Positions 1 to 64,000 of a DNA stretch of 64,000 bases are shown piece by piece. Position 1 is the stretch's first letter; each line of letters starts with the position of its first letter. The notes beneath the pieces were generated by a model that was given only the letters and a program-made list of their open reading frames with translations, was not told the origin of the DNA and searched no databases. The stretch spans positions 115,540 through 179,539 of the forward strand of contig OMZM01000001.1 of NCBI GenBank assembly GCA_900315545.1. The letters are read 5' to 3'. The position numbers and the translations under genes were made by a program. Source of the DNA: an uncultured Prevotella sp. GTDB taxonomy: Bacteria; Bacteroidota; Bacteroidia; Bacteroidales; Bacteroidaceae.

Positions 1-667
1 ATTGTTCATCGAGGTCTGTCATCCTGTCGAACAGCATGTCAGCCCCCTCGCTGAGCAGTGCTTCCTTTGGCAATGGACCTGTGTTGACGGCAATGGTGAA
101 TGCTCCTGCTGCCTTTGCCGAGCGCACCCCGAGAGGTGCATTCTCCACTACGATGGTTTCTTCGGGCTTTGTTCCTGCTTTCTCCATGCCTCTGAGATAT
201 GGTTCTGGGTGTGGCTTGCCGTGCTCAACATCGTAGCTTGTAACCATCATTTCGGGGTCTATGAGTCCCGGAAATCGGTTTTCGAGGTCGTCGAGCAGTG
301 AGCGGTGTCCGCTGCCTGTTACTATCACTATCTTCAGTCCGTCGGCTTTCATCTGCTCCATGAGATGCTTTACGCCGTCCATCGTCTTTGGCTTAGGACT
401 GGAGTCGACAGCCTTCGATTTTTCGTCGTACATCTTCTGCGCTTCCTCGTCGCTTATCTCGCGGTTGAGTTGCTCGCGAGCCTTCATCTTGCATATCTCT
501 ATTCCGCGCATCCCCTCTATTCGATAGGTCTCGATATCGGGCATGCTGATGCCGAAAAGTCTCATCGACTCTCTCCAGCAACGTGCATGTGTAGGCATGG
601 AATCGAGCAGGACGCCGTCCATGTCGAACAGTGCCGCGCGTATGCCTGTCGGTAGTTTACCATTCAT
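1..667 (-). CDS. HAD-superfamily sugar-phosphate phosphatase/phosphoglucomutase-like protein (partial, C-terminus beyond window)
   Basis: Reading from the ATG at 667 leftwards gives an open frame to the window edge (222 residues, no stop), so the C-terminus is missing. The N-terminus carries the HAD nucleophile motif as LFDMDGVLLDS (residues 14-24, Asp16 and Asp18). Further on are the motif II segment IVIVTGSG and the motif III/IV segment GKPHPEPYL followed by VVENAPLGVRSA, which is typical of the beta-phosphoglucomutase-like subfamily. These cytoplasmic enzymes dephosphorylate or isomerise small phosphosugars; the substrate cannot be read from sequence. The gene starts about 40 bp downstream of the pgi stop on the same strand, so it is probably co-transcribed with pgi. 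Confidence 0.88.
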   Translation of the reverse strand, partial: MNGKLPTGIRAALFDMDGVLLDSMPTHARCWRESMRLFGISMPDIETYRIEGMRGIEICKMKAREQLNREISDEEAQKMYDEKSKAVDSSPKPKTMDGVKHLMEQMKADGLKIVIVTGSGHRSLLDDLENRFPGLIDPEMMVTSYDVEHGKPHPEPYLRGMEKAGTKPEETIVVENAPLGVRSAKAAGAFTIAVNTGPLPKEALLSEGADMLFDRMTDLDEQ

Positions 668-705
668 AGTGTATCGTTCAAAGTATTTGGTTATAGGTCC
701 GTATG

Positions 706-2052
706 TTAACTGTTGAGACGTTTCCTAATTTCTTCGCTTTCCTTTTCATATCCCGGCTTGTTGAGCAGGGCAAACATATTGCGCTTGTATGCTTCCACAC
801 CAGGCTGGTTGAACGGGTTGACGTCAAGCATGTTGCCGCTTATTCCGCAGGCAACCTCGAAGAAATATAGCAGCTCGCCTATATAGAACTCGTTGAGTTG
901 CGGCATCACGATGCGTATGTTTGGCACTCCGCCGTCTACGTGTGCGAGTCTTGTTCCGAGCTCTGCCATCTTGTTTACCTCGTCGATGTGTTTTCCGGCG
1001 AGGAAGTTCAGTCCGTCAAGATTATCGTCGTCGGCAGGGAACAGCAACTCCCTGTTTGTCTTTTCTATGCTTATAACGGTCTCGAAGATTGACCTTTCGC
1101 CGTCCTGTATCCACTGTCCCATAGAGTGAAGGTCGGTAGTGAAGTCGCACGAAGCTGGGAACAGTCCCTTTCCTTCCTTGCCCTCGCTCTCGCCGTAGAG
1201 TTGCTTCCACCATTCGGCTATATAGTGCAGTTTAGGCTGATAGTTAGCCATGATTTCTATTTTCTTGCCGTTGTAGTAGAGCAACTGGCGTATTGCAGCA
1301 TACTGCTGTGCTATGTTTTCGTTGAAGGGCACATCTGCCGAGCATTCCTTTTCCATAGTCTGTGCGCCTCTGACAAGTTCCTTTATATTGAATCCGGCAC
1401 ACGCTATCGGCAGCAAGCCTACAGGTGTGAGCACAGAGAAGCGTCCGCCCACGTTGTCGGGTATGACAAATGTCTTGTAGCCTTCTGTCTCTGCGCATTT
1501 GCGTGCAGCTCCTTTCACGGCGTCGGTAATGGCAACTATGACACGTCGTGCCGTTTCCTTGCCGCGCTGTTGCTCACACTGGCGCTTCAGAAGTCTGAAC
1601 GCGAGAGCTGTCTCCGTTGTCGTTCCGCTCTTAGAGATGTTGATAATTCCAAACCGCTTGTCGCTCAGATATTCTGTCAATTCAGCCAGATAGTCTTCTC
1701 CGATGTTGTTTCCGGCAAACAGTATGACAGGCTTCGTGTCGTGCTTCAGCCATGCGAAAGAGTTTCCGAGAGCCTCTATGACAGCCTTAGCACCAAGATA
1801 GCTGCCGCCTATACCTGCCACTACGATGGCGTCGCACTCCTTGCGGAGCGTTGCGGCAGTGTCTTCTATCTCCTGAATGAACTCGCCTGATATCGCCGAA
1901 GGCAAGTGCAGCCATCCGAGAAAGTCGTTACCCTTGCATATTCCCTGCTCCATCGACATGTGAGCGAGCTTCACTTTCTGCCCTATTGTAGACATATCGT
2001 CATGCCGCAGAAAGCATACGGCTTGTGAAGTTTCCAACTGAATATTTTTCAT
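706..2052 (-). CDS. pgi: glucose-6-phosphate isomerase
   Basis: 448-residue glucose-6-phosphate isomerase, interconverting glucose-6-P and fructose-6-P in glycolysis. Seen: [13 protein letters not shown] near residue 80, [15 protein letters not shown] (phosphate-binding loop), [12 protein letters not shown] with the conserved Arg, and a C-terminal [13 protein letters not shown] containing the conserved Lys. Length matches the short bacterial PGI form. The frame is open further upstream to 2145, but I take the ATG at 2052 (MKNIQLE). A promoter with both boxes lies at 2116-2146, so the longer N-terminus would start inside the promoter. Expression is probably together with the HAD gene downstream. 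Confidence 0.97.
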
Positions 2053-2115
2053 AATCGTGATATTATTAGTTTCTTGACGTCGTTTCCGAGTCGGAATCCA
2101 TTTCCGACCTGCCTG

Positions 2116-2146
2116 CAAAGTTAATAATATTCGGTAGCAAAACAAA
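2116..2146 (-). promoter_or_regulatory. Bacteroidetes-type promoter of pgi
   Basis: On the minus strand TTTG (2143-2146) is followed after exactly 19 nt by TAACTTTG (2116-2123), the TTTG/TAnnTTTG pair of the Bacteroidetes primary sigma factor. Predicted start near 2110 gives a leader of about 58 nt before the pgi ATG. Confidence 0.8.
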
Positions 2147-2276
2147 ATAAACTCATTTATTTTTTATATCAAAATGGGGTTACTAGCGTAAAGTTTATTG
2201 AAATGAGCGAAATAAAAAAAGAAATGTCTTGCTTTTCTTTTCGGTATGCATCGCTGTCTTCGGCTGAGCCAAAGCG

Positions 2277-3212
2277 TCAGAGCAGGAAGAAAAGCGACAC
2301 GCCAACCACCGAGACGACAGCGCCCACGACCGAGCGTGCGGTTATCGGCTGCTTAAAGAGATAGTATGTAGGCACTATTATTAATATAGGTGTAGTGGCT
2401 TGTATGGTGCTTGCTATGCCGGCAGCAGTGTACTGTATTGCCATCAGCGAGAAGCCCACGCCTATGAACGGACCTGTCAGCACGACGATGAGCATTATCG
2501 TCATGAACTTTCGGTCGCGGCTGCTGGTGCGCAGAATGTCGGTCTGCCGCCGTATCATCAGCAGCAGCATGAAGCACGCGAAGCCTGCCAGACACCTTAT
2601 CATGTTGGCTGCAAAGGGCAGCATGCCTTCCACTTCGGACAGCAATGCCTGCGGCACGTCGTGCTCGTAGCCGTCGAGTCCTATCTTGCTCAGCACCAGT
2701 CCCAAACCCTGTCCCACGCTTGCGCCGATGCCGTAGAGTATGCCTTTCGTAGGCAGTTGCAGGTGCAGATGGTGGTCTTTGCCACGACCGAGCACCACGA
2801 CCGATATGCCTGTCAGCGTTACAGCCATTGCCAGCAGCGGTCGCCAGCCCAGTTCCTGCCCGAGAATAATCCATGCGAAGAAGGCGGTGAACATAGGTGC
2901 CATAGCCATGAAGAGCATTCCGAAGCGCGAGCCGATGACCATGTAGCTCTTGAACAGGCACCAGTCGCCGAAGAAGAAGCCTATCACGCCCGACAGCAGC
3001 AGCACGCCGACTGTCGGGACGCTGGCATACTGCGGCACGGGACTGCCGAAAACGAAGTACATCAGCACGCACGACAGGAGGAACGCCACGCCCAGCCGCC
3101 ATGCATTCATGGCTACCACTCCCACCTTGCGGCTGCCTATCTCTGAGCCAAGCGCGGCAACGGTCCACGACGCGGCAACGCCTATTGATATCAATTCGCC
3201 TATATACTGCAT
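2277..3212 (-). CDS. EamA/DMT-superfamily transporter
   Basis: 311-residue integral membrane protein with about ten hydrophobic helices in two similar halves, the architecture of the drug/metabolite transporter (EamA) superfamily. The first half includes GFFFGDWCLFKSYMVIGSRFGMLF; the second ends with IQATTPILIIVPTYYLF and a VVGAVVSVVGVSLFFLL last helix. It presumably moves a small metabolite across the inner membrane, but direction and substrate cannot be inferred. It has its own possible promoter and is separated from pgi by about 220 bp, so it is probably a single-gene unit. Confidence 0.9.
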   Translation of the reverse strand: MQYIGELISIGVAASWTVAALGSEIGSRKVGVVAMNAWRLGVAFLLSCVLMYFVFGSPVPQYASVPTVGVLLLSGVIGFFFGDWCLFKSYMVIGSRFGMLFMAMAPMFTAFFAWIILGQELGWRPLLAMAVTLTGISVVVLGRGKDHHLHLQLPTKGILYGIGASVGQGLGLVLSKIGLDGYEHDVPQALLSEVEGMLPFAANMIRCLAGFACFMLLLMIRRQTDILRTSSRDRKFMTIMLIVVLTGPFIGVGFSLMAIQYTAAGIASTIQATTPILIIVPTYYLFKQPITARSVVGAVVSVVGVSLFFLL

Positions 3213-3243
3213 CTCAAATCAAGTATTTCTGTTTTTCGTCGCG

Positions 3244-3275
3244 CGAAGGTACAACTAATCGCGCAAAGAAACAAA
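3244..3275 (-). promoter_or_regulatory. probable promoter of the EamA transporter gene
   Basis: Minus strand: TTTG at 3272-3275, 20 nt spacer, TACCTTCG at 3244-3251. The -7 box deviates at one position from TAnnTTTG, so support is moderate. Confidence 0.5.
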
Positions 3276-3467
3276 ATTATTTCTCCTTTTCTTTGCGGTT
3301 GCGACATGCGGCAACGTAAAAACGGCACTTGCCATTTACTGTCGGCAGGGCGGTAAAGGCGGGCAGTAGAAATGATGAAAAATCTTTACAAAGCACTGTA
3401 TGGTTTTTATGTCGAAACAGAGAAAAAAGTGGCTCTTTGAGGGGTGGTTTTGGTGTCAGGGGCATGT

Positions 3468-3614
3468 GTTAAAAATGTCAAAGAGTATGTTTGACATGCT
3501 TTTTGCTTAGAAATGGGCTTGCAAAACTTAGCCTCTGACACTCCCAAACACTATGTCTGAGGTTGTCAAACACACTGTTTGAGGCGCTCAAACAGTGTGT
3601 TTGACAATTTTAAC
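3468..3614 (+). repeat. 147-bp palindromic intergenic element, copy A (includes four 22-bp units at 3522-3609)
   Basis: The 789-bp gap 3213-4001 between divergent genes contains no credible gene. It holds a 147-bp element whose first 27 bp (3468-3494, beginning GTTAAAAATGTCAAAGAG) are an imperfect inverted copy of its last 27 bp (3588-3614). After a 27-nt spacer come four contiguous 22-bp units starting at 3522, 3544, 3566 and 3588. The third contains the perfect palindrome TCAAACA-CAC-TGTTTGA. Further conserved sequence follows with TATTTTGCCC at 3701. Copies with identical internal spacing are at 15692 and 31415. Confidence 0.85.
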
Positions 3615-3899
3615 ACTTGCATTTATCGCACGGATGCCTTATGTTCAGGGCTATCGGCTTGAACGTCAGACGATTGCAACTTGCACGCAAAAAACGGGCA
3701 TATTTTGCCCTTGCGATTTCCGGAACGGGCATCGAGGGCACTCACGAGGGCGTTTTTTGACAAAAAATCTTTACAAACATGCTGCCGGCTGGAAACGTAA
3801 CGGCTGTGCTTTTCGCGTGATTACAGTTTACCATGAACATGCTGCTTTCGCTCGCTTATTGTATAAAATCCACATGCCCGACACAATAAATCTGTTTAT

Positions 3900-3933
3900 T
3901 TTGCTCTCGTTAAACGGATTTTTTGTAACTTTG
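3900..3933 (+). promoter_or_regulatory. probable lysS promoter
   Basis: TTTG at 3900-3903 and TAACTTTG at 3926-3933, spacer 22 nt (slightly long for Bacteroidetes). Leader to the lysS ATG would be about 62 nt. Confidence 0.6.
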
Positions 3934-4001
3934 CAGGCAATATAGTCTTTTCAATAGAAAAGAATTGTCTGAAAACAAGAAAAACAAAGGAAACAAAAGA
4001 T

Positions 4002-5792
4002 ATGAATATTTTAGAACTGAGTGAACAGGAAGTAGGCCGCAGACAGAGCCTGCAGGAACTGCGCGACATGGGCATCAACCCCTATCCGGCAGCCGAGTAC
4101 CCAACCGATGCTTTCTCTGCCGACATAAAAAACAACGTCGAGAACGGCACATGGAGCGTCGAGGAAGGCGCCGACATGAAAGAAGTATGCATAGCCGGAC
4201 GACTGATGGGACGCCGCGTGATGGGCAAGGCTGCCTTCGCAGAGCTGCAAGACTCGAAGGGCAGAATACAGGTCTACGTTACTCGCGACGACATAAACGC
4301 TGCCGCAGAGGCATACCAGCCCGACGGCGACGGCACGACACACCGACCGATAGACTACCCGACGTTCAAGCGACTGCTCGACATAGGCGACTTCGTGGGC
4401 GTAAAGGGCTTCGTCTTCCGCACGCAGACGGGCGAAATATCGGTACACGCTAAGGAAATGACTCTGCTGTCGAAGAGCCTGAAACCGCTGCCGATAGTGA
4501 AATACAAGGACGGCGTGGCTTACGACAAGTTCGACGACCCCGAACTGCGCTACCGACAGAGATATGTCGACCTCGTGGTAAACGAGGGCGTGAAGGACAC
4601 CTTCCTGCAACGCGCCACCGTGCTGCGCACCCTGCGCCGCGTGCTCGACAACGCAGGATATACCGAAGTGGAGACACCTACACTGCAATCGATAGCCGGA
4701 GGAGCATCGGCACGCCCGTTCACGACGCATTTCAACGCACTGAACCAGGACATGTACATGCGCATCGCTACCGAGCTCTACCTGAAACGACTCATCGTGG
4801 GCGGCTTCGAAGGTGTCTACGAGATAGGCAAGAACTTCAGAAACGAAGGTATGGACCGCAACCACAACCCTGAGTTCACATGCATGGAACTGTACGTGCA
4901 GTACAAGGACTATAACTGGATGATGTCGTTCACCGAGCAACTGCTCGAAGAAATATGCACCGCCGTGAACGGAAAGCCCGAGTGCATGATTGACGGCAAC
5001 CTCGTTTCGTTCAAGGCTCCCTACCGCCGACTGCCTATACTCGATGCCATTAAGGAAAAAACCGGCTTCGACGTGAACGGCAAGAGCGAGGAGGAAATAC
5101 GCAACTTCTGCAAGGAGAAAGGCATGGAAGTGGACGAGACAATGGGCAAGGGCAAGCTCATAGACGAACTGTTCGGCGAGTTCTGCGAAGGAACGTTCAT
5201 ACAGCCGACATTCATCACCGACTACCCTGTGGAAATGTCGCCACTGACGAAGATGCACCGCAGCAAGCCCGGACTGACCGAGCGCTTCGAACTGATGGTA
5301 AACGGCAAGGAACTGGCTAACGCATACAGCGAGCTGAACGACCCGATAGACCAGGAAGAACGCTTCGTGGAACAGATGAAACTCGCCGACAAGGGCGACG
5401 ACGAGGCTATGATAATAGACCAGGACTTCCTGCGCGCACTGCAATACGGCATGCCGCCGACATCGGGAATAGGCATCGGCATAGACCGACTGGTGATGCT
5501 TATGACAGGAAAGACATACATACAGGAAGTGCTGTTCTTCCCACAGATGCGCCCCGAAAAGAAAGCACCGCGCAGCTCGGCTAAGGAATGGCAGGCTGTG
5601 GGAGTGCCGGAAGAATGGATAGCAGTGCTCAACAAGTGCGGATTCTATCTCGTGGCAGACATAAAGAACGAGAAAGCACAGGGACTGCAACAGAAAATAG
5701 GCGACGTAAACAAGAAATACAAGTTAGGCTACGACAAGCCAAGCGTGGCAGACGTGCAGGCATGGATTGACAACGCCAACGCTCAAGAATAG
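4002..5792 (+). CDS. lysS: lysyl-tRNA synthetase, class II
   Basis: 596-residue class II lysyl-tRNA synthetase that charges tRNA-Lys. Seen: N-terminal OB-fold anticodon-binding domain (about residues 55-150, with GRRVMGKAAFAEL), class II motif 2 as FRNEGMDRNHNPEFT, and motif 3 as GIGIGIDRLVML. The protein is about 90 residues longer than the common bacterial form. After RPEKKAP there is a helical tail (VPEEWIAVLNKCGF ... SVADVQAWIDNANAQE) resembling a small helix-hairpin-helix-type domain, which I believe is usual in Bacteroidales LysS. gpsA starts 15 bp downstream, so the two are likely one operon. Confidence 0.97.
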   Translation: MNILELSEQEVGRRQSLQELRDMGINPYPAAEYPTDAFSADIKNNVENGTWSVEEGADMKEVCIAGRLMGRRVMGKAAFAELQDSKGRIQVYVTRDDINAAAEAYQPDGDGTTHRPIDYPTFKRLLDIGDFVGVKGFVFRTQTGEISVHAKEMTLLSKSLKPLPIVKYKDGVAYDKFDDPELRYRQRYVDLVVNEGVKDTFLQRATVLRTLRRVLDNAGYTEVETPTLQSIAGGASARPFTTHFNALNQDMYMRIATELYLKRLIVGGFEGVYEIGKNFRNEGMDRNHNPEFTCMELYVQYKDYNWMMSFTEQLLEEICTAVNGKPECMIDGNLVSFKAPYRRLPILDAIKEKTGFDVNGKSEEEIRNFCKEKGMEVDETMGKGKLIDELFGEFCEGTFIQPTFITDYPVEMSPLTKMHRSKPGLTERFELMVNGKELANAYSELNDPIDQEERFVEQMKLADKGDDEAMIIDQDFLRALQYGMPPTSGIGIGIDRLVMLMTGKTYIQEVLFFPQMRPEKKAPRSSAKEWQAVGVPEEWIAVLNKCGFYLVADIKNEKAQGLQQKIGDVNKKYKLGYDKPSVADVQAWIDNANAQE

Positions 5793-5807
5793 AAGAAAAA
5801 AGAAATA

Positions 5808-6803
5808 ATGTTCAACTGCGGCAAGATAGCAATAATAGGCGGCGGAAGCTGGGCAACAGCCATAGCCAAGATTATCATAAGCCACACGCACCACATAGGA
5901 TGGTACATGAGGCGCGACGACAGGATTGAAGACTTCAAGAGAATGTCGCACAACCCGGCATACCTTACTACCGTACACTTCAACATCGACGAGATAAACT
6001 TCTCGAGCGACATAAACAAGATAGTACAGCAATACGACACGCTCGTGTTCGTAACACCGTCGCCTTACCTGAAAAGCCATCTGAAGAAACTGAAGACACG
6101 CATAAAGGACAAATTCATAGTAACGGCGATAAAGGGTATCGTGCCAGACGAAAACCTCGTTTGCTCGGAATACTTCCACGAAGTCTACGACGTGCCGGAG
6201 GAAAACCTGGCTTGCATAGGCGGACCGTCGCACGCTGAGGAGGTGGCACTCGAGAGACTGTCGTACCTGACGATAGGATGCACCGACATAGACAAGGCGC
6301 AGGCGTTCACAAACATACTGAGCAACAACTTCATAAAGACGAAAATATCGTCGGACGTGATAGGAATAGAATACTCGTCGGTGCTGAAAAACGTCTACTC
6401 TATATGTGCCGGAATATGCAGCGGACTGAACTACGGCGACAACTTCCAGGCTGTGCTGATGTCGAACGCCGTACAGGAGATGTCGCGATTCCTCAGCACT
6501 ATAAACCCGATAGACCGCAGCGTGGACGACTCAGTGTATCTCGGCGACCTGCTCGTTACGGGATATTCCAACTTCTCGCGCAACCGCGTCTTCGGAACAA
6601 TGATAGGCAAGGGCTACTCCGTGAAGGCTGCACAGATAGAAATGGAGATGATAGCCGAAGGATATTTCGGCACGAAATGCATGAAGGAAATAAACCGGCA
6701 CCTGCACGTGAACATGCCGATACTCGATGCAGTCTACAACATACTGTACGAACGCATATCGCCGCAAAGGGAAATAAAACTGCTGACCGACTCGTTCAGA
6801 TAA
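5808..6803 (+). CDS. gpsA: NAD(P)-dependent glycerol-3-phosphate dehydrogenase
   Basis: 331-residue cytoplasmic GpsA, reducing dihydroxyacetone phosphate to sn-glycerol-3-phosphate for phospholipid synthesis. Seen: N-terminal Rossmann motif IIGGGSWATA (residues 9-18), VTAIKGIVPDENL, IGGPSHAEEVA, and SSVLKNVYSICAGICSGL with the conserved catalytic Lys, then GYSVKAAQIEMEMIAEGYFG. It lies 15 bp behind lysS. Its last 51 bp are repeated, slightly diverged, about 500 bp downstream beyond a small AT-rich gene (see repeats at 6752 and 7251), so sequence has been inserted or duplicated directly after this gene. Confidence 0.96.
   Translation: MFNCGKIAIIGGGSWATAIAKIIISHTHHIGWYMRRDDRIEDFKRMSHNPAYLTTVHFNIDEINFSSDINKIVQQYDTLVFVTPSPYLKSHLKKLKTRIKDKFIVTAIKGIVPDENLVCSEYFHEVYDVPEENLACIGGPSHAEEVALERLSYLTIGCTDIDKAQAFTNILSNNFIKTKISSDVIGIEYSSVLKNVYSICAGICSGLNYGDNFQAVLMSNAVQEMSRFLSTINPIDRSVDDSVYLGDLLVTGYSNFSRNRVFGTMIGKGYSVKAAQIEMEMIAEGYFGTKCMKEINRHLHVNMPILDAVYNILYERISPQREIKLLTDSFR
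6752..6802 (+). repeat. 3'-terminal segment of gpsA, left copy of a direct repeat
   Basis: This stretch encodes the last GpsA residues. It recurs at 7251-7301 with four substitutions and one 1-nt deletion by eye. The two copies bracket the AT-rich ORF at 6840-7229. Confidence 0.85.
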
Positions 6804-6839
6804 ATAGTTATACTGAATTACGTATCCAATATTATCATT

Positions 6840-7229
6840 ATGCTTACTTTTATTAAGAACTATTTTTCAAAAAACAAACTGAATCCAATAATTATTCTAA
6901 TCTTTGGATTTTTCGCTACAAAGGAGATTATTGTGCTCGTGCGCATGCTGCTCGAGTCAAGTATTTCCGTAAGCAACCTTCATGTACTTGCTTTCCACTT
7001 ACTGAAACTTATCGGATTTATAGAGATTATAAGGCAAAAAGCATGGGGAGTAATTATTGTTTACGGAATAATTGTCTCTCAACTCTTATACTATATTATT
7101 AATTATAATGAGAGTGAATATCAATTATCTTATATTCTTGTCGGATTAGTAATCCTATTTGCAGTGAGCATGCTGCTTTGTCTGAAAAAGAATGGCAAAA
7201 GCGGATGGAAGGTATTGATGAAAAGATAA
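6840..7229 (+). CDS. small hypothetical membrane protein in AT-rich insert
   Basis: 129-residue hydrophobic protein with roughly four membrane segments (IIILIFGFFATKEIIVL, LHVLAFHLLKLIGFIEII, WGVIIVYGIIVSQLLYYII, YILVGLVILFAVSMLLCL) and a basic C-terminus KKNGKSGWKVLMKR. I do not recognise the family. Its DNA is much richer in A+T than lysS/gpsA beside it, and it sits exactly between the true gpsA 3' end and a diverged duplicate of that end. This suggests acquisition by insertion after gpsA. No promoter was seen; it may be transcribed by read-through from gpsA. Confidence 0.65.
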   Translation: MLTFIKNYFSKNKLNPIIILIFGFFATKEIIVLVRMLLESSISVSNLHVLAFHLLKLIGFIEIIRQKAWGVIIVYGIIVSQLLYYIINYNESEYQLSYILVGLVILFAVSMLLCLKKNGKSGWKVLMKR

Positions 7230-7250
7230 TTTCAAGATTAGTGAAATAAC

Positions 7251-7301
7251 ACGCATATCGCCACAAATGGAAATAAGACTCTGACCGACTCGCTCAGATA
7301 G
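7251..7301 (+). repeat. diverged copy of the gpsA 3' end, right copy of a direct repeat
   Basis: Matches 6752-6802 at about 46 of 51 positions, including the equivalent of the stop-codon region. The 1-nt deletion breaks the reading frame, so this copy is not coding. It ends about 28 bp before a terminator hairpin. Confidence 0.85.
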
Positions 7302-7328
7302 GCTTATGGCGGCAGACAGACAGACATA

Positions 7329-7367
7329 AGCAGCAGGGCAACCGACACTGTCAGTTGCCCTGTTGCT
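7329..7367. terminator. bidirectional hairpin terminator
   Basis: AGCAGCAGGGCAAC (7329-7342) pairs with GTTGCCCTGTTGCT (7354-7367) with one wobble, around an 11-nt loop. It lies between convergent genes (gpsA side and the ybjQ-like gene). Confidence 0.75.
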
Positions 7368-7394
7368 TGTTTACTGATATTGCTGCGACTATGC

Positions 7395-7712
7395 TCAGAT
7401 GACAACGGCAGTACCACTGCACGCTACCATAAGCATGGTGTTGCCCTCGCCTATCGTCTCGTAGTCGATGTCGACACCTATTATGGCATTGGCACCCATA
7501 GCCTCTGCACGCTCCTGCATCTCGCGCATGGAAGTATTCTTAGCCTCTGCCAATACCTTCTCGTAGGCAGCGCTCCTGCCTCCGAAGAAGTCGCGCAGTC
7601 CTGCCATAAAGTCTTTTAGGACATTGGCACCGATGATGGTTTCGCCTGTTACGACACCCTTATACGACTGTACGGGATGTCCTTCAATGCTTGGTGTTGT
7701 CGTAATAATCAT
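7395..7712 (-). CDS. YbjQ/UPF0145 family protein
   Basis: 105-residue member of the YbjQ/UPF0145 (DUF74) family. Seen: N-terminal [23 protein letters not shown], central [17 protein letters not shown], and [18 protein letters not shown] followed by [13 protein letters not shown]. All are hallmark segments in the expected order, and length is typical (about 100-110 residues). Members form pentameric rings; the function is unproven, although the family is often labelled as a putative heavy-metal-binding protein. It is transcribed with or after mnmA, 53 bp upstream, on the same strand. Confidence 0.93.
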
Positions 7713-7765
7713 ATCTTTCAGGGGGTTAAGTTAATGAATATTCTGTGAAAAAACAGTATCATGCA

Positions 7766-8842
7766 CTATTCCTGCAAGCATATCTCGCCGCTGCCAATGC
7801 AACGGTGGTGCTGCTCGTCGTAGACAACGCAGAACTGCCCAGGCGCAACGCCATGTATTGGCGCATCGGCATCAACGCGGAAGATGCCGTTGCCCTCGCT
7901 GATTACGGTGGCTGGCAGATAGTCGGCTGTGTGGCGTATCTTGAACGTTACGCGCTGCATTGGCACCTCGCGGGTAAGGAAATGGAAGTCGTGGACATGG
8001 AATGTCTGCTTGTATGCCGTCTCGGGATTGTAGCCCTTGCTGACGTAAAGAATGTTTTTCGCCATGTCTTTCCTTACCGCAAACCATGGACCTTCGCCAA
8101 AACCGAGACCCTTGCGCTGGCCAATGGTGTGGAACCACAGACCCTTATGCTGCCCCAGACGCCTTCCTGTCTCCAACTCAATGACGTCGCCGGGATTCTC
8201 GCCGAGATAGCGGCGCAGATAGTCGTTGTAGTTAATCTTGCCTAAGAAGCAGATGCCCTGCGAGTCCTTGCGCTTGGCATTGACAAGATGCTCGCGCTCG
8301 GCAATAGCCCTGACTTCTTCTTTCATCATGTGGCCTATAGGGAAAATGGCTTTCTTCAGCTGCCAGTCGTATATCTGTGCGAGAAAGTCGGTCTGGTCTT
8401 TAACAGGATCCGGACTCGTAACAAGCCATTTCTCGCCGTCGATTATCTCCGTCTGAGCATAGTGTCCGGTGGCTATGAGGTCGTAGTCGTGCCCACGCTT
8501 CTCGTCGAAGGCACCGAACTTTATCAGCCGGTTGCACATGACGTCTGGATTGGGGGTAAACCCTGCGCGCACCTTATCCATAGTATAGAGTGTAACCTTG
8601 TCCCAATATTCATGATGACAGTCGATGACTTCAAGACTGCATCCATACTTCTGTGCCACAAACGTAGCCATCTCAAGGTCTTCCTCAGATGAGCAGTCCC
8701 ACTCCTCTTCTTCCTCCGAACCTATCTTTATATAGAAACAGTCAGGCTTCAGCCCCTGACGCACGAGTTCGTAGACAACAACTGAACTGTCTACACCACC
8801 CGACAGAAGCACCGCTATACGCTTATCCTTATAATCCATCAT
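7766..8842 (-). CDS. mnmA: tRNA-specific 2-thiouridylase MnmA
   Basis: 358-residue enzyme that installs the 2-thio group on wobble uridine of tRNA-Lys/Glu/Gln, using ATP and a relayed persulfide. Seen: the PP-loop SGGVDSS at residues 14-20; the catalytic cysteine pair Cys103 (NPDVMCNRLIKFG) and Cys198 (DSQGICFLG); and the GHYAQ segment. The first two codons are both Met (8842 or 8839); either could be used. In this window it lies just upstream of the ybjQ-like gene and downstream of rodA, 116 bp away. Confidence 0.96.
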   Translation of the reverse strand: MMDYKDKRIAVLLSGGVDSSVVVYELVRQGLKPDCFYIKIGSEEEEEWDCSSEEDLEMATFVAQKYGCSLEVIDCHHEYWDKVTLYTMDKVRAGFTPNPDVMCNRLIKFGAFDEKRGHDYDLIATGHYAQTEIIDGEKWLVTSPDPVKDQTDFLAQIYDWQLKKAIFPIGHMMKEEVRAIAEREHLVNAKRKDSQGICFLGKINYNDYLRRYLGENPGDVIELETGRRLGQHKGLWFHTIGQRKGLGFGEGPWFAVRKDMAKNILYVSKGYNPETAYKQTFHVHDFHFLTREVPMQRVTFKIRHTADYLPATVISEGNGIFRVDADAPIHGVAPGQFCVVYDEQHHRCIGSGEICLQE

Positions 8843-8958
8843 ATCATTTAAGCCATTTTACGCTATGCAAAAATACAATAAAAGCCGTAAACCGCAAAAT
8901 TTATAGGTAAAGAAAAGCAATCCAGCTGGCATGCAGCCATCACTTTATACATATATCT

Positions 8959-10428
8959 CTATTCTCTTGTCATGTTTCTGCCTGCATCGAGGCGTAGGAA
9001 AATGAAAAGAAGAATGGTAAAGCCCCAGAGGGATGAACCGCCATAACTGAAGAATGGCAGGGGAATACCGATGACTGGTGTCAGACCGAGCACCATGCCC
9101 ACGTTTATGAAAACATGGAACAGGAAGATGCTGAGCACGCAATAGCCATAGATGCGCGAGAAACGGAAAGGCTGCCGCTCGGCAAGAAATATCAGTCGCA
9201 GTATGAGTGCAAGGAACAGAAGCAGTACGCCTGCAGACCCGAGAAAGCCTTCCTCCTCGCCTACTGTGCAGAATATAAAGTCGGTATCTTGTTCCGGCAC
9301 ATATTTCAACTTGGTCTGCGTTCCATTAAGAAAACCCTTGCCTTCAAGTCCGCCTGAGCCTATGGCTATCTCGCTCTGGTGCACGTTGTAGCCTGCTCCA
9401 GACAAGTCTTCTTCAAGTCCCAAGAGCACATTGATACGTGTGCGCTGGTGAACCTCTAATACATTGTTGAGAATATAGCTTGCCGAAAGGAAGAATATGA
9501 CAGAGCCGAGACAAAAGGCGGCTATGAGATAGTAGTTGCGAATGCGCGAGCTGAGCCCCTGATATATTAGATAAATCATAAGTATAAGGCTTATTGCCAC
9601 CTGCACCCATACTATGTTGAAAGGTATTACATATTTTGAGAACAGTAAAGCCACTGCCGTTACACCTATTAATATATATAACAGCATGCGCATCTCACGC
9701 TTGTTGCGGCAATAAATACCAATCATCGATGTTGTAAATATCTGTATCAGGAGCATCACGACAAATGTTCCAGTCATCGTCGGCGTTTCCCACAACTGCA
9801 CTTCGCCGTATCTTATGCCTACAACGAAATAGATTACCATTGCCACGCCAGTGAAAAGTATGCTGCCAGGCATTCCCTCGCGGTAGAACATAAGGAAGAA
9901 CGACAGGTAGACGAGCGCCGAGCCTGTTTCTTTCTGTCCGACGATGAACAGCATTGGCAGTAAGACTACGGCTGCTGCGGCTGCAAAATGTTTCCACCGC
10001 GACATGGTAAAACCGTAGGCACTCATTAACTTTGCCACAGCCAGCGCTGTTGCAAACTTTGCGAACTCAGCCGGCTGCAATCTCAGCGGACCCATTACGA
10101 GCCACGAGCGCGAGCCTTTTATCTCGTGAGGATTGAATATTGTGGCAAACAATAGCAGCAACAATGCCGCATAGATGACATAGGCAAACGTATCATAGAA
10201 ACGGTCGTCGAGCATCAGAATTACAAATCCGAGACATATTGACGTTCCTATCCAGACTATCTGCATGCCTGAGCGCGATGAAAGACTGAATATGTCTGTG
10301 TCGCCGTATGTATAGCTTGCTCCGCAGACGCTTACCCATCCGAAGACGAGCAGGCACATGTATATGGCTATTGTCCACCAATCGAGTGAGCGCAAAACGC
10401 CAGGTTTCTTATCTGTCCGCCTTACCAT
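8959..10428 (-). CDS. rodA: rod-shape-determining peptidoglycan glycosyltransferase RodA (SEDS)
   Basis: 489-residue SEDS-family polytopic membrane protein, which polymerises lipid II during cell elongation with its partner PBP2. Seen: EIKGSRSWLVMGPLRLQPAEFAKFATAL (SEDS hallmark), VGQKETGSALVY, and the C-terminal FFSYGGSSLWGF. There is a large insertion between the central helices compared with E. coli RodA (about 370 residues). Its start overlaps the 3' end of mrdA by 20 bp, implying translational coupling. Last gene of the purH-mre-mrdA-rodA cluster. Confidence 0.95.
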   Translation of the reverse strand: MVRRTDKKPGVLRSLDWWTIAIYMCLLVFGWVSVCGASYTYGDTDIFSLSSRSGMQIVWIGTSICLGFVILMLDDRFYDTFAYVIYAALLLLLFATIFNPHEIKGSRSWLVMGPLRLQPAEFAKFATALAVAKLMSAYGFTMSRWKHFAAAAAVVLLPMLFIVGQKETGSALVYLSFFLMFYREGMPGSILFTGVAMVIYFVVGIRYGEVQLWETPTMTGTFVVMLLIQIFTTSMIGIYCRNKREMRMLLYILIGVTAVALLFSKYVIPFNIVWVQVAISLILMIYLIYQGLSSRIRNYYLIAAFCLGSVIFFLSASYILNNVLEVHQRTRINVLLGLEEDLSGAGYNVHQSEIAIGSGGLEGKGFLNGTQTKLKYVPEQDTDFIFCTVGEEEGFLGSAGVLLLFLALILRLIFLAERQPFRFSRIYGYCVLSIFLFHVFINVGMVLGLTPVIGIPLPFFSYGGSSLWGFTILLFIFLRLDAGRNMTRE

Positions 10429-12268
10429 ATCTTATACGTTTATGTTGGAATGCAGTTGCAATCTGTTCCGAAGATGCAGACAACTTTCCGTTAATATATT
10501 TTTCCATCATAAGTGAACCAATCGGCACACCATAGTCTGCACCGAATCCACCGTTCTCCACGTATACGGCAATGGCTATCTTCGGACTATTCATCGGTGC
10601 AAATCCCATGAATACCGAGTGGTCGTGTCCTCTGTTCTGAGCCGTTCCCGTTTTTCCGCAGACAAGATAGTCGCCTCTGTTGGCAGCCTTACATGTTCCG
10701 CTGACTACTGCCCTGCGCATGCCTTCCACTACGAGCTCGTATGCGCGGCGGTTGGCTTTCGAGACATGCTTGCGTGTATAGAGCGTGTCAAGTGGCTGTC
10801 CTTTTATTCTCCTTACCACATGCGGCACATAGTAATAGCCCCTGTTGGCTATCGTAGCGCCAAGATTGGCTATCTGCAATGGCGTGAGGTTTACTTCTCC
10901 CTGTCCTATTGATATACTGATAACAGTCAGTCCGTTCCACGACTTGTTGTAGGCGTTGTCGTAGTAGTCGGCATTTGGTATGAGTCCTCTTTTCTCTCCC
11001 GGCAGGTCAACACCAAGCCTGTAGCCGAAGCCCATGCTGACCATATAGTCGCGCCAGGTATTCATGGCGTTCTGCACGCTGCCATACTTGCGCCTGTTGC
11101 CAAGCATGTAGTACAGTCCCCAGCAGAAGTATGCATTGCACGACGTGCCTATTGCAGGTATGAGGTTTATCGGTGATGCGTGCCCATGACAGCCTACGTG
11201 CAGTCCTTTGTACCTGAATCCGTGCGGACAGGGGAACGATGTACCCGGTCCGATGATGCCTTCGGTCAGGTAAGTCAGTGCCTGCGATGTCTTGAACGTA
11301 GAGCCTGGAGGGTATTGTCCCATAATAGAGCGGTTGAGCAGTGGCTTGAACGGGTTTTCGGCAAGTTCCTTATGTCGCTTTCCCCTGTTTCTTCCTGTCA
11401 TTGTTCGCGGGTCGTATGTTGGCGACGACACCATGCAGAGCACTTCTCCTGTCGATGGTTCGATTGCCACGATGGAGCCTATCTTTCCCTCCATGAGCCT
11501 TTCTCCGAGAGCCTGCAGTTCGAGATCGATGCTCAGTTGCAGGTCTTTTCCCGGTACAGGCTTAGTATCCAGAGCTCCGTCCTGGTATCGTCCCTGTATT
11601 CTGCCGTGAGCATCGCGCAGCAAAATCTGCACGCCTTTCACTCCGCGCAGTTCTTTTTCGTAACTGCGTTCTATGCCGAGCTTGCCAATATAGTCGCCTG
11701 GCTGATAGTAGTCGTCATCTTCTATGTCTGACGGCGACACCTCTGCCACGTCGCCGAGAATGTGCGCGGCATAGGGATAGTTATACTGCCGCACGCTTCT
11801 TTTCTGTATATAGAACCCTGGAAAGCGGAATATCTTTTCCTGAAAGACACTGAATTCCTGGTCGGACAGTTGGCTCATGAACAGCTGCTGCGTAAAGCGT
11901 GAGTAGCCGGGATTCTTACTTCGGTCCTTAATGTCTTCCATTCGCTTGTCGAAGTATTCCTTCGTTATTCCGAGCGTGTTGCAGAATTCCATTGTGTCGA
12001 TATGGTCTTTGGCTTCGTTCATTACGACCATGATGTCGTACGAGGGCTGATTGTAGACCAGCAGCTTGCCTGTCCTGTCGGTAACGACGCCTCGCGAGGG
12101 GAAGTCTACTTTCTTCAGGAATGCGTTAGAGTCGGCGTTTTTCTTATAGTCGTCGCTCATTATCTGCAGGGTGAATAGTCGTACGATATAAATCAGCACG
12201 ATGGCTATAGCCACTCCGGCTATAACGTAACGTCGGTTTTCTAACTGAAAATCTTTCATCTGTGCCAA
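10409..12268 (-). CDS. mrdA: penicillin-binding protein 2 (transpeptidase MrdA)
   Basis: 619-residue class B PBP that cross-links peptidoglycan in the elongasome. Seen: short cytoplasmic N-terminus, single membrane anchor (YVIAGVAIAIVLIYIVRLF, residues 14-32), PBP dimerisation domain (to about 200), then the transpeptidase domain. Catalytic Ser is in PPGSTFK (Ser323, Lys326), and the KTG triad is CGKTGTAQN near residue 545. It sits 35 bp downstream of mreD and overlaps rodA, the usual partner arrangement. Confidence 0.96.
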   Translation of the reverse strand: MAQMKDFQLENRRYVIAGVAIAIVLIYIVRLFTLQIMSDDYKKNADSNAFLKKVDFPSRGVVTDRTGKLLVYNQPSYDIMVVMNEAKDHIDTMEFCNTLGITKEYFDKRMEDIKDRSKNPGYSRFTQQLFMSQLSDQEFSVFQEKIFRFPGFYIQKRSVRQYNYPYAAHILGDVAEVSPSDIEDDDYYQPGDYIGKLGIERSYEKELRGVKGVQILLRDAHGRIQGRYQDGALDTKPVPGKDLQLSIDLELQALGERLMEGKIGSIVAIEPSTGEVLCMVSSPTYDPRTMTGRNRGKRHKELAENPFKPLLNRSIMGQYPPGSTFKTSQALTYLTEGIIGPGTSFPCPHGFRYKGLHVGCHGHASPINLIPAIGTSCNAYFCWGLYYMLGNRRKYGSVQNAMNTWRDYMVSMGFGYRLGVDLPGEKRGLIPNADYYDNAYNKSWNGLTVISISIGQGEVNLTPLQIANLGATIANRGYYYVPHVVRRIKGQPLDTLYTRKHVSKANRRAYELVVEGMRRAVVSGTCKAANRGDYLVCGKTGTAQNRGHDHSVFMGFAPMNSPKIAIAVYVENGGFGADYGVPIGSLMMEKYINGKLSASSEQIATAFQHKRIRYGKADR

Positions 12269-12303
12269 TCCTAATATTTACTTCACGTATTTTTCTGCTG
12301 CCG

Positions 12304-12804
12304 TCATTTTCTCCTTACTGTCTCAAGCACCATTATGATGGCTATTGTAAGTGCGGAGCATCCCAGCACGTTCCACAGCCAGTTGAGCCAGTTGTAGAAG
12401 TTGAACGTCTCAAGCATGAAGAACAGTGCATTGTTTACTACTACGAGCAGCGAGACATACAGCAAAAAGTTAATAGTTCCCATAGAGTTGAGCGACGGTT
12501 TCAGGTCTTCCGCACTCTCGCGCTGCATGAACATTTCCAGCACCGAAGGCTTTATCAGTCCGATGAATGTCAGCGATGCTGCGCATACGCCCGGCATGTT
12601 GGCAAACGAGTCGAGCACGAGCCCCATTGCGAAGCTCCACAGCAGCAGAGCCCAACGTGGGTAGTTGCGCGGGAAAAGCAGAATGAAATAGACATACAAC
12701 ATCGGTGTTGCATGTCCCAGCAGGCGTATATGGCTCAGCACCAGCACATGCACGATGCAGAACAACATAAACAGCAATATGTCTCTGACTATTCTTAGGT
12801 TCAT
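12304..12804 (-). CDS. mreD: rod-shape-determining membrane protein MreD
   Basis: 166-residue hydrophobic protein with five to six predicted membrane helices (ILLFMLFCIVHVLVLSHI, YVYFILLFPRNYPRWALLLWSFAMGLVLDSF, INFLLYVSLLVVVNNALFF). MreD is weakly conserved; identity rests on size, topology and position between mreC and mrdA. It acts with MreC to link cytoplasmic MreB to the peptidoglycan synthases. It starts 16 bp after the mreC stop. Confidence 0.88.
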   Translation of the reverse strand: MNLRIVRDILLFMLFCIVHVLVLSHIRLLGHATPMLYVYFILLFPRNYPRWALLLWSFAMGLVLDSFANMPGVCAASLTFIGLIKPSVLEMFMQRESAEDLKPSLNSMGTINFLLYVSLLVVVNNALFFMLETFNFYNWLNWLWNVLGCSALTIAIIMVLETVRRK

Positions 12805-12820
12805 TCTCCTTGCTCTGTCG

Positions 12821-13708
12821 TTATTTTGATTTTTCCTGTTCAGGCTTTATCGAGTCTTGCGCCGTACGCAGGAGTTTCAGCCTTTCTTCTATTGTTTCGT
12901 CGTTGATGATGCAGACATCTCGCAGGCGTGAGAAGTCGGTCGACAACCTGACTTGCAGCCTGTACGACAGTCCGTCGGCTGAATTATATATCTTCTCTAC
13001 TTTTCCTACCATTATTCCTGGCGGAAACACCGACGAGTAGCCGCTTGTAACTATTCTGTCGCCCTTTCGGAAGCGTGCGTGTCGCGGTATGTCCTCCACG
13101 TAGGCTATGTCTGAAAGGCGTCCGTCCCATCGCAGATATCCGAAGTATCCGCGTCCGTCTATTGCGCAACTGATGTTCGAGTGTGTATTGATGACGGGTA
13201 TTACTATGCTGTAGTGTGCCGACGTCATGTAGACTATGCCTACTATTCCGCTGCCGCATGCCACGCCCATGTCTGCCTTTACGCCGTCTTTCTCGCCCTT
13301 GTCTATCGTCAGCAGGTTGTCTGGGCGCGCCACAGAGTTGTCGATGACCTTTGCCTGTATGAGTTTGTAGTTTCTCAGTAGAGGCATCTGGCTGCTGTTG
13401 TAGTAGGCTGTGTCTTTCAAGCGTGCCAGCTGCTGGCTGTCGAGCATCTGTTCCTGCAGTGTGCGCAACTGCTGTTCGAGCATCAGGTTGCGCTCGGTCA
13501 GTTGTCCGTTGAGTGCCGAGAGGTAGAAGTATGACTCCACCTTCGAGTTCATTTCGTTTATTTTTCCCGTTACGGCATTTGCCGACGAGAACCATACGCT
13601 TCCCTGATAGCTGTTGTATTTGAACAACAACACAACACTGATTACCTCTAACAGTATGAAGAGGAACCAGTGGTTGTAGTTTTTCAGAAATTCTATGAGG
13701 TTGCGCAT
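12821..13708 (-). CDS. mreC: rod-shape-determining protein MreC
   Basis: 295-residue bitopic inner-membrane protein. Seen: N-terminal anchor (HWFLFILLEVISVVLLF, residues 13-29), a coiled coil around residues 60-105 (LTERNLMLEQQLRTLQEQML), and the periplasmic beta domain with TIDKGEKDGVKADMGVACGSGIVGIV and GDRIVTSGYSSVFPPGIMVGKV, which are MreC signatures. The coiled coil dimerises MreC, and the beta domain contacts PBP2. It lies 14 bp after mreB in the same operon. The C-terminal tail (AQDSIKPEQEKSK) is polar and probably disordered. Confidence 0.95.
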   Translation of the reverse strand: MRNLIEFLKNYNHWFLFILLEVISVVLLFKYNSYQGSVWFSSANAVTGKINEMNSKVESYFYLSALNGQLTERNLMLEQQLRTLQEQMLDSQQLARLKDTAYYNSSQMPLLRNYKLIQAKVIDNSVARPDNLLTIDKGEKDGVKADMGVACGSGIVGIVYMTSAHYSIVIPVINTHSNISCAIDGRGYFGYLRWDGRLSDIAYVEDIPRHARFRKGDRIVTSGYSSVFPPGIMVGKVEKIYNSADGLSYRLQVRLSTDFSRLRDVCIINDETIEERLKLLRTAQDSIKPEQEKSK

Positions 13709-13722
13709 GCTTCTTTACGTTC

Positions 13723-14745
13723 TTATCGCATAAGGAAAGAGAAGCGGTCGACGTTCTTCAGTGCTATTCCTGCTCCCTTTGCCACGCTGTGCAATGGGTC
13801 TTCTGCTATGTGGAACGTGATGTTTATCTTGTCTGTCAGACGCTTGTTGAGTCCTCTGAGCAGTGCGCCTCCGCCTGTGAGGTAGATACCGTTTCTGACG
13901 ATGTCGGCATAGAGTTCCGGCGGTGTCTTCTCGAGTGCGGACAGTACGGCGTTCTCTATCTTTGCTATGGTCTTGTCGAGACAGTGTGCTATTTCCTGGT
14001 AGCATACGGGCACTTCCATAGGCAGCGCCGTGATGCGGTTAGGTCCGTGCACAACGTAGTCTTCGGGTGCTTCTTCTCCGAGATCGGTGAGTGCGCTGCC
14101 GACGTGTATCTTTATTCGCTCTGCCATTCTCTCGCTGACTTTGACGTTGTGCTGACGGCTCATGTATTCCTGTATGTCTGCCGTCAGGTCGTCGCCTGCG
14201 GTGCGTATCGAGTTGTTCGACACGATGCCTCCGAGCGAGATGACTGCGATTTCGGTCGAGCCTCCGCCTATGTCGACTATCATGTTTCCTTCGGGCGCTT
14301 CCACGTCGATGCCGATGCCGACGGCTGCTGCCATAGGCTCGAAGATGAGGTAGACGTCGCGTCCGTTGGCATGCTCTGCACTGTCGCGCACGGCACGCAG
14401 CTCAACTTCGGTAGAGCCCGACGGCACACCGATGACCATGCGCAGCGACGGCGAGAAGAAGCGGCTGCCTGTGTGTACCATCTTTATGAGTCCGCGCATC
14501 ATCTGCTCGCAGGCAGAGAAGTCGGCTATCACGCCGTTGCTCAGCGGGCGGATGGTGCGTATGTTGTCGTGTGTCTTCTCGTACATCATCTTTGCCTTTG
14601 CGCCTACGGCTATCATCTTGTCGGTGCGGCGGTCGAGTGCCACTACCGACGGCTCGTCTACTACAATCTTGTCGTTGCTGATGATTATGGTATTAGCGGT
14701 ACCGAGGTCCATTGCAATACCCTGTATAAATGAAAAAAATCCCAT
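13723..14745 (-). CDS. mreB: rod-shape-determining actin homologue MreB
   Basis: 340-residue bacterial actin forming membrane-associated filaments that steer lateral wall synthesis. Seen: phosphate-1 loop AMDLGTANTIII (residues 11-22), VVALDRRTDKMIAVGAKAK, phosphate-2 region MIVDIGGGSTEIAVISLGGIV, and the adenosine motif GIYLTGGGALLRGLNK. Length matches the family. It is the first wall gene after purH (47 bp downstream), and purH-mreB-mreC is a recognised Bacteroidales arrangement. Confidence 0.97.
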   Translation of the reverse strand: MGFFSFIQGIAMDLGTANTIIISNDKIVVDEPSVVALDRRTDKMIAVGAKAKMMYEKTHDNIRTIRPLSNGVIADFSACEQMMRGLIKMVHTGSRFFSPSLRMVIGVPSGSTEVELRAVRDSAEHANGRDVYLIFEPMAAAVGIGIDVEAPEGNMIVDIGGGSTEIAVISLGGIVSNNSIRTAGDDLTADIQEYMSRQHNVKVSERMAERIKIHVGSALTDLGEEAPEDYVVHGPNRITALPMEVPVCYQEIAHCLDKTIAKIENAVLSALEKTPPELYADIVRNGIYLTGGGALLRGLNKRLTDKINITFHIAEDPLHSVAKGAGIALKNVDRFSFLMR

Positions 14746-14792
14746 AATTTTATTTGCTTATTCTGTTACTTTTACTGTTTCTTTTTCCTGAC

Positions 14793-15389
14793 TTATTTCT
14801 GTGCAAACCATGTGCTTATGGCTGTGTCATACTGTCGGCACACTTCAAAGGCGCGTGTTGCCAGCATGCGGCGCTCTTCCAGCGTGGTTGTCGCTCCGAC
14901 ATTCCTGACTATGTCGGCAAGCACGCCGTATTCGTCGCGGCTCGCTACGATGACTACGTCGTTGAAGTTCTTGGCTGCCGCACGTATCAGCGATATGCCG
15001 CCTATGTCTATCTTCTCGATGATGTCTGCCTCAGATGCGCCCGAAGCCACCGTCTGCTCGAAGGGATAGAGGTCTACGACGACGAGGTCGATTTCCGGAA
15101 TTTCATATTTCGCCAGTTCCTCGTTGTCCGACTCTACAGCGCGGCGGGCGAGTATGCCGCCGAACACTTTGGGATGGAGCGTCTTCACGCGACCGCCGAG
15201 TATCGACGGATAGGTCGTTATGTCCTCGACACTGTCGCAGTCGTAGCCCAGCGACTTGATATAAACACGCGTTCCGCCTGTCGACAGGAACTTTACGTCG
15301 GATGCTGCAAGCAGGCGCAGCAGGTCTTCGAGACCCTCCTTATGAAATACAGAAATCAGTGCTCTGCGAATGATTTTGTTAGCTGCCAT
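14793..15389 (-). CDS. purH: IMP cyclohydrolase (N-terminal half of PurH only)
   Basis: 198-residue protein covering only the IMP cyclohydrolase (MGS-like) half of PurH, which closes FAICAR to IMP. Seen: RRALISVFHKEGLEDL, LSTGGTRVYIKSLG, GGRVKTLHPKVFGGILARR, LVVVDLYPFEQTV and DIGGISLIRAAAKN. It stops after TRAFEVCRQYDTAISTWFAQK. The AICAR transformylase half of normal PurH (about 500-510 residues) is absent, and only 47 bp separate the stop from mreB. The upstream frame runs to 15455, but the -7 box at 15413-15420 argues for the ATG at 15389. The formyltransferase must be encoded elsewhere or replaced. Confidence 0.92.
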   Translation of the reverse strand: MAANKIIRRALISVFHKEGLEDLLRLLAASDVKFLSTGGTRVYIKSLGYDCDSVEDITTYPSILGGRVKTLHPKVFGGILARRAVESDNEELAKYEIPEIDLVVVDLYPFEQTVASGASEADIIEKIDIGGISLIRAAAKNFNDVVIVASRDEYGVLADIVRNVGATTTLEERRMLATRAFEVCRQYDTAISTWFAQK

Positions 15390-15412
15390 AAAATAAGTAA
15401 TGTTTAAGTGTG

Positions 15413-15420
15413 CAAAATTA
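15413..15420 (-). promoter_or_regulatory. -7 box of the purH-mre operon promoter
   Basis: TAATTTTG on the minus strand fits TAnnTTTG and would place the start near 15407, giving a leader of about 18 nt before ATG 15389. No clean TTTG box was found at the expected distance. Confidence 0.5.
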
Positions 15421-15542
15421 CACTTTTTTTTTGATACAATAAAATATTGCCGCAAAATATTTCAAAGTAAGCGTTTTTTAATGGTTTTTATGGTTTTCGG
15501 CAACGGCTCGGAGGCATCGGCTCTCCGAACTGAGAAAAATCA

Positions 15543-15998
15543 TGCCCCTGCAAAAACCGTGCCAAACTCGTCAGAATTTTCTTTCGAGCAGAAAAAGTAT
15601 GAAAAATTTTGACAGGGAAAAACTTGCAAAATAGAATCGGAACAGTCCTTTAAACTGCTAAATTCTGTTAATTTTCGAGTCGGCAATAATTGTTAAAATT
15701 GTCAAAGAGTACCTCTGACACGTCTAATTTGCATTTTTTGACCTGCGAAACATAGTGCCCAACACCCTCAAACACTATGTTTGGCATCCTCAAACACACT
15801 GTTTGACAATCTCAAACATGCTCTTTGACATTTTTAACATATACAATTCATACACATAAACACCGCATTCCGCACTAACATATTGACTGTCAGAAAAATA
15901 CAGACACATGCAAATTTTGGACATATTTTGCCCCTGCAATTTCCGAAACGACTTTCGCGGGCATTCTCGCGACACTAAACGGGCAAAAATTGATTAGC
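15543..15998 (+). repeat. ~456-bp dispersed intergenic repeat, long copy B
   Basis: The gap 15390-16191 between divergent purH and the GH109 gene has no credible gene. Most of it aligns with 31266-31721. Both copies begin near a CAAAAACCGTGCCAAACTCG segment, contain the 147-bp palindromic element, then TATTTTGCCCC and a CGAAACGACTTTCGCGGGCA stretch, and end AAATTGATTAG. Identity varies along the length; short gaps are needed. Confidence 0.75.
15692..15838 (+). repeat. 147-bp palindromic intergenic element, copy B (four 22-bp units at 15746-15833)
   Basis: The left 27 bp (15692-15718) are the imperfect inverted complement of the right 27 bp (15812-15838). After a 27-nt spacer four 22-bp units begin at 15746, 15768, 15790 and 15812. 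The third unit contains TCAAACA-CAC-TGTTTGA. Length and spacing match copies A and C. Confidence 0.85.
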
Positions 15999-16082
15999 CT
16001 TTTTCCACTTCATGCCAGACATAAAAACAGACTAAAAAGCACCGTCCGCATCTGCATCACAAAAAGAAAATCAGCATTTCGT

Positions 16083-16113
16083 TTTGCTTTTCGCACTTTT
16101 ATGCGTAACTTTG
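16083..16113 (+). promoter_or_regulatory. promoter of the GH109-kinase operon
   Basis: TTTG at 16083-16086, spacer exactly 19 nt, TAACTTTG at 16106-16113. Predicted leader to the ATG at 16192 is about 72 nt. Confidence 0.8.
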
Positions 16114-16191
16114 CACAATAGATTGCCTGGCAGGCAGACTGCAAGCAGTCTTAGGCTTTTTATCCAAAGAGACTTCACATATTAGACATTT

Positions 16192-17556
16192 ATGAAAAGA
16201 TTGCTTTTTCTCGCTACTGTACTGATACAGTTTGCCGTAGGTTTCTCGCAGCCGATACATACTGCCGTGCCCGAGCGACAGCCTGGACAGCTGGATGCCA
16301 TAGCCATGACGGCGCCGGCTATAGACTGCGTGCGCATTGGGTTTGTAGGACTAGGAATGCGCGGAACAAGTGCCGTTGAACGATTTTGCAACATCCCCGA
16401 CAGCAGGGTTGCAGCACTGTGCGACACCGAGCAGCAAGCCATAGACCGCTCGCTGAGGACACTGAGGGCTCACGGTATAGACAACGTGCCGGCATACTGC
16501 GGCACAGAGGCATACAAAGAACTGTGCGAGCGCGACGACATAGACCTTGTATATATATGTACCGACTGGGCAAGCCACGTGCCGATAGCACTCTATGCCA
16601 TGCAGCACGGCAAGCACGTTGCGATAGAGGTGCCGGCGGCAACGGCGATGGACGATATATGGAAACTCATAAACACGTCGGAACTGACGCGGAAACACTG
16701 CATGATGCTGGAAAACTGCGTGTATGATTTCTTCGAGATGGCTTGCCTCAACATGGCGCAGCAGGGACTCTTCGGAGAGGTGCTGCACGTGGAGGGAGCT
16801 TACCTGCACAACCTCGACCAGTTCTGGGACGAGTACTGGCACAACTGGCGGCTGGACTACAACTACAAGCATCGTGGCGACGTATACCCCACTCACGGCA
16901 TCGGTCCCGACTGCCAGGTGCTGAACATACACAGGGGCGACCGCATGGACTATCTCGTCTCGATGGATACGAAGTCGGTAAACGGCAAAAAGCACATGGA
17001 AAAGCGTACGGGCAAGGAATGCAACGACTTTGCTAACGGCGACCAGACATCGACGCTCATACGCACGGCTAACGGAAAGACCATCCTGCTGCAACACAAC
17101 GTGATGACTCCAAGACCATACAGCCGCATGTTTCAGATTACCGGTACCGACGGATATGCAAGCAAATATCCGCGCGAGGAGCTGTGCTTCCGCGAGGAAA
17201 CACTGGCTGAGAACATCTCGCCCGACTATCAGAACCTGTCGTCGCACGCTGCACTGCCCGACAGCATCAGCAAGAAGATAACGAGGAAATACCTGCCGCA
17301 GTTTGTCAAGGACATAGAGGCAAAGGCACGTGAAGTAGGCGGACACGGAGGAATGGACTACATCATGGACTACCGCCTGATATACTGCCTGCATCGCGGA
17401 CTGCCACTCGACATCGACGTCTACGACATGGCGGAATGGTGCTGCATATCGGAACTGTCAAGAATAAGCATAGAAAACGGTTCCGCACCAGTGGCAATAC
17501 CCGACTTTACACGAGGTGCGTGGACGAAAACAAAGGGATTTAAATACGCTTTCTAA
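16192..17556 (+). CDS. Gfo/Idh/MocA-fold glycosidase, GH109 type (probable alpha-N-acetylgalactosaminidase)
   Basis: 454-residue exported protein. Residues 1-20 form a signal peptide (MKRLLFLATVLIQFAVGFSQ). The mature part has an NAD-binding Rossmann motif RIGFVGLGMRG (about residues 48-58), VYICTDWASHVPIALYAM, and a C-terminal GGHGGMDYIMDYRLIYCL. These features are characteristic of GH109 enzymes, which use NAD+ redox chemistry to cleave terminal alpha-GalNAc. Activity is inferred from family; some members act on other glycans. The sugar-kinase-like gene follows after 27 bp, suggesting release and phosphorylation of N-acetylhexosamine as one pathway. Confidence 0.88.
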   Translation: MKRLLFLATVLIQFAVGFSQPIHTAVPERQPGQLDAIAMTAPAIDCVRIGFVGLGMRGTSAVERFCNIPDSRVAALCDTEQQAIDRSLRTLRAHGIDNVPAYCGTEAYKELCERDDIDLVYICTDWASHVPIALYAMQHGKHVAIEVPAATAMDDIWKLINTSELTRKHCMMLENCVYDFFEMACLNMAQQGLFGEVLHVEGAYLHNLDQFWDEYWHNWRLDYNYKHRGDVYPTHGIGPDCQVLNIHRGDRMDYLVSMDTKSVNGKKHMEKRTGKECNDFANGDQTSTLIRTANGKTILLQHNVMTPRPYSRMFQITGTDGYASKYPREELCFREETLAENISPDYQNLSSHAALPDSISKKITRKYLPQFVKDIEAKAREVGGHGGMDYIMDYRLIYCLHRGLPLDIDVYDMAEWCCISELSRISIENGSAPVAIPDFTRGAWTKTKGFKYAF

Positions 17557-17583
17557 CTGAAATAAACATCATCAAACATAATT

Positions 17584-18684
17584 ATGGACAACGCCAGAAA
17601 CATGGAACGACTGAAGAAAATAGCAAAATCGTTCAACCTGAAGGGCGACATCGCCACTATCGAACCACTCGGGAACGGACTGATAAACGATACTTTCATC
17701 GTTAAGACTGAGGCTGCCGGCACGCCCAACTATGTGCTGCAACGCATTAACACACAGATATTTACCAACGTAGAGGTATTGCAGCGAAACATCGAGGCTG
17801 TAACACGGCACATCAGGATGAAACTGACCGAGCGCGGCACCGACGACATAGACCGGCGCGTACTGACATTCCTGAACACACCGAGCGGCAGGACATATAC
17901 CGTCGACAACGAGGGATGCTGCTGGCGAATGTCGGTGTTTATTGCAAACTCGCACACGCTCGACATCGTGGACTGCAACAGCGCGAAAAGCTGCGGCAAG
18001 GCTTTCGGCGAGTTTGAAAGCCTGCTGGCTGACATTCCCGATACGCTCGGCGAGACCATACCGCGATTTCACGACATGGAACTGAGAGCAGCACAACTCG
18101 ATGAGGCAATACACAACGATGCCGCCGGACGACTGCATGAGGTAGAAGAAGAGGTGGCTGTCATAGAAGACATGGCTGACGACATGTGCAGGGCAGAACA
18201 ACTGCACCGAAAGGGAATGCTGCCGAAACGCATCTGCCACTGCGACACGAAAGTGAACAACATGCTCGTCGACGACAACGGCAACGTGCTGTGTGTCATA
18301 GACTTAGACACGGTCATGCCGTCGTACGTCTTTTCCGACTACGGCGACTTCCTGCGCACAGCGGCAAACACAGCGGCTGAAGACGAGCCAGACCTGTCGA
18401 AAGTATGCTTCAGAGAAGATATTTTCCAGTCGTTCACAGAAGGCTACATCGGCGCTACCGCCAGTTTCCTGACAAAAACAGAAAGGCAGAACCTGCCGTT
18501 TGCAGTAGCACTGTTTCCGTACATGCAGGCAACGCGTTTCCTAACCGACTACCTGAACGGCGACACATACTATAAGACGGCTTACGACCAGCACAATCTC
18601 GTGCGCACAAGAAACCAGCTGGAACTGCTGCGACAGATACTGGAACGCATGGCGAAAATAGAAAAGTTCATCGCTTCTATATAA
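17584..18684 (+). CDS. aminoglycoside-phosphotransferase-fold sugar kinase (N-acetylhexosamine 1-kinase-like)
   Basis: 366-residue APH/choline-kinase-fold protein. Seen: N-terminal lobe with GLINDTFIVKTEAAGTPNYVLQRIN, catalytic loop CHCDTKVNNMLVDDNG (the Brenner-type HxDxxxxN arrangement), and the metal-binding CVIDLDTVMP. The overall pattern is that of NahK-type N-acetylhexosamine 1-kinases rather than antibiotic kinases. Located 27 bp after the GH109 gene, it would plausibly phosphorylate GalNAc/GlcNAc liberated by the glycosidase. Substrate is inferred from family resemblance and neighbourhood. Confidence 0.8.
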   Translation: MDNARNMERLKKIAKSFNLKGDIATIEPLGNGLINDTFIVKTEAAGTPNYVLQRINTQIFTNVEVLQRNIEAVTRHIRMKLTERGTDDIDRRVLTFLNTPSGRTYTVDNEGCCWRMSVFIANSHTLDIVDCNSAKSCGKAFGEFESLLADIPDTLGETIPRFHDMELRAAQLDEAIHNDAAGRLHEVEEEVAVIEDMADDMCRAEQLHRKGMLPKRICHCDTKVNNMLVDDNGNVLCVIDLDTVMPSYVFSDYGDFLRTAANTAAEDEPDLSKVCFREDIFQSFTEGYIGATASFLTKTERQNLPFAVALFPYMQATRFLTDYLNGDTYYKTAYDQHNLVRTRNQLELLRQILERMAKIEKFIASI

Positions 18685-18734
18685 CGAAAAAGACGATATT
18701 TGTTTTTTTATTTATTAATGTAAAAAAAAATATA

Positions 18735-18742
18735 TACCTTTG
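18735..18742 (+). promoter_or_regulatory. -7 box upstream of argS
   Basis: TACCTTTG fits TAnnTTTG in an AT-rich 99-bp gap, 42 bp before the argS ATG. No TTTG at the expected spacing. Confidence 0.45.
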
Positions 18743-18783
18743 TGCCCAATTAGAAAAATAACAGAATAAAAAGCAATATAAAA

Positions 18784-20604
18784 ATGAATATAGAAAAGCA
18801 AATAATAGAGGCTGCCATGTCTGTCATAGAGGAACTCTACGGACAGAAAGCTGCCGAAAACACAATAGCACTTCAAAAGACACGCAGCGATTTTGAAGGC
18901 AACCTGACACTCGTTGTCTTCCCTTTCCTGAAGATGTCGCGCAAGTCGCCGGAAGCAACGGCACAGGAAATCGGCGAACAACTGAAAGCAAAATGCACGG
19001 CAATAGCCGACTTCAACGTGGTGAAGGGTTTTCTCAATCTTGTCATCTCGCCCGCCGCATGGATAAGCATGCTCAACGACATAGAGGCAGACGACTGCTT
19101 CGGCATGAAAAAGGCAACTGACGACAGCCCGCTCGTTATGATTGAATACTCAAGTCCAAACACTAACAAGCCTCTGCACTTGGGACACGTGCGCAACAAC
19201 CTGCTCGGATGGTCGCTCGCAAAGATAATGGAAGCCAACGGCAACCGAGTAGTGAAGACCAACATCGTGAACGACAGGGGCATACATATATGCAAGTCGA
19301 TGCTGGCATGGCTGAAATGGGGCAACGGCGAAACACCGGAAAGCAGCGGAAAGAAAGGCGACCACCTGATAGGCGACTACTATGTGGCATTCGACAAGCA
19401 TTACCGCGAAGAGGTAAAGGAACTGAAAGAAAAACTCATAACTGAAGGTGTCGACGAAGAAACGGCAGAGAAAAGAGCCAAAGACGAGGCACCACTGATA
19501 TGCGAGGCTCACGACATGCTCGTAAAATGGGAACAGAACGACCCAGAAATAAGAGCACTGTGGGAAAAGATGAACGAATGGGTGTATGCAGGCTTCGATG
19601 AGACATACAAGGCTATGGGAGTCAGTTTCGACAAGATATACTACGAGTCGCAGACTTATCTCGAAGGCAAGAAGAAAGTAGAGGAAGGACTCGAGAAGGG
19701 AATATTCTTCCGCAAGGACGACAACAGCGTATGGGCTGACCTGTCGGCTGACGGACTCGACCAGAAACTGCTGCTACGCAGCGACGGCACAAGCGTATAT
19801 ATGACGCAGGACATTGGAACAGCTAACATGCGTTTCAATGACTACCCGATAGACAAGATGATATATGTCGTGGGCAACGAACAGAACTACCACTTCCAAG
19901 TGCTGTCTATACTGCTCGACCGATTAGGCTTCAAATGGGGCAAGGAACTTGTTCACTTCTCCTACGGAATGGTGGAACTGCCTAACGGAAAGATGAAGAG
20001 CCGCGAGGGAACTGTCGTCGATGCCGACGAACTGATAGCATCGATGATAGACAATGCACGGAAAATGAGCGAGGATAAGGTAAACAAGATAGAAGGCATC
20101 AGCAACGATGAAGCAAATGAAATAGCACGCATCGTCGGACTGGGAGCACTGAAATACTTTATACTGAAAGTGGACGCGCGAAAGAATATGCTCTTCAATC
20201 CGGAAGAATCTATCGACTTCAACGGCAACACAGGACCGTTCATACAGTACACTCACGCAAGAATCAGGTCAATACTGCGCAAAGCTGAAGAACAGGGCAT
20301 AGACATAGAGAAGACTATTGGCGAAGACATGCCGCTGAACGATAAGGAAGCCGAACTGATACAGAAACTGAACGAGTTTACGGCAGCCGTAGAACAGGCA
20401 GGAAAAGACTATTCACCAAGCGGAATTGCCAACTACTGCTACGAACTGACCAAACAGTTCAACCAGTTCTACCACGAATGCAGCATACTCAATGCTGACT
20501 CCGACAGAGAGAGAGCAGTAAGACTCGTGCTGGCAAAGAACGTTGCTAAAGTGATAAAGAACGGCATGGCTCTTCTTGGCATAGAAGTTCCAGAAAGAAT
20601 GTAA
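18784..20604 (+). CDS. argS: arginyl-tRNA synthetase
   Basis: 606-residue class I aminoacyl-tRNA synthetase for arginine. Seen: N-terminal Add1 domain, the HIGH motif as SSPNTNKPLHLGHVRNNLLG (about residues 122-141), a KMSKS-equivalent GKMKSREGT, and a C-terminal DALR anticodon-binding domain (GPFIQYTHARIRSIL onwards). Length is typical. The RNase H gene starts 12 bp downstream on the same strand. Confidence 0.97.
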   Translation: MNIEKQIIEAAMSVIEELYGQKAAENTIALQKTRSDFEGNLTLVVFPFLKMSRKSPEATAQEIGEQLKAKCTAIADFNVVKGFLNLVISPAAWISMLNDIEADDCFGMKKATDDSPLVMIEYSSPNTNKPLHLGHVRNNLLGWSLAKIMEANGNRVVKTNIVNDRGIHICKSMLAWLKWGNGETPESSGKKGDHLIGDYYVAFDKHYREEVKELKEKLITEGVDEETAEKRAKDEAPLICEAHDMLVKWEQNDPEIRALWEKMNEWVYAGFDETYKAMGVSFDKIYYESQTYLEGKKKVEEGLEKGIFFRKDDNSVWADLSADGLDQKLLLRSDGTSVYMTQDIGTANMRFNDYPIDKMIYVVGNEQNYHFQVLSILLDRLGFKWGKELVHFSYGMVELPNGKMKSREGTVVDADELIASMIDNARKMSEDKVNKIEGISNDEANEIARIVGLGALKYFILKVDARKNMLFNPEESIDFNGNTGPFIQYTHARIRSILRKAEEQGIDIEKTIGEDMPLNDKEAELIQKLNEFTAAVEQAGKDYSPSGIANYCYELTKQFNQFYHECSILNADSDRERAVRLVLAKNVAKVIKNGMALLGIEVPERM

Positions 20605-20616
20605 CAGGACGACGGT

Positions 20617-21084
20617 ATGGACTTAGTTAATCCACCAGACTACCGCAACGACACCGTACTGCCACTTCCGCCGGAAGTGAAAGCCAACGCATGGGCTGTG
20701 GATGCTGCATGCAGCGGCAATCCGGGACCAATGGAGTACAGAGCCATTGATTTGGCTACAGGAACGGAAGTTTTCAGATATGGTCCGCTACACGGAACAA
20801 ACAACATTGGCGAGTTTCTTGCCATAGTCCACGCGCTTGCACTGATGAAGCAGAAGAACATCAGCGGCAAGGTTATATACACCGACTCGAACAATGCCAT
20901 GACGTGGCTGAAGAAGAAACACTGCAAGACCACATTGCAGAGAAACGAAAAGACCGAAAAACTTTTCGGCATAATAGCAAGGGCTGAACAGTGGCTGCGC
21001 ATCAATCCGATAACTGTCGACATAGAGAAATGGGACACACAGCGGTGGGGCGAGATTCCAGCCGACTTCGGACGCAAACACTGA
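20617..21084 (+). CDS. ribonuclease H family protein
   Basis: 155-residue RNase H-fold protein. The acidic catalytic set is visible: Asp in AVDAACSGNPGP (about residue 25), Glu in GTNNIGEFLAIVHAL, Asp in YTDSNNAMTWLK, and a final Asp in GEIPADFGRK. It likely degrades RNA in RNA/DNA hybrids. It lacks the N-terminal hybrid-binding domain found in some Bacteroidales RNases H. It is probably co-transcribed with argS (12-bp gap). Confidence 0.9.
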   Translation: MDLVNPPDYRNDTVLPLPPEVKANAWAVDAACSGNPGPMEYRAIDLATGTEVFRYGPLHGTNNIGEFLAIVHALALMKQKNISGKVIYTDSNNAMTWLKKKHCKTTLQRNEKTEKLFGIIARAEQWLRINPITVDIEKWDTQRWGEIPADFGRKH

Positions 21085-21145
21085 CAAATACAGAAAAACA
21101 TAAAAAATAGAAAGAATAACATAACAATAAAAGTTTAAAGAAATT

Positions 21146-22996
21146 ATGGCAGAAGAATTAGAAGTGAAAACCCTCGACCAAGTCGTTGTAAGATTCTCTG
21201 GCGACTCTGGCGACGGTATGCAGCTTGCTGGTAACATTTTCTCAACAGTTTCGGCTATAGTCGGAAACGGAATTTCTACCTTTCCTGACTATCCTGCCGA
21301 TATTCGCGCCCCGCAAGGCTCGCTGACTGGTGTCAGTGGATTTCAGGTTCACATTGGAGAAGGAAAAGTTCTGACCCCAGGCGACAAGTGCGACGTACTG
21401 GTTGCGATGAACGCTGCGGCTCTTAAGACTCAGTATCAGTATGCAAAACGACATGCAACTATCATCATCGACACCAATTCTTTCGGTCCAAACGACCTTA
21501 AGAAAGCTGAGTTCAAGACAGATGACTATCTTACCGAGATGGGCATCGACAGCGACAGAGTGGTTGCTTGTCCTATAACAAAAATGGTGAAGGACTGTCT
21601 TGCTGACAGCGGCATGGACAACAAGTCGATACTGAAGTGTCGAAATATGTTCGCGCTGGGACTCGTCTGCTGGTTGTTCCATAGAGACATAAAACTGGTG
21701 GAGGACTATCTGCTCGACAAATTTGCAAAAAAGCCTGAACTGGCTATTAACAATATAAAGGTTGTGCGTGCCGGATACGATCACGGACACAACGTACACG
21801 CAAGTGTCCCGGCTACCTACCGCGTAGAATCGAAGCACAAGACAACAGGCAGATACATGGATATCACAGGCAACAAGGCTACGGCTTACGGTCTGATTGC
21901 TGCTGCTGAGAAAGCCGGACTGAAGTTGTATCTCGGTTCATATCCTATCACTCCTGCCACCGACATACTGCACGAACTGTCGAAGCACAAGTCGCTTGGC
22001 ATCATCACCGTACAGTGCGAAGATGAGATTTCAGGCTGTGCAAGTGCCATAGGTGCATCGTTTGCCGGCGCACTGGCTGCCACCAGCACATCGGGACCTG
22101 GACTCTGCCTGAAGAGCGAAGCCATGAACCTCGCTGTAATGGATGAGCTTCCACTGGTCATCATCGACGTTCAGCGTGGAGGACCGTCAACAGGACTGCC
22201 GACAAAGAGTGAGCAGACAGACCTCTTGCAGGCACTCTACGGCAGAAACGGAGAAAGTCCGATGCCTGTAATTGCTGCTACAAGCCCGACTAACTGTTTC
22301 GACTCGGTTTATGCCGCATCAAAGATTGCGCTTGAGCACATGACGCCGGTAATTCTCTTGACCGATGCTTTCATTGCCAATGGTTCTGCCGCATGGCGTC
22401 TGCCAGACATTGCGGAACTGCCGGAGATACATCCGCACTATGCCACACCTGAGATGAAGGACAACTATACTCCTTATTTCAGGGACGAAAAGACTAAGGC
22501 TCGCTACTGGGCTATTCCTGGTCAGGAAGGCTACACACACATTCTGGGCGGTCTGGAGAAAGACGGCAAGACCGGAGCCATATCTACCGACCCGCAGAAC
22601 CACGACGAAATGTGCCGTCTGAGGGCAGAGAAGGTTGCAAACATTCCTGTTCCTGACCTTGAGATTATGGGCGATGCCGACGATGCCGAGCTGCTTATCG
22701 TTGGTTTCGGAGGTACATACGGACACCTCTACTCTGCTATGGAGGAATTGCAGCAGCGTGGCTACAAAGTGGCACACACCCACTTCTCGTTTATCAATCC
22801 ACTGCCGAAAAACACAGCCGACGTGCTGATGAGATACAAGAAGGTAGTCGTAGCCGAGCAGAATCTGGGTCAGCTCGCTTCTTTCCTCAAAGCACGCATA
22901 AACGGATTTGTGCCATATCAGTACAACGAAGTCAAGGGACAGCCGTTTGTCGTTGCTGAACTGGCTGATGCATTTGAAGCTATAATAAAAGAGTAA
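21146..22996 (+). CDS. korA: 2-oxoacid:acceptor oxidoreductase, fused gamma/alpha subunit (KorA)
   Basis: 616-residue subunit of 2-oxoglutarate (or related 2-oxoacid):ferredoxin oxidoreductase. Residues about 10-190 are the gamma domain (VRFSGDSGDGMQLAGNI, PDYPADIRAPQGS). The alpha domain follows (ITGNKATAYGLIAAAEKAGL, YPITPATDILHELSKH, CEDEISGCASAIGASFAGA, TSTSGPGLCLKSEA). The fusion is usual for KorA-type enzymes. With korB 35 bp downstream it makes a two-subunit cytoplasmic enzyme transferring electrons to ferredoxin with CoA acylation. No separate ferredoxin-domain subunit is present here. Confidence 0.93.
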   Translation: MAEELEVKTLDQVVVRFSGDSGDGMQLAGNIFSTVSAIVGNGISTFPDYPADIRAPQGSLTGVSGFQVHIGEGKVLTPGDKCDVLVAMNAAALKTQYQYAKRHATIIIDTNSFGPNDLKKAEFKTDDYLTEMGIDSDRVVACPITKMVKDCLADSGMDNKSILKCRNMFALGLVCWLFHRDIKLVEDYLLDKFAKKPELAINNIKVVRAGYDHGHNVHASVPATYRVESKHKTTGRYMDITGNKATAYGLIAAAEKAGLKLYLGSYPITPATDILHELSKHKSLGIITVQCEDEISGCASAIGASFAGALAATSTSGPGLCLKSEAMNLAVMDELPLVIIDVQRGGPSTGLPTKSEQTDLLQALYGRNGESPMPVIAATSPTNCFDSVYAASKIALEHMTPVILLTDAFIANGSAAWRLPDIAELPEIHPHYATPEMKDNYTPYFRDEKTKARYWAIPGQEGYTHILGGLEKDGKTGAISTDPQNHDEMCRLRAEKVANIPVPDLEIMGDADDAELLIVGFGGTYGHLYSAMEELQQRGYKVAHTHFSFINPLPKNTADVLMRYKKVVVAEQNLGQLASFLKARINGFVPYQYNEVKGQPFVVAELADAFEAIIKE

Positions 22997-23031
22997 GATA
23001 CATAACAACAACATAAAAAGGAGAAAACAAT

Positions 23032-24039
23032 ATGACAACATATACAGCTCAAGACTATAAGAAAGGACAACCACGATGGTGTCCAGGCTGTGGCGACCAC
23101 TTCTTCCTGGCTTCACTGCACAAGGCAATGGCAGAATTAGGAATACCGCCACACAAGGTTGCCGTCATCTCGGGTATCGGTTGTTCGAGCCGTCTGCCTT
23201 ACTATGTCAACACTTACGCCATGCAGACCATTCACGGACGTGCCGCTGCAATAGCCACAGGCGTCAGGGTAACCAACACCGAACTTTCCGTATGGCAGAT
23301 ATCGGGCGACGGCGACGGACTCGCCATCGGCGGAAACCACTTCATTCATGCCATGCGCAGAAACGTAGGCATCAACATCATATTGCTGAACAACCGCATC
23401 TATGGTCTGACGAAAGGACAATACTCGCCTACGTCGCCACGCGGATTCGTTTCGAAGTCGAGCCCTTACGGAACTGTTGAAGACCCGTTCCGCCCTGCCG
23501 AGCTGTGCTTTGGCGCACGCGGACGATTCTTCGCACGCACCGTAGCCACAGACGGACCGGAAACGGTGGAAGTGCTGAAGGCGGCACAAAACCATGAAGG
23601 AGCAACGGTATGCGAGATTTTGCAGAACTGCGTCATCTTCAACAATGGCGTTTACGACCCTATATATAATAAGGAGAACCGCAAGAAGAATGCCATCTAC
23701 CTGCAACACGGCAAGAAACTTGTCTTTGGCGAGAACGACGAGATGGGTATCGTGCGCGACGGTTTCAACCTCAAGGTAGTGAAGATTGGCGAAGGCGGAT
23801 GGACGATGGACGATGTTCTCGTGCACGATGCACACTGCGAGGACAACACATTGCAAATGAAGCTGGCTCTCATGGACACGTCGGAGGGATTCCCAGTGGC
23901 TCTCGGAGTAATTCGCGACGTGCCGGCGCCTACTTACAACAACGCCATTTGGAAGCAGATTGACGACGTCAAGCAGAAGAAAAACTATCACAACTTCTCT
24001 GAGTTGCTTGAAACCAACGACATCTGGGAGGTGAAATAG
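23032..24039 (+). CDS. korB: 2-oxoacid:acceptor oxidoreductase, beta subunit (KorB)
   Basis: 335-residue thiamine-pyrophosphate-binding beta subunit. Seen: WCPGCGDHFFLASL at the N-terminus, VISGIGCSSRLPYY, and the TPP/Mg motif GDGDGLAIGGNHFIHAMRRN ending in ILLNNRIYGLTKGQYSPTS. It partners KorA immediately upstream. The pair most likely acts as 2-oxoglutarate synthase/oxidase in the partial TCA branch of an anaerobe; a 2-oxoisovalerate preference cannot be excluded from sequence. Confidence 0.93.
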   Translation: MTTYTAQDYKKGQPRWCPGCGDHFFLASLHKAMAELGIPPHKVAVISGIGCSSRLPYYVNTYAMQTIHGRAAAIATGVRVTNTELSVWQISGDGDGLAIGGNHFIHAMRRNVGINIILLNNRIYGLTKGQYSPTSPRGFVSKSSPYGTVEDPFRPAELCFGARGRFFARTVATDGPETVEVLKAAQNHEGATVCEILQNCVIFNNGVYDPIYNKENRKKNAIYLQHGKKLVFGENDEMGIVRDGFNLKVVKIGEGGWTMDDVLVHDAHCEDNTLQMKLALMDTSEGFPVALGVIRDVPAPTYNNAIWKQIDDVKQKKNYHNFSELLETNDIWEVK

Positions 24040-24124
24040 TTTGCCGAGCGAATGCAAATATTCAGAATAACAGACAAGAGGGGCATTTATAACACAAACC
24101 CTTGAGAAATAGATATTATCCTAT

Positions 24125-25279
24125 ATGAATAATAGACACATTACATTGATCGCAACGATGCTGCTATGCACCGTTGCGATTTTTGGTCAAGACCAGCCCA
24201 GACTGGAAGTGAGACCGGTAGCAAGACTGCTCATGGACGCTGCGCTTATAGACGCCGGAAGCGAAAACAAAGACCTTAACGACGGCTTCGCAGTGCCCGA
24301 CGTGCGCATCGGCGTGGCTGCAAAGTACGGCGACTGGTCGGCTACGATAGAGGCAGGCATGCAGTTTGGCAAGGTTACGCCTATGGACATGTATATCCGC
24401 CGCGACTTCTCGCCAACCGACTATGCGCGAGCCGGATTTTTCGTCAACCAATACGGACTGCAGGCGGCATACAGCAGCTCGCTGAAAACGGGCATGGAGG
24501 AGCCGCGAAGCAACATGGCGCTGGCGCACAACTACCAGCTCGGAGCAGAATACGTACACCACGACAGCAAGTTTTTTGGCTCACTTTGCTTCTTCAGCGA
24601 GAAGGAATCGATGATGCGGGCTGGCAACGAGACGGGCAATCAGGGTGTCGGTGTAGTGTCGAGACTGGTCTACAGACCGCTGCACGACGACAACGGAAAC
24701 ATTCTTGCCATAGGTATTTCGGGCGGACTGCAAACGGCTCAGTACAACAAAGACAACGAACTGAACCACAGACAGATAACGCTGATGAGCACATACCCCA
24801 CACGCGTTTCGTCAGTGGCTGCGCAGAAGGCGGAGATTACAGATGCGCGCTTCATGGCTGAGTTCACTCCTGAGCTTACGGCATCGTACGGCAGGTGGTG
24901 TTTCGAGGGACAATACTACTTCAATCAGGTCAACAGGCGCAACTCGCTGCCTGCATTCATTGGCTCAGGGGCATACGGAATGGTGCGTACCATCATCAAG
25001 GGCAAGCCATACCAGCACAACGACAACTTCTGCATGACTGCCATTCCGCAGGGAGGAACGATGGAACTGTGTCTCGGATACAGTTACTCCGACCTCAATT
25101 CCAGAAAGGCGCAGATACGGGGAGGAATAGTAAACGACTACTCGCTGGTGTTCAACTATTACATCAACAACTATATACTGTGGCGCGTGCGTGGCTCGGT
25201 TACTACGGCAAAGGCTCGCACGGGCTTCGAAGACAACACTGTGTCGATACTGGAGACAAGATTGCAGATTAAGATATAA
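24125..25279 (+). CDS. outer-membrane porin, phosphate-selective O/P-like
   Basis: 384-residue predicted outer-membrane beta-barrel. It has a signal peptide (residues 1-22, ending VAIFGQ), then alternating amphipathic strands such as DWSATIEAGMQFG and DYARAGFFVNQYGLQAAYSSS. It ends with a barrel-type strand, SILETRLQIKI. Composition and strand spacing resemble the OprO/OprP porin family of Bacteroidetes. Solute is unknown. The gene stands alone between korB (85 bp) and a tandem repeat array and terminator downstream. Confidence 0.75.
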   Translation: MNNRHITLIATMLLCTVAIFGQDQPRLEVRPVARLLMDAALIDAGSENKDLNDGFAVPDVRIGVAAKYGDWSATIEAGMQFGKVTPMDMYIRRDFSPTDYARAGFFVNQYGLQAAYSSSLKTGMEEPRSNMALAHNYQLGAEYVHHDSKFFGSLCFFSEKESMMRAGNETGNQGVGVVSRLVYRPLHDDNGNILAIGISGGLQTAQYNKDNELNHRQITLMSTYPTRVSSVAAQKAEITDARFMAEFTPELTASYGRWCFEGQYYFNQVNRRNSLPAFIGSGAYGMVRTIIKGKPYQHNDNFCMTAIPQGGTMELCLGYSYSDLNSRKAQIRGGIVNDYSLVFNYYINNYILWRVRGSVTTAKARTGFEDNTVSILETRLQIKI

Positions 25280-25335
25280 GAAACGGATGCCTGCCTTTTT
25301 GCGTTTCGCATAACCACATGCAAAATATGCTGAAA

Positions 25336-25423
25336 TTACAGACGGCTTGTAATATTGTGACAGCTTAGTTGTAACACCGTTACAGATAGTCTGTAACAGG
25401 ATTACAAGGCACCTGTAAAAAAC
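25336..25423 (+). repeat. array of four 22-bp palindromic units, second sequence family
   Basis: Units start at 25336, 25358, 25380 and 25402 with no spacer between them. The third contains TTACAGA-TAG-TCTGTAA, a perfect 7-3-7 palindrome; the others are imperfect (T-T/G-ACA ... TGTAA ends). A matching four-unit array is at 48555-48642. It lies between the porin stop and a terminator, in a convergent gap. The 267-bp gap otherwise shows no gene. Confidence 0.8.
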
Positions 25424-25470
25424 TGATTAGGCTGAGTCTGTCATGCGGGATGGCACTGCACCTTACGTTA

Positions 25471-25511
25471 AACGCAAATAACATCTTGACAATAAGGATG
25501 TTATTTGCGTT
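25471..25511. terminator. strong bidirectional terminator
   Basis: AACGCAAATAACATC (25471-25485) and GATGTTATTTGCGTT (25497-25511) form a perfect 15-bp stem with an 11-nt loop, followed by TTTTATTATT. It separates convergent porin and transporter genes. Confidence 0.9.
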
Positions 25512-25546
25512 TTTATTATTACTTGCAGCATTGCTGCCGCCCATGC

Positions 25547-26908
25547 CTATATCACTCCGAACTGATGCAGGAAGATTGCCATGATGCTTATCGGGCAGAC
25601 ATACCGCACGCAGAATAGCCATACGCCATATAGGCTTCCTTTCAGCGTACCATAGTTCGTGAATTCGTCGCGGCTGATTTTCGTCGGCACATACCAGCCT
25701 ATGAACAGGCTCGTCAGCAGTCCTCCGAACGGCAGAAGTATCTGTCCGGTAACGAAATCGGCTGCATCAAACAGCGTCTTTCCCATCACCGTCAGCCCTT
25801 CTCTGCCGCCAAACGACAGCGCACAGAATGCAGCCACGACCGAACAGCCGAGCGTTACAATCCACGCACCCTTGCTTCTCGACACCTTCAACTCCTCATG
25901 GAAGAACGCCGTAGACACCTCGTGCAGCGAGATGAGCGACGTGAGGGCAGCCAGAGAGAGCAGTATGTAGAACAGTAACGACACTATGAGTGGCAGCAGC
26001 GGCACACTGCCGAAAGCCTGCTGGAATACGTTTGGCAACGTGATGAATATGAGCGACGGACCGCTGTCGGGCTGCACGCCAACGGAAAAGGCAGCAGGAA
26101 ATATCATCAGTCCGGCAAGTATGGCTATCAGAGAGTCGATGACGCTTATCTCGACAGCCGATTTCGTTAGGTTGGTGTCGCGCGAAAAATAGCTTGCATA
26201 AGTGCAGATGCAACCCATACCGATGCTGAGCGAATAGAACGCCTGACCTAATCCGCCGAGAAAGACATCCTTGTCCAGTTCGCCGAAGTCGGGCTTCAGC
26301 AGATAATTTATGCCCTTCGAGGCTCCCGGCAGCATGCACGAGGCTACAACAATGACAAGCAGCAGGACGAAAAGCGTAGGCATCATCATCTTCGACGCCC
26401 GCTCGATGCCTTTCTCCACACCGCGCGTAATGATGAAATGCGTGGCAAAAAGAAAGACTACAGCCCACAAAATCGGCTTCCACGCATTAGTGGAGAAATC
26501 TGCAAAATAAGCCTGGTAGTACGCCGCATCGCCTGTCATCTGCCCTACAAGCGTTCCGTAGATGTATTGCAGGCACCATCCCGACACAACGGCATAGTAG
26601 CCCGTGATGATGAAACCAGTCATGACACCAATATATCCAATGACTTTCCACACCGAGCCGTTAGCCAGTTTGCTGTATGCGCGAGCCGAGTTCGACGCTC
26701 CGTGCCTGCCTATGATAAACTCGCTTATCATGCATGGTATGCCCAGAAGCAGCACGCAGACGATGTAAACAAGTATGAACACGGCGCCACCGTTCTCGCC
26801 CGTCATGTAAGGGAAGCGCCACACGTTGCCCAGACCGACTGCCGAGCCGGCTGTAGCAAGTATGATTCCGAGTTTGGAACCGAAGTTTGCTCTTTCCGAA
26901 TGTTTCAT
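25547..26908 (-). CDS. sodium-dependent transporter, NSS (SNF) family
   Basis: 453-residue polytopic inner-membrane protein of the neurotransmitter:sodium symporter family. Seen: the N-terminal signature FGSKLGIILATAGSAVGLGNVWRFPYMTGENGGAVFILVY (TM1-2 with the unwound TM1 region), GLGQAFYSLSIGMGCICTYASYF (TM6 region), and about eleven to twelve hydrophobic helices in total. Bacterial members take up amino acids or related amines with Na+; the substrate is not predictable here. Confidence 0.93.
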   Translation of the reverse strand: MKHSERANFGSKLGIILATAGSAVGLGNVWRFPYMTGENGGAVFILVYIVCVLLLGIPCMISEFIIGRHGASNSARAYSKLANGSVWKVIGYIGVMTGFIITGYYAVVSGWCLQYIYGTLVGQMTGDAAYYQAYFADFSTNAWKPILWAVVFLFATHFIITRGVEKGIERASKMMMPTLFVLLLVIVVASCMLPGASKGINYLLKPDFGELDKDVFLGGLGQAFYSLSIGMGCICTYASYFSRDTNLTKSAVEISVIDSLIAILAGLMIFPAAFSVGVQPDSGPSLIFITLPNVFQQAFGSVPLLPLIVSLLFYILLSLAALTSLISLHEVSTAFFHEELKVSRSKGAWIVTLGCSVVAAFCALSFGGREGLTVMGKTLFDAADFVTGQILLPFGGLLTSLFIGWYVPTKISRDEFTNYGTLKGSLYGVWLFCVRYVCPISIMAIFLHQFGVI

Positions 26909-27061
26909 AAATTTCTGTTTTTCAGGACACGTTCGTTCCTGTTTGTATCTTCAATTATTTCGTAATCCTGTCGTATGGGAGTACCGTCTCCGTCGGTATA
27001 TATCCATGGCACAAGCCATTATCAGCATCATCTCATACATTTGCCTGTGCCGGCAGATGCC

Positions 27062-27565
27062 TTATTTCTTCCTGTATATAGGCTCTATCGTGTCGCTCCA
27101 CTGTGAGAATGGCACTTTCCGCAGCCTCGAATTGTAGAAACGCACGTCGCCCGTAACCTCCAGTCCTATGAAGTCCGGCTTGTCGAAAGCCTCATCCTCG
27201 CTGCCAAGTTCCACTTCCGCGACGACGAGACCCTCGTTTTCTCCGGCAAATTCGTCAACCTCGAACGTGTGGTTTCCTACGTCTACCAGATAGCGCGTCT
27301 TCTCTATCAGCGGTCGCTCGCACAGTTTCAGCAGTTCACGAGCCTCGTCTGTGCTTATCTCCTTCTCAAACTCATAGCGCGAAAAGCCCTCTACGATCTT
27401 GCTTTTTATAGTGAGAAAGGCTTTCTCGTCGCGCAACCTGACACGCACGGATGCTGTCTTTGCCAGAATATAGCCCTGTTTTACAGCATATTTTCTGCGT
27501 GCCCGAGTACGAAAGTCAATGTCGTTTCTGACAAGAAACTTCCGTTCTATCTCCATTCCACTCAT
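27062..27565 (-). CDS. CYTH-domain protein (triphosphate tunnel metalloenzyme)
   Basis: 167-residue CYTH protein. The signature ExExK is seen as EIERKFLV directly after the N-terminal Met pair (MSGMEIERK). Further conserved charged residues of the tunnel include VRVRLRDEKAFLTIKSK, RYEFEKEIS, IEKTRYLVD and VAEVELGSEDE. Family members hydrolyse inorganic tripolyphosphate, thiamine triphosphate or form cAMP; bacterial short versions are most often triphosphatases, so that is the default guess. The ATG at 27556 is an alternative start. A long hairpin at 27583-27640 separates it from the small membrane gene upstream. Confidence 0.88.
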   Translation of the reverse strand: MSGMEIERKFLVRNDIDFRTRARRKYAVKQGYILAKTASVRVRLRDEKAFLTIKSKIVEGFSRYEFEKEISTDEARELLKLCERPLIEKTRYLVDVGNHTFEVDEFAGENEGLVVAEVELGSEDEAFDKPDFIGLEVTGDVRFYNSRLRKVPFSQWSDTIEPIYRKK

Positions 27566-27582
27566 GGCTTAATGCTTTATAC

Positions 27583-27640
27583 AGTGAGGTTATGAGGCTG
27601 AACTGCCAGTTGCGTACCGTTCCAGCCTTATAACCTCACT
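27583..27640 (-). terminator. long hairpin, probable terminator or attenuator
   Basis: 27583-27603 and 27619-27640 are complementary over about 19 of 21 positions, with a 15-nt loop. The structure sits between the 45-residue membrane protein gene and the CYTH gene, both on the minus strand. No clear U-tract follows. Confidence 0.55.
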
Positions 27641-27669
27641 CTCGTTTGCTTGCCTGTGTCAGCTTCTGC

Positions 27670-27807
27670 TTACAGTGATGAAACAATCAGGAAGATGAAA
27701 GCCAGCAGCAACAGTATGCCGAAAATCCACTTGATGACCAACTGTGCCTGCTTTTCCTGTTTCTTCTGCTTTGCAATGCGTCTTGCTTCTTTCTGTTCCT
27801 TGCTCAT
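27670..27807 (-). CDS. 45-residue single-pass membrane protein
   Basis: ATG at 27807 opens a 45-codon frame. The first 22 residues are strongly basic and helical (MSKEQKEARRIAKQKKQEKQ). They are followed by one membrane helix (LVIKWIFGILLLLAFIFLIV) and SSL at the end. This positive-inside arrangement with a clean hydrophobic stretch is unlikely by chance, and it lies 38 bp behind prfB on the same strand. I believe similar tiny proteins accompany prfB in other Bacteroidales. Function unknown. Confidence 0.7.
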   Translation of the reverse strand: MSKEQKEARRIAKQKKQEKQAQLVIKWIFGILLLLAFIFLIVSSL

Positions 27808-27845
27808 ATTTCTATTGTTTATTTAGTTTATAAATGTGTGTCTTT

Positions 27846-28964
27846 TCATTCGTCCACCACTGGGAATTCCATCAGATATGCCTTTATGAAGCCGTCTATC
27901 TTTCCGTCCATCACAGCGTCTACGTCTGTGGTCTGATAGTTTGTGCGGTGGTCTTTCACTCTTCGGTCGTCGAAGACATAGCTTCTGATTTGGCTGCCCC
28001 ACTCTATTTTCTTCTTTCCCGCCTCTATCTTAGCCTGCGCTTCGAGACGTTTCTTCATTGCGCGGTCGTATAGTTGCGATTTCAGCAGTCGCATGGCGTT
28101 GTTTCTGTTCTCGAGTTGCTTTCGGCTTTCAGTGTTTTCGATGAGTATTTCTTCCTCTTCTCCCGTGTCTGGGTCAACGTACTGGTATCTCAGGCGTACG
28201 CCCGTTTCCACCTTGTTGACGTTCTGTCCTCCTGCTCCAGATGAGCGGAATGTGTCCCACGAGACCTTCGACGGGTCTACATACACTTCTATCGTGTCGT
28301 CTACGAGCGGCGATACGAATACCGACGCGAAACTTGTCATTCGCTTACCCTGTGCGTTGAAAGGCGACACCCTTACCAGTCGGTGCACTCCGCTCTCGCT
28401 TTTCAGGTATCCATAGGCATATTCTCCGCCTTCGATTTCCATCGTTACGCTTTTTATTCCAGCCTCGTCGCCTTCCTGCAAGTTGCTTATCGTAACCTTA
28501 TGGCTGTGTGCCTCAGCCCATCTTATGTACATTCTCATGAGCATCTGCGCCCAGTCCTGGCTCTCGGTGCCACCGGCTCCGGAGTTTATCTTGAGCACGC
28601 AGTCCATCGGGTCTTCCTTCTGGCGCAGCATGTTCTTTAGTTCGAGCTGTTCTATGGCGTCTATGGCGCGTCGGTAGTCGTTGTCTACATCCTTCTCGCT
28701 TACCATTTCCTCATGATAGAAGTCGAAAGCCAGCTGCAATTCGTCGGCAGCATTGCGCACCTCGCTGTATCCGTCGAGCCATTTCTTTATGTCCTTCACC
28801 TTCTTCATCTGCTCCTGTGCGCGTTTCGGGTCGTCCCAAAAGTCGGGTGCCTGAGTGCGCAAGTCCTCCTCTTCGTATTCTATTTTCTTCCTGTCTATGT
28901 CGAGGTATCGGTAGAGGGCATCGGCTCTTTCGAGTACATCCTTTAGCTGTTCAGCTGTTATCAT
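27846..28964 (-). CDS. prfB: peptide chain release factor 2
   Basis: 372-residue RF2, terminating translation at UGA/UAA. Seen: the GGQ peptidyl-hydrolase motif in RSSGAGGQNVNKVETGVRLRY, and domain 2 INSGAGGTESQDWAQMLMRMY. I use ATG 28964 (MITAEQLKDVL). The frame is open further upstream to 29009, but that would overlap the acyl-CoA ligase gene. At the point where many bacteria carry the autoregulatory in-frame UGA (after the RYL segment), this gene reads straight through (YLDIDRKK), so there is no programmed frameshift. Confidence 0.96.
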   Translation of the reverse strand: MITAEQLKDVLERADALYRYLDIDRKKIEYEEEDLRTQAPDFWDDPKRAQEQMKKVKDIKKWLDGYSEVRNAADELQLAFDFYHEEMVSEKDVDNDYRRAIDAIEQLELKNMLRQKEDPMDCVLKINSGAGGTESQDWAQMLMRMYIRWAEAHSHKVTISNLQEGDEAGIKSVTMEIEGGEYAYGYLKSESGVHRLVRVSPFNAQGKRMTSFASVFVSPLVDDTIEVYVDPSKVSWDTFRSSGAGGQNVNKVETGVRLRYQYVDPDTGEEEEILIENTESRKQLENRNNAMRLLKSQLYDRAMKKRLEAQAKIEAGKKKIEWGSQIRSYVFDDRRVKDHRTNYQTTDVDAVMDGKIDGFIKAYLMEFPVVDE

Positions 28965-28971
28965 TGCCTGT

Positions 28972-30789
28972 TTATTCTTCTTTATACATGTTATTAATGA
29001 CGTCGGCATAGTTTTTCAGCAGGACGTTTCGCCTTATCTTCAGCGTGTTTGTCAGTTCTCCTGCTTCCATAGAGAAGTGCTTTGGCAGCAGTGTGAAGCG
29101 TTTTATCTGCTCGTATCCTGCAAGTCCCTGCTGCAGGGTGTTTATTCTCTCGCCTATCATCTTCACTATCTTGCGGTCGCTGCACATCTGTTCCTTCGTA
29201 GTGCATCTGATGTTGTTGTCGCGTGCATATTCCTCCAGCAGTGCGAAGTCGGGCACTATCAGTGCCGAGACAAACTTTCTCTGGTCGGCTATGACGGCTA
29301 TCTGCTCTATGAACTTGTCTACGAGCATGCGTGCCTCTATCATCTGCGGTGCTATATACTTTCCGTTGGAAGTCTTGAAGAGGTCTTTTATCCTGTCGGT
29401 GAGGAACAGTTCCTTGCCCTTGATGTAGCCTGAGTCGCCCGTGTGGAAGTATCCTTCTTCGTCGAAAGCCTTTTTGTTGAGGTCTTCGCGCTTGTAGTAT
29501 CCGCGCGTTATCGTCGGGCCTTTCAGCAGTATTTCGTTGTTCTCTCCTATCTTGATGCTTATGCTGTGTATTGGTATGCCCACCGAGCCGATGGTGTAAG
29601 GCTCGTCCTTATGGTTGCACGACACTGTCGCGAGGCTTTCCGTCAAGCCGTAGCCCACCATCATGCCTATGCCCACCGAGTGTATGAATTCTTCCACTTC
29701 TGCCGACACCGTAGCGCCTGCCGTCGGGAAGAAGTTTGGGTTTTCGAGTCCTATCTGCTGGCGTATGAGCTTGAACAGTGTCCTGTTGAAGAAAGCATAT
29801 TCTGCCGCGAGCATTACTGGCGGTCGCTTTCCGCGTGCCAGATACTCTATGTTGTATTTCCGTCCTACGCGCAGTGCTTTCTTGAAAAGCATCTTCTTTG
29901 CGCCTCCAGCCTTGTCTATCTTTGCCTGCACGCCTGTGTAGACTTTCTCCCAGAAGCGCGGCACGGCGCACATGCATGTAGGGTGTGTCTCGCGCATCGA
30001 CTGCTGTACTTCGCGCGGATAGGTGTTGACGATGAACTCGGCGCCTTCGGTCATGGCGAAGAATGTCCATCCGCGCTCGAATATGTGGGTGAACGGCAGG
30101 AAGTTCATGACTCTGTCTTTCTCGCCTACGGGCACGCACTTGTCGTTGGCATCGAAGGCGGCATGGAATTGGCTGTATGTCAGTATCACGCCCTTCGAGT
30201 CGCCCGTAGTGCCTGAGGTGTAGAGTATGTTGGCTATGTCGTCTTCGTTTGCCTGTGTGTAGAGCCTTTCTATCTCTGGCTGACGCGGCAGTCCCTCGCC
30301 GAGCTTCATGAAGTCTTCGAAGTAGATGGTGTTGGGGTCGTGGTTGTTTATGCGCACGCTGCTGTCGAACACTATTATGCGTTCCAGCGTCGGACACAGC
30401 GGCAGCACGCGGTAAGCCTTGTCATACTGCTCCTGTTCGCCGACGAACAGCACTCTTATATGTGCGTCGCCGACGATAAACTTCAGCTGTTCTTCTGAGC
30501 TCGTGGAGTAGAACGGCACCGTTACGGCACGGATGCCGAAAGCGCCGAAGTCGACAAAGTGGCAGAATATGGAGTTCTGCGAGAACACTCCGATGTTCTC
30601 CTGTACGCCTATGCCCAGGTTCATCAGGGCATTAGACACCGTGCGGACTTTGTCGGCAAAGGTGCGCCACGAAATGGTTTTCCACGCAAGACTGCCGAAG
30701 TCGCGATAGGTAAGCACAGGCTTGTCGCCATATTTTTTTGCCTGTTCAAACACGAGCTGAGAGAGATGACATTTGGTTTGCATTATCAC
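28972..30789 (-). CDS. long-chain acyl-CoA ligase (AMP-forming)
   Basis: 605-residue ANL-superfamily enzyme activating fatty acids to acyl-CoA through acyl-AMP. Seen: the P-loop motif ILYTSGTTGDSKGVILTY (about residues 188-205), MVGYGLTESLATVSCN (A5), GYFHTGDSGYIKGKELFLTDRIKDLFKTSNGKYIAP (A7-A8 hinge), and a long-chain-type C-terminus with VLLKNYADVINNM. The start may be the first or third codon (MIMQ). prfB follows after 7 bp, so the two are probably co-transcribed. Confidence 0.92.
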   Translation of the reverse strand: MIMQTKCHLSQLVFEQAKKYGDKPVLTYRDFGSLAWKTISWRTFADKVRTVSNALMNLGIGVQENIGVFSQNSIFCHFVDFGAFGIRAVTVPFYSTSSEEQLKFIVGDAHIRVLFVGEQEQYDKAYRVLPLCPTLERIIVFDSSVRINNHDPNTIYFEDFMKLGEGLPRQPEIERLYTQANEDDIANILYTSGTTGDSKGVILTYSQFHAAFDANDKCVPVGEKDRVMNFLPFTHIFERGWTFFAMTEGAEFIVNTYPREVQQSMRETHPTCMCAVPRFWEKVYTGVQAKIDKAGGAKKMLFKKALRVGRKYNIEYLARGKRPPVMLAAEYAFFNRTLFKLIRQQIGLENPNFFPTAGATVSAEVEEFIHSVGIGMMVGYGLTESLATVSCNHKDEPYTIGSVGIPIHSISIKIGENNEILLKGPTITRGYYKREDLNKKAFDEEGYFHTGDSGYIKGKELFLTDRIKDLFKTSNGKYIAPQMIEARMLVDKFIEQIAVIADQRKFVSALIVPDFALLEEYARDNNIRCTTKEQMCSDRKIVKMIGERINTLQQGLAGYEQIKRFTLLPKHFSMEAGELTNTLKIRRNVLLKNYADVINNMYKEE

Positions 30790-30942
30790 ATACTTGTTTT
30801 GTTATCAATGCAAAAGTAAACATATTTTTCCTATTCTCCACATTTTTTCAGCAAAAATCTTTACTTTTTATTTTTCGCGGCGGACATATATGCGGAAACG
30901 CATGCACAAAACCGTACGCAAAAATGATGCATTGATTATTTG

Positions 30943-31126
30943 CAGACTGTCGCGTGAGTGCCCTCGAAACCCGTTTCGGAAATCGAAGGGGCAAAATATG
31001 CCCAAAATTCGCATACGTTTGTAATTACCTGACTGTCAGTTTGTTAATCGCAGATATAAGCCTTTCATGCAGAAAATACAAGTGTTAAAATTGTCAAAGA
31101 GCATGTTTGAGATTGTCAAACACACT
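30943..31126 (-). repeat. truncated inverted copy D of the dispersed element
   Basis: The gap 30790-32121 holds repeats rather than genes. Read on the minus strand, 31126-30943 matches the right-hand part of copies A-C: part of one 22-bp unit, the last unit plus TTAAC (31084-31110), then TATTTTG at the same 86-nt distance and the following conserved block. The left half is missing, and the break at about 31127 abuts a gene remnant. Confidence 0.75.
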
Positions 31127-31128
31127 TA

Positions 31129-31209
31129 TACCGCAGGCGGAATGAGAGCCGACAGCACCGCGAAAGGCATACTCATAAAAGACGGAAAGCCATTTGTGTC
31201 AAAGTAAGA
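31129..31209 (+). pseudogene. possible C-terminal remnant of a secreted-protein gene
   Basis: A 26-codon open stretch encodes YTAGGMRADSTAKGI followed by LIKDGKPFVSK and TAA. It resembles the short C-terminal tail (R/KGI-Y/L-IV/IK-xGK...K) common on exported Prevotella-type proteins, compare GIYIVKSGQTVRKIVRK at the end of the 50551 gene. Nothing upstream continues the gene, as the truncated repeat D begins immediately before it. Weak evidence; may be chance. Confidence 0.35.
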
Positions 31210-31274
31210 CGTAATATTAGCGTCAAAACAGAGGTTAGCATTAAGAATAAGGTTATCGCTAAATTCATCCCTAC

Positions 31275-31303
31275 AAAAACCGTGCCAAACTCGCACGGTT
31301 TTT
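31275..31303. terminator. perfect terminator-like hairpin within repeat C
   Basis: AAAAACCGTGC (31275-31285) and GCACGGTTTTT (31293-31303) pair fully around CAAACTC, followed by ATTTTTG. The equivalent in copy B has lost the right arm. Confidence 0.75.
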
Positions 31304-31414
31304 ATTTTTGTCCGAAATTTGCTGAAAAATTTTGACAGAGAAAAACTCTCCAAATAGAAAAAAATTAGCCCCTGAAACTGCAAAAATCTGTTAATTTCAG
31401 AGTCAGACACAACT

Positions 31415-31561
31415 GTTAAAATTGTCAAAGAGCATGTTTGAGGCGCCTATTTCATGTTTTTCGTCCTGCAAAACACTATGCCCGACACCCCCAAACACCA
31501 TGTCTGACCTCCTCAAACACACTGTTTGACAATCTCAAACATACTCTTTGACAATTTTAAC
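31415..31561 (+). repeat. 147-bp palindromic intergenic element, copy C (four 22-bp units at 31469-31556)
   Basis: The left 27 bp (31415-31441, GTTAAAATTGTCAAAGAG...) and right 27 bp (31535-31561) are near-perfect inverted complements. The spacer is 27 nt, then four 22-bp units at 31469, 31491, 31513 and 31535. This is the best-preserved copy. Confidence 0.88.
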
Positions 31562-31815
31562 ACTTATCTTTCGCGCTCAAAAACGTAATATTTCACACTA
31601 TCATACTGACAGTCAGACAATTATGACAACATTCAAAATACAGCCATATTTTGCCCCTGTGATTTCGGAAACGACTTTCGCGGGCACTCACGCAACAGTA
31701 AACGAGCCTAAAATTGATTAGAGTTTTCACGCATGAACAAGTCCGACCAGACATCGTGACGTCTTGTTTTCTAACCGCTGAGCATGACACCAACTTTTTA
31801 GAAGATACCCACGCC

Positions 31816-31898
31816 CGGCATAAAAAATAAACGAGTTCTGAAGATTTTGTCCGCTTAAGGACAAAATCGTGTTCTGCGCTCGATTTTTCGTAACTTTG
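31816..31898 (+). repeat. left, degenerate copy of the topoisomerase IV A promoter region
   Basis: Shares the CGGCATAAAAAATAAA start and the TTCTGCGCTCGATTTTT-CGTAACTTTG end with 42421-42476 in direct orientation. It has an extra internal palindrome (ATTTTGTCC-GCTTAA-GGACAAAAT) that removes the TTTG -33 box. TAACTTTG is at 31891-31898. It no longer precedes a plus-strand gene. Confidence 0.75.
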
Positions 31899-32042
31899 GA
31901 AGAATTTGCAGGTTTTCTTTGTATAAAGGCAGTTTGGAAGATTAAGGATTTTCTGGGTTCTTGCTCTGGCAAGCGGCAAAGCCGAGTCCGGATAAGAGAC
32001 CGTTCTAATCTCCTTGTTCTGCTATGAATTGCATTCAATGAA

Positions 32043-32089
32043 CACCCGATGACAAGCCACCAGTCGTTTTTGTGACTCATCTTCGGGTG
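32043..32089 (-). terminator. hairpin after the 468-residue gene
   Basis: CACCCGA (32043-32049) pairs with TCGGGTG (32083-32089), with an inner AGTC/GACT hairpin. It lies about 30 bp beyond the stop of the minus-strand gene ending at 32122. Confidence 0.45.
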
Positions 32090-32121
32090 CAAAGGTAATA
32101 ACTATTTTTGATACGGCGCAC

Positions 32122-33528
32122 TCATACACTGATACTATCCACGACTTCGATTTGATATTCTGCCATCAATTCTTTTGTACTAATGTCGTAATATAAGTTG
32201 AAGTCGTCAAATGCTATATACGTGGCAGCCTCACCATCAGCTGTGTCTTTGAATGACATCACACCTGCATTACTGTTGAATCCAACCTCTTCCAAAAGAC
32301 TGTTCAAAGACTTTGGTACTCTGTAGTATGTCGTCTCATCCTTGCTGATGTAGATATGGTCGCTGGTAATTGCGGCCAACGATATGATGAAGTCGTAGTC
32401 ATCACTTGCATGGCTGTCAGTTTTCTCATATTGTCCGCTGTCTAACAGGCTTTGGAAAAAATCTTCTTTCTCGCTGCTTCTCAGCTGTCTGAGGGTGAAC
32501 CATTGCCCGTCAGCCGATTGTGGACTGAAGGTAATGATAGCATCCGAATAGCCTTCACTACCAGCTTGAATATGGCAGTCGAGATAGGCAAATAGATTGT
32601 TGGGCATCTTCTTGCCTGAGACAAGATAACGGATGGCGTGAGGGTGGATAACAAGCGCCATGATGCCATCCCCCAGCCGGTAGAACTTCATAAAGAACTT
32701 CGTAAACACTAAGGATTTTCGGCTGCTGTCTGCTTGATAGCGGTAAAGATGATACCCATTGGCGATGCTTTCAAACTGCCAGAATACAGTAGAGAACTCA
32801 TTTTCAGTCCAGATGCCGTCCACCTCTGGGTCAAACTGGTTTTCAAGCAGCTCCTTGTTGCTTATGCTGATGCGTTCTCTCGTGGAGAGGGCACCAAACG
32901 AGTTCAGAATCAGATTGGCTGTACTGATAAGATGTAGCCTACACATGTTGTCTGGATGACGCCTTACCTCGTCCTCCATCTGGGTAAGCATCGGGAGCTT
33001 CTGCATCATAATATCCTTATTGACCGTTTCCGACAGCCAACAGAACAGGCGGCGATAGTCTTGGCGGATGTCTCTCACGTCGCCACCCTTGGCCGACAGA
33101 CGGGGCAGCAGTTTGAGGACGAGCAAGACGAGAACAGGCAACTGCTCTGCTTCCACCTTGTTTATAATAGGTGCAATATCCTCGGTAGCCTCTGCGTCTG
33201 AATAGAAATACCACACGAGATGCTGGCAGAACAATGCAGGGTTTGCCACATTTCCCATTCGCTCACAGATGCGGTCTGCACCGATATACGCATCGAGCAC
33301 TTCTTGTAGGTCAAGGTCAGTATCCTGTTTGGCGATGTGTGCCAGCTCCCTCAGGATGGCATCCTTCATGAAGAGCGACTTGCCGCCCTTCCTCGCTAAG
33401 CCGTTACCACTGCCGACAGAGAATCCCACCAGCCGTTCCAACTCCTCTGTGGTATTCTTCAGCAGGCGTGTCCGTTCTATCATGCGCAGATAGCCACATA
33501 CCCGTTCCATCTTGTCCGTCTTGTCCAT
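32122..33528 (-). CDS. hypothetical protein, 468 residues
   Basis: I do not recognise this protein. It is soluble and mostly helical in its first 200 residues. An N-terminal segment (ERLVGFSVGSGNGLARKGGKSLFMKDAILRELAHIA, about 28-63) could be a DNA-binding or regulatory helical unit. The C-terminal half is mixed alpha/beta with many aromatic residues (VFWQFESIANGYHLYRYQ, FFMKFYRLGDGIMALVIHPHAIRYL). There is no signal peptide, membrane segment or catalytic motif I can name. A -7-like box (TAATTTTG, minus strand, 33548-33555) lies 20 bp upstream. It sits at the left of the accessory region, divergent from the structured RNA region and the eight-gene operon. Confidence 0.8.
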   Translation of the reverse strand: MDKTDKMERVCGYLRMIERTRLLKNTTEELERLVGFSVGSGNGLARKGGKSLFMKDAILRELAHIAKQDTDLDLQEVLDAYIGADRICERMGNVANPALFCQHLVWYFYSDAEATEDIAPIINKVEAEQLPVLVLLVLKLLPRLSAKGGDVRDIRQDYRRLFCWLSETVNKDIMMQKLPMLTQMEDEVRRHPDNMCRLHLISTANLILNSFGALSTRERISISNKELLENQFDPEVDGIWTENEFSTVFWQFESIANGYHLYRYQADSSRKSLVFTKFFMKFYRLGDGIMALVIHPHAIRYLVSGKKMPNNLFAYLDCHIQAGSEGYSDAIITFSPQSADGQWFTLRQLRSSEKEDFFQSLLDSGQYEKTDSHASDDYDFIISLAAITSDHIYISKDETTYYRVPKSLNSLLEEVGFNSNAGVMSFKDTADGEAATYIAFDDFNLYYDISTKELMAEYQIEVVDSISV

Positions 33529-33650
33529 AAAAGTATTGTTTTGAGTGCAAAATTACTCAACTTTCCGTAATATTTTACGGAATCGGCACTTTTTTGCATC
33601 TTCCAGCAGTTTTTTTTCGAGAAGTCATACGGATAATAACAAATTATGCT

Positions 33651-33658
33651 TATCTTTG
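33651..33658 (+). promoter_or_regulatory. -7 box for the structured RNA
   Basis: TATCTTTG fits TAnnTTTG; predicted transcription start near 33665, about 74 nt before the long hairpin. No TTTG box at the standard spacing. Confidence 0.5.
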
Positions 33659-33664
33659 CAACGT

Positions 33665-33945
33665 CAAAAAGGGAATCTGGCTGACAGATGAACCAGCGGA
33701 CATATATATTGGAATAGGCGTTTACTAACGCTTTGATTGACGCTCGAACTCGCAATTCAATAGCCAAGTCATGAGAAGCCGTAGTAGATGCCTGCGTATA
33801 GAGACAACTCTCCCATTGTGCCCTTGTGGCGCAATGGATGTTGCCATATATGCGTGGGCCTCTGCATGTTTCTCGTTCGTGACTTGGAAGCATGCGAGGC
33901 TTGAGCGTCGGGACGAGCAAAGATGTATGACTCCCACGCCTTTTT
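33665..33945 (+). ncRNA. candidate structured non-coding RNA with a 171-nt imperfect hairpin (6S-like architecture)
   Basis: No ORF fits here, but nested complementary segments do, in strict co-linear order: GACGCTC 33739/GAGCGTC 33903, CTCGCA 33749/TGCGAG 33893, CCAAGTCA 33764/TGACTTGG 33880, GAGAA 33773/TTCTC 33870, GCGTATA 33794/TATATGC 33847, CAAC 33805/GTTG 33840, and CCATTGTGCC 33813/GGCGCAATGG 33828. Together they form one rod with internal loops, like 6S RNA. Small hairpins precede it (33675-33689 and 33718-33731), and CGCC-TTTTT at about 33937-33945 could end it. A -7 box lies upstream. 6S identity is inferred from shape only; a long operon leader is the alternative. Confidence 0.6.
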
Positions 33946-33952
33946 CGTGTAT

Positions 33953-33969
33953 ATCCTAAAACTGAACTT
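33953..33969 (+). repeat. 17-bp direct repeat, left copy (possible attachment site)
   Basis: ATCCTAAAACTGAACTT is identical to 42293-42309. It lies about 8 nt after the presumed end of the structured RNA and 41 bp before the first gene of the operon. The pair brackets the operon and the NYN pseudogene. Confidence 0.65.
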
Positions 33970-34010
33970 ACAAACCAGCCTTGTCGGGAGTAGAGGCATT
34001 ATTTAGTAAA

Positions 34011-34994
34011 ATGGAGACAAAGACCACGCTAAAAGCATTGTTTGAAAGTCGTAGGGATGAACTATCGCAAAAACTGGCAAATTTGTCATTACCCAAAGAT
34101 GCCGCATTAGTTCAACAGATTGTATCAAACTATCTGAACGATTTATTTGACTCTGAGGGGGACTACCGTCAGAATCTAACGCAATCTGAAGACTACATCC
34201 TTCAAGCAGCGATGTCACTGCTTAATGCCCAGCAATCGATGGCGAGCGAGTTTGCAAAAAGCAACACTATATGGATTACTGATGGCAAGCATCAAGAAGA
34301 ACAGCTTAATGCCAAATTTAAGACTTTGAGTGAAACTGCTATGTTGAAGCCACAGGAATACCCATACGTTATAGGCGGCTCTGCTGTTGGAGGAGTTGCT
34401 GGAGCATTGCTTTTGGGCAGCTGGGGAGCAGTGTTCGGTGCTATTGCAGGAACAGCATTGGAACTTTACTATTCTACCATCACGGGGCAGCTACAAAGAA
34501 AAGCTGTTTCAGATTTGAAGCCTGTTCAGGTTAATGCAGGAAACAGTCTGTCCAAGGAAACTGATGTTAATCTCGACACTGGGATATTCTTAGGGATCGT
34601 TGGTAATATTTGCGATAGCGTAGATTCTCTTATACAGACATTCCGAGCTCAAATCAACCGAGTAGTTGACAAATACGAGAATGTGGAAAAACCTCGTTTG
34701 GAAAAGGAATACAGTTTCCTGTTAGAAGGTATACAGACTCTTATCGGATACAAACGGACTCACACTAATGATGACAAATACCTTTCAAAACTACAAATGA
34801 GAATAGAAGACCTGGCCGAAGCGCTTGAAAACTATAATCTATCTGTGGAAGAATATGTTGAAGAGCATTCTGGATGGTTTGAGACCGTTGAAAGTACAAA
34901 AGTCGAAACGCCACAAATGGTCTATCCCGCAATTGTCAAGGAAGGGCAGGCAGTTCTTTCTGGTAAAGTATTTGTACCCGTAAAACAAGAGTGA
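34011..34994 (+). CDS. glycine-zipper membrane-associated protein (operon gene 1)
   Basis: 327 residues from ATG 34011; an in-frame ATG 30 bp upstream is possible but less likely. Residues 1-115 are helical and charged. Residues about 120-150 form a glycine/alanine-rich hydrophobic stretch (VIGGSAVGGVAGALLLGSWGAVFGAIAGTALEL) with the GxxxG-type spacing of glycine zippers, suited to helix packing in membranes. The remainder is helical (DSLIQTFRAQINRVVDKYENVEKPRLEKEY looks coiled-coil). No enzymatic motif and no signal peptide. It is the first gene of a tightly spaced operon; gene 2 starts 6 bp later. I recognise no family. Confidence 0.85.
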   Translation: METKTTLKALFESRRDELSQKLANLSLPKDAALVQQIVSNYLNDLFDSEGDYRQNLTQSEDYILQAAMSLLNAQQSMASEFAKSNTIWITDGKHQEEQLNAKFKTLSETAMLKPQEYPYVIGGSAVGGVAGALLLGSWGAVFGAIAGTALELYYSTITGQLQRKAVSDLKPVQVNAGNSLSKETDVNLDTGIFLGIVGNICDSVDSLIQTFRAQINRVVDKYENVEKPRLEKEYSFLLEGIQTLIGYKRTHTNDDKYLSKLQMRIEDLAEALENYNLSVEEYVEEHSGWFETVESTKVETPQMVYPAIVKEGQAVLSGKVFVPVKQE

Positions 34995-35000
34995 TTTATT

Positions 35001-35288
35001 ATGAAAAACAAAATAGTAGCAGGTCTTTTAGCTATATTTTTAGGGGGCTTAGGTGCTCATAAGTTTTATTTCGGGAAATGGTTCCAGGGATTCATCTATT
35101 TGATCTTTTGCTGGACGGGAATTCCTGCAATCGTCGCTCTTATTGAAGGCATCTATTACTTCTTTATGAACGATGATGATTTTCAAGAAAAATATGGAGG
35201 AGTCGACAAAAGCCACCAATCATCATCCACATACTCTACAGGTAATAACATGAAATCAACTATAGGATCACGACTAATAAACAAATAG
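35001..35288 (+). CDS. TM2-domain protein (operon gene 2)
   Basis: 95-residue small membrane protein with a TM2 domain: two hydrophobic helices with the typical pattern IVAGLLAIFLGGLGAHKFYFGKWFQGFIYLIFCW, then GIPAIVALIEGIYYF. The acidic DDDDFQEKY and a polar tail follow. TM2 proteins are small helical-hairpin inner-membrane proteins of unknown biochemical role. They recur beside stress, secretion and defence genes. It lies 6 bp after gene 1 and 7 bp before the Hsp70-like gene. Confidence 0.93.
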   Translation: MKNKIVAGLLAIFLGGLGAHKFYFGKWFQGFIYLIFCWTGIPAIVALIEGIYYFFMNDDDFQEKYGGVDKSHQSSSTYSTGNNMKSTIGSRLINK

Positions 35289-35295
35289 TTACATT

Positions 35296-37221
35296 ATGAC
35301 AGACAAAGAAAAGAAACAATACGAATATGTTATAGGCATAGATTTAGGTCATGGTGAGACATCTGCTGCACTATGTCCACTACAATGGGATGTCCTTCCC
35401 AGTCAGTTAGATCCTGCAAAGGACTTGGAAATGGGAGGAAACAAGAAGGTTATGCCTTCGGCTATCACCATCCTTGATAATGGTAATGCATACATAGGCG
35501 ATGCTGCATTCAATCCTGAGATACTGCGCCAAGCCGAAGTTAGAGTTTGCTTCAAGAAGGCACCAAAAGACATCAACGGTGATGCTGAGCAATTGATGAT
35601 TCGCTTCATGAAAGAAGTCTATAAGCGAATCCGTGAAAGTAACTCTGGCCTGCTGACAGACTCTAATCATCTTGTTTATATAGCGACACCGTCTGGATGG
35701 GACAAACCCACGCAAGATTTGTATCTTCAAATGGCAAAGATGGCGGGAATCCCAATAGCAGGACTGACCAAGGAGTCACGAGCAGCTTTTGTTAGGGCAC
35801 AACACGATACAACATCAGGAATAGGGCGAAATATAGATAAGGGGGCTATCGTTTTTGATATGGGGTCTTCCACTTTGGACTTTACCTATATGAACAAGAA
35901 CCTTCCAGAACTGATTGATTTCGGCTATGATTGTGGCGCATCTGCTGTCGAGAAGACAATTTATTCAAAGAAACGAGAAGAAGAGGAAAGCATAAAAGAG
36001 TTTGAAGCAAAATTCCCAAGACTTATAGACTACCTTGTGTTTGAAGCAAGAAAAGTTAAGGAACAAATATATATAGATCCAACTCTACGAGTTAAGAAAA
36101 CCATTAACTTTGAAGATATTGTTGATGACGACGACTTGGAGGACGAACGTTTCCGCTTAGTATTCCACCCTGGTGACTTGAATAATCTTCTAACAGAGAA
36201 AGGCTATATCCAGCAAATCGCTGATGCAATGGCCGACTATCGTGAGAACCATATCAAAGGACAGAATATTTATGGAGTATTCATGACAGGAGGTGCTTCA
36301 AGAATGGATTTTTTAAAACCTTTGATATGTCATTACTTTGGAGTACAAGAAAGTCAGGTTTATAGAGACCAAGACCCCTCGTTAACAATATCCCAAGGTG
36401 TTGCAGAGGTCGCCAGAATGGATCTTAGGACGGAAGGAATGGATGTTGGCATAGGTAGTCAGATTGATAACCTTATCAATGGAAACAAGATTTTCGATGC
36501 ATTTTCGGAAAAATTCTGTTCAGAGGCATTTGAACTTGCAACACAGATAATTGCCACCAATGTCACTACATTTAAAGACATTGATAATGATGTCAGTATT
36601 GACGATTTAAACTCAAGTATAGATTCCGATATGAAAGAACATTTGGGAGAACTCACCTCAAATGTCTCAGAATATGTAAGAACAGCAATTTTGGATAGTA
36701 CTGCTGAGATAAGGAAAAAAGTTGATGATATAGTTTCAGTATATACAAATCAAGGGAATGACATCAGGTTACCCAGCCTAAATGTTCCAAGAATTTCAAT
36801 GGGAACTATTAGTATTAAGCCTGTTCTTGACAGAATAGCCAAAGACTCTGCTGAACAAGCATCCACATGGAGTAGTGGAGGTGCAGCAGCGGGTGCTGCT
36901 GCAGGCGCCGCTATAGGTAGTGTTGTACCTTTCTTTGGAACTTTGACGGGTGCTTTAATTGGAGGTGCCATTGGAGCCTTTAGTGGCGACAAACCTACTT
37001 TAGAGCAAGAAAAGGCAAAAAATAGGAATCGTGATGAGCGTCTCAAAATCTTTAATCTAATTGTTTCTGAGTGGGACAAAATTCAAAATGATGTCAGAAA
37101 CACAATTAATGGGAACGTAAAGGGGAACAATAACATACGTCAAACTGTTAGGAAGGTCACATCAGACTATTTGACAGCATATAAAGACAGCCTCCAGAAT
37201 TCACGCATACTTATTGACTAA
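35296..37221 (+). CDS. Hsp70/actin-fold ATPase with C-terminal glycine zipper (operon gene 3)
   Basis: 641-residue protein. An Hsp70-type nucleotide-binding domain spans about residues 10-380. Seen: phosphate-1 YVIGIDLGHGETSAAL (11-26), VYIATPSGWDKPTQDLY, phosphate-2 GAIVFDMGSSTLDFTYM, and the adenosine motif GVFMTGGASRMDFLKPL. There is no recognisable DnaK substrate-binding domain. Instead a helical region leads to residues 526-565, a glycine-zipper/hydrophobic hairpin (GGAAAGAAAGAAIGSVVPFF ... GALIGGAIGAFSGD), then a charged helical tail. It is therefore probably an ATP-driven, membrane-tethered switch rather than a general chaperone. Confidence 0.88.
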   Translation: MTDKEKKQYEYVIGIDLGHGETSAALCPLQWDVLPSQLDPAKDLEMGGNKKVMPSAITILDNGNAYIGDAAFNPEILRQAEVRVCFKKAPKDINGDAEQLMIRFMKEVYKRIRESNSGLLTDSNHLVYIATPSGWDKPTQDLYLQMAKMAGIPIAGLTKESRAAFVRAQHDTTSGIGRNIDKGAIVFDMGSSTLDFTYMNKNLPELIDFGYDCGASAVEKTIYSKKREEEESIKEFEAKFPRLIDYLVFEARKVKEQIYIDPTLRVKKTINFEDIVDDDDLEDERFRLVFHPGDLNNLLTEKGYIQQIADAMADYRENHIKGQNIYGVFMTGGASRMDFLKPLICHYFGVQESQVYRDQDPSLTISQGVAEVARMDLRTEGMDVGIGSQIDNLINGNKIFDAFSEKFCSEAFELATQIIATNVTTFKDIDNDVSIDDLNSSIDSDMKEHLGELTSNVSEYVRTAILDSTAEIRKKVDDIVSVYTNQGNDIRLPSLNVPRISMGTISIKPVLDRIAKDSAEQASTWSSGGAAAGAAAGAAIGSVVPFFGTLTGALIGGAIGAFSGDKPTLEQEKAKNRNRDERLKIFNLIVSEWDKIQNDVRNTINGNVKGNNNIRQTVRKVTSDYLTAYKDSLQNSRILID

Positions 37222-37226
37222 TTATT

Positions 37227-39986
37227 ATGGACAGAGAATTACAGGCATTAGAACCTGTAGCAAAAGCACTTGCTGCAACTGCGGTTTCACAGACACTATC
37301 TTTCTGTATGGAGCGCAAGTATCTTCAAGACATAACAAGTGAAGACAACCAGTTGTTCGAGATAGAGGCACTGCCATCCACATCCATTACTCAGGCCACT
37401 TGGATAGAGGTACAGCAGGTAGGCAGACCTTTGGAAAAGTCTGCTGAAAGCTGTTTTACGGCTATTCAAAAGATACTATTCTCCTGCTTTCTACCGAAAG
37501 AAATACAGCTACTTTTCCTTGTTACAGGAAACGGGCAAGAGAACAAACTGTATCTTGGTTTACGCTCTCCACATAAAGCCATTCCGCCAAAAAGTATGGT
37601 AAGGAACTTGAATGAATTTATCAAAGGTGTGTGGCCAGGTCTGCAAACAGAAATTGTCAGCGAGAATGATCCTGCATTGGAGCAACTCAAGCACGAAGTA
37701 AAAACTGATGCATTTGAATATACTTATGCTCTTACAGGCATCCCTTCAATGGAGAGCCAATACAAAACATTATATCCTGCCACAATAGACAAACTTATTT
37801 CAGGGACAAGTCAGTGCAAGCATTTTGCCTATCTTGTGGTAGCTGACCCAATAGAGCAAGGAGATGCGGAAGGGATGCTATATCAATGCCGAGAAATGAA
37901 CGGACAAGCGGAGTCACTGAAATCGATGAATGTAACGGAAGGCCTTTCATCTGGAACATCTTCCACACAAAGTGTTTCACATACAGACGGAACAAGTACG
38001 AGTCATAGTGTAAGTGTGTCAAAAAAGGACTTCAGCAAACTAGGTAAGCTTGCAATGACTGCAACGGGATTAGGAACGGCAGCCACCTTTTTTCCCGCTG
38101 CGGGTGCTGTTCTTGAAGGAATGACGGATGCAGCCGGAAGTGTTGCTGCGGCTGCTGTAGGAATGATGGCAGGAACCATGGCCTCTAATGTGATAAGTGG
38201 TATGATGCCACAAAAAACAGTATCTGATACAGAAGGAACCAATAGTAGCGATACGACTTCCACTTCGCATAGTACAACTGAAAATAAATCACAGAGTATA
38301 AGTCGTAATATTGTCAATAAACACATCGAGGCTGTTTCAGAACATCTGTTCTATCACTCTAAGCGCATAGAATCAGGCAAAGCAGTAGGGCTATGGAAAG
38401 TTGGCACCTATATCATGGCAGACAAGAAATCTGATTTGCAAGGTGCTGGGTTACAACTTCGTTCAATTTTAAGCGGACAAGAAAGTATTTTTGAGCCAAT
38501 AAGATTGCATGATATAACGGGGGTGCTAGAAGAAGAACCAGAAAAAGGTAAAACGTACAAAAATCTTACTCTAGGAGAATTAGCTTCCCCCATTCTTGTT
38601 GTGAACAACGTCAAAGGAAAGCGTTTTGACCACCCTCTCGGCGAACACTATAAAGAGCTGAAGACTGTCTTAACAACAAAAGAACTATCATACCTTATTA
38701 ATTTCCCATTGCGGAGCGTTCCTGGAATTAGTGTCGTTGATAGTTGTCCTGAATTTAATCTAAATCCTCAGAGTTCAGCAGAATTCGAACAATCTTTTGC
38801 TTTCGGGAAATTACTTTATGGAGGATCTGAAACCAAAATACAATATCGAATCCCATTTGCTTTGTTATCACGCCACACTCTCATCTCGGGTATCAACGGC
38901 AGTGGCAAGACGAATACTATACAGGCCATTCTGAATCAATTAGGCGAACTGCCATTCCTCGTGATAGAACCTGCTAAGACAGAATATGTAGATTGGGCTT
39001 TGGAATACAACAAGGCACATCCAGAATCTCCCATATCCATCTACATCCCTGGATGTAAAAAATACAAAGGGACATTTGGTCCCAAACCTCTGAAGCTAAA
39101 TCCCTTTGAAATAGTTTGGCTGAAACCAGAGCAGGAGGTGAACGTCCTGACGCATATAGACCGTCTGAAGTCAACTTTTGCCGCCGCTTTCCCCATGTAC
39201 GACATACTGCCTGTACTGATGGAGGATTTGATTTACACTGTTTACCAAAATAAATCTACCGATTGGCTGAACTGTAATCCTGTCTATGGAAAGACATTGG
39301 CACCTACACTGAACAGCATGAGCATCTGTGTAGATCAGGTGATAGAGCACAGGCAGTATGAAGACAAGGTGCAACGCAACATGAAAGCCTGCCTGAATAC
39401 ACGAATTGACAGTCTGAAGCGAGGCTGGAAGGGCGATCTGCTGAACACACCTAAATCTACACCATGGAACGAGGTGTTTGGACGGAAATGTGTCATCAAT
39501 CTCTCTTACGTAGGTGACGATGTTGACAAGTCATTCCTCATGGCTCTGCTGCTGCAATATTTATACGAATATCGTTCTGCACAAACTGAAATCGGAGAGA
39601 TTGACTTCAACGAAAACGGATGTAAGCACCTGACCGTCATTGAAGAAGCGCACCGCGTAATGGCAAAATGCGAGAATCAGGAGCTACCCCAATACAAGTC
39701 GGCGATGATGTTCAGTAATATGCTCTCCGAAATCCGTGCTTATGGCGAGGGGCTTATGCTTGTTGACCAAGTGCCGACGCGTTTGATTCCAGATGCCATC
39801 AAGAATACAAACCTGAAGATTACACACAGGCTTGTGGCAGAAGATGACTGCAAGGCCATAGGCGAATCTATGGGACTGAGCGAGGAACAGCGTAAGGTTA
39901 TGCCCAAACTAATGACAGGGCAGTGCATTGTGTCAAGTTCTCTTGCAACTGATACGTATTGGGTAAAAGCAGATAAAGTGAAGTGA
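37227..39986 (+). CDS. HerA/FtsK-type ATPase with hydrophobic insert (operon gene 4)
   Basis: 919-residue protein. The C-terminal third is a HerA/DUF87-like motor. Seen: Walker A GINGSGKT at residues 555-562, the FLVIEPAKTEY segment, Walker B HLTVIEEAHRVM with Glu806/Glu807, a sensor-like MLSEIRAYGEGLMLVDQVPTRLIPDAIKNTNLKI, and ITHRLVAEDDCKAIGESM typical of VirB4/HerA proteins. An insert at about residues 270-327 (ATGLGTAATFFPAAGAVLEG ... AAAAVGMMAGTMASNVISGMM) is hydrophobic and glycine-rich, flanked on both sides by Ser/Thr-rich linkers. The N-terminal 250 residues match nothing I know. It likely pumps DNA or protein at a membrane. Gap to gene 3 is 5 bp. Confidence 0.9.
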   Translation: MDRELQALEPVAKALAATAVSQTLSFCMERKYLQDITSEDNQLFEIEALPSTSITQATWIEVQQVGRPLEKSAESCFTAIQKILFSCFLPKEIQLLFLVTGNGQENKLYLGLRSPHKAIPPKSMVRNLNEFIKGVWPGLQTEIVSENDPALEQLKHEVKTDAFEYTYALTGIPSMESQYKTLYPATIDKLISGTSQCKHFAYLVVADPIEQGDAEGMLYQCREMNGQAESLKSMNVTEGLSSGTSSTQSVSHTDGTSTSHSVSVSKKDFSKLGKLAMTATGLGTAATFFPAAGAVLEGMTDAAGSVAAAAVGMMAGTMASNVISGMMPQKTVSDTEGTNSSDTTSTSHSTTENKSQSISRNIVNKHIEAVSEHLFYHSKRIESGKAVGLWKVGTYIMADKKSDLQGAGLQLRSILSGQESIFEPIRLHDITGVLEEEPEKGKTYKNLTLGELASPILVVNNVKGKRFDHPLGEHYKELKTVLTTKELSYLINFPLRSVPGISVVDSCPEFNLNPQSSAEFEQSFAFGKLLYGGSETKIQYRIPFALLSRHTLISGINGSGKTNTIQAILNQLGELPFLVIEPAKTEYVDWALEYNKAHPESPISIYIPGCKKYKGTFGPKPLKLNPFEIVWLKPEQEVNVLTHIDRLKSTFAAAFPMYDILPVLMEDLIYTVYQNKSTDWLNCNPVYGKTLAPTLNSMSICVDQVIEHRQYEDKVQRNMKACLNTRIDSLKRGWKGDLLNTPKSTPWNEVFGRKCVINLSYVGDDVDKSFLMALLLQYLYEYRSAQTEIGEIDFNENGCKHLTVIEEAHRVMAKCENQELPQYKSAMMFSNMLSEIRAYGEGLMLVDQVPTRLIPDAIKNTNLKITHRLVAEDDCKAIGESMGLSEEQRKVMPKLMTGQCIVSSSLATDTYWVKADKVK

Positions 39987-39989
39987 CTT

Positions 39990-40820
39990 ATGGACAGCCT
40001 TGAGAATATTGAAAGAGAGTATGAGCAGACGGAATGTACAGAAGTGGAGGATTTAAATCCATTACAGATAGACTATCTACGTGAACTAGAGATTACTCCT
40101 GAAGCTTGGGAGTCGATGGGTTTACAGGCTCAGGATGAACATCTGGGGCTCGTTATGCACAGGTTCCAGGAACTGAAACTGCCACACCAATTCAACCTTA
40201 AGCAATGGATAGGTAATATATTCGGTTCCAAGATAAAGGAATCTTACGAACGCATTGAGGCTCCGCAAGATCATATCCAAATTGAGCAAATATCAGAAAT
40301 CCTTTCCGATTGCAAAGAACTGCGATTTGAGAATTGGTGCAATCTGGAACTATCTGAGAGAATGGATGTGTTGAATACTCTTGAGGCGCGAATAGCGGAA
40401 ATAGAACATCGTCCTGCCTGTCCAGTGAATTACGATGCGTCAATGGGAGGTATTCAGATTTACGGTGATAATGTGTATGGACACCTTGGAGGCTATAGTC
40501 AAGAATCAAAAGACATTACTCTTAATTCAAATCTGGTAGAGAGCAATGACCCTACTGCATACTTGGAGGTAATAGACACGATAGTCCATGAAGGTCGCCA
40601 CGCATATCAGGACTACAACATCCATGTTTGCGAGATACATCCGCGTCACAGCGAGGTCGCCAGTTGGGCAGAGACAATGGGTGATGGGAAATGGCGGTAC
40701 TGGGGGGATTGTAGCACAGAGCTTGGGCAAAGACTTTACGAGCAGCAATCTGTAGAGATTGATGCACGTAACTTTGCTGCTGATATAAAAGAAAAGATAA
40801 CTGATAAATTGTTTGCATGA
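39990..40820 (+). CDS. putative zinc metallopeptidase (HExxH) (operon gene 5)
   Basis: 276-residue soluble protein with a zincin motif, IVHEGRHAYQDY: His200, Glu201, His204 would be two metal ligands and the catalytic Glu. EQQSVEIDARNFAAD (Glu256) fits a downstream glutamate third ligand, as in gluzincins. The N-terminal 140 residues are helical and acidic. There is no secretion signal, so it acts in the cytoplasm unless carried by the ATPase. Family not identified. Its presence in a tight operon with an ATP-driven complex suggests an activated effector or a processing enzyme; this is inference. It ends in a 4-bp ATGA overlap with gene 6. Confidence 0.85.
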   Translation: MDSLENIEREYEQTECTEVEDLNPLQIDYLRELEITPEAWESMGLQAQDEHLGLVMHRFQELKLPHQFNLKQWIGNIFGSKIKESYERIEAPQDHIQIEQISEILSDCKELRFENWCNLELSERMDVLNTLEARIAEIEHRPACPVNYDASMGGIQIYGDNVYGHLGGYSQESKDITLNSNLVESNDPTAYLEVIDTIVHEGRHAYQDYNIHVCEIHPRHSEVASWAETMGDGKWRYWGDCSTELGQRLYEQQSVEIDARNFAADIKEKITDKLFA

Positions 40821-41104
40821 TGAAAGAAAAGATATATCTAATATTAAAAGAAAGAGGATACAGCGAGTATTCAGCCAAGTTGGCGACTACGGATTTAATG
40901 CGTCTTTCTGGTCCTTTGGATAAAATGTTGCGAGCATGGTTGGACAACGAAAGGGAACAGCCAGATTATTCGTATGGTGGTTACTCTATTCGTAGGCTTC
41001 AACATGAACGTGGTATGAAATACCCTGCTGCATTGTTAACAATGGATTGGTTGATGAAAGAGCCAGAGAAAGCAAAAAGAAGTTTGACTAAAGGAATAAA
41101 ATAG
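40817..41104 (+). CDS. small hypothetical protein (operon gene 6)
   Basis: 95-residue basic, helical protein (MMKEKIYLILKERGYSEYSAKLATTDLMRL ... RRLQHERGMKYPAALLTMDWL) without membrane segments. The first two codons are both Met, and the ATG overlaps the gene 5 stop, indicating translational coupling. The YSEYSAKLATTDLMRL segment looks like a short helical interaction domain. It may be an immunity, adaptor or specificity partner of the metallopeptidase, but nothing in the sequence proves this. Confidence 0.7.
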   Translation: MMKEKIYLILKERGYSEYSAKLATTDLMRLSGPLDKMLRAWLDNEREQPDYSYGGYSIRRLQHERGMKYPAALLTMDWLMKEPEKAKRSLTKGIK

Positions 41105-41107
41105 GAA

Positions 41108-41359
41108 ATGGCACAATTTGTAATAACTCCCAAAAGTACAATCCAGTTTGGACCAGGATTAGACCCCATCAGACCCGGCAGAGAAAATGAAAGATTGGTG
41201 TCTGTCAATGTTACTGGCATAACCCCTACAACTCTTTTTACACGCTATAGTGCCCGTTCTATCCTTGCTGACCAACTAAACAGAGCATACGGTACGACAG
41301 GGTTTACACCAGAAAATGTCATACGCTATGGAGGACAATTCCAAATAAGGGGTATTTAG
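41108..41359 (+). CDS. small hypothetical protein (operon gene 7)
   Basis: 83-residue protein starting 3 bp after gene 6. It is beta-rich and proline/glycine-containing at the N-terminus (VITPKSTIQFGPGLDPIRPG), then RLVSVNVTGITPTTLFTRYSAR and a GFTPENVIRYGGQFQIRGI end. No motif or membrane segment recognised. Its conserved-looking spacing (stop directly followed by the ATG of the next, truncated gene) supports it being a real operon member. Confidence 0.65.
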   Translation: MAQFVITPKSTIQFGPGLDPIRPGRENERLVSVNVTGITPTTLFTRYSARSILADQLNRAYGTTGFTPENVIRYGGQFQIRGI

Positions 41360-41521
41360 ATGGCGACTTCGGCTTCAGCAATCATGGGAATTTCTGGCGG
41401 TTTGGCCATGCTGGGCAAAGTGAATGACGTGTGCTTCAATATTACCTCACGATGTTTGCGGGGCGCCATTTCTCTGGCACTTCGTAACGCTTGGTGCCGT
41501 CGGTTACCACGTCGGGCATAA
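41360..41521 (+). pseudogene. truncated operon gene 8 (about 27 genuine codons)
   Basis: An ATG directly follows the gene 7 stop with no gap. The first 27 codons (MATSASAIMGISGGLAMLGK, then VNDVCFN) look like the start of another protein with a small glycine-rich hydrophobic N-terminus. From about 41442 the frame runs antisense to the 3' end of the NYN gene, an unrelated recognisable sequence, and stops at 41521. The original gene was therefore cut at about 41440 by recombination or deletion, and its full-length form is missing here. Confidence 0.6.
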
Positions 41522-41925
41522 TGGCATCGCGGAAACGGCGTTCATTCTTATACATAAGAACTGGTTTGCTGCTATGATGCATGAGGTTATCTTTCAGGTC
41601 ACAGCTAAAGTTTGATGGCGGGAAATAGACTTTGATTCGCTTCTCTGGGTATTGCTTTTGAATGAACTCTAAGGGTGGAACAAGATCGCTGTCGGCACTG
41701 ACGAGCACAATGGTATCTGTAGCGTCAAGCACGCAGTCGGCAATCATCCTCACGGAAATATTCACGTCGGTTTTCCACTTCCTGTCCTTCGCCAAGAAAT
41801 CCCTGGCAGAGTTTCACCATGTTAATCCAGTAATAGTCACCCCACTGCGGTTCGTTGCGCTTGGTGCGACGAAGACCATAGTAGAAGTTGAATCCGTCAA
41901 TGTAGAATGTTACGCGTTGTGCCAT
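41442..41925 (-). pseudogene. NYN (PIN-like) nuclease-domain gene with internal deletion and frameshift
   Basis: Two frames together make a NYN/LabA-type protein. The N-terminal part from ATG 41925 reads MAQRVTFYIDGFNFYYGLRR ... KLCQGFLGEGQEV; the C-terminal part in another frame reads KTDVNISVRMIADCVLD, IVLVSADSDLVPPLEFI, KRIKVYFPPSNF and ends 41442. The first catalytic Asp (IDGFNFYYG) and the SADSD motif are both present. The roughly 60 codons normally separating EGQEV-type and TDVNIS-type segments are gone and the frame is broken at about 41775. Probably inactive. Confidence 0.8.
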
Positions 41926-41951
41926 ATTGCTTATGTCTGTATAATAAAAAA

Positions 41952-41967
41952 GCCGTCCTCAGACGGC
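41952..41967 (-). terminator. terminator-like hairpin in the NYN leader
   Basis: GCCGTC/GACGGC with a 4-nt loop, followed on the minus strand by TTTTTTATTAT. It sits between the promoter at 42011 and the NYN ATG at 41925, so it would act as an attenuator. A second hairpin (CCATTC/GAATGG) precedes it. Confidence 0.65.
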
Positions 41968-42010
41968 CATGTCCATTCAAGAAAGAATGGCGGAGCTTAA
42001 TAATTTGTTG

Positions 42011-42040
42011 CAAAGGTAGTTTTTTTTCGATACTTCCAAA
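42011..42040 (-). promoter_or_regulatory. promoter of the NYN gene
   Basis: Minus strand TTTG at 42037-42040, 18-nt spacer, TACCTTTG at 42011-42018. The leader of about 80 nt contains two hairpins. The gap 41926-42518 otherwise holds the 17-bp repeat and the topoisomerase promoter and no gene that I can see. Confidence 0.6.
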
Positions 42041-42292
42041 CATTTCGCATGAAAAGTTTTAGTAGCACAAAAAAAAATACAAAAAATTCCGGCTGCAAAA
42101 CTACTATCTTTTCCTGATTCTATTGCTATGCAAAAATAGCAGTTCGCGGAATCAGAAACGGGTGGTGAGAGGTGCGCTATTATGCCCTATATTGCCTATC
42201 CGATTAACGAAGTTTAACCCGTCAATTTTGATAACAGTTGGGTTACGGATAAGAAACCTAACTACTTCTTTATTCTTCCCAAATTTGCATTC

Positions 42293-42309
42293 ATCCTAAA
42301 ACTGAACTT
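42293..42309 (+). repeat. 17-bp direct repeat, right copy
   Basis: Identical to 33953-33969 in the same orientation; right boundary candidate of the accessory island. Confidence 0.65.
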
Positions 42310-42420
42310 CCTCGATTTTCCCCGTCTTATCTTTTTATTTACGGTCATTCTGCGTTAATCTTCGAAAATTCGTCTTTCGTTACATACTTTTTCCGTAACT
42401 TTAAATAAGTTACTACATCT

Positions 42421-42476
42421 CGGCATAAAAAATAAAAGAGTTTATTTTGTTCTGCGCTCGATTTTCCGTAACTTTG
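42421..42476 (+). repeat. right, intact copy of the duplicated promoter region
   Basis: Direct-orientation partner of 31816-31898; this copy keeps both promoter boxes and drives the topoisomerase gene. Confidence 0.75.
42446..42476 (+). promoter_or_regulatory. promoter of the topoisomerase IV A gene
   Basis: TTTG 42446-42449, spacer exactly 19 nt, TAACTTTG 42469-42476, about 42 bp before the ATG at 42519. Confidence 0.8.
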
Positions 42477-42518
42477 TCGGCAGAAACGCAAAGTTGTAAT
42501 ATAAACACTGTATAATAT

Positions 42519-45272
42519 ATGAGTGAGGATGAGAATATGAACGACGGTTTCGTCGACGACGCAAACATGACAGACAGTGGCACAGAGGTAGCCAGAAATA
42601 TAGGTCGCTTTGATGCTGCTGCGGTGCATCATCTGGGCGGCATGTACAGAAACTGGTTTCTGGACTATGCATCTTCGGTGATTCTCGACCGTGCGGTGCC
42701 GCACATCGAGGACGGACTGAAGCCTGTGCAGAGACGCATCCTGCACACCATGTACCTCATGGACGACGGTCGACTGAACAAGGTTGCCAACATCGTGGGA
42801 AGCACGATGAAGTTTCATCCTCACGGCGATGCTTCCATCGGCGACGCTCTGGTGCAGATAGGACAAAAAGACTTGCTTGTCGACACTCAGGGTAACTGGG
42901 GAAACATTCTTACCGGTTCTGAGGCTGCCGCGCCGCGATACATAGAAGCCCGACTGTCGAAGTTTGCGCTGGAAGTGGTGTTCAACCCGAAGACCACAGA
43001 GTGGCAGATGTCGTACGACGGCAGAAACCGTGAGCCTATAACGCTGCCGGTAAAGTTTCCGCTGCTGCTGGCACAGGGTACCGAAGGCATTGCCGTAGGC
43101 TTGTCGACAAAGATTCTGCCTCACAACTTCTGCGAACTGTGCGATGCAGCTGCAAGCAGCCTGCGCGGCGAGCCGTTCATGCTGTATCCCGACTTCCCAA
43201 CGGGCGGCAGCATCGACGTGGCGAGATATAACGACGGCGAGCGTGGCGGACAACTGAAAGTGAGGGCTAAGATAGAAAAACTCGACGGCAAGACACTTGT
43301 CATCAGGGAACTGCCGTTCTCGAAAACGTCGGAAAGCCTCATCAACTCTATCACAAAGGCAATAGAAAAAGGACAGATAAAGGCTCGCAAGGTGGAAGAC
43401 CTGACGGCTGCGGAGGTGGAGATACAGATACATCTTGCTTCGGGCATTTCGCCAGACAAGACAATCGATGCGCTCTATGCCTTCACCGACTGCGAGATAA
43501 GCCTGTCGCCAAACTGCTGCGTGATAGAGAACAACAAGCCTAAGTTTACCACCGTCAGCGACGTGCTGCGCCACTCTGCCATGCAGACAAAGCAACTCAT
43601 CGGCAGGGAACTGGAAATACGTCGCAACGAACTGCTTGAGAGTTTGCACTTTGCATCGCTGGAAAGTATCTTCATCGAGGAGCGCATATACAAGGGACGA
43701 CCATTCGAAAACGCTGCGACAATGGATGCAGCATGCGAATACGTAGACGAGCGACTCACACCATTCTATCCGCAGATGATTCGCGAAGTAACGAAAGACG
43801 ACATCCTGCGGCTCATGGAGATAAAGATGCAACGCATACTGAAGTTCAACAAGGACAAGGCAGAAGCCGCAATGCAACGCATGCGCGACGAGATAAAGTC
43901 GATAGAGTATGACCTCGCACACCTTACCGACGTTACGGTGAAATGGTTTGAACACATCAAGGCAAAATACGGCAAGGGACGCGAGCGACTGACCGAACTG
44001 AGAAACTTCGAGACAATCGTGGCTGCGAAAGTGGCAGAGGCTAACTACAAGCTGTACATCAACCGTCAGGAAGGCTTCGTAGGCACAGGACTGAAGAAAG
44101 ACGAGTTCGTATGCAACTGCTCCGACCTCGACGACATCATCATCTTCTACCGCGACGGCAGATACAAGGTTACGCGCGTGGCAGAGAAACTGTTTGTCGG
44201 AAAGAACGTAAAGCACGTACAAGTGTGGAAACGCAACGACAAACGAACGATATACAACGTAGTCTATCGCGACGGAAAGCAGGGCACATGCTACATAAAG
44301 CGCTTTACCGTGGAATCCATACAGCGCGACAAGGAATACGACATGACTATGGGAACACCAGGCTCAAGAGTGCTCTACTTCACGGCAAACGCCAACGGCG
44401 AGGCGGAGGTTATCAAGATTACGCTCGACAACAGCCATGCGAAAAACGGAAAGTCGAATGTCTACATGGAACGCAGTTTCGCCGACGTACTCGTCAAGGG
44501 ACGAAACTCGAAGGGAAACATACTGACAAAGAAACCAGTCAGCCGCATCGACCTGAAATCGCACGGACACTCAACTCTCGGAGGCAGGAAGGTATGGTTC
44601 GACACCGACGTCAACAGACTGAACTATGAGGAGCGCGGAACATATCTCGGAGAGTTCAGCGACAACGAGGCAATACTCGTAGTGCTGAAAAACGGAGAGT
44701 TCTACCTGTCTAATATAGATGTCAACAACCACTATGAGGACACTATCGACCGCATAGAGAAATGGGACGAGAACAAAGTGTGGACGGCTGTGCTCTACGA
44801 TGCCGACAACGACAACTACCCATACGTCAAACGCTTCTGCATGGAGGCATCGAAACGCCACCAGAACATGCTGGGCGAGAATCCGAACTCGCAGCTGCTC
44901 ATACTGACCGACGTGGTCTACCCGCGTTTGCAGGTAACATTCAAGGGCGAAGATGCCGACCGACCAGCTTTGGAAATAGACGTAGACAGTTTCATAGGTG
45001 TAAAGAGGTTTAAGGCAAAGGGCAAACGCATAACGACCTTCGACGTAGACACCATAGAAGAGCTGGAGCCTACACGCTTCCCAGAGCCGGAACCGGAGCC
45101 TGTAAACGAGCCGGAAGACGACAATAGCCAGGAGCCGGAAGCCGACCTCGAATCTGAAGACACTGACGGCAACGACGAAACGCCAACGCCGCAGGAGTCT
45201 GCCGACGAGCCGGAGAACAACAATAACAAGAAAAACGACGGCAACGCAGTACAGACGACACTGGATTTCTAA
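42519..45272 (+). CDS. parC: DNA topoisomerase IV (gyrase-like) subunit A
   Basis: 917-residue type IIA topoisomerase A subunit, cutting and religating DNA to decatenate chromosomes. Seen: DYASSVILDRAVPHIEDGLKPVQRRILH, STMKFHPHGDASIGDALV, and the catalytic tyrosine in EAAAPRYIEARLS (Tyr141). It has the winged-helix/tower region, a coiled coil around residues 430-500, and a beta-pinwheel-like C-terminus without an obvious GyrA box. The extreme C-terminus is a long acidic, proline-rich tail ending VQTTLDF. ParC is favoured over GyrA because of the diverged pinwheel; the family assignment itself is certain. Confidence 0.88.
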   Translation: MSEDENMNDGFVDDANMTDSGTEVARNIGRFDAAAVHHLGGMYRNWFLDYASSVILDRAVPHIEDGLKPVQRRILHTMYLMDDGRLNKVANIVGSTMKFHPHGDASIGDALVQIGQKDLLVDTQGNWGNILTGSEAAAPRYIEARLSKFALEVVFNPKTTEWQMSYDGRNREPITLPVKFPLLLAQGTEGIAVGLSTKILPHNFCELCDAAASSLRGEPFMLYPDFPTGGSIDVARYNDGERGGQLKVRAKIEKLDGKTLVIRELPFSKTSESLINSITKAIEKGQIKARKVEDLTAAEVEIQIHLASGISPDKTIDALYAFTDCEISLSPNCCVIENNKPKFTTVSDVLRHSAMQTKQLIGRELEIRRNELLESLHFASLESIFIEERIYKGRPFENAATMDAACEYVDERLTPFYPQMIREVTKDDILRLMEIKMQRILKFNKDKAEAAMQRMRDEIKSIEYDLAHLTDVTVKWFEHIKAKYGKGRERLTELRNFETIVAAKVAEANYKLYINRQEGFVGTGLKKDEFVCNCSDLDDIIIFYRDGRYKVTRVAEKLFVGKNVKHVQVWKRNDKRTIYNVVYRDGKQGTCYIKRFTVESIQRDKEYDMTMGTPGSRVLYFTANANGEAEVIKITLDNSHAKNGKSNVYMERSFADVLVKGRNSKGNILTKKPVSRIDLKSHGHSTLGGRKVWFDTDVNRLNYEERGTYLGEFSDNEAILVVLKNGEFYLSNIDVNNHYEDTIDRIEKWDENKVWTAVLYDADNDNYPYVKRFCMEASKRHQNMLGENPNSQLLILTDVVYPRLQVTFKGEDADRPALEIDVDSFIGVKRFKAKGKRITTFDVDTIEELEPTRFPEPEPEPVNEPEDDNSQEPEADLESEDTDGNDETPTPQESADEPENNNNKKNDGNAVQTTLDF

Positions 45273-45303
45273 CGACACGAAGGCTGCATATCATCTCAAC
45301 ACT

Positions 45304-46080
45304 ATGGTAAAACGTATATACATCATCTGTACAATACTGACAATGTGCCTGTCAACCACGACGGCGCAAGACTCCATAGTGCCCCACCGCTCTCTGGCAG
45401 TGGCTTTCGGCAGCAGGCAATTCCTCGACACCTACCTGTCGGCAGAACACTATTCGGGTTTCGACATGGCTTTCACGACCGAAACACAACGTATGACCAA
45501 GTGGGACAGATGGGCTTGGAAATCGCTCGTAGGCATAGATTTCGCATCTATGAGCAACAGGGCTGACAACAACACGACGCTCGAAATGGCTGTCAGCTAT
45601 CAGTTTTCGCTCACTCACTACTGGACTTTGGCTGAAGGCAGACTCTTGCTCGGCTGCGGAGGAGCAGCAGAGGCAAGCGTCGGAGGTGCCTACAACATGC
45701 GCAACCAGAACAATCCGGCACAGTTGCGGACAGGTATTCAGCTGAAGCCGGAAGCCGAAGCTATATTTACTTTCAACATTCTCAAGAAGAAAAGCATACT
45801 GCGATACAACGTCAGTACGCCCGTTCTCGGATTTGTTTTCTCGCCGAAATACGGACAGTCGTACTACGAAATATCGCAAGACAACGCACTTCACAACTTC
45901 AATATTTCCACTTTTGTCAGTACGCCGAGCCTGCGCCAGCAACTCACTCTTGATTTCCCCGTAAACAAGAGCTACATCCGCATAGGCTATCTTGGCAACT
46001 ATCGGCAAAGCAAAATCAACCAACTGAAATATCACAGCTACGAACACGCGTTCATGATAGGCTACACAAAACAGTTATAA
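45304..46080 (+). CDS. DUF3316-family exported protein
   Basis: 258-residue protein with a signal peptide (residues 1-22, ending STTTAQ). The mature part has beta-barrel-like alternation (LAVAFGSRQFLDTYLSAEHYSGFDMAF, ILRYNVSTPVLGFVFSPKYGQSYYEIS) and ends with an amphipathic strand HAFMIGYTKQL. This matches the DUF3316 family of Bacteroidetes envelope proteins of unknown function. It follows parC by 31 bp and precedes the S41 peptidase by 12 bp, so the three are probably transcribed together. Confidence 0.8.
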   Translation: MVKRIYIICTILTMCLSTTTAQDSIVPHRSLAVAFGSRQFLDTYLSAEHYSGFDMAFTTETQRMTKWDRWAWKSLVGIDFASMSNRADNNTTLEMAVSYQFSLTHYWTLAEGRLLLGCGGAAEASVGGAYNMRNQNNPAQLRTGIQLKPEAEAIFTFNILKKKSILRYNVSTPVLGFVFSPKYGQSYYEISQDNALHNFNISTFVSTPSLRQQLTLDFPVNKSYIRIGYLGNYRQSKINQLKYHSYEHAFMIGYTKQL

Positions 46081-46092
46081 CGACATTAAAGT

Positions 46093-47106
46093 ATGAAAAA
46101 ACATCTGCCATTGTTCCTGTTTCTGCTGCTCGGTCTTGCTGCCTGCATCGATGTCGACGAGTACGACACGTCTGCGCGTGGCAACTTCGAGGCACTGTGG
46201 CACATCATGGACGAGCACTACTGTTTCTTCGAGGAGAAGCAGGCGGCATACGGAGTTGACTGGAACGAGGTGCACGACAGGTACTCGAAGCAAATCAACG
46301 GCAACATGTCGCAGTCGCAACTGTTTGAGGTGATGGCAAACATGCTGTCGGAACTGCGCGACGGACACGTCAACCTCTACTCCACTTTCGACATGGCACG
46401 CAACTGGTCGTGGCAGGAGAACTACGCAAAGAATTTCTCCGACTCGCTCGAGCGCCGCTATCTCGGCACCGACTATCGCATAGCCGGTAGCCTGAAATAC
46501 CGCAGGCTCGACGACAACACAGGCTATATACGTTGCAGCACGTTCTCAAGCGGCTTCGGCAACGGCAACCTCGACCAGATAATGATGTATCTTGCGCCGT
46601 GCAACGCACTGATAATAGATGTCAGAAACAACGGTGGCGGACTGCTGACGGAAGCGGAAAAGCTGGCAGAAAGGTTTACCAACGAGAAGCGACTGGTGGG
46701 CTACATGAAGCACAAGACGGGCAAGGGACACGGCGATTTCTCCGATTTTGAGGAACAGCACATATCGCCTGCCGACGGCGTAAGGTGGCAGAAGCAAGTC
46801 TACATACTGACCAACCGCTCGGTTTTCAGTGCTGCCAACGAGTTCGTGAAGTACATGCGGCAGATGGACAACGTCGTCGTTGTAGGCGACAAGACCGGTG
46901 GCGGCGGCGGAATGCCACTGACCAACGAGCTGCCCAACGGCTGGGGAGTGAGATTTTCGGCATGTCCGATGTTCGATGTCGATAAAAACAGCACTGAAGG
47001 CGGTATCGAGCCCGACATCCGTGTCAGTCTCTCGGAGGAAGACAGGCTGGCCGGTATCGACACGATAATAGAGACCGTGCGCAAAATTATCGGCAGCAGA
47101 CAATAA
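46093..47106 (+). CDS. S41-family peptidase lipoprotein
   Basis: 337-residue lipoprotein: signal ending LLLGLAAC with lipidated Cys18. The tail-specific-protease/C-terminal-processing peptidase fold follows, with an N-terminal helical cap, LIIDVRNNGGGLLTEAEKLAERF, and the catalytic Ser/Lys region TNRSVFSAANEFVKYM ... VVVGDKTGGGGGMP. No PDZ domain is evident between cap and catalytic parts, so it is a short S41 form. It is likely anchored in the periplasm or outer membrane, where it trims envelope proteins. Target unknown. Confidence 0.88.
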   Translation: MKKHLPLFLFLLLGLAACIDVDEYDTSARGNFEALWHIMDEHYCFFEEKQAAYGVDWNEVHDRYSKQINGNMSQSQLFEVMANMLSELRDGHVNLYSTFDMARNWSWQENYAKNFSDSLERRYLGTDYRIAGSLKYRRLDDNTGYIRCSTFSSGFGNGNLDQIMMYLAPCNALIIDVRNNGGGLLTEAEKLAERFTNEKRLVGYMKHKTGKGHGDFSDFEEQHISPADGVRWQKQVYILTNRSVFSAANEFVKYMRQMDNVVVVGDKTGGGGGMPLTNELPNGWGVRFSACPMFDVDKNSTEGGIEPDIRVSLSEEDRLAGIDTIIETVRKIIGSRQ

Positions 47107-47163
47107 AAAACGCTATTTAGAGTTGTATAATATATAATAAGGTATACATAAAAATACATAGAT

Positions 47164-48477
47164 ATGAACATAGCTATAGTAGGAACCGGATATGTAGGTC
47201 TGGTCAGCGGAACATGTTTCGCTGAAATGGGAGTGAATGTAACATGCGTTGACATCGACGAGAAGAAGATAGAGCGCCTCAAGGCAGGCGACATTCCTAT
47301 CTACGAGCCGGGACTCAACGAGATGGTACTGAGAAACTACAACGAGGGCAGGCTTCGCTTTACGACCGACCTGACAGAAGTCATCGACGACGTAGAGATG
47401 GTGTTCAGCGCCGTCGGCACGCCTCCCGACGAGGACGGCTCAGCCGATTTGAAGTATGTATTGCAGGTGGCTCGACAGTTCGGACAGAACATAAAGAAAT
47501 ACACCATACTCGTTACGAAGTCGACAGTGCCTGTCGGTACGGCAAGGAAAGTCAAGGAAACAATACAGGAGGAGCTGAAGCGCAGGGGCGAGGACATACC
47601 TTTCGACGTTGCCTCAAACCCTGAATTCCTGAAGGAAGGCGCAGCCATCAAGGACTTCATGTCGCCCGACCGCGTTGTCGTGGGCGTTGAGTCGGAACGT
47701 GCGAAAGACCTGATGACAAAGCTGTACAGACCGTTCCTCATCAACAACTTCAGAGTTATCTTCACCGACATACCGTCTGCCGAGATGATAAAATATGCTG
47801 CCAACTCGATGCTGGCTACGCGCATCAGCTTCATGAACGACATTGCCAACCTCTGCGAGATAGTCGGCGCCGATGCAGAAATGGTCAGAAAGGGTATCGG
47901 CTCAGACACCCGCATAGGCAGAAAGTTCCTCTATCCGGGCTGCGGATACGGCGGAAGCTGCTTCCCTAAGGACGTCAAGGCACTGATAAAGACTGCCGAG
48001 AGCAAGGGATATGAGATGAAAGTGCTGAAAGCGGTGGAAGATGTCAACGAGCAGCAGAAGAGAGTTGTATTCAACAAACTGTCGCAATACTTCGACGGAG
48101 AGCTGCAGGGCAAGACCGTAGCACTGTGGGGACTGGCTTTCAAGCCTGAGACCGACGACATGCGCGAGGCTACATCGCTGGTTGTGATAGACCTGCTGAA
48201 GAAGGCAGGATGCGACGTGCGCGTGTACGACCCGGTGGCTATGGACGAATGCAAGCGACGTATAGGCGACACGGTGTACTATGCCAACGACATGTACGAT
48301 GCTGCCCTCAATGCCGACGCACTGCTGATGCTGACAGAGTGGAAACAGTTCCGCCTGCCGACATGGGGCGTGCTGAAGCGCACAATGAAGAATCCGCTCA
48401 TCATCGACGGCAGAAACATCTACGATGCCAACGAACTGAAGCACGAAGGATTTGAATACCACTGCATCGGCAAATAG
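47164..48477 (+). CDS. ugd: UDP-glucose 6-dehydrogenase
   Basis: 437-residue enzyme oxidising UDP-glucose to UDP-glucuronate in two NAD+-dependent steps, feeding capsule or glycan synthesis. Seen: Rossmann motif IAIVGTGYVGLVSG (residues 3-16), STVPVGTARKVKE, NPEFLKEGAAIKDFMSPDRVVVG, the catalytic cysteine Cys266 in GYGGSCFPKDVKAL, and the C-terminal UDP-binding domain with LWGLAFKPETDDMREA. Length typical. No capsule cluster is present around it here. Confidence 0.95.
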   Translation: MNIAIVGTGYVGLVSGTCFAEMGVNVTCVDIDEKKIERLKAGDIPIYEPGLNEMVLRNYNEGRLRFTTDLTEVIDDVEMVFSAVGTPPDEDGSADLKYVLQVARQFGQNIKKYTILVTKSTVPVGTARKVKETIQEELKRRGEDIPFDVASNPEFLKEGAAIKDFMSPDRVVVGVESERAKDLMTKLYRPFLINNFRVIFTDIPSAEMIKYAANSMLATRISFMNDIANLCEIVGADAEMVRKGIGSDTRIGRKFLYPGCGYGGSCFPKDVKALIKTAESKGYEMKVLKAVEDVNEQQKRVVFNKLSQYFDGELQGKTVALWGLAFKPETDDMREATSLVVIDLLKKAGCDVRVYDPVAMDECKRRIGDTVYYANDMYDAALNADALLMLTEWKQFRLPTWGVLKRTMKNPLIIDGRNIYDANELKHEGFEYHCIGK

Positions 48478-48499
48478 CTCAGAGACAACGACAAACAAC

Positions 48500-48545
48500 A
48501 AAAAAGCGGCTAATCAATAATTACAGAAATGATTACCGCTTTTTT
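48500..48545. terminator. bidirectional terminator after ugd
   Basis: AAAAAAGCGG + TAATCA pairs with TGATTA + CCGCTTTTTT around a short loop (48500-48516 with 48530-48545). Confidence 0.8.
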
Positions 48546-48554
48546 GTAATCCTT

Positions 48555-48642
48555 TTACAAGCACCTTGTAATAGTGTTACAGATAGTCTGTAACGACGTG
48601 ACAGAATACCTGTCACGACATTACGAATCATCTGTAGTTTTA
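48555..48642 (+). repeat. array of four 22-bp palindromic units, second copy of second family
   Basis: Units begin at 48555, 48577, 48599 and 48621. The second contains TTACAGA-TAG-TCTGTAA, identical to the unit at 25380; the third reads TGACAG...CTGTCAC. It lies in the convergent gap 48478-48793 between two terminators, as the first array does. No gene in that gap. Confidence 0.8.
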
Positions 48643-48741
48643 CGACATGAAAACAGGGACAGGAAGAGGACTGACCGCCCGCGCTTACGCGAAGCACCAC
48701 CAATACGCAAAAGGCGGCTTATCCTACTGAAAATCAACAAC

Positions 48742-48778
48742 AAAGCGCACGCCCAGACATTGTCCTGACGTGCGCTTT
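48742..48778. terminator. hairpin terminator of the DUF5020 gene
   Basis: AAAGCGCACG (48742-48751) pairs perfectly with CGTGCGCTTT (48769-48778), loop 17 nt, about 15 bp past the stop of the minus-strand gene. Confidence 0.75.
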
Positions 48779-48793
48779 CTGTATGCTTTCGGC

Positions 48794-49558
48794 TTAGAAA
48801 GTCCACTTGGCTGCTATCGTAGGAACAGCAAAGAATCGGTTGTTCTGTCCCGACTTTGTCCATACGAAATTGTTGCTGAGCTCCACTTCTGTGCCCACGC
48901 TCAGCTTGATGTCCTCGCACGACGGCAGGCTGTAGACGTTGAACCACAGCTGAGGCTCGGCAAGGAAGACCATCTTTCCGTTCACATTCGGGTCGTACCA
49001 TGTGTCGGCAAAGCCGGAAAAGGTAAACATCCTGTTGCAGAACTGCATGCCCCAGACGGCTGTCAGCTGAAACGACGAGAACTGCTCGTTCCATGCGTGC
49101 TGCCCCTTGAAGTAGTGCTTGTACATGGCTTGCAGCGACAGCGTCTTCGAGAAGTCGGCACTGTGCCAGTTCCATGCGCCTCCCACGAGAGCGGCATGCT
49201 GGAAACGGGTCGACATGTCGTTGATCTGACTCGAAGCCACGCCGCCGTTGTATTCTACATGTACGGCAAACGGCAACTTGCGACTGATGTTGAACTCGCG
49301 CGCAACCTCCCAGTAGGCACCAGCCACACCGTCGGTGAAATAGTCGATGTCGACAAAGAAGAACGTGCTTCCAAACTTGTCGGGACGAAACATCTCAACA
49401 GTTGTTGTTACTGACGGACGCGCTGAGAGCTCGTCGGCGACGCTGTGGCCTAAATCATAATGCAACTGTACGTTTTGAGCACTTGCCGACGAATAGTCGG
49501 AAGTGTTTGCAAAAAAAGCTGCCACCAAAGCGATGGTTAGGGAAAAAATCTTTCTCAT
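48794..49558 (-). CDS. DUF5020-family outer-membrane barrel protein
   Basis: 254-residue exported protein: signal peptide residues 1-28 (ending ASAQ), then a Tsx-like barrel pattern (NVQLHYDLGH, STFFFVDIDYFTDGVAGAYWEVAREFNI, LSLQAMYKHYFKGQHAWNEQFSSFQLTAVWG) closing with AVPTIAAKWTF, whose last aromatic residue is the usual barrel-assembly signal. This fits the DUF5020 family, related to nucleoside-channel porins. Transport role inferred. Confidence 0.8.
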   Translation of the reverse strand: MRKIFSLTIALVAAFFANTSDYSSASAQNVQLHYDLGHSVADELSARPSVTTTVEMFRPDKFGSTFFFVDIDYFTDGVAGAYWEVAREFNISRKLPFAVHVEYNGGVASSQINDMSTRFQHAALVGGAWNWHSADFSKTLSLQAMYKHYFKGQHAWNEQFSSFQLTAVWGMQFCNRMFTFSGFADTWYDPNVNGKMVFLAEPQLWFNVYSLPSCEDIKLSVGTEVELSNNFVWTKSGQNNRFFAVPTIAAKWTF

Positions 49559-49732
49559 TTCTCTTGTTTTTTCAGTTTAATAATAAAAAAAGAACGCGTG
49601 ATTTTCATCACATATTAACATAAATACTCTGTAAGAGCGTGCAAAACTAAGCAAAAACTATGAATTAAACACTGAAAAAACAATATATTTGTCGGGAAAA
49701 TGTTATTTTTGCATTCGTAAACCGTAACACAC

Positions 49733-50533
49733 ATGAAGCAAGTCCGCCCCAAAAAGAATCTCGGCCAGCACTTCCTGACCGACCTGAGCATTGCCCAGCG
49801 CATTGCCGACACCGTAGACGCATGTCCCGACCTGCCCGTGCTCGAGGTTGGTCCAGGCATGGGAGTGATGACGCAATACCTCATTGAGAAGCCCCGCGAG
49901 CTGCGCGTGGTGGAGATAGACAGGGAAAGCGTGGCTTACCTGAACGAGAACTATCCGAAACTGCAAGGCAAAATCATCGGCGGCGACTTCCTCCGCATGG
50001 ACCTGAGCGAACTGTTCGACGGACAGCAGTTTGTGCTGACAGGCAACTATCCATACGACATATCGTCGCAGATATTCTTCAAGATGCTCGACTTCCACGA
50101 CCTCATACCCTGCTGCACAGGCATGATACAGCGCGAAGTGGCACTGCGCATAGCATCGGAACCATGCTGCAAGGCTTACGGAATACTGTCGGTGATGATA
50201 CAGACGTGGTACGACGTGGAATACCTCTTTACTGTCGACGAACATGTTTTCAATCCACCGCCAAAAGTAAAAAGCGCCGTAATAAGGATGACCCGCAACT
50301 CGCGCACCTCACTGGGCTGCGACGAATCGCTCTACAAACGCATCGTGAAAACAACTTTCGGGCAACGCAGGAAGATGCTGCGCGTCTCCCTGAAACAGAT
50401 TTTCCCGTCTGCCAGCCAGCCGCCGGCAGCCTTTTTCGAGCAGGACATCATGACCCGACGCCCCGAACAACTGACAATAGAAGATTTTATAAGCCTCACC
50501 AACATGGTCGGCGAGGCTATGACCGACAAGTAA
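49733..50533 (+). CDS. rsmA: 16S rRNA (adenine1518-N6/adenine1519-N6)-dimethyltransferase
   Basis: 266-residue KsgA/RsmA, dimethylating two adjacent adenosines in helix 45 of 16S rRNA during 30S maturation. Seen: PKKNLGQHFLTDLSIAQRI at the N-terminus, SAM-binding VLEVGPGMGVMTQYL, acidic RVVEIDRESVAYL, and the catalytic NYPYDISSQIF motif (a variant of NLPY). Length typical. A possible -7 box (TATTTTTG, 49704-49711) lies about 20 bp upstream. Confidence 0.97.
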   Translation: MKQVRPKKNLGQHFLTDLSIAQRIADTVDACPDLPVLEVGPGMGVMTQYLIEKPRELRVVEIDRESVAYLNENYPKLQGKIIGGDFLRMDLSELFDGQQFVLTGNYPYDISSQIFFKMLDFHDLIPCCTGMIQREVALRIASEPCCKAYGILSVMIQTWYDVEYLFTVDEHVFNPPPKVKSAVIRMTRNSRTSLGCDESLYKRIVKTTFGQRRKMLRVSLKQIFPSASQPPAAFFEQDIMTRRPEQLTIEDFISLTNMVGEAMTDK

Positions 50534-50550
50534 GCAGACGCCCTGCGTGC

Positions 50551-50952
50551 TTACTTTCTGACTATCTTTCTGACAGTCTGACCACTCTTAACGATATAGA
50601 TGCCTCTTGGCAGCTTGTCGAGGTCGCTCACGCTGTTGCCGACAACCAGTCCCGACGTCGTCGCAATGACAACATCGTCAGACAAATTGTAAACAACATT
50701 GTCAACAGCAGTCTCATCTGCCTTGAAGAACATTCGCTTCAGTTCCTTTGTATCGAATGTCTTTACGGCATTGTCGCCATTGTTGAACGTCATGTTTCCT
50801 TCGGCAAACGTGATGCTTGTAAAGTCGCTGAGCCTCATGTCGGTCTCAGTTCCGTCGTTGAACATCACTGTGAGCCACTCAAAATCGTCAGCCGTCGCTG
50901 GAATGGAAACCATTGCCACAACAGCAATTATAATGTTCCGAAGTGTTTTCAT
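50551..50952 (-). CDS. small exported protein with short C-terminal tail
   Basis: 133 residues from ATG 50952 (signal peptide MKTLRNIIIAVVAMVSIPATA). The mature region has a repeated beta pattern (WLTVMFNDGTETDMRLSDFTSITFAEGNMTFN) and ends RGIYIVKSGQTVRKIVRK, a tail common on Bacteroidales exported proteins. The frame is open far upstream to 51498, but that part is antisense to the GAF gene and lies upstream of the promoter, so it is rejected. The -7 box ends 4 nt before the ATG, predicting a leaderless or nearly leaderless mRNA. Function unknown. Confidence 0.75.
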   Translation of the reverse strand: MKTLRNIIIAVVAMVSIPATADDFEWLTVMFNDGTETDMRLSDFTSITFAEGNMTFNNGDNAVKTFDTKELKRMFFKADETAVDNVVYNLSDDVVIATTSGLVVGNSVSDLDKLPRGIYIVKSGQTVRKIVRK

Positions 50953-50956
50953 ACGG

Positions 50957-50988
50957 CAAAGATAGTTTATTTTTGTTGAAACAGCAAA
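50957..50988 (-). promoter_or_regulatory. promoter of the small exported protein gene (leaderless arrangement)
   Basis: TTTG 50985-50988 (minus strand), 20-nt spacer, TATCTTTG 50957-50964. Expected start is at about 50951, the position of the ATG itself. Confidence 0.7.
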
Positions 50989-51026
50989 AACAATGCTGTT
51001 TTTTTTATTGTTAGTCAGTTTTTTAT

Positions 51027-51034
51027 TACATTTG
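51027..51034 (+). promoter_or_regulatory. -7 box of the GAF/fRMsr gene
   Basis: TACATTTG ends 8 nt before the ATG at 51043, so the leader would be only 1-3 nt. The -33 region is weak (ATTG at 51007). Confidence 0.5.
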
Positions 51035-51042
51035 CGAAGATT

Positions 51043-51507
51043 ATGGACAAGATAAAAGAAGAAAAGTATGATATGCTCTATCGGCAGATAGCATCGCTGA
51101 TAGACGGCGAGAGCAATGCGACAGGCATACTTGCCAACGTGTCGGCAGCCATACACACGACGATGGATTTCTGGTGGACAGGCTTCTATCTCGTCAGCAA
51201 CGGCGAGCTGCAGCTGGGTCCGTTTCAGGGTCCCGTAGCCTGCATGCACATACAGTACGGACGCGGAGTGTGCGGAACGGCATGGAAAGAAAAGCAAACC
51301 ATTGTCGTCGGCGACGTGGAGCAGTTTCCGGGACACATAGCATGCAGTTCGCTGTCGCGCTCGGAGATAGTAGTGCCTATATATAATAAGGTGGGCGAAG
51401 TGGTCGGAGTGCTCGACATCGACAGCAAGGAACTGGACACCTTCGACGACACAGACAAGATATGGCTGGAGAAAATAACATCGCTTGTCAGCCGACAATT
51501 ATATTAA
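51043..51507 (+). CDS. GAF-domain free methionine-(R)-sulfoxide reductase
   Basis: 154-residue single GAF domain of the fRMsr type, which reduces free L-methionine-(R)-sulfoxide in the cytoplasm with thioredoxin. The three conserved cysteines are seen at Cys67 (GPVACMHI), Cys77 (GRGVCGTAW) and Cys101 (GHIACSSLSRSEIVVP), together with WWTGFYLV and the closing GVLDIDSKELDTFDDTD. Length and cysteine spacing are typical. It is divergently transcribed from the small exported-protein gene across 90 bp. Confidence 0.92.
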   Translation: MDKIKEEKYDMLYRQIASLIDGESNATGILANVSAAIHTTMDFWWTGFYLVSNGELQLGPFQGPVACMHIQYGRGVCGTAWKEKQTIVVGDVEQFPGHIACSSLSRSEIVVPIYNKVGEVVGVLDIDSKELDTFDDTDKIWLEKITSLVSRQLY

Positions 51508-51530
51508 AACACACTTTTTTACTGGCTTTT

Positions 51531-51562
51531 ATTGTATAATTCGACTAAAAACAGTATTTTTG
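51531..51562 (+). promoter_or_regulatory. probable frr operon promoter
   Basis: ATTG (51531-51534, weak -33), 20-nt spacer, TATTTTTG (51555-51562), 27 bp before the frr ATG. Confidence 0.5.
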
Positions 51563-51589
51563 TAAACAGAAACTAAAACCAATATAATT

Positions 51590-52150
51590 ATGATAGACGT
51601 AAAAGCAACCCTACAGGAGAGTGAAGAAAGAATGCAGATGGCTGCCATGTTTTTAGAGGAATCGCTGTCGCGTGTCCGTGCCGGACGCGCCAACGTTGCA
51701 ATCCTCGACGGCGTCAGAGTGAACAGCTACGGACAGATGGTGCCGCTCAATCAGGTGGCAAACGTATCGTGCCCCGACGCCAGGACTATAGCCATTAAGC
51801 CATGGGACAAGAAAGTCATTAAAGATATAGAAAAGGCTATCATGGACAGCGATGTCGGCATAACACCGGAAAACAACGGAGAGATTATCCGACTGGGTAT
51901 TCCGCAGCCTACGGAGGAACGCCGACGCGACCTCGTAAAGCAGTGTAACAAGACAGGAGAGAAAGCAAAGGTTGAGGTGCGCAACGTGCGCAGCGACGTG
52001 AAAGACAAGCTGAAGAAAGCCATTAAGGACGGACTTTCTGAAGACAACGAGAAGGATGCCGAACTCGAACTGCAGAAACTGCACGACAAGTATATAAAGA
52101 AAATCGACGAACTGCTTGAGGAAAAGAACAAGGAAATAATGACAGTTTAG
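51590..52150 (+). CDS. frr: ribosome recycling factor
   Basis: 186-residue RRF that, with EF-G, splits post-termination ribosomes. Seen: long N-terminal helix with [28 protein letters not shown], the ISxPD-like [40 protein letters not shown], and a C-terminal helix ending [10 protein letters not shown]. Length typical. rsgA starts 4 bp later. Confidence 0.97.
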
Positions 52151-52154
52151 TCGA

Positions 52155-53090
52155 GTGAGCGGACTTGTAATAAAAAATACAGGCAGTTGGTACACTGTCC
52201 TGACCGACGACGGACAGACAATAGACTGCAAGATAAAAGGCAATTTTCGGTTGCGCGGCATCCGAAGCACTAATCCTATTGCAGTAGGAGACCGCGTAAC
52301 CGTAAACATCGGAGCAGACCAGACAACGGCATTCATAACCGAGATAGAAGAACGCCGCAACTGGATTATAAGAAAATCGCAAAACCTATCGAAACAAAGC
52401 CATATACTGGCTGCCAACGTAGACCAGGTTTTTCTCATCGTAACGGTAAACTACCCCGAGACAAACACTACATTCATCGACCGCTTTCTTGCTTCGGCAG
52501 AGGCTTACAGGATACCTGTCGTTCTGATTTTCAATAAGAAAGACTTGCTCAGCGAGGAGGAATCTGAATATCAGCAGATGATGATAGACCTGTATGAGAA
52601 TGTAGGCTACGAATGCAAGGCTATCTCTGCTACCGACAAGGCATGCACAGACGAGCTGCACGACATGCTGCGCGACAAGATAACACTGTTCAGCGGAAAC
52701 AGCGGCGTGGGCAAGTCGACGCTGCTGAACAGCCTTATACCAGGACTAAACCTGCGCACGGCGGAAATCAGCGAGTCGCACAACACTGGCATGCACACCA
52801 CTACGTTCAGCGAAATGCTGCGTCTGCCTTTCGGCGGATGGGCTATCGACACACCCGGAATAAAAGGTTTCGGAACATTCGACATAAACCCCGAGGAGCT
52901 GTCGGGCTATTTCCGAGACATATTCCACTTCGCAAAAGACTGTCGGTTTAGCGACTGCACGCATACACACGAGCCGGGATGCGCCGTACTGAAAGCAGTG
53001 GAGGAACAATACATAGCGCTTAGCCGATACAATTCCTACCTCTCAATGCTCAACGACAAAGACGAGGGAAAGTATCGAGAGGCATATTAG
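52155..53090 (+). CDS. rsgA: small ribosomal subunit biogenesis GTPase RsgA
   Basis: 311-residue circularly permuted GTPase assisting late 30S maturation. Order of parts: N-terminal OB domain ([24 protein letters not shown]), G4 as IFNKKDL, then the P-loop [26 protein letters not shown]3 as [10 protein letters not shown], and a C-terminal zinc finger [16 protein letters not shown]. All expected elements are present. Start is ATG 52155 (MSGLVIKN), 4 bp after frr. The next gene trmD follows 12 bp later, so frr-rsgA-trmD are likely one transcript. Confidence 0.96.
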
Positions 53091-53102
53091 AAAGTAAACA
53101 CC

Positions 53103-53777
53103 ATGCGAATAGACATCATAACTGTTTTGCCTGAGATGCTGGAAGGATTTGTAAACGAATCTATACTTGCGAGGGCACAGAAGAAAGGACTGGCAGAGAT
53201 ACACCTGCACAACCTGCGCGACTATACTACCGACAAGTGGCGGCGCGTAGACGACTACCCGTACGGAGGGTTTGCAGGCATGGTAATGCAGTGCGAGCCT
53301 ATAGACAGATGCATATCTGCACTGAAGGAGGAACGCGACTACGACGAGGTGATTTTCACATCGCCCGACGGCGAACAGTTTAACCAGCATGTTGCCAACG
53401 AGCTGTCGATGAAAGGCAACATCATAATATTGTGCGGACACTATAAGGGTATAGACCACCGAATACGCGAGCACCTGATAACACGCGAAATATCTATCGG
53501 CGACTATGTACTTACAGGAGGCGAACTGGCAGCGGCTATCATGGCAGATGCTATCGTGAGAGTAGTGCCCGGAGTCATCGGCGACGAGCAAAGCGCACTG
53601 TCTGACTGCTTCCAAGACGACTTGCTGTCGGCACCTATATACACACGTCCGGCTGACTACAAAGGCTGGAAAGTGCCTGAAATTCTGCTCAGCGGCAATG
53701 AAGCAAAGATTAAGGCATGGGAGATGGAGCAGGCAATGGAGCGAACACGCAGGCTCAGACCTGACTTGCTGAAATAA
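53103..53777 (+). CDS. trmD: tRNA (guanine37-N1)-methyltransferase
   Basis: 224-residue SPOUT-class enzyme placing m1G37 next to the anticodon to prevent frameshifting. Seen: [47 protein letters not shown], and the trefoil-knot SAM-binding [14 protein letters not shown]. Length is near the usual 225-250. 12 bp after rsgA. Confidence 0.97.
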
Positions 53778-53820
53778 GAAAGACAGACAAAATAGTTTTC
53801 TAACATAAAAAACAAAAGAA

Positions 53821-54774
53821 ATGACTGCAATAAATAAAACAAGAATATGTGAACTTTTCGGTATAGAAAAGCCTATCGTACAGGGTGGAATGGTATGGAT
53901 CAGTGGCTGGCGACTGGCTGCTGCGGTGAGCAATGCAGGCGGACTGGGACTGCTCGGAGCAGGCTCGCTGCCACCGGAACTGCTGCGCGAACACATCAGC
54001 AAGATGAAACAGGCAACAGACAAGCCATGGGGCATAAACCTGCCACTGATGAATCCAGCTGCCGAAGAGATTGTAAAAGTAATAATAGAAGAAGGTGTCA
54101 AGATAGTATTTACATCGGCTGGCAGTCCAAAGAAATACACATCTCTGTTCCATGAACATGGAATAAAGGTGGCACACGTTGTCAGCAGTTCCAAGTTTGC
54201 ACGCAAGTGTGAGGATGCAGGAGTAGACGCCGTAGTGTGCGAAGGCTTCGAGGCAGGCGGACACAACGGTCGCGAGGAAACGACAACGATGGTGCTCGTG
54301 CCACAGGTACGCAAGGCAACATCGCTGCCAGTGATTGCTGCCGGAGGCATAGCTTCTGGTGCAGCCATAGCAGCAGCTTTTGTTTTGGGTGCAGAAGGCG
54401 TTCAGATAGGTACACTCTTTGCTTTAACGGAGGAAAGCAGTGCTTCTGATGCTTTCAAGAAACGCTGTACTTCGCTTGAAGAAGGCGACACTATGCTAAC
54501 GCTGAAGTTGCTCTCGCCTACCCGACTGGTAAAGAACGACTTGTTCAACCGCATTGACGAGGCTGAGAAAAAGGGTGCAGACAAAGACGAACTGCTGAAA
54601 CTTGTTCCTCCAGGCTCGGCTCGCAGAGGAATATTTGAAGACGACCAGGACAATGGAGAAGTGGAAATAGGTCAGATAGCATCCGACATTAAAGAAATAC
54701 TGCCTGTCGCTACTGTCATGCAACGACTTGAGGAAGAATTTTGCCAGGCAGTAAAGTCAAACCTGCAAATGTAG
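53821..54774 (+). CDS. FMN-dependent FabK/nitronate monooxygenase-family protein
   Basis: 317-residue flavin-dependent TIM-barrel enzyme. Seen: IEKPIVQGGMVWISGWRLAAAVSNAGGLGLLGAG at the N-terminus, GVDAVVCEGFEAGGHNG (FMN-phosphate region with the conserved His), LPVIAAGGIASGAAIAAAFVLGAEGVQIGTLFA. These fit both enoyl-ACP reductase II (FabK, fatty-acid elongation) and class II nitronate monooxygenases; sequence alone does not separate them. No fatty-acid genes adjoin it. It is followed by a strong terminator facing recA. Confidence 0.85.
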   Translation: MTAINKTRICELFGIEKPIVQGGMVWISGWRLAAAVSNAGGLGLLGAGSLPPELLREHISKMKQATDKPWGINLPLMNPAAEEIVKVIIEEGVKIVFTSAGSPKKYTSLFHEHGIKVAHVVSSSKFARKCEDAGVDAVVCEGFEAGGHNGREETTTMVLVPQVRKATSLPVIAAGGIASGAAIAAAFVLGAEGVQIGTLFALTEESSASDAFKKRCTSLEEGDTMLTLKLLSPTRLVKNDLFNRIDEAEKKGADKDELLKLVPPGSARRGIFEDDQDNGEVEIGQIASDIKEILPVATVMQRLEEEFCQAVKSNLQM

Positions 54775-54854
54775 GTTTCCTTATTCTACATGCGATTTTA
54801 CAGATATAAGACATATAGGGTTTGCTGTACTTACAGACAATGTTCCTACATATA

Positions 54855-54890
54855 AAAAATTAGTCTGCTCATACGGGCAGACTAATTTTT
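54855..54890. terminator. bidirectional terminator between the flavoprotein gene and recA
   Basis: AAAAATTAGTCTGC (54855-54868) and GCAGACTAATTTTT (54877-54890) are a perfect 14-bp stem with an 8-nt loop, followed by ATTTTT. Confidence 0.9.
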
Positions 54891-54952
54891 ATTTTTGCAA
54901 TAAGGCTACAAGAAACATGAAGTGGATTTCATGTTTTTTGCAGTGTACTGTC

Positions 54953-55984
54953 TTATGGCTTCTCGTTTCTTATTGCTTCCATAATCTTGGCTTCGAGTTC
55001 CTCGCACAGTTCGGGATTATCGCGCAGCAAGTCTTTTGTTGCATCGCGTCCCTGAGCCAGTTTCGAGTCTTGATAAGAAAACCATGAACCGCTCTTCTGT
55101 ATAATGTTGTACTCAACACCAAGATCGATGATTTCTCCTACCTTTGATATTCCTTCGCCAAACATTATGTCGAATTCGCACTTGCGGAAAGGAGGCGCAA
55201 CCTTATTCTTAACAACCTTCACTTTCGTAAGGTTTCCAAAGACCTGCTCGCCATCCTTTATCTGCGTAGACTTGCGTATGTCTATGCGCACCGAAGCGTA
55301 GAACTTCAAGGCATTTCCACCCGTTGTCGTTTCCGGATTGCCAAACATTATGCCAATCTTCTCACGCATCTGGTTGATGAAGATACATGTAGTCTTTGTC
55401 TTGCTTATTGTTGCCGTCAGCTTTCTCAGAGCCTGGCTCATCAGACGCGCATGTAGTCCGACAGCCGAGTCGCCCATGTCGCCTTCTATCTCTTTCTTGG
55501 GAGTGAGCGCTGCCACCGAGTCGATAACGATAATGTCTATTGCTGACGAACGAATCAACTGGTCTGCTATTTCGAGCGCCTGCTCGCCATTGTCGGGCTG
55601 AGAGATAAGCAGATTGTCTACATCTACGCCCAGTTTTTCAGCATAGAAACGGTCGAAGGCATGCTCTGCATCGATGAATGCAGCTATACCACCGAGTTTC
55701 TGAGCCTCAGCAATAGCGTGTATAGCCAACGTTGTCTTACCAGACGACTCCGGTCCATATATCTCTATTATTCTTCCACGAGGATATCCTCCTACACCAA
55801 GTGCCGCATTAAGTCCAATGCTGCCTGTTGGTATTACTTCTACATCCTCTGTCGTTTCGTCGCCAAGTTTCATGATAGAGCCTTTACCAAAGTCTTTCTC
55901 TATCTTACTCATTGCCGACTGCAACGCTTTCAAACGTGCTGACTTGTCTTCTGAGTTCATTTCCTGAATATCTTTTTTTGCCAT
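54953..55984 (-). CDS. recA: recombinase A
   Basis: 343-residue RecA, catalysing strand exchange and SOS co-protease activity. Seen: Walker A GPESSGKT at residues 77-84, Walker [13 protein letters not shown], loop L1 [19 protein letters not shown], and loop L2 [32 protein letters not shown]. Full length for the family. It is the last gene of a minus-strand run starting with parA, 25 bp after ddh; no LexA-type palindrome was seen in that short gap. Confidence 0.98.
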
Positions 55985-56009
55985 TATTATGTTATGTTTT
56001 AATATTGTT

Positions 56010-56909
56010 TTACACTAATTTGCCTATCCACTCGTCTCTGTCGCCAGGCAATAAGTCTACTACAGGTATCTCAATCATAGTGTAGCATCCTGGCTGCAAA
56101 CGCATTGTTGCACGTGCCACGTTGACGAGCACCTGACCTGTCAGAGCCGGATTGTTTATACTCATATTGAACTCAAGACGCTGGTTTTGTGTCTGTCCAG
56201 AGACTCCCTTTCTTACAAGATTGACGCCATGTCCCATGTCGCGTACGTTGTCAACCGAGTCAACAGCAAATACATGGGTCTCGTCGTTAGCAAAATATGG
56301 ATCTGCCTTTATTCTCTTTTTTACATCTTCCAGACTTGCTCCGCCTTCAAGTTCCACGTAGACCATTCGTCTGTGTATGCCCTCGCCAAGCGGTATCGTT
56401 ACCGACAAGGCGTTCTTTACTCCTTCCTTTGAGCGCACACACACAGAGTGTCCCATAGACATGCCTGGTCCGAAGTTTGTATAGCTCAGTCCTTTCGGAG
56501 CAAGACTTTCCATAAGCGTTCTGACAACAGAGTCGCTTCCCGGGTCCCACCCTGCGGCTATGACGCTAACCCTTCCATTTTCCTTGCATATAGGCATAAG
56601 GTTTGAGCGGTATTGCGGTATTGACGTGTGTATATCGAAAGAGTCTACAGTATTTATTCCCAATGGCAGTATCTGTCGCGCATATTCCTCGCACGAACGT
56701 GTAGGGGTTGCCAGAATGGCAACATCTACATCGTTCAGTTCGCGTATATCCTTCACAACCTGATACTTTTCAAGTTCCATCGGTTTATTTTCTGATCCGT
56801 TTCTGCGTACTATTCCTGCTATATCGAAGTCAGGTGCTTCTTGCAATGCCTGTATTGTGTAGCGGCCTATATTTCCGTAGCCCACTACTGCTGCTCTAAT
56901 TTTCTTCAT
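56010..56909 (-). CDS. ddh: meso-diaminopimelate dehydrogenase
   Basis: 299-residue NADPH-dependent enzyme that makes meso-diaminopimelate in one step from tetrahydrodipicolinate, for lysine and peptidoglycan. Seen: Rossmann motif [17 protein letters not shown] (residues 5-21), [32 protein letters not shown], and [19 protein letters not shown] 56909 is chosen because its product begins [13 protein letters not shown] as in the family and is about the usual 300 residues; the frame is open 21 bp further. Confidence 0.93.
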
Positions 56910-56960
56910 GTTTGTTTTTTTTTGGTACATTTATCTGTTATACTATTAATAATATGTATA

Positions 56961-59300
56961 CTATATCTGCATTACTTCCGTAAGGTCTTCTATTTTTTTC
57001 AGACGGTTTACTATCACGCTGACATCATGTCTGTCGTGCACTCTCAGGTCTATTGTTCCGTCGAATATCCCGTCTTCCGAAGTTATGATGATTTTCCTCA
57101 TCATTATGTTCAACTTATCGGACAACACCTCCGTTACCTCTTTCAGCATACCCATACGGTCGATGCCGCGAATCTGTATGGTTGCATCGAAGTGCATTCG
57201 CCAGTGTTCTCCCCATCGTGCATCAAGAATCCTGTTGCCGTAACTTGACTTCAGTTTATTAGCCACAGGGCATGACCGCTGGTGAATTTCTATTTGCTTG
57301 TCATCGTTTATGAAACCCAGAGCATCATCGCCAGGGATAGGATGACAGCAGTCATGGAACACGTATTTCCTGATGTTTTCTTCCGTGATGTATATCGGCT
57401 TCTTGCGGTTGAAGTCTTTGCCTACAGTTATTCTTTCAATAGCCGTAAGACCTTCTTTCTTTGTCTCGTATTTCTTTTCGTGTCCTATAAACGGTACAAA
57501 TCTCTTCCACTTAGACTTCTCATGTCGCTTATATCTGCTGTGCAACATGTCGATGTCAGTGTCTGAAAGAACTATTGTCTTGTCTCCTACTGCAAGGAAG
57601 AAGTTTTCGTGTTTCTGCAAGTCGTGCCACTCACACAGATGGTTCAGCGTGGTGGTAGTCATCTCCATGTCATGCTTTGCGAGGAAATCTCTGACTATAG
57701 CCTCGCCATGCTTTTGTATTTCCCTGTTTTGTCGCCGCAACATGGCTTGTATCTTGCTCTTTGCCTTAGCCGTAGAAACATAGTCAATCCACGATTCCTG
57801 CACATGCTGCGAGTTTGAGGTTATAATCTCCACCTGGTCGCCACTTTGCAGTTTATAGCTCAGCGGGACCAGTTTATGGTTTACTTTTGCACCTATGCAG
57901 TGTGTTCCGAGAAACGTGTGTATCTGAAATGCAAAGTCGAGAGCCGTACATCCTGCAGGCATTGTCATCAGTTCTCCCTTCGGTGTGAATACAAATATTT
58001 CCGAAGCAAAGAGGTTTAACTTTATCGCGTCGAGGAAGTCCATTGCGTCTGGCTGTGGGTCGTCGAGGATTTCCTTTATAGTTCTGAGCCAATCGTTCAG
58101 TTCGCCCTCGTCTTCTATTATTTCCGTTGGTCCTTCCTTGTATTTCCAGTGTGCTGCAAATCCTTGCTCGGCTATTTCATCCATCCGCTGGGAGCGTATC
58201 TGCACCTCTACCCATCGTCCTTTTTTCGACATGAATGTTGCATGCAGTGCCTGATATCCGTTAGCCTTTGGCTGTCCAAGCCAGTCGCGTGTACGGTCCG
58301 GATGTTTCTTATATAGCTTCGACAGTTCTACATAGATATTGTAGCAGTCGTTAAGTTCATTTTCCTTAGTCGTAGGCTTATATACTATCCTTACTGCCAA
58401 GATATCGTATATTTCTTCAAACGTGAGATGCTTGTTCTGCATCTTTGTCCATATAGAATACGGTGTCTTCACTCTTGCCTTTACCTCATATTCGATGCCC
58501 ATCTTGTCGAGTGCCTCCCTTATGGGTGTCGTAAACTGCGTGAACAACTCTTCGCGCTGTTCCTGCGACAGAGCCAGTTTCTTTGATATGGAGGCATAAT
58601 CTTCCGGATGTTCATACCTGAAACTCAGGTCTTCGAGTTCACTTTTTATCTTGTTCAGTCCCAGTCGATTTGCCAGCGGTGCATATATGTACAGTGTTTC
58701 TCCGGCTATCTTGTACTGCTTGTGTGCCGGCTGCGACTCGAGGGTGCGCATGTTGTGCAGGCGGTCGCATATCTTTATCAGTATAACTCTGATGTCGCTG
58801 CTCATGGTCAGCAACAGTTTCTTAAAATTTTCTGCCTGTGCCGAAGCCTGTTCGCCAAAGATTCCGCCAGAGATTTTTGTTAGTCCATCTACTATCTGTG
58901 CTATCTTCTTACCGAATATTGTCTCGATGTCTTCCACCGTATAGTCGGTATCTTCCACCACGTCGTGCAACAGTGCCGAGCATATACTCGTCGAGCCAAG
59001 TCCCATTTCGCTGCTTGCTATCATTGCCACAGCGATAGGGTGCATGATATATGGTTCTCCTGACAGTCTGCGCACGCCCTTGTGAGCCTGACGTGCGAAG
59101 TTGAAAGCCTTAGTGATGATGTCAACTTTCTTTCTGTGTCGCGATGCCAGATAACTTTCCAACAACTTGTTGAAAGCATCGTTCACAAGTTTGTCTTCAT
59201 CACTCTGCTGTGTCTGCTCGTCTGCCTTCTGCAATACTTCGTCGTCCTTGCCCTGCATTGCCTGTTCTTCGGATGATGTTTTCTTATCTTCCATAACCAA
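56961..59300 (-). CDS. bifunctional (p)ppGpp synthetase/hydrolase, RelA/SpoT family
   Basis: 779-residue long RSH protein, controlling the stringent response. Domain order: hydrolase HD domain with His112-Asp113 and Glu116-Asp117 (LLHDVVEDTDYT), synthetase domain (KANGYQALHATF and the preceding YDILAVRIVY), TGS (IFVFTPKGELMTMPAGCTALDFA), helical/zinc-finger region (FHDCCHPIPGDDALGF), C-terminal ACT (IRGIDRMGMLKEVTEVLSDKLNI). The HD residues are intact, so hydrolysis is expected as well as synthesis. The start could be codon 1 or 3 (MVMEDK). Confidence 0.95.
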   Translation of the reverse strand: MVMEDKKTSSEEQAMQGKDDEVLQKADEQTQQSDEDKLVNDAFNKLLESYLASRHRKKVDIITKAFNFARQAHKGVRRLSGEPYIMHPIAVAMIASSEMGLGSTSICSALLHDVVEDTDYTVEDIETIFGKKIAQIVDGLTKISGGIFGEQASAQAENFKKLLLTMSSDIRVILIKICDRLHNMRTLESQPAHKQYKIAGETLYIYAPLANRLGLNKIKSELEDLSFRYEHPEDYASISKKLALSQEQREELFTQFTTPIREALDKMGIEYEVKARVKTPYSIWTKMQNKHLTFEEIYDILAVRIVYKPTTKENELNDCYNIYVELSKLYKKHPDRTRDWLGQPKANGYQALHATFMSKKGRWVEVQIRSQRMDEIAEQGFAAHWKYKEGPTEIIEDEGELNDWLRTIKEILDDPQPDAMDFLDAIKLNLFASEIFVFTPKGELMTMPAGCTALDFAFQIHTFLGTHCIGAKVNHKLVPLSYKLQSGDQVEIITSNSQHVQESWIDYVSTAKAKSKIQAMLRRQNREIQKHGEAIVRDFLAKHDMEMTTTTLNHLCEWHDLQKHENFFLAVGDKTIVLSDTDIDMLHSRYKRHEKSKWKRFVPFIGHEKKYETKKEGLTAIERITVGKDFNRKKPIYITEENIRKYVFHDCCHPIPGDDALGFINDDKQIEIHQRSCPVANKLKSSYGNRILDARWGEHWRMHFDATIQIRGIDRMGMLKEVTEVLSDKLNIMMRKIIITSEDGIFDGTIDLRVHDRHDVSVIVNRLKKIEDLTEVMQI

Positions 59301-59348
59301 CTTATTTAATGGACTTTTGTTTGTATGTATCTAAGCGTTGTTATGCTA

Positions 59349-60773
59349 TCACTTCACTTTCAGTTTCTTTCCCGTCTGTATGGTTGAGCCTTTCAGTTTG
59401 TTCATCTTTTTCAGTTTCTCCACTGTCGTTCCATGCTTCTTTGCTATGCTCGACAGTGTTTCGCCTTTCTTTATGGTTACGTTCTGGCTTGCTGCGCGCT
59501 TGCTGCGTGATTTGCGGTGTTTCGACTTTGCCGACTGTCTGTGTCTTGATGACATTCCATTTCCTCTGGCTGAATGTCTTGACGACTGTCGGCTGTAGCT
59601 GTTCGACGAACGAGTATATGTTCTCGCAGGAGTCTGCACTTCCGGCACGTCAACGGTGTTGCGTTTGCTGAACAGTTCGTCTGCACGATAGTTGTACACA
59701 GAGTCTTCGTTGTCGATGAAAGCGTTGATTGTCTCTATCGGCATGCGCACCAGCGATGGTTCCGTGTTTCCGTTTACTATGTCTCGTCGGTATTGCGGGT
59801 TTAGTTCACGCAGCATGTCTATGTCTACGTTGCATACGTTTGCTATCTGTTCAAAGTGCAGGTTTCTGCTCACAAGCACGGTGTCGCTCTTGACCGACAG
59901 GTCTGTTACCATCGGGCAGATGCCGTGTTCGCAATAGTAATTCATCACATAGTTTGCTGCGATGAATGCCGGCACATATCCACGTGTTTCAGAAGGCAGG
60001 TATGGGTATATCTCCCAATAGTCTCTGCTTCCGCCGGAACGGTGTATGGCTTTGTTTACGTTTTCCGGTCCGCAGTTGTATGCTGCAATAACAAGGTTCC
60101 AGTCGCCGAAAATCTTGTACAAATCGCGCATGTACTGTGCTGCGGCATACGATGCTCTCAGCGGGTCGCAACGCTCATCCACCAGTGAGTTCACTTGCAG
60201 TCCGTAGCGCTTTCCTGTGTTGAGCATGAACTGCCACAATCCTGTTGCGCCCACTCTCGACACTGCCTTAGGGTTAAGTGCCGATTCTATGACTGGCAGG
60301 TATTTCAATTCCAACGGCAAGCCGTATGACTCGAGTGCCTCTTCGAATATCGGCATGTAGAAGTTTGCCAGTCCAAGCATGTAGCTCACCTGACGGCGTC
60401 CGCGATTGACATATCGGTCAATCATCTTCCTGACGACTTCATTGTATGGCATTTCCATGACTGTCGGCAGCTTGCTCAGTCGCTCTATGTATGTATCGTC
60501 GTCAAACTCCGGGCTTTCGCTGGTTGAGTTGCAGTCGGGGTCTTGCTGTATATAAGCCTTCGTATGATAGAGCGTCAGCAGACTGTCTACGTCTTCTATC
60601 ATTGCCTCTGGCAACTCTATTATCTCCTCCTCGCCGTCCTTGTCGGTTACTACAATTTCGTATTCGTCATCATCGTCATAGTTTTCCGTATCTTCATACT
60701 GTGCGTACGCATTGTTAATTCCTCCCATAAACAGCAGTGCTGTAAGGAACAAACTGATTTTCTTTTTCATCAT
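59349..60773 (-). CDS. lytic transglycosylase with C-terminal LysM (MltD-like)
   Basis: 474 residues from ATG 60773 (MMKKKISLFLTALLFMG signal peptide, cleavage near AYAQ); the frame extends 16 codons upstream but that would precede the signal peptide. Residues 29-60 are very acidic. The SLT domain carries the catalytic Glu163 (LPVIESALNPKAVSRVGATGLWQFM) and ends with IAAYNCGPENVNKAI. A Ser/Arg-rich basic linker (about 380-430) leads to one LysM (VTIKKGETLSSIAKKHG ... IQTGKKLKVK). It cleaves peptidoglycan glycan strands in the periplasm. Confidence 0.92.
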   Translation of the reverse strand: MMKKKISLFLTALLFMGGINNAYAQYEDTENYDDDDEYEIVVTDKDGEEEIIELPEAMIEDVDSLLTLYHTKAYIQQDPDCNSTSESPEFDDDTYIERLSKLPTVMEMPYNEVVRKMIDRYVNRGRRQVSYMLGLANFYMPIFEEALESYGLPLELKYLPVIESALNPKAVSRVGATGLWQFMLNTGKRYGLQVNSLVDERCDPLRASYAAAQYMRDLYKIFGDWNLVIAAYNCGPENVNKAIHRSGGSRDYWEIYPYLPSETRGYVPAFIAANYVMNYYCEHGICPMVTDLSVKSDTVLVSRNLHFEQIANVCNVDIDMLRELNPQYRRDIVNGNTEPSLVRMPIETINAFIDNEDSVYNYRADELFSKRNTVDVPEVQTPARTYTRSSNSYSRQSSRHSARGNGMSSRHRQSAKSKHRKSRSKRAASQNVTIKKGETLSSIAKKHGTTVEKLKKMNKLKGSTIQTGKKLKVK

Positions 60774-60802
60774 ATACTTCTTTGTTTTATTTATTTTCTG
60801 TT

Positions 60803-61492
60803 CTAAAAGTTTATGCAGCATCTTATTCCAAGAGCTGTTGTTTTCATGTTGCTGCCATACATAGGCAGGTTTATTACTGTTGGTGCCACGCTCATGGAGA
60901 GGTCGCTCGATATGTCGAAGTCAGACAGCGATGCATCCACGAAGGCATCTACTATCTGCAAGGCATACACTCCCACAAGCACTATATAGCTGAGGTCGCG
61001 GTAGCGGCGATAGTAGTCCTTGCGTCGTTTGAATATATTGGCATACCGCTCGGTATTGTCGTCGTTTATCTCTGTTCCGAGATGCAGAAACTGGTTGTAG
61101 CTATGCGTATTCGGGTCGTCGTCCATGATGTCGAGATAAGCCTGCGAATAGTCGTCGTACATCATGCTGTTCCACCTTATGGCATAGATGCATCCTACAA
61201 ATCCACCGTAGATGATTGGCAGTTTCCAGAATTTCCGGTTGTATATCTGTCCTGCGCCCGGCAGCACTGCCGCCAGGATCAGGGCTTTCTTTGGCTTCGG
61301 TTTCCATGTCGACCAGTCGCGTCCCGACACAGCGATGCTGTTGTCGGCGATGCTGTCGGCTACTTGCGGCTGCAACATCGTTGCCTGACTGTCGAGCGTT
61401 TGACCTACAGACACTGTCGACGACAGTAGGAATGCTGTCATCGCAACTGATAACCTGACTATAAAACTTAATGTTTTCACTATTGTTTCCAT
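60803..61492 (-). CDS. DUF5683-domain membrane protein
   Basis: 229-residue protein. N-terminal signal/anchor (residues 11-30), then WSTWKPKPKKALILAAVLPGAGQIYNRKFWKLPIIYGGFVGCIYAI (DUF5683 signature, two membrane helices). A charged stretch rich in Asp/Arg/Tyr follows, then another helix (DLSYIVLVGVYALQIVDAFVDA) and a beta-like C-terminus. It sits between parB and the transglycosylase, its usual Bacteroidetes location. Role unknown; the position suggests envelope or chromosome-segregation link. Confidence 0.88.
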   Translation of the reverse strand: METIVKTLSFIVRLSVAMTAFLLSSTVSVGQTLDSQATMLQPQVADSIADNSIAVSGRDWSTWKPKPKKALILAAVLPGAGQIYNRKFWKLPIIYGGFVGCIYAIRWNSMMYDDYSQAYLDIMDDDPNTHSYNQFLHLGTEINDDNTERYANIFKRRKDYYRRYRDLSYIVLVGVYALQIVDAFVDASLSDFDISSDLSMSVAPTVINLPMYGSNMKTTALGIRCCINF

Positions 61493-61535
61493 TAGGAGTT
61501 GATTTGTGAATAACTCCTCTGTAAAATCATTTCTC

Positions 61536-62420
61536 CTATTTCTTCATCTTGCCGAACATCTCCATCAGCTTCTGCAGCTCGTCGGCATTGCCAAAAGGAA
61601 TGGTTATCTTTCCGGCACCCTTGCGGTTCATTTTCAGGTCTACCGACACTTTCAGCATCGACTGCAACCGCTTGCGCATGCTGTCGTACTCGCTTGGCAC
61701 GTCTGCCTTGACTGCTTTTTTCCCGAGCACTATCTCGTCGCCTGCCTTCAGTCGCTTGACAATTTCTTCCACCTGCCTTACCGAGCATCCGCGTTTCTGT
61801 ATGTCGCGAAATACTTTCAGTTGCAGCGACGGACTGTCTATCGACAGCAATGCACGGGCGTGTCCCATGTCGATGCCTCCCCGTTGCAGCTCCATCTGCA
61901 CCTGTGCCGGCAGCTTCAGCAGTCGCAGGTAGTTGGTTACAGCCACTCGGCTCTTGCCTACGCGCTCTGCTACCTTTTCCTGTGTCATGCCTGTGTGTTC
62001 GAGCAGGTGTGCATAAGCCAATGCTATCTCTATCGGGTTCAGGTCTTCGCGCTGTATGTTCTCTACGAGTGCCATTTCCATGACGCTCTCGTCGCTGATG
62101 GTGCGTATGTATGCCGGTATGGTTGTCAGCCCTGCCAGTTGCGAGGCGCGCCAGCGGCGCTCTCCTGCAATAATCTGATAGCTGCCGTCAGCCATCTGGC
62201 GCAGCGTTATGGGCTGCACTATGCCTATCTCGCGTATGCTGTTGGCAAGTTCCTGCAGTGCTGCATTGTCGAACTCGCGGCGTGGCTGGTTGGGGTTGGC
62301 TGCTATCTCGGCTATAGGCACCTCGTTGATGGTCGATGAGCCCTGCGGACGTACATCGTCTGACGAAAGCAGGACATCGAGCCCGCGACCCAAAGCGTTA
62401 TATTTTTTCTTTACAGACAT
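61536..62420 (-). CDS. parB: chromosome-partitioning protein ParB
   Basis: 294-residue ParB CTPase/DNA-binding protein. Seen: the ParB N-terminal domain (NEVPIAEIAANPNQPRREFD, then the CTP-binding region ending IAGERRWRASQLAGL), MALVENIQREDLNPIEIALAYAHLLE, an HTH (EKVAERVGKSRVAVTNYLRLL), and a C-terminal dimerisation segment. It binds parS and spreads as a clamp. No perfect parS consensus was noticed in this window. It is 90 bp behind parA. Confidence 0.96.
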   Translation of the reverse strand: MSVKKKYNALGRGLDVLLSSDDVRPQGSSTINEVPIAEIAANPNQPRREFDNAALQELANSIREIGIVQPITLRQMADGSYQIIAGERRWRASQLAGLTTIPAYIRTISDESVMEMALVENIQREDLNPIEIALAYAHLLEHTGMTQEKVAERVGKSRVAVTNYLRLLKLPAQVQMELQRGGIDMGHARALLSIDSPSLQLKVFRDIQKRGCSVRQVEEIVKRLKAGDEIVLGKKAVKADVPSEYDSMRKRLQSMLKVSVDLKMNRKGAGKITIPFGNADELQKLMEMFGKMKK

Positions 62421-62510
62421 ATATATATCTTTTTGTTGTTGTTGTTTATGAGTCAGGAAGTTTATTTAGTTTCCGGCAGATGCTGCCGGCAGTCGCGTGG
62501 TCTTGGTTTC

Positions 62511-63296
62511 CTAACTGTTTTTTGCATTTTCTCCCTTCTCTCGCGATACTATCTCCTGTGCCAGCGACAGATAGTTGCGTGCGCCTGTCGATGTGGCATC
62601 GTACAAGATGACGGGCAGACCGTGTCCCGGACTCTCGCTCAGCTTGACGTTGCGCTGTATGACGGTCTTGAACACCAGTTCCTGGAAGTGTCGCTTCACT
62701 TGGTCGTAGACCTGGTTAGCCAGTCGCAGACGTGAGTCGTACATCGTCAGCAGGAAGCCTTCTATCTCGAGCGACGGGTTCAGCCTGCGCTTTATCAGTT
62801 TTATCGTGGTCAGCAGCTTGCTGATTCCTTCCAGTGCAAAATACTCGCTCTGCACAGGCACGATGACAGAGTCTGCTGCCGACAGCGCGTTCACGGTAAT
62901 TAGTCCGAGCGACGGAGCACAGTCTATCAGTATATAGTCATATTCTTTGCGCAGTGGCTCGAGCATCTTTCTCACTATCAGCTCGCGGTTGTCGCGCTCA
63001 AGCATTTCAAACTCGGCACCGACAAGGTCTATATGGCTCGGAACTATATCGAGTCCCGACACGTCAGTAGTATATATGGCTTCGCGTATGTCTACGCCGT
63101 CAACCAGACAGTTGTAGAGCGAACAGTCGACCTTGGAAATGTCTACGCCAAGACCGCTCGAAGCGTTTGCCTGTGGGTCGGCATCCACCACCAGCACCTG
63201 TTTCTCAAGCGTGGCAAGCGAGGCTGCAAGGTTGATGGCTGTAGTAGTCTTGCCGACACCGCCCTTCTGGTTAGCCAAAGCAATAATCTTACCCAT
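62511..63296 (-). CDS. parA: chromosome-partitioning ATPase ParA
   Basis: 261-residue ParA/Soj ATPase. Deviant Walker A KGGVGKTTTAINLAASL starts at residue 11; DADPQANASSGLG and the switch II DYILIDCAPSLGLITVNAL follow. I use ATG 63296 (MGKIIALANQ). The frame is open to 63407, but that longer start coincides with the promoter. It heads the minus-strand operon parA-parB-DUF5683-transglycosylase-rsh-ddh-recA. Confidence 0.96.
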   Translation of the reverse strand: MGKIIALANQKGGVGKTTTAINLAASLATLEKQVLVVDADPQANASSGLGVDISKVDCSLYNCLVDGVDIREAIYTTDVSGLDIVPSHIDLVGAEFEMLERDNRELIVRKMLEPLRKEYDYILIDCAPSLGLITVNALSAADSVIVPVQSEYFALEGISKLLTTIKLIKRRLNPSLEIEGFLLTMYDSRLRLANQVYDQVKRHFQELVFKTVIQRNVKLSESPGHGLPVILYDATSTGARNYLSLAQEIVSREKGENAKNS

Positions 63297-63384
63297 ATCT
63301 GTTACTTCCTTTTGTTTTTTATCTCGTTTCTCACAACTGGCAAGCCTATTGCTCACGGCATGGCAAAAAAGACAGTTGTCGTTG

Positions 63385-63415
63385 CAAAAGTAATAAAAAA
63401 CAACCACATATCAAA
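63385..63415 (-). promoter_or_regulatory. promoter of the parA operon
   Basis: Minus strand TTTG 63412-63415, exactly 19 nt, TACTTTTG 63385-63392; the leader to ATG 63296 is about 82 nt. Confidence 0.8.
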
Positions 63416-63513
63416 ACAATAAACAAAGAAATGACAAAATCATTATTGCTAAGCTTGTCTGCTTTCTTTATTGCATGGGGATTTCACGCGATGCAGTGGA
63501 TGACATGAAATGG

Positions 63514-63543
63514 CATAAGCGCAGCCGTTAAGCTACGCTTATG
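63514..63543. terminator. hairpin between the right-edge gene and parA
   Basis: CATAAGCG (63514-63521) pairs with CGCTTATG (63536-63543). It may end transcription from the right-edge gene before the parA promoter. Confidence 0.5.
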
Positions 63544-63636
63544 TCTTGACAAATGTTGCTCTTTGCCTATGCGTCGGCGAATTTCCTGAAACTCGCTGAA
63601 CAATGGATTACATTCCCGTCGTACGGGCATGAGAAA

Positions 63637-63707
63637 TGCGGGGTGTAGCGCAGGTCAGAAGAAGTGTGAATTGAAAAAACATGAAGCCTGCAGCAGCACA
63701 CCCCGCA
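63637..63707. other. long hairpin element in the gap upstream of parA
   Basis: TGCGGGGTGT (63637-63646) pairs perfectly with ACACCCCGCA (63698-63707), with an inner CAGG/CCTG. CCCGT-CGT-ACGGG lies just to the left (63615-63627). The gap 63416-63867 has no credible gene; these structures and the hairpins at 63514 and 63817 are what it holds. Confidence 0.5.
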
Positions 63708-63816
63708 AAAGTCAAGTCTAAGTAAAAGGTTTTGTTTGTTAGAAACTAAATATTTAATTAAAGTGTGTAAATGTATAAGTGTGTAAATGTTTCTGTTATT
63801 TTTCCTTTCTGTCTTG

Positions 63817-63856
63817 TGGCGTAGTGTCCGGACAGGAGTGTCCAGACATTGCGCCA
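63817..63856 (-). terminator. hairpin just downstream of the right-edge gene
   Basis: TGGCG (63817-63821) pairs with CGCCA (63852-63856), enclosing TGTC/GACA and GTCCGGAC/GTGTCC partial arms. It starts 11 bp after the stop codon. Confidence 0.5.
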
Positions 63857-63867
63857 TATACATATCA

Positions 63868-64000
63868 TTAATACTCGTAGCTGAAGTCTTTGATCCAGTC
63901 CTCCTCCTCTTCTTCGAAGAAACCCTCTTGGGCATCTACGTCGCCCTGACCGTCTCTGATTGAAGTAATTATCCAGTCAAGCAGTTCTGACTCTGCACCT
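63868..64000 (-). CDS. C-terminal fragment of an unidentified protein (N-terminus beyond window)
   Basis: The minus-strand frame from the window edge to TAA at 63868-63870 encodes AESELLDWIITSIRDGQGDV, then AQEGFFEEEEEDWIKDFSYEY. The end is highly acidic and aromatic. About 44 residues are visible, too few to assign a family. It is upstream of parA on the same strand but separated by about 450 bp with hairpins and the parA promoter, so it is probably a separate transcript. Confidence 0.6.
   Translation of the reverse strand, partial: GAESELLDWIITSIRDGQGDVDAQEGFFEEEEEDWIKDFSYEY

What the first reader, a model, noticed from the sequence alone, without database searches (positions are those of the whole stretch)
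34011..41521. Eight-gene operon combining Hsp70-like ATPase, HerA-type ATPase, TM2, glycine-zipper and HExxH peptidase
Seen: seven intact genes plus a truncated eighth, all plus strand, gaps 6, 7, 5, 3, -4, 3 and 0 bp, so one transcription unit. Established: Hsp70 fold, HerA/DUF87 motor, TM2 and zincin motifs are identifiable. I know no described defence, secretion or toxin system with this set (not Dnd/Ssp, BREX, HerA-SIR2 or HerA-nuclease pairs, as no SIR2, nuclease or methylase is present). Inference: the Hsp70-like protein and membrane partners could form a sensor, the HerA-like ATPase a motor, and the peptidase an effector. Anti-phage or envelope-stress function is plausible.
Basis: partly seen in the sequence, partly recalled or inferred. 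Interest (0 to 1): 0.88.

Follow-up and report, generated by a model that had tools for sequence, protein, structure and literature searches.

The report
Plug-in toxin operon around HerA motor
A gut bacterium's seven-gene operon belongs to a family of gene sets in which one motor protein related to DNA pumps links a membrane-associated energy-using protein to an exchangeable weapon or cargo, here probably a metal-dependent protein-cutting enzyme.

Summary
In detail: seven tightly spaced plus-strand genes at 34011-41359 and a 54-codon remnant, on a low-GC island. The block g1-Hsp70-HerA is real: of 21 mapped loci with this Hsp70 beside HerA, 20 have a g1 relative and 18 carry the same HExxH protein downstream. 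TM2 is an extra.

Comparison explains the last genes. In relatives with a dynamin-like GTPase instead of Hsp70, the gene after HerA encodes colicin-type DNase/HNH toxins (WHH, LHH, AHH), in several followed by a SUKH immunity gene. So that position is an effector slot, and g5 sits in it. The nuclease types are scattered over the HerA tree, WHH as much as random. A natural chimera (L039, single-contig genome) has an Hsp70-type HerA N-half behind Hsp70/g1, and a dynamin-type ATPase half before a dynamin-type effector. HerA therefore looks like a hub: N-half with the membrane NTPase, motor half with the effector. Some variants add a radical-SAM enzyme and a Cys-rich peptide.

Function is inferred: a toxin-bearing conflict system. 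Export to rivals versus phage-triggered self-intoxication is open, as is whether the zincin is weapon or processing enzyme. Ten paper searches listed no description of this arrangement.

The parts
34011..34994 (+). g1: 327-aa protein with a glycine-rich hydrophobic stretch; conserved partner gene
   Evidence: Relative before Hsp70+HerA in 20 of 21 mapped loci; profile match to the small hairpin partner of the dynamin-type operons, hhalign 91.7%, E 8e-7
35001..35288 (+). g2: TM2-domain membrane protein (95 aa), accessory
   Evidence: Pfam TM2 E 5.4e-19; by motif pattern otherwise seen only in L107, directly upstream of another HerA
35296..37221 (+). g3: Hsp70-like ATPase (641 aa) with C-terminal helical region and glycine zipper
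   Evidence: HscA-type match E 9e-7, below cut-off; three ATPase motif patterns; weak LeoBC match of residues 392-624, E 8e-8
36877..36987 (+). g3 residues 528-564: glycine zipper, putative membrane hairpin
   Evidence: Pfam Gly-zipper_Omp E 1.4e-5, just above cut-off
37227..39986 (+). g4: HerA/DUF87 motor (919 aa), proposed hub of the system
   Evidence: DUF87 E 1.2e-5; 18-sequence alignment; tree
37227..38303 (+). g4 N-half (about residues 1-359), the half that goes with the Hsp70/g1 partner
   Evidence: Natural chimera L039; L033/L036 switch at residue about 359
38889..38912 (+). g4 residues 555-562: Walker A GINGSGKT
   Evidence: G555, G558, G560 and K561 invariant in 18 of 18 sequences
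39990..40820 (+). g5: HExxH zincin-type putative metallopeptidase (276 aa) in the effector slot
   Evidence: Homologue downstream in 18 of 21 Hsp70-type loci; fused to a sub-threshold Colicin-DNase/WHH domain in L088
40587..40601 (+). g5 residues 200-204: HEGRH
   Evidence: HExxH in 20 of 20 cluster members; E256 and D258 invariant in 13 of 13 aligned
40817..41104 (+). g6: 95-aa conserved companion of g5; candidate immunity or adaptor
   Evidence: Relative found in 14 of 21 Hsp70-type loci (13 by clustering, L003 by tblastn) and in L044, L091 and L110 with other ATPases or partners
41108..41359 (+). g7: 83-aa small protein, probable member of the small family that follows g6 elsewhere
   Evidence: Same position and similar start (MAxF) as 9 relatives; the window copy itself was not joined to that cluster
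41360..41521 (+). remnant ORF (54 codons), cut where the NYN gene begins
   Evidence: Sequence read

Best explanation
The operon is one version of a modular, toxin-bearing conflict system built round a HerA-type motor. A membrane-associated NTPase unit (here Hsp70-like g3 plus glycine-hairpin g1; elsewhere a dynamin-like GTPase plus a g1-related hairpin protein) works with the N-terminal half of HerA. The C-terminal HerA ATPase ring handles the protein encoded next to it. That protein is the effector or cargo: a zincin here, colicin-type DNases (some with SUKH immunity genes) in relatives, and in some variants a zincin with a Cys-rich peptide and a radical-SAM enzyme. In the window, ATP cycling of g3/g1 would switch or dock HerA at the membrane, HerA would unfold, pump or release g5, and g5 would cut a target protein (or process a partner), with g6/g7 as immunity or adaptor. 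Shown by sequence: the co-conserved block, the effector slot, its varied content, and the coupling of HerA halves to partner and effector in natural chimeras. Inferred: motor action on the effector, membrane docking, direction (out of the cell or inside it), and the roles of g6 and g7.
For: Block: 20 of 21 mapped loci with Hsp70[1] beside HerA have g1; 18 of 21 have the g5 zincin family downstream, one a second zincin family, two end at a contig edge. Slot: five of ten proteins scanned pass Pfam cut-offs for Colicin-DNase/WHH (L093 6.6e-34, L098, L051), LHH (L094 3.8e-18) or AHH (L097 9.6e-12). The next gene is SUKH in L093 and L094, 2 of the 5 next genes scanned, and annotated SMI1/KNR4 in L048, L052 and L054. 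Zincin with toxin: L098 (second zincin + WHH), L088 (weak WHH + g5-type zincin); separate WHH gene downstream in L033. L093, L095 and L097 effectors share an [IV]DDxAIA N-terminus, by eye, before different C-termini. Tree, 31 labelled rows: WHH needs 5 changes for 5 rows, as scattered as shuffled labels; AHH 2 for 2; LHH 2 for 3; second zincin 3 for 4; the Hsp70/dynamin partner needs 1. Chimera L039, one-contig genome: HerA residues 1-240 and 320-460 fit Hsp70-type (234 and 160 bits, best dynamin-type 44 and 35), residues 470-870 fit dynamin-type (298 and 197 bits, best Hsp70-type 111 and 86), with Hsp70/g1 upstream and the second zincin downstream. L033/L036 switch at residue about 359. g1 is profile-related to the dynamin-type hairpin partner.
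Against: No functional data. g5 passes no Pfam cut-off (best DUF3920, 0.0015) and its model (pLDDT 72) has no significant PDB match (best jannalysin, E 0.81), so substrate and toxicity are unknown. The g5 zincin family itself needs only one change on the tree: swapping is seen in the dynamin branch, hardly in the Hsp70 branch. The ten-class effector count of 12 changes is at least 9 by construction and was set aside. Partner type is not fixed either: the sister cyanobacterial HerAs L027 and L028 have an AAA and a GTPase gene upstream. Median identity of dynamin-type effectors (20%) is not far below that of the hairpin partner (26%). Four of ten proteins scanned had no Pfam match at 0.01, and three of five next genes no SUKH match. 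g6 has a conserved C-terminus unlike most immunity proteins (by eye). The g4 model failed (pLDDT 45). Hsp70[1] occurs without a detected HerA in L029, L043, L044 and L045.
Confidence: 0.57

Rival explanations
1. Anti-phage (abortive infection) system: g3/g1 sense infection at the membrane, HerA is activated, and the zincin (or DNase in relatives) kills or arrests the infected cell; the immunity protein restrains it before infection.
For: PADLOC HerA, mads_8, DndH and LeoBC profiles match the cores of these proteins. A relative lies beside a DUF2357 gene with csm6 nearby in L050, resembling the extended CoCoNuT operons of PMC11090510 (section 10, read). WYL-domain genes lie upstream in L046 and L054 by annotation.
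Against: Neighbours are not clearly defence islands: of 92 scanned, no PADLOC family shown (25 of 62 listed) matched more than 2 (no control). Dedicated immunity genes are typical of toxins aimed at other cells (recalled; also the theme of PMC3482391, passages read).
Confidence: 0.35
2. The zincin is a processing enzyme, not the weapon: like the metallopeptidase of FxSxx-type peptide systems or the PVC-type processing peptidase, it cleaves a toxin or modified peptide to release it.
For: It occurs after a radical-SAM gene and a Cys-rich peptide gene (L041, L042, L090) and fused to or upstream of WHH domains (L088, L033). Precedent: PMC7159879 section 24 (read).
Against: In the window, L002, L030, L031, L032 and L035 I recognised no peptide precursor or nuclease gene next to the zincin; only some of those neighbours were scanned against Pfam.
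Confidence: 0.3
3. Part of a conjugative or DNA-transfer apparatus (HerA as coupling or VirB4-type ATPase, as in CedD).
For: CedD-type match E 1e-21, below its cut-off (77 against 600 bits); 44 plasmid records hold a HerA match, and relaxase genes lie near the one in L047.
Against: No relaxase or pilus gene among g1-g7; 25 of the 44 plasmids are typed non-mobilizable; the gene after HerA is a toxin or peptidase where it could be identified.
Confidence: 0.04
4. Envelope-stress or protein quality-control operon (chaperone plus protease) without a conflict role.
For: An Hsp70-like ATPase plus a protease is a quality-control combination (recalled).
Against: Patchy distribution of g4 (28 of 399 family genomes, 4 of 295 of the order, 2 of 395 of the phylum, each count including the window's own genome), low-GC island, toxin and immunity genes in relatives.
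Confidence: 0.06

Closest known systems
[quoted passage not shown]
   Same: FtsK/HerA ATPase with its own N-terminal domain, a variable insert and a small partner gene. The L050 HerA beside a DUF2357 gene is 30% identical to g4 over 57% of the query. That L050 is the published variant is my inference.
   Different: No McrBC-like GTPase, DUF2357 or VWA protein recognised in g1-g7; here Hsp70, g1 and a zincin instead
Polymorphic toxin systems with HNH/Colicin-DNase toxins and SUKH immunity (PMC3482391, passages read)
   Same: Varied C-terminal toxins and, in some loci, a following SUKH gene in dynamin-type relatives
   Different: No known export domain found; the gene is tied to a HerA motor with a membrane NTPase; the window's effector is a zincin
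GTPase-, HSP70- and peptide-processing conflict systems (PMC7159879, passages and section 24 read)
   Same: NTPase/HSP70 module plus zincin-like metallopeptidase and, in variants, a radical-SAM gene and small peptide
   Different: No MoxR-vWA or GTPase partner recognised in g1-g7; a HerA hub is not described in the passages I read
HerA-SIR2, HerA-nuclease, Dnd and MADS defence systems
   Same: HerA ATPase core: PADLOC HerA/mad8/DndH profiles match, and seven PDB HerA/DUF87-type sequences match the g4 profile (I did not check which systems they come from)
   Different: Partners and effectors differ; no SIR2, nuclease or modification gene in g1-g7
LeoABC bacterial dynamins
   Same: Weak profile match of the g3 C-terminus and of dynamin-type partners
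   Different: g3 is an Hsp70-like ATPase; profile comparison of its family with the dynamin-type GTPases gives 0.5% probability

Membership tests
Polymorphic toxin system | Effector gene with variable toxin domain | tested here: inconclusive
   Met in dynamin-type relatives (WHH, LHH, AHH in 5 of 10 proteins scanned); in the window g5 has no toxin-family match
Polymorphic toxin system | Adjacent immunity gene | tested here: inconclusive
   SUKH in 2 of 5 next genes scanned and annotated in L048, L052 and L054; g6 and g7 match no immunity family
Polymorphic toxin system | Known export or trafficking domain | tested here: not met
   None among Pfam matches of the ten effectors scanned or of g5
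CoCoNuT (Type III-A) | CnuB/McrB GTPase and CnuC/DUF2357 | tested here: not met
   None among g1-g7 and the three neighbour ORFs scanned
HerA-SIR2 / HerA-nuclease / Dnd / MADS defence | Partner SIR2, nuclease or modification genes | tested here: not met
   None in g1-g7; NCBIfam HerA_antiphage match far below cut-off (29 against 800 bits)
FxSxx-type peptide-processing system | Small precursor plus radical SAM plus zincin | tested here: not met
   No radical SAM in the window operon; an analogous set occurs in L041, L042 and L090 (Pfam radical SAM shown for L042)
Hsp70 family | ATPase phosphate and adenosine motifs | tested here: met
   All three simple motif patterns present in g3; HscA match E 9e-7, below cut-off
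Zincin metallopeptidase | HExxH plus downstream acidic third ligand | tested here: met
   HExxH 20 of 20; E256 and D258 13 of 13; metal binding and fold not confirmed

The most novel reading that the evidence does not exclude
HerA is a plug-in hub: a class of conflict systems in which one motor accepts interchangeable membrane NTPases on its N-half (Hsp70-like, dynamin-like, others) and interchangeable cargoes on its ATPase half (metallopeptidase, colicin DNase, modified Cys-rich peptide), forming a previously unrecognised route of toxin delivery or of triggered self-intoxication.
Probability: 0.45. Interest if true: 0.87.

Novelty: new variant of a known kind. Interest (0 to 1): 0.74.

Why it matters
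If true, a set of operons now labelled only 'DUF87' or 'ATP-binding protein' in gut bacteria, cyanobacteria, spirochaetes and plasmids becomes readable: the gene after HerA is the weapon or cargo, and the genes before it are the trigger or membrane module. It would link HerA motors, otherwise known for DNA handling, to toxin proteins. It would also give a natural case where Hsp70-like and dynamin-like machines stand in for each other, and point to new metallopeptidase effectors and modified peptides.

Tried and rejected
Structure of g4: pLDDT 45, so not searched. Structure of g5: pLDDT 72, no significant Foldseek match (best E 0.81). Empty-site test: in 18 stretches from same-genus genomes (18 of 38 genomes with a match to the 917-aa flanking gene, the window's own included), the other flanking gene was not found, so no empty site was seen. 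E. coli survey of effector swapping: the L052 HerA gene occurs in 1 of 5426 genomes, so nothing could be compared. Divergent 468-aa gene family against a second family of about 470 aa: a first comparison was invalid because one sequence was on both sides; the repeat gave 2.6%. Dynamin origin of g3: 0.5%, rejected as homology despite a weak LeoBC match. The tree also contains the chimeric HerA proteins, and is a quick tree without bootstrap. Acidic N-terminus of the first gene after HerA: median net acidity 6.0 in 47 loci against 2.0, 0.0 and 0.5 for second, later and upstream genes; rows are related, and at least L046 and L048 are gene-calling artefacts, so it is only suggestive. Leader similarity of Cys-rich peptide and zincin: shuffle fractions 0.19, 0.002 and 0.02 in three loci, suggestive only.

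Rows dropped: six weak g3 matches (of 23 genomes) were not mapped. L042 was left out of the tree because its HerA is interrupted. L038 and L040 end at contig edges and have no effector label. Eight of 40 tree rows have no partner label. A5 holds 92 of the 207 neighbour proteins listed. Ten paper searches listed no paper on this arrangement; most subscription papers are not in that library.
Full report
What is there. The island is 40-45% GC in surroundings near 50%. g4 and g5 each have one match in the window's genome (2.29 Mb, 92% complete). g3 is an Hsp70-like ATPase (HscA-type match 9e-7, below the curated cut-off; motif patterns) with a C-terminal glycine zipper. g4 is a HerA/DUF87 ATPase, g2 is TM2, g5 has HExxH. 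g6 and g7 have no significant family match.

Is it a unit? g3 has matches in 23 of 301 genomes of the family, of which six weak partial ones were not mapped. g4 has matches in 28 of 399 (E 1e-30 or better), and is rare beyond: 4 of 295 in the order and 2 of 395 in the phylum. Each count includes the window's own genome. Close copies also lie on two contigs of the viral collection. The gene maps hold 21 loci with this Hsp70 type beside HerA. 20 have a g1 relative before it (not L042). 18 have the g5 zincin family after it, one (L039) has a second zincin family, and two (L038, L040) stop at contig ends. g6 is found in 14 of 21 (13 by clustering, L003 by tblastn). In eight complete sets the gap from g3 to g4 is 1-10 bp, from g4 to g5 1-11 bp with one of 261 bp, and from g5 to g6 -59 to 15 bp. 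Four loci with the Hsp70 type had no HerA detected in the stretch read (L029, L043, L044, L045). By motif pattern the TM2 gene is in the window only; another TM2 gene adjoins the distinct HerA of L107.

What the position after HerA means. More distant HerA relatives sit in operons whose partner is a dynamin-like GTPase plus a small hairpin protein (L093-L099), or a pair of genes annotated as dynamins (L051, L052, L054). Of ten proteins after HerA scanned (eight from dynamin-type loci, two from Hsp70-type loci), five pass the Pfam cut-offs for Colicin-DNase/WHH, LHH or AHH. L088 has a sub-threshold Colicin-DNase/WHH match fused to a g5-type zincin. L095, L096 (first gene), L099 and L039 had no match at 0.01; the last three carry a second zincin family by sequence comparison. 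Of five following genes scanned, L093 and L094 are SUKH, and L095, L097 and L098 are not; SMI1/KNR4 is annotated in L048, L052 and L054. Effectors of L093, L095 and L097 share an [IV]DDxAIA N-terminus by eye but differ at the C-terminus. This is the pattern of polymorphic toxins with immunity genes, and the window's g5 occupies the same slot.

Other cargo. L041, L042 and L090 put a MORN protein, a radical-SAM protein and a 79-94-aa peptide with repeated Cys/Gly motifs before the zincin (Pfam radical SAM and MORN shown for L042). Cyanobacterial plasmids carry a different HExxH protein with a Cys-rich tail, near a DUF692 gene (L027, L028; Pfam for L027). These two sister HerAs have different upstream NTPases, an AAA gene and a GTPase gene, so the partner can change as well.

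Diversity numbers. In the seven family dynamin-type loci, median pairwise identity is 45% for HerA, 34% for the dynamin-like protein, 26% for the hairpin partner, 20% for effectors and 9% for the following genes (21 pairs, 15 for the last). In eight Hsp70-type sets it is g4 65, g3 47, g1 45, g6 44, g5 36, g7 33 (28 pairs each). On a tree of 40 HerA proteins (quick method) the Hsp70/dynamin label needs one change in 32 rows. On 31 rows with known cargo, WHH needs five changes for five rows and AHH two for two, the most possible; LHH needs two for three rows (18 of 300 shuffles as low) and the second zincin three for four (49 of 300). The g5-type zincin needs one change for 19 rows (0 of 300). 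So nuclease cargo is scattered, and the g5 family stays with the Hsp70 branch.

HerA as a hub. L039, from a genome held as one contig, is a natural chimera. HerA residues 1-240 and 320-460 are 48% and 56% identical to Hsp70-type L038 (234 and 160 bits; best dynamin-type 44 and 35). Residues 470-720 and 720-870 are 61% and 68% identical to L103, whose partner lies off its contig, and 62-65% to dynamin-type L054 and L051 (298 and 197 bits; best Hsp70-type 111 and 86). The tail 871-1028 is only weakly similar to anything. Upstream are Hsp70 and g1, downstream the second zincin family, otherwise seen in L096, L098 and L099. L033 and L036 switch at HerA residue about 359: the 7.7 kb downstream are 95.6% identical, upstream matches 64-69%. 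Both come from fragmented assemblies, so this case is weaker. The g1 family is related by profile to the hairpin partner of the dynamin type (91.7%, E 8e-7). The reading is that the N-half travels with the NTPase partner and the ATPase half with the effector.

How it probably works. Shown by sequence: the conserved block, active-site motifs, the slot and modular exchange. Inferred: g3/g1 dock or gate HerA at the membrane, HerA moves or releases g5, g5 cuts a target or processes a partner, g6/g7 protect or adapt. Whether the effector leaves the cell or acts inside is undecided. Immunity genes argue for the first, and HerA with CoCoNuT-like company (L050; PMC11090510 section 10) for the second. 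Among 92 neighbour proteins, none of the 25 PADLOC families shown (of 62 found) matched more than two (no control).

Against this reading. g5 has no significant family or fold match. g6 has a conserved C-terminus unlike most immunity proteins (by eye). Cargo variety is in the dynamin branch. No experiment exists. The radical-SAM loci fit a processing role for the zincin equally well, as in the FxSxx systems of PMC7159879 (section 24, read).

Novelty. I read passages of PMC7159879, PMC3482391 and PMC11090510 and one section each of the first and the last; all other papers I saw only in search listings with the start of the abstract. None of the ten searches listed this arrangement. I report it as a new variant of a known kind, NTPase-driven toxin-bearing conflict systems, and not as a member of any named family.

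Noticed in passing
window 32122-33528 (-): 468-aa gene of no known family, divergent from the operon; relatives lie near HerA operons of both partner types in L088, L089, L094 (in pieces) and L097. A candidate regulator or shared neighbour.
   Followed up: partly
window 41442-41925 (-): Frameshifted NYN-domain gene (PADLOC HEC-09) at the right border of the island; the remnant eighth ORF runs into it.
   Followed up: no
L106:3247-4980: EF-Tu-like GTPase gene with all three EF-Tu domains directly upstream of g1; L033 carries an EF-Tu domain 2 protein downstream of g7, as does L036 by near-identical sequence.
   Followed up: partly
L041:8761-9000, L042:4903-5187, L090:3937-4185: Cys-rich repeat peptides (CxCxxGCGxNY type) beside a radical-SAM gene: candidate modified peptides.
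   Followed up: partly
L043, L044, L045: g3-type Hsp70 lies near an AAA ATPase gene with no HerA detected in the fetched stretch; zincin (L044, L045) and g6 (L044) relatives also occur there.
   Followed up: no
L107:5892-13801: TM2 gene, HerA, then a run of genes with similar N-termini by eye; one protein looks SMI1-like by eye, but Pfam found no match.
   Followed up: no
L100, L101, L104, L110: A third HerA type (about 890 aa), with an acidic repetitive protein downstream in L101; in L110 it is followed by zincin and g6 relatives.
   Followed up: no
L033:16245-17906 and L091:13294-15270: AAA ATPase genes lie beside the HerA operons (Pfam AAA for the L033 protein); the L091 protein resembles by eye the AAA protein of L043-L045. 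L091 holds two zincin-g6 pairs.
   Followed up: no
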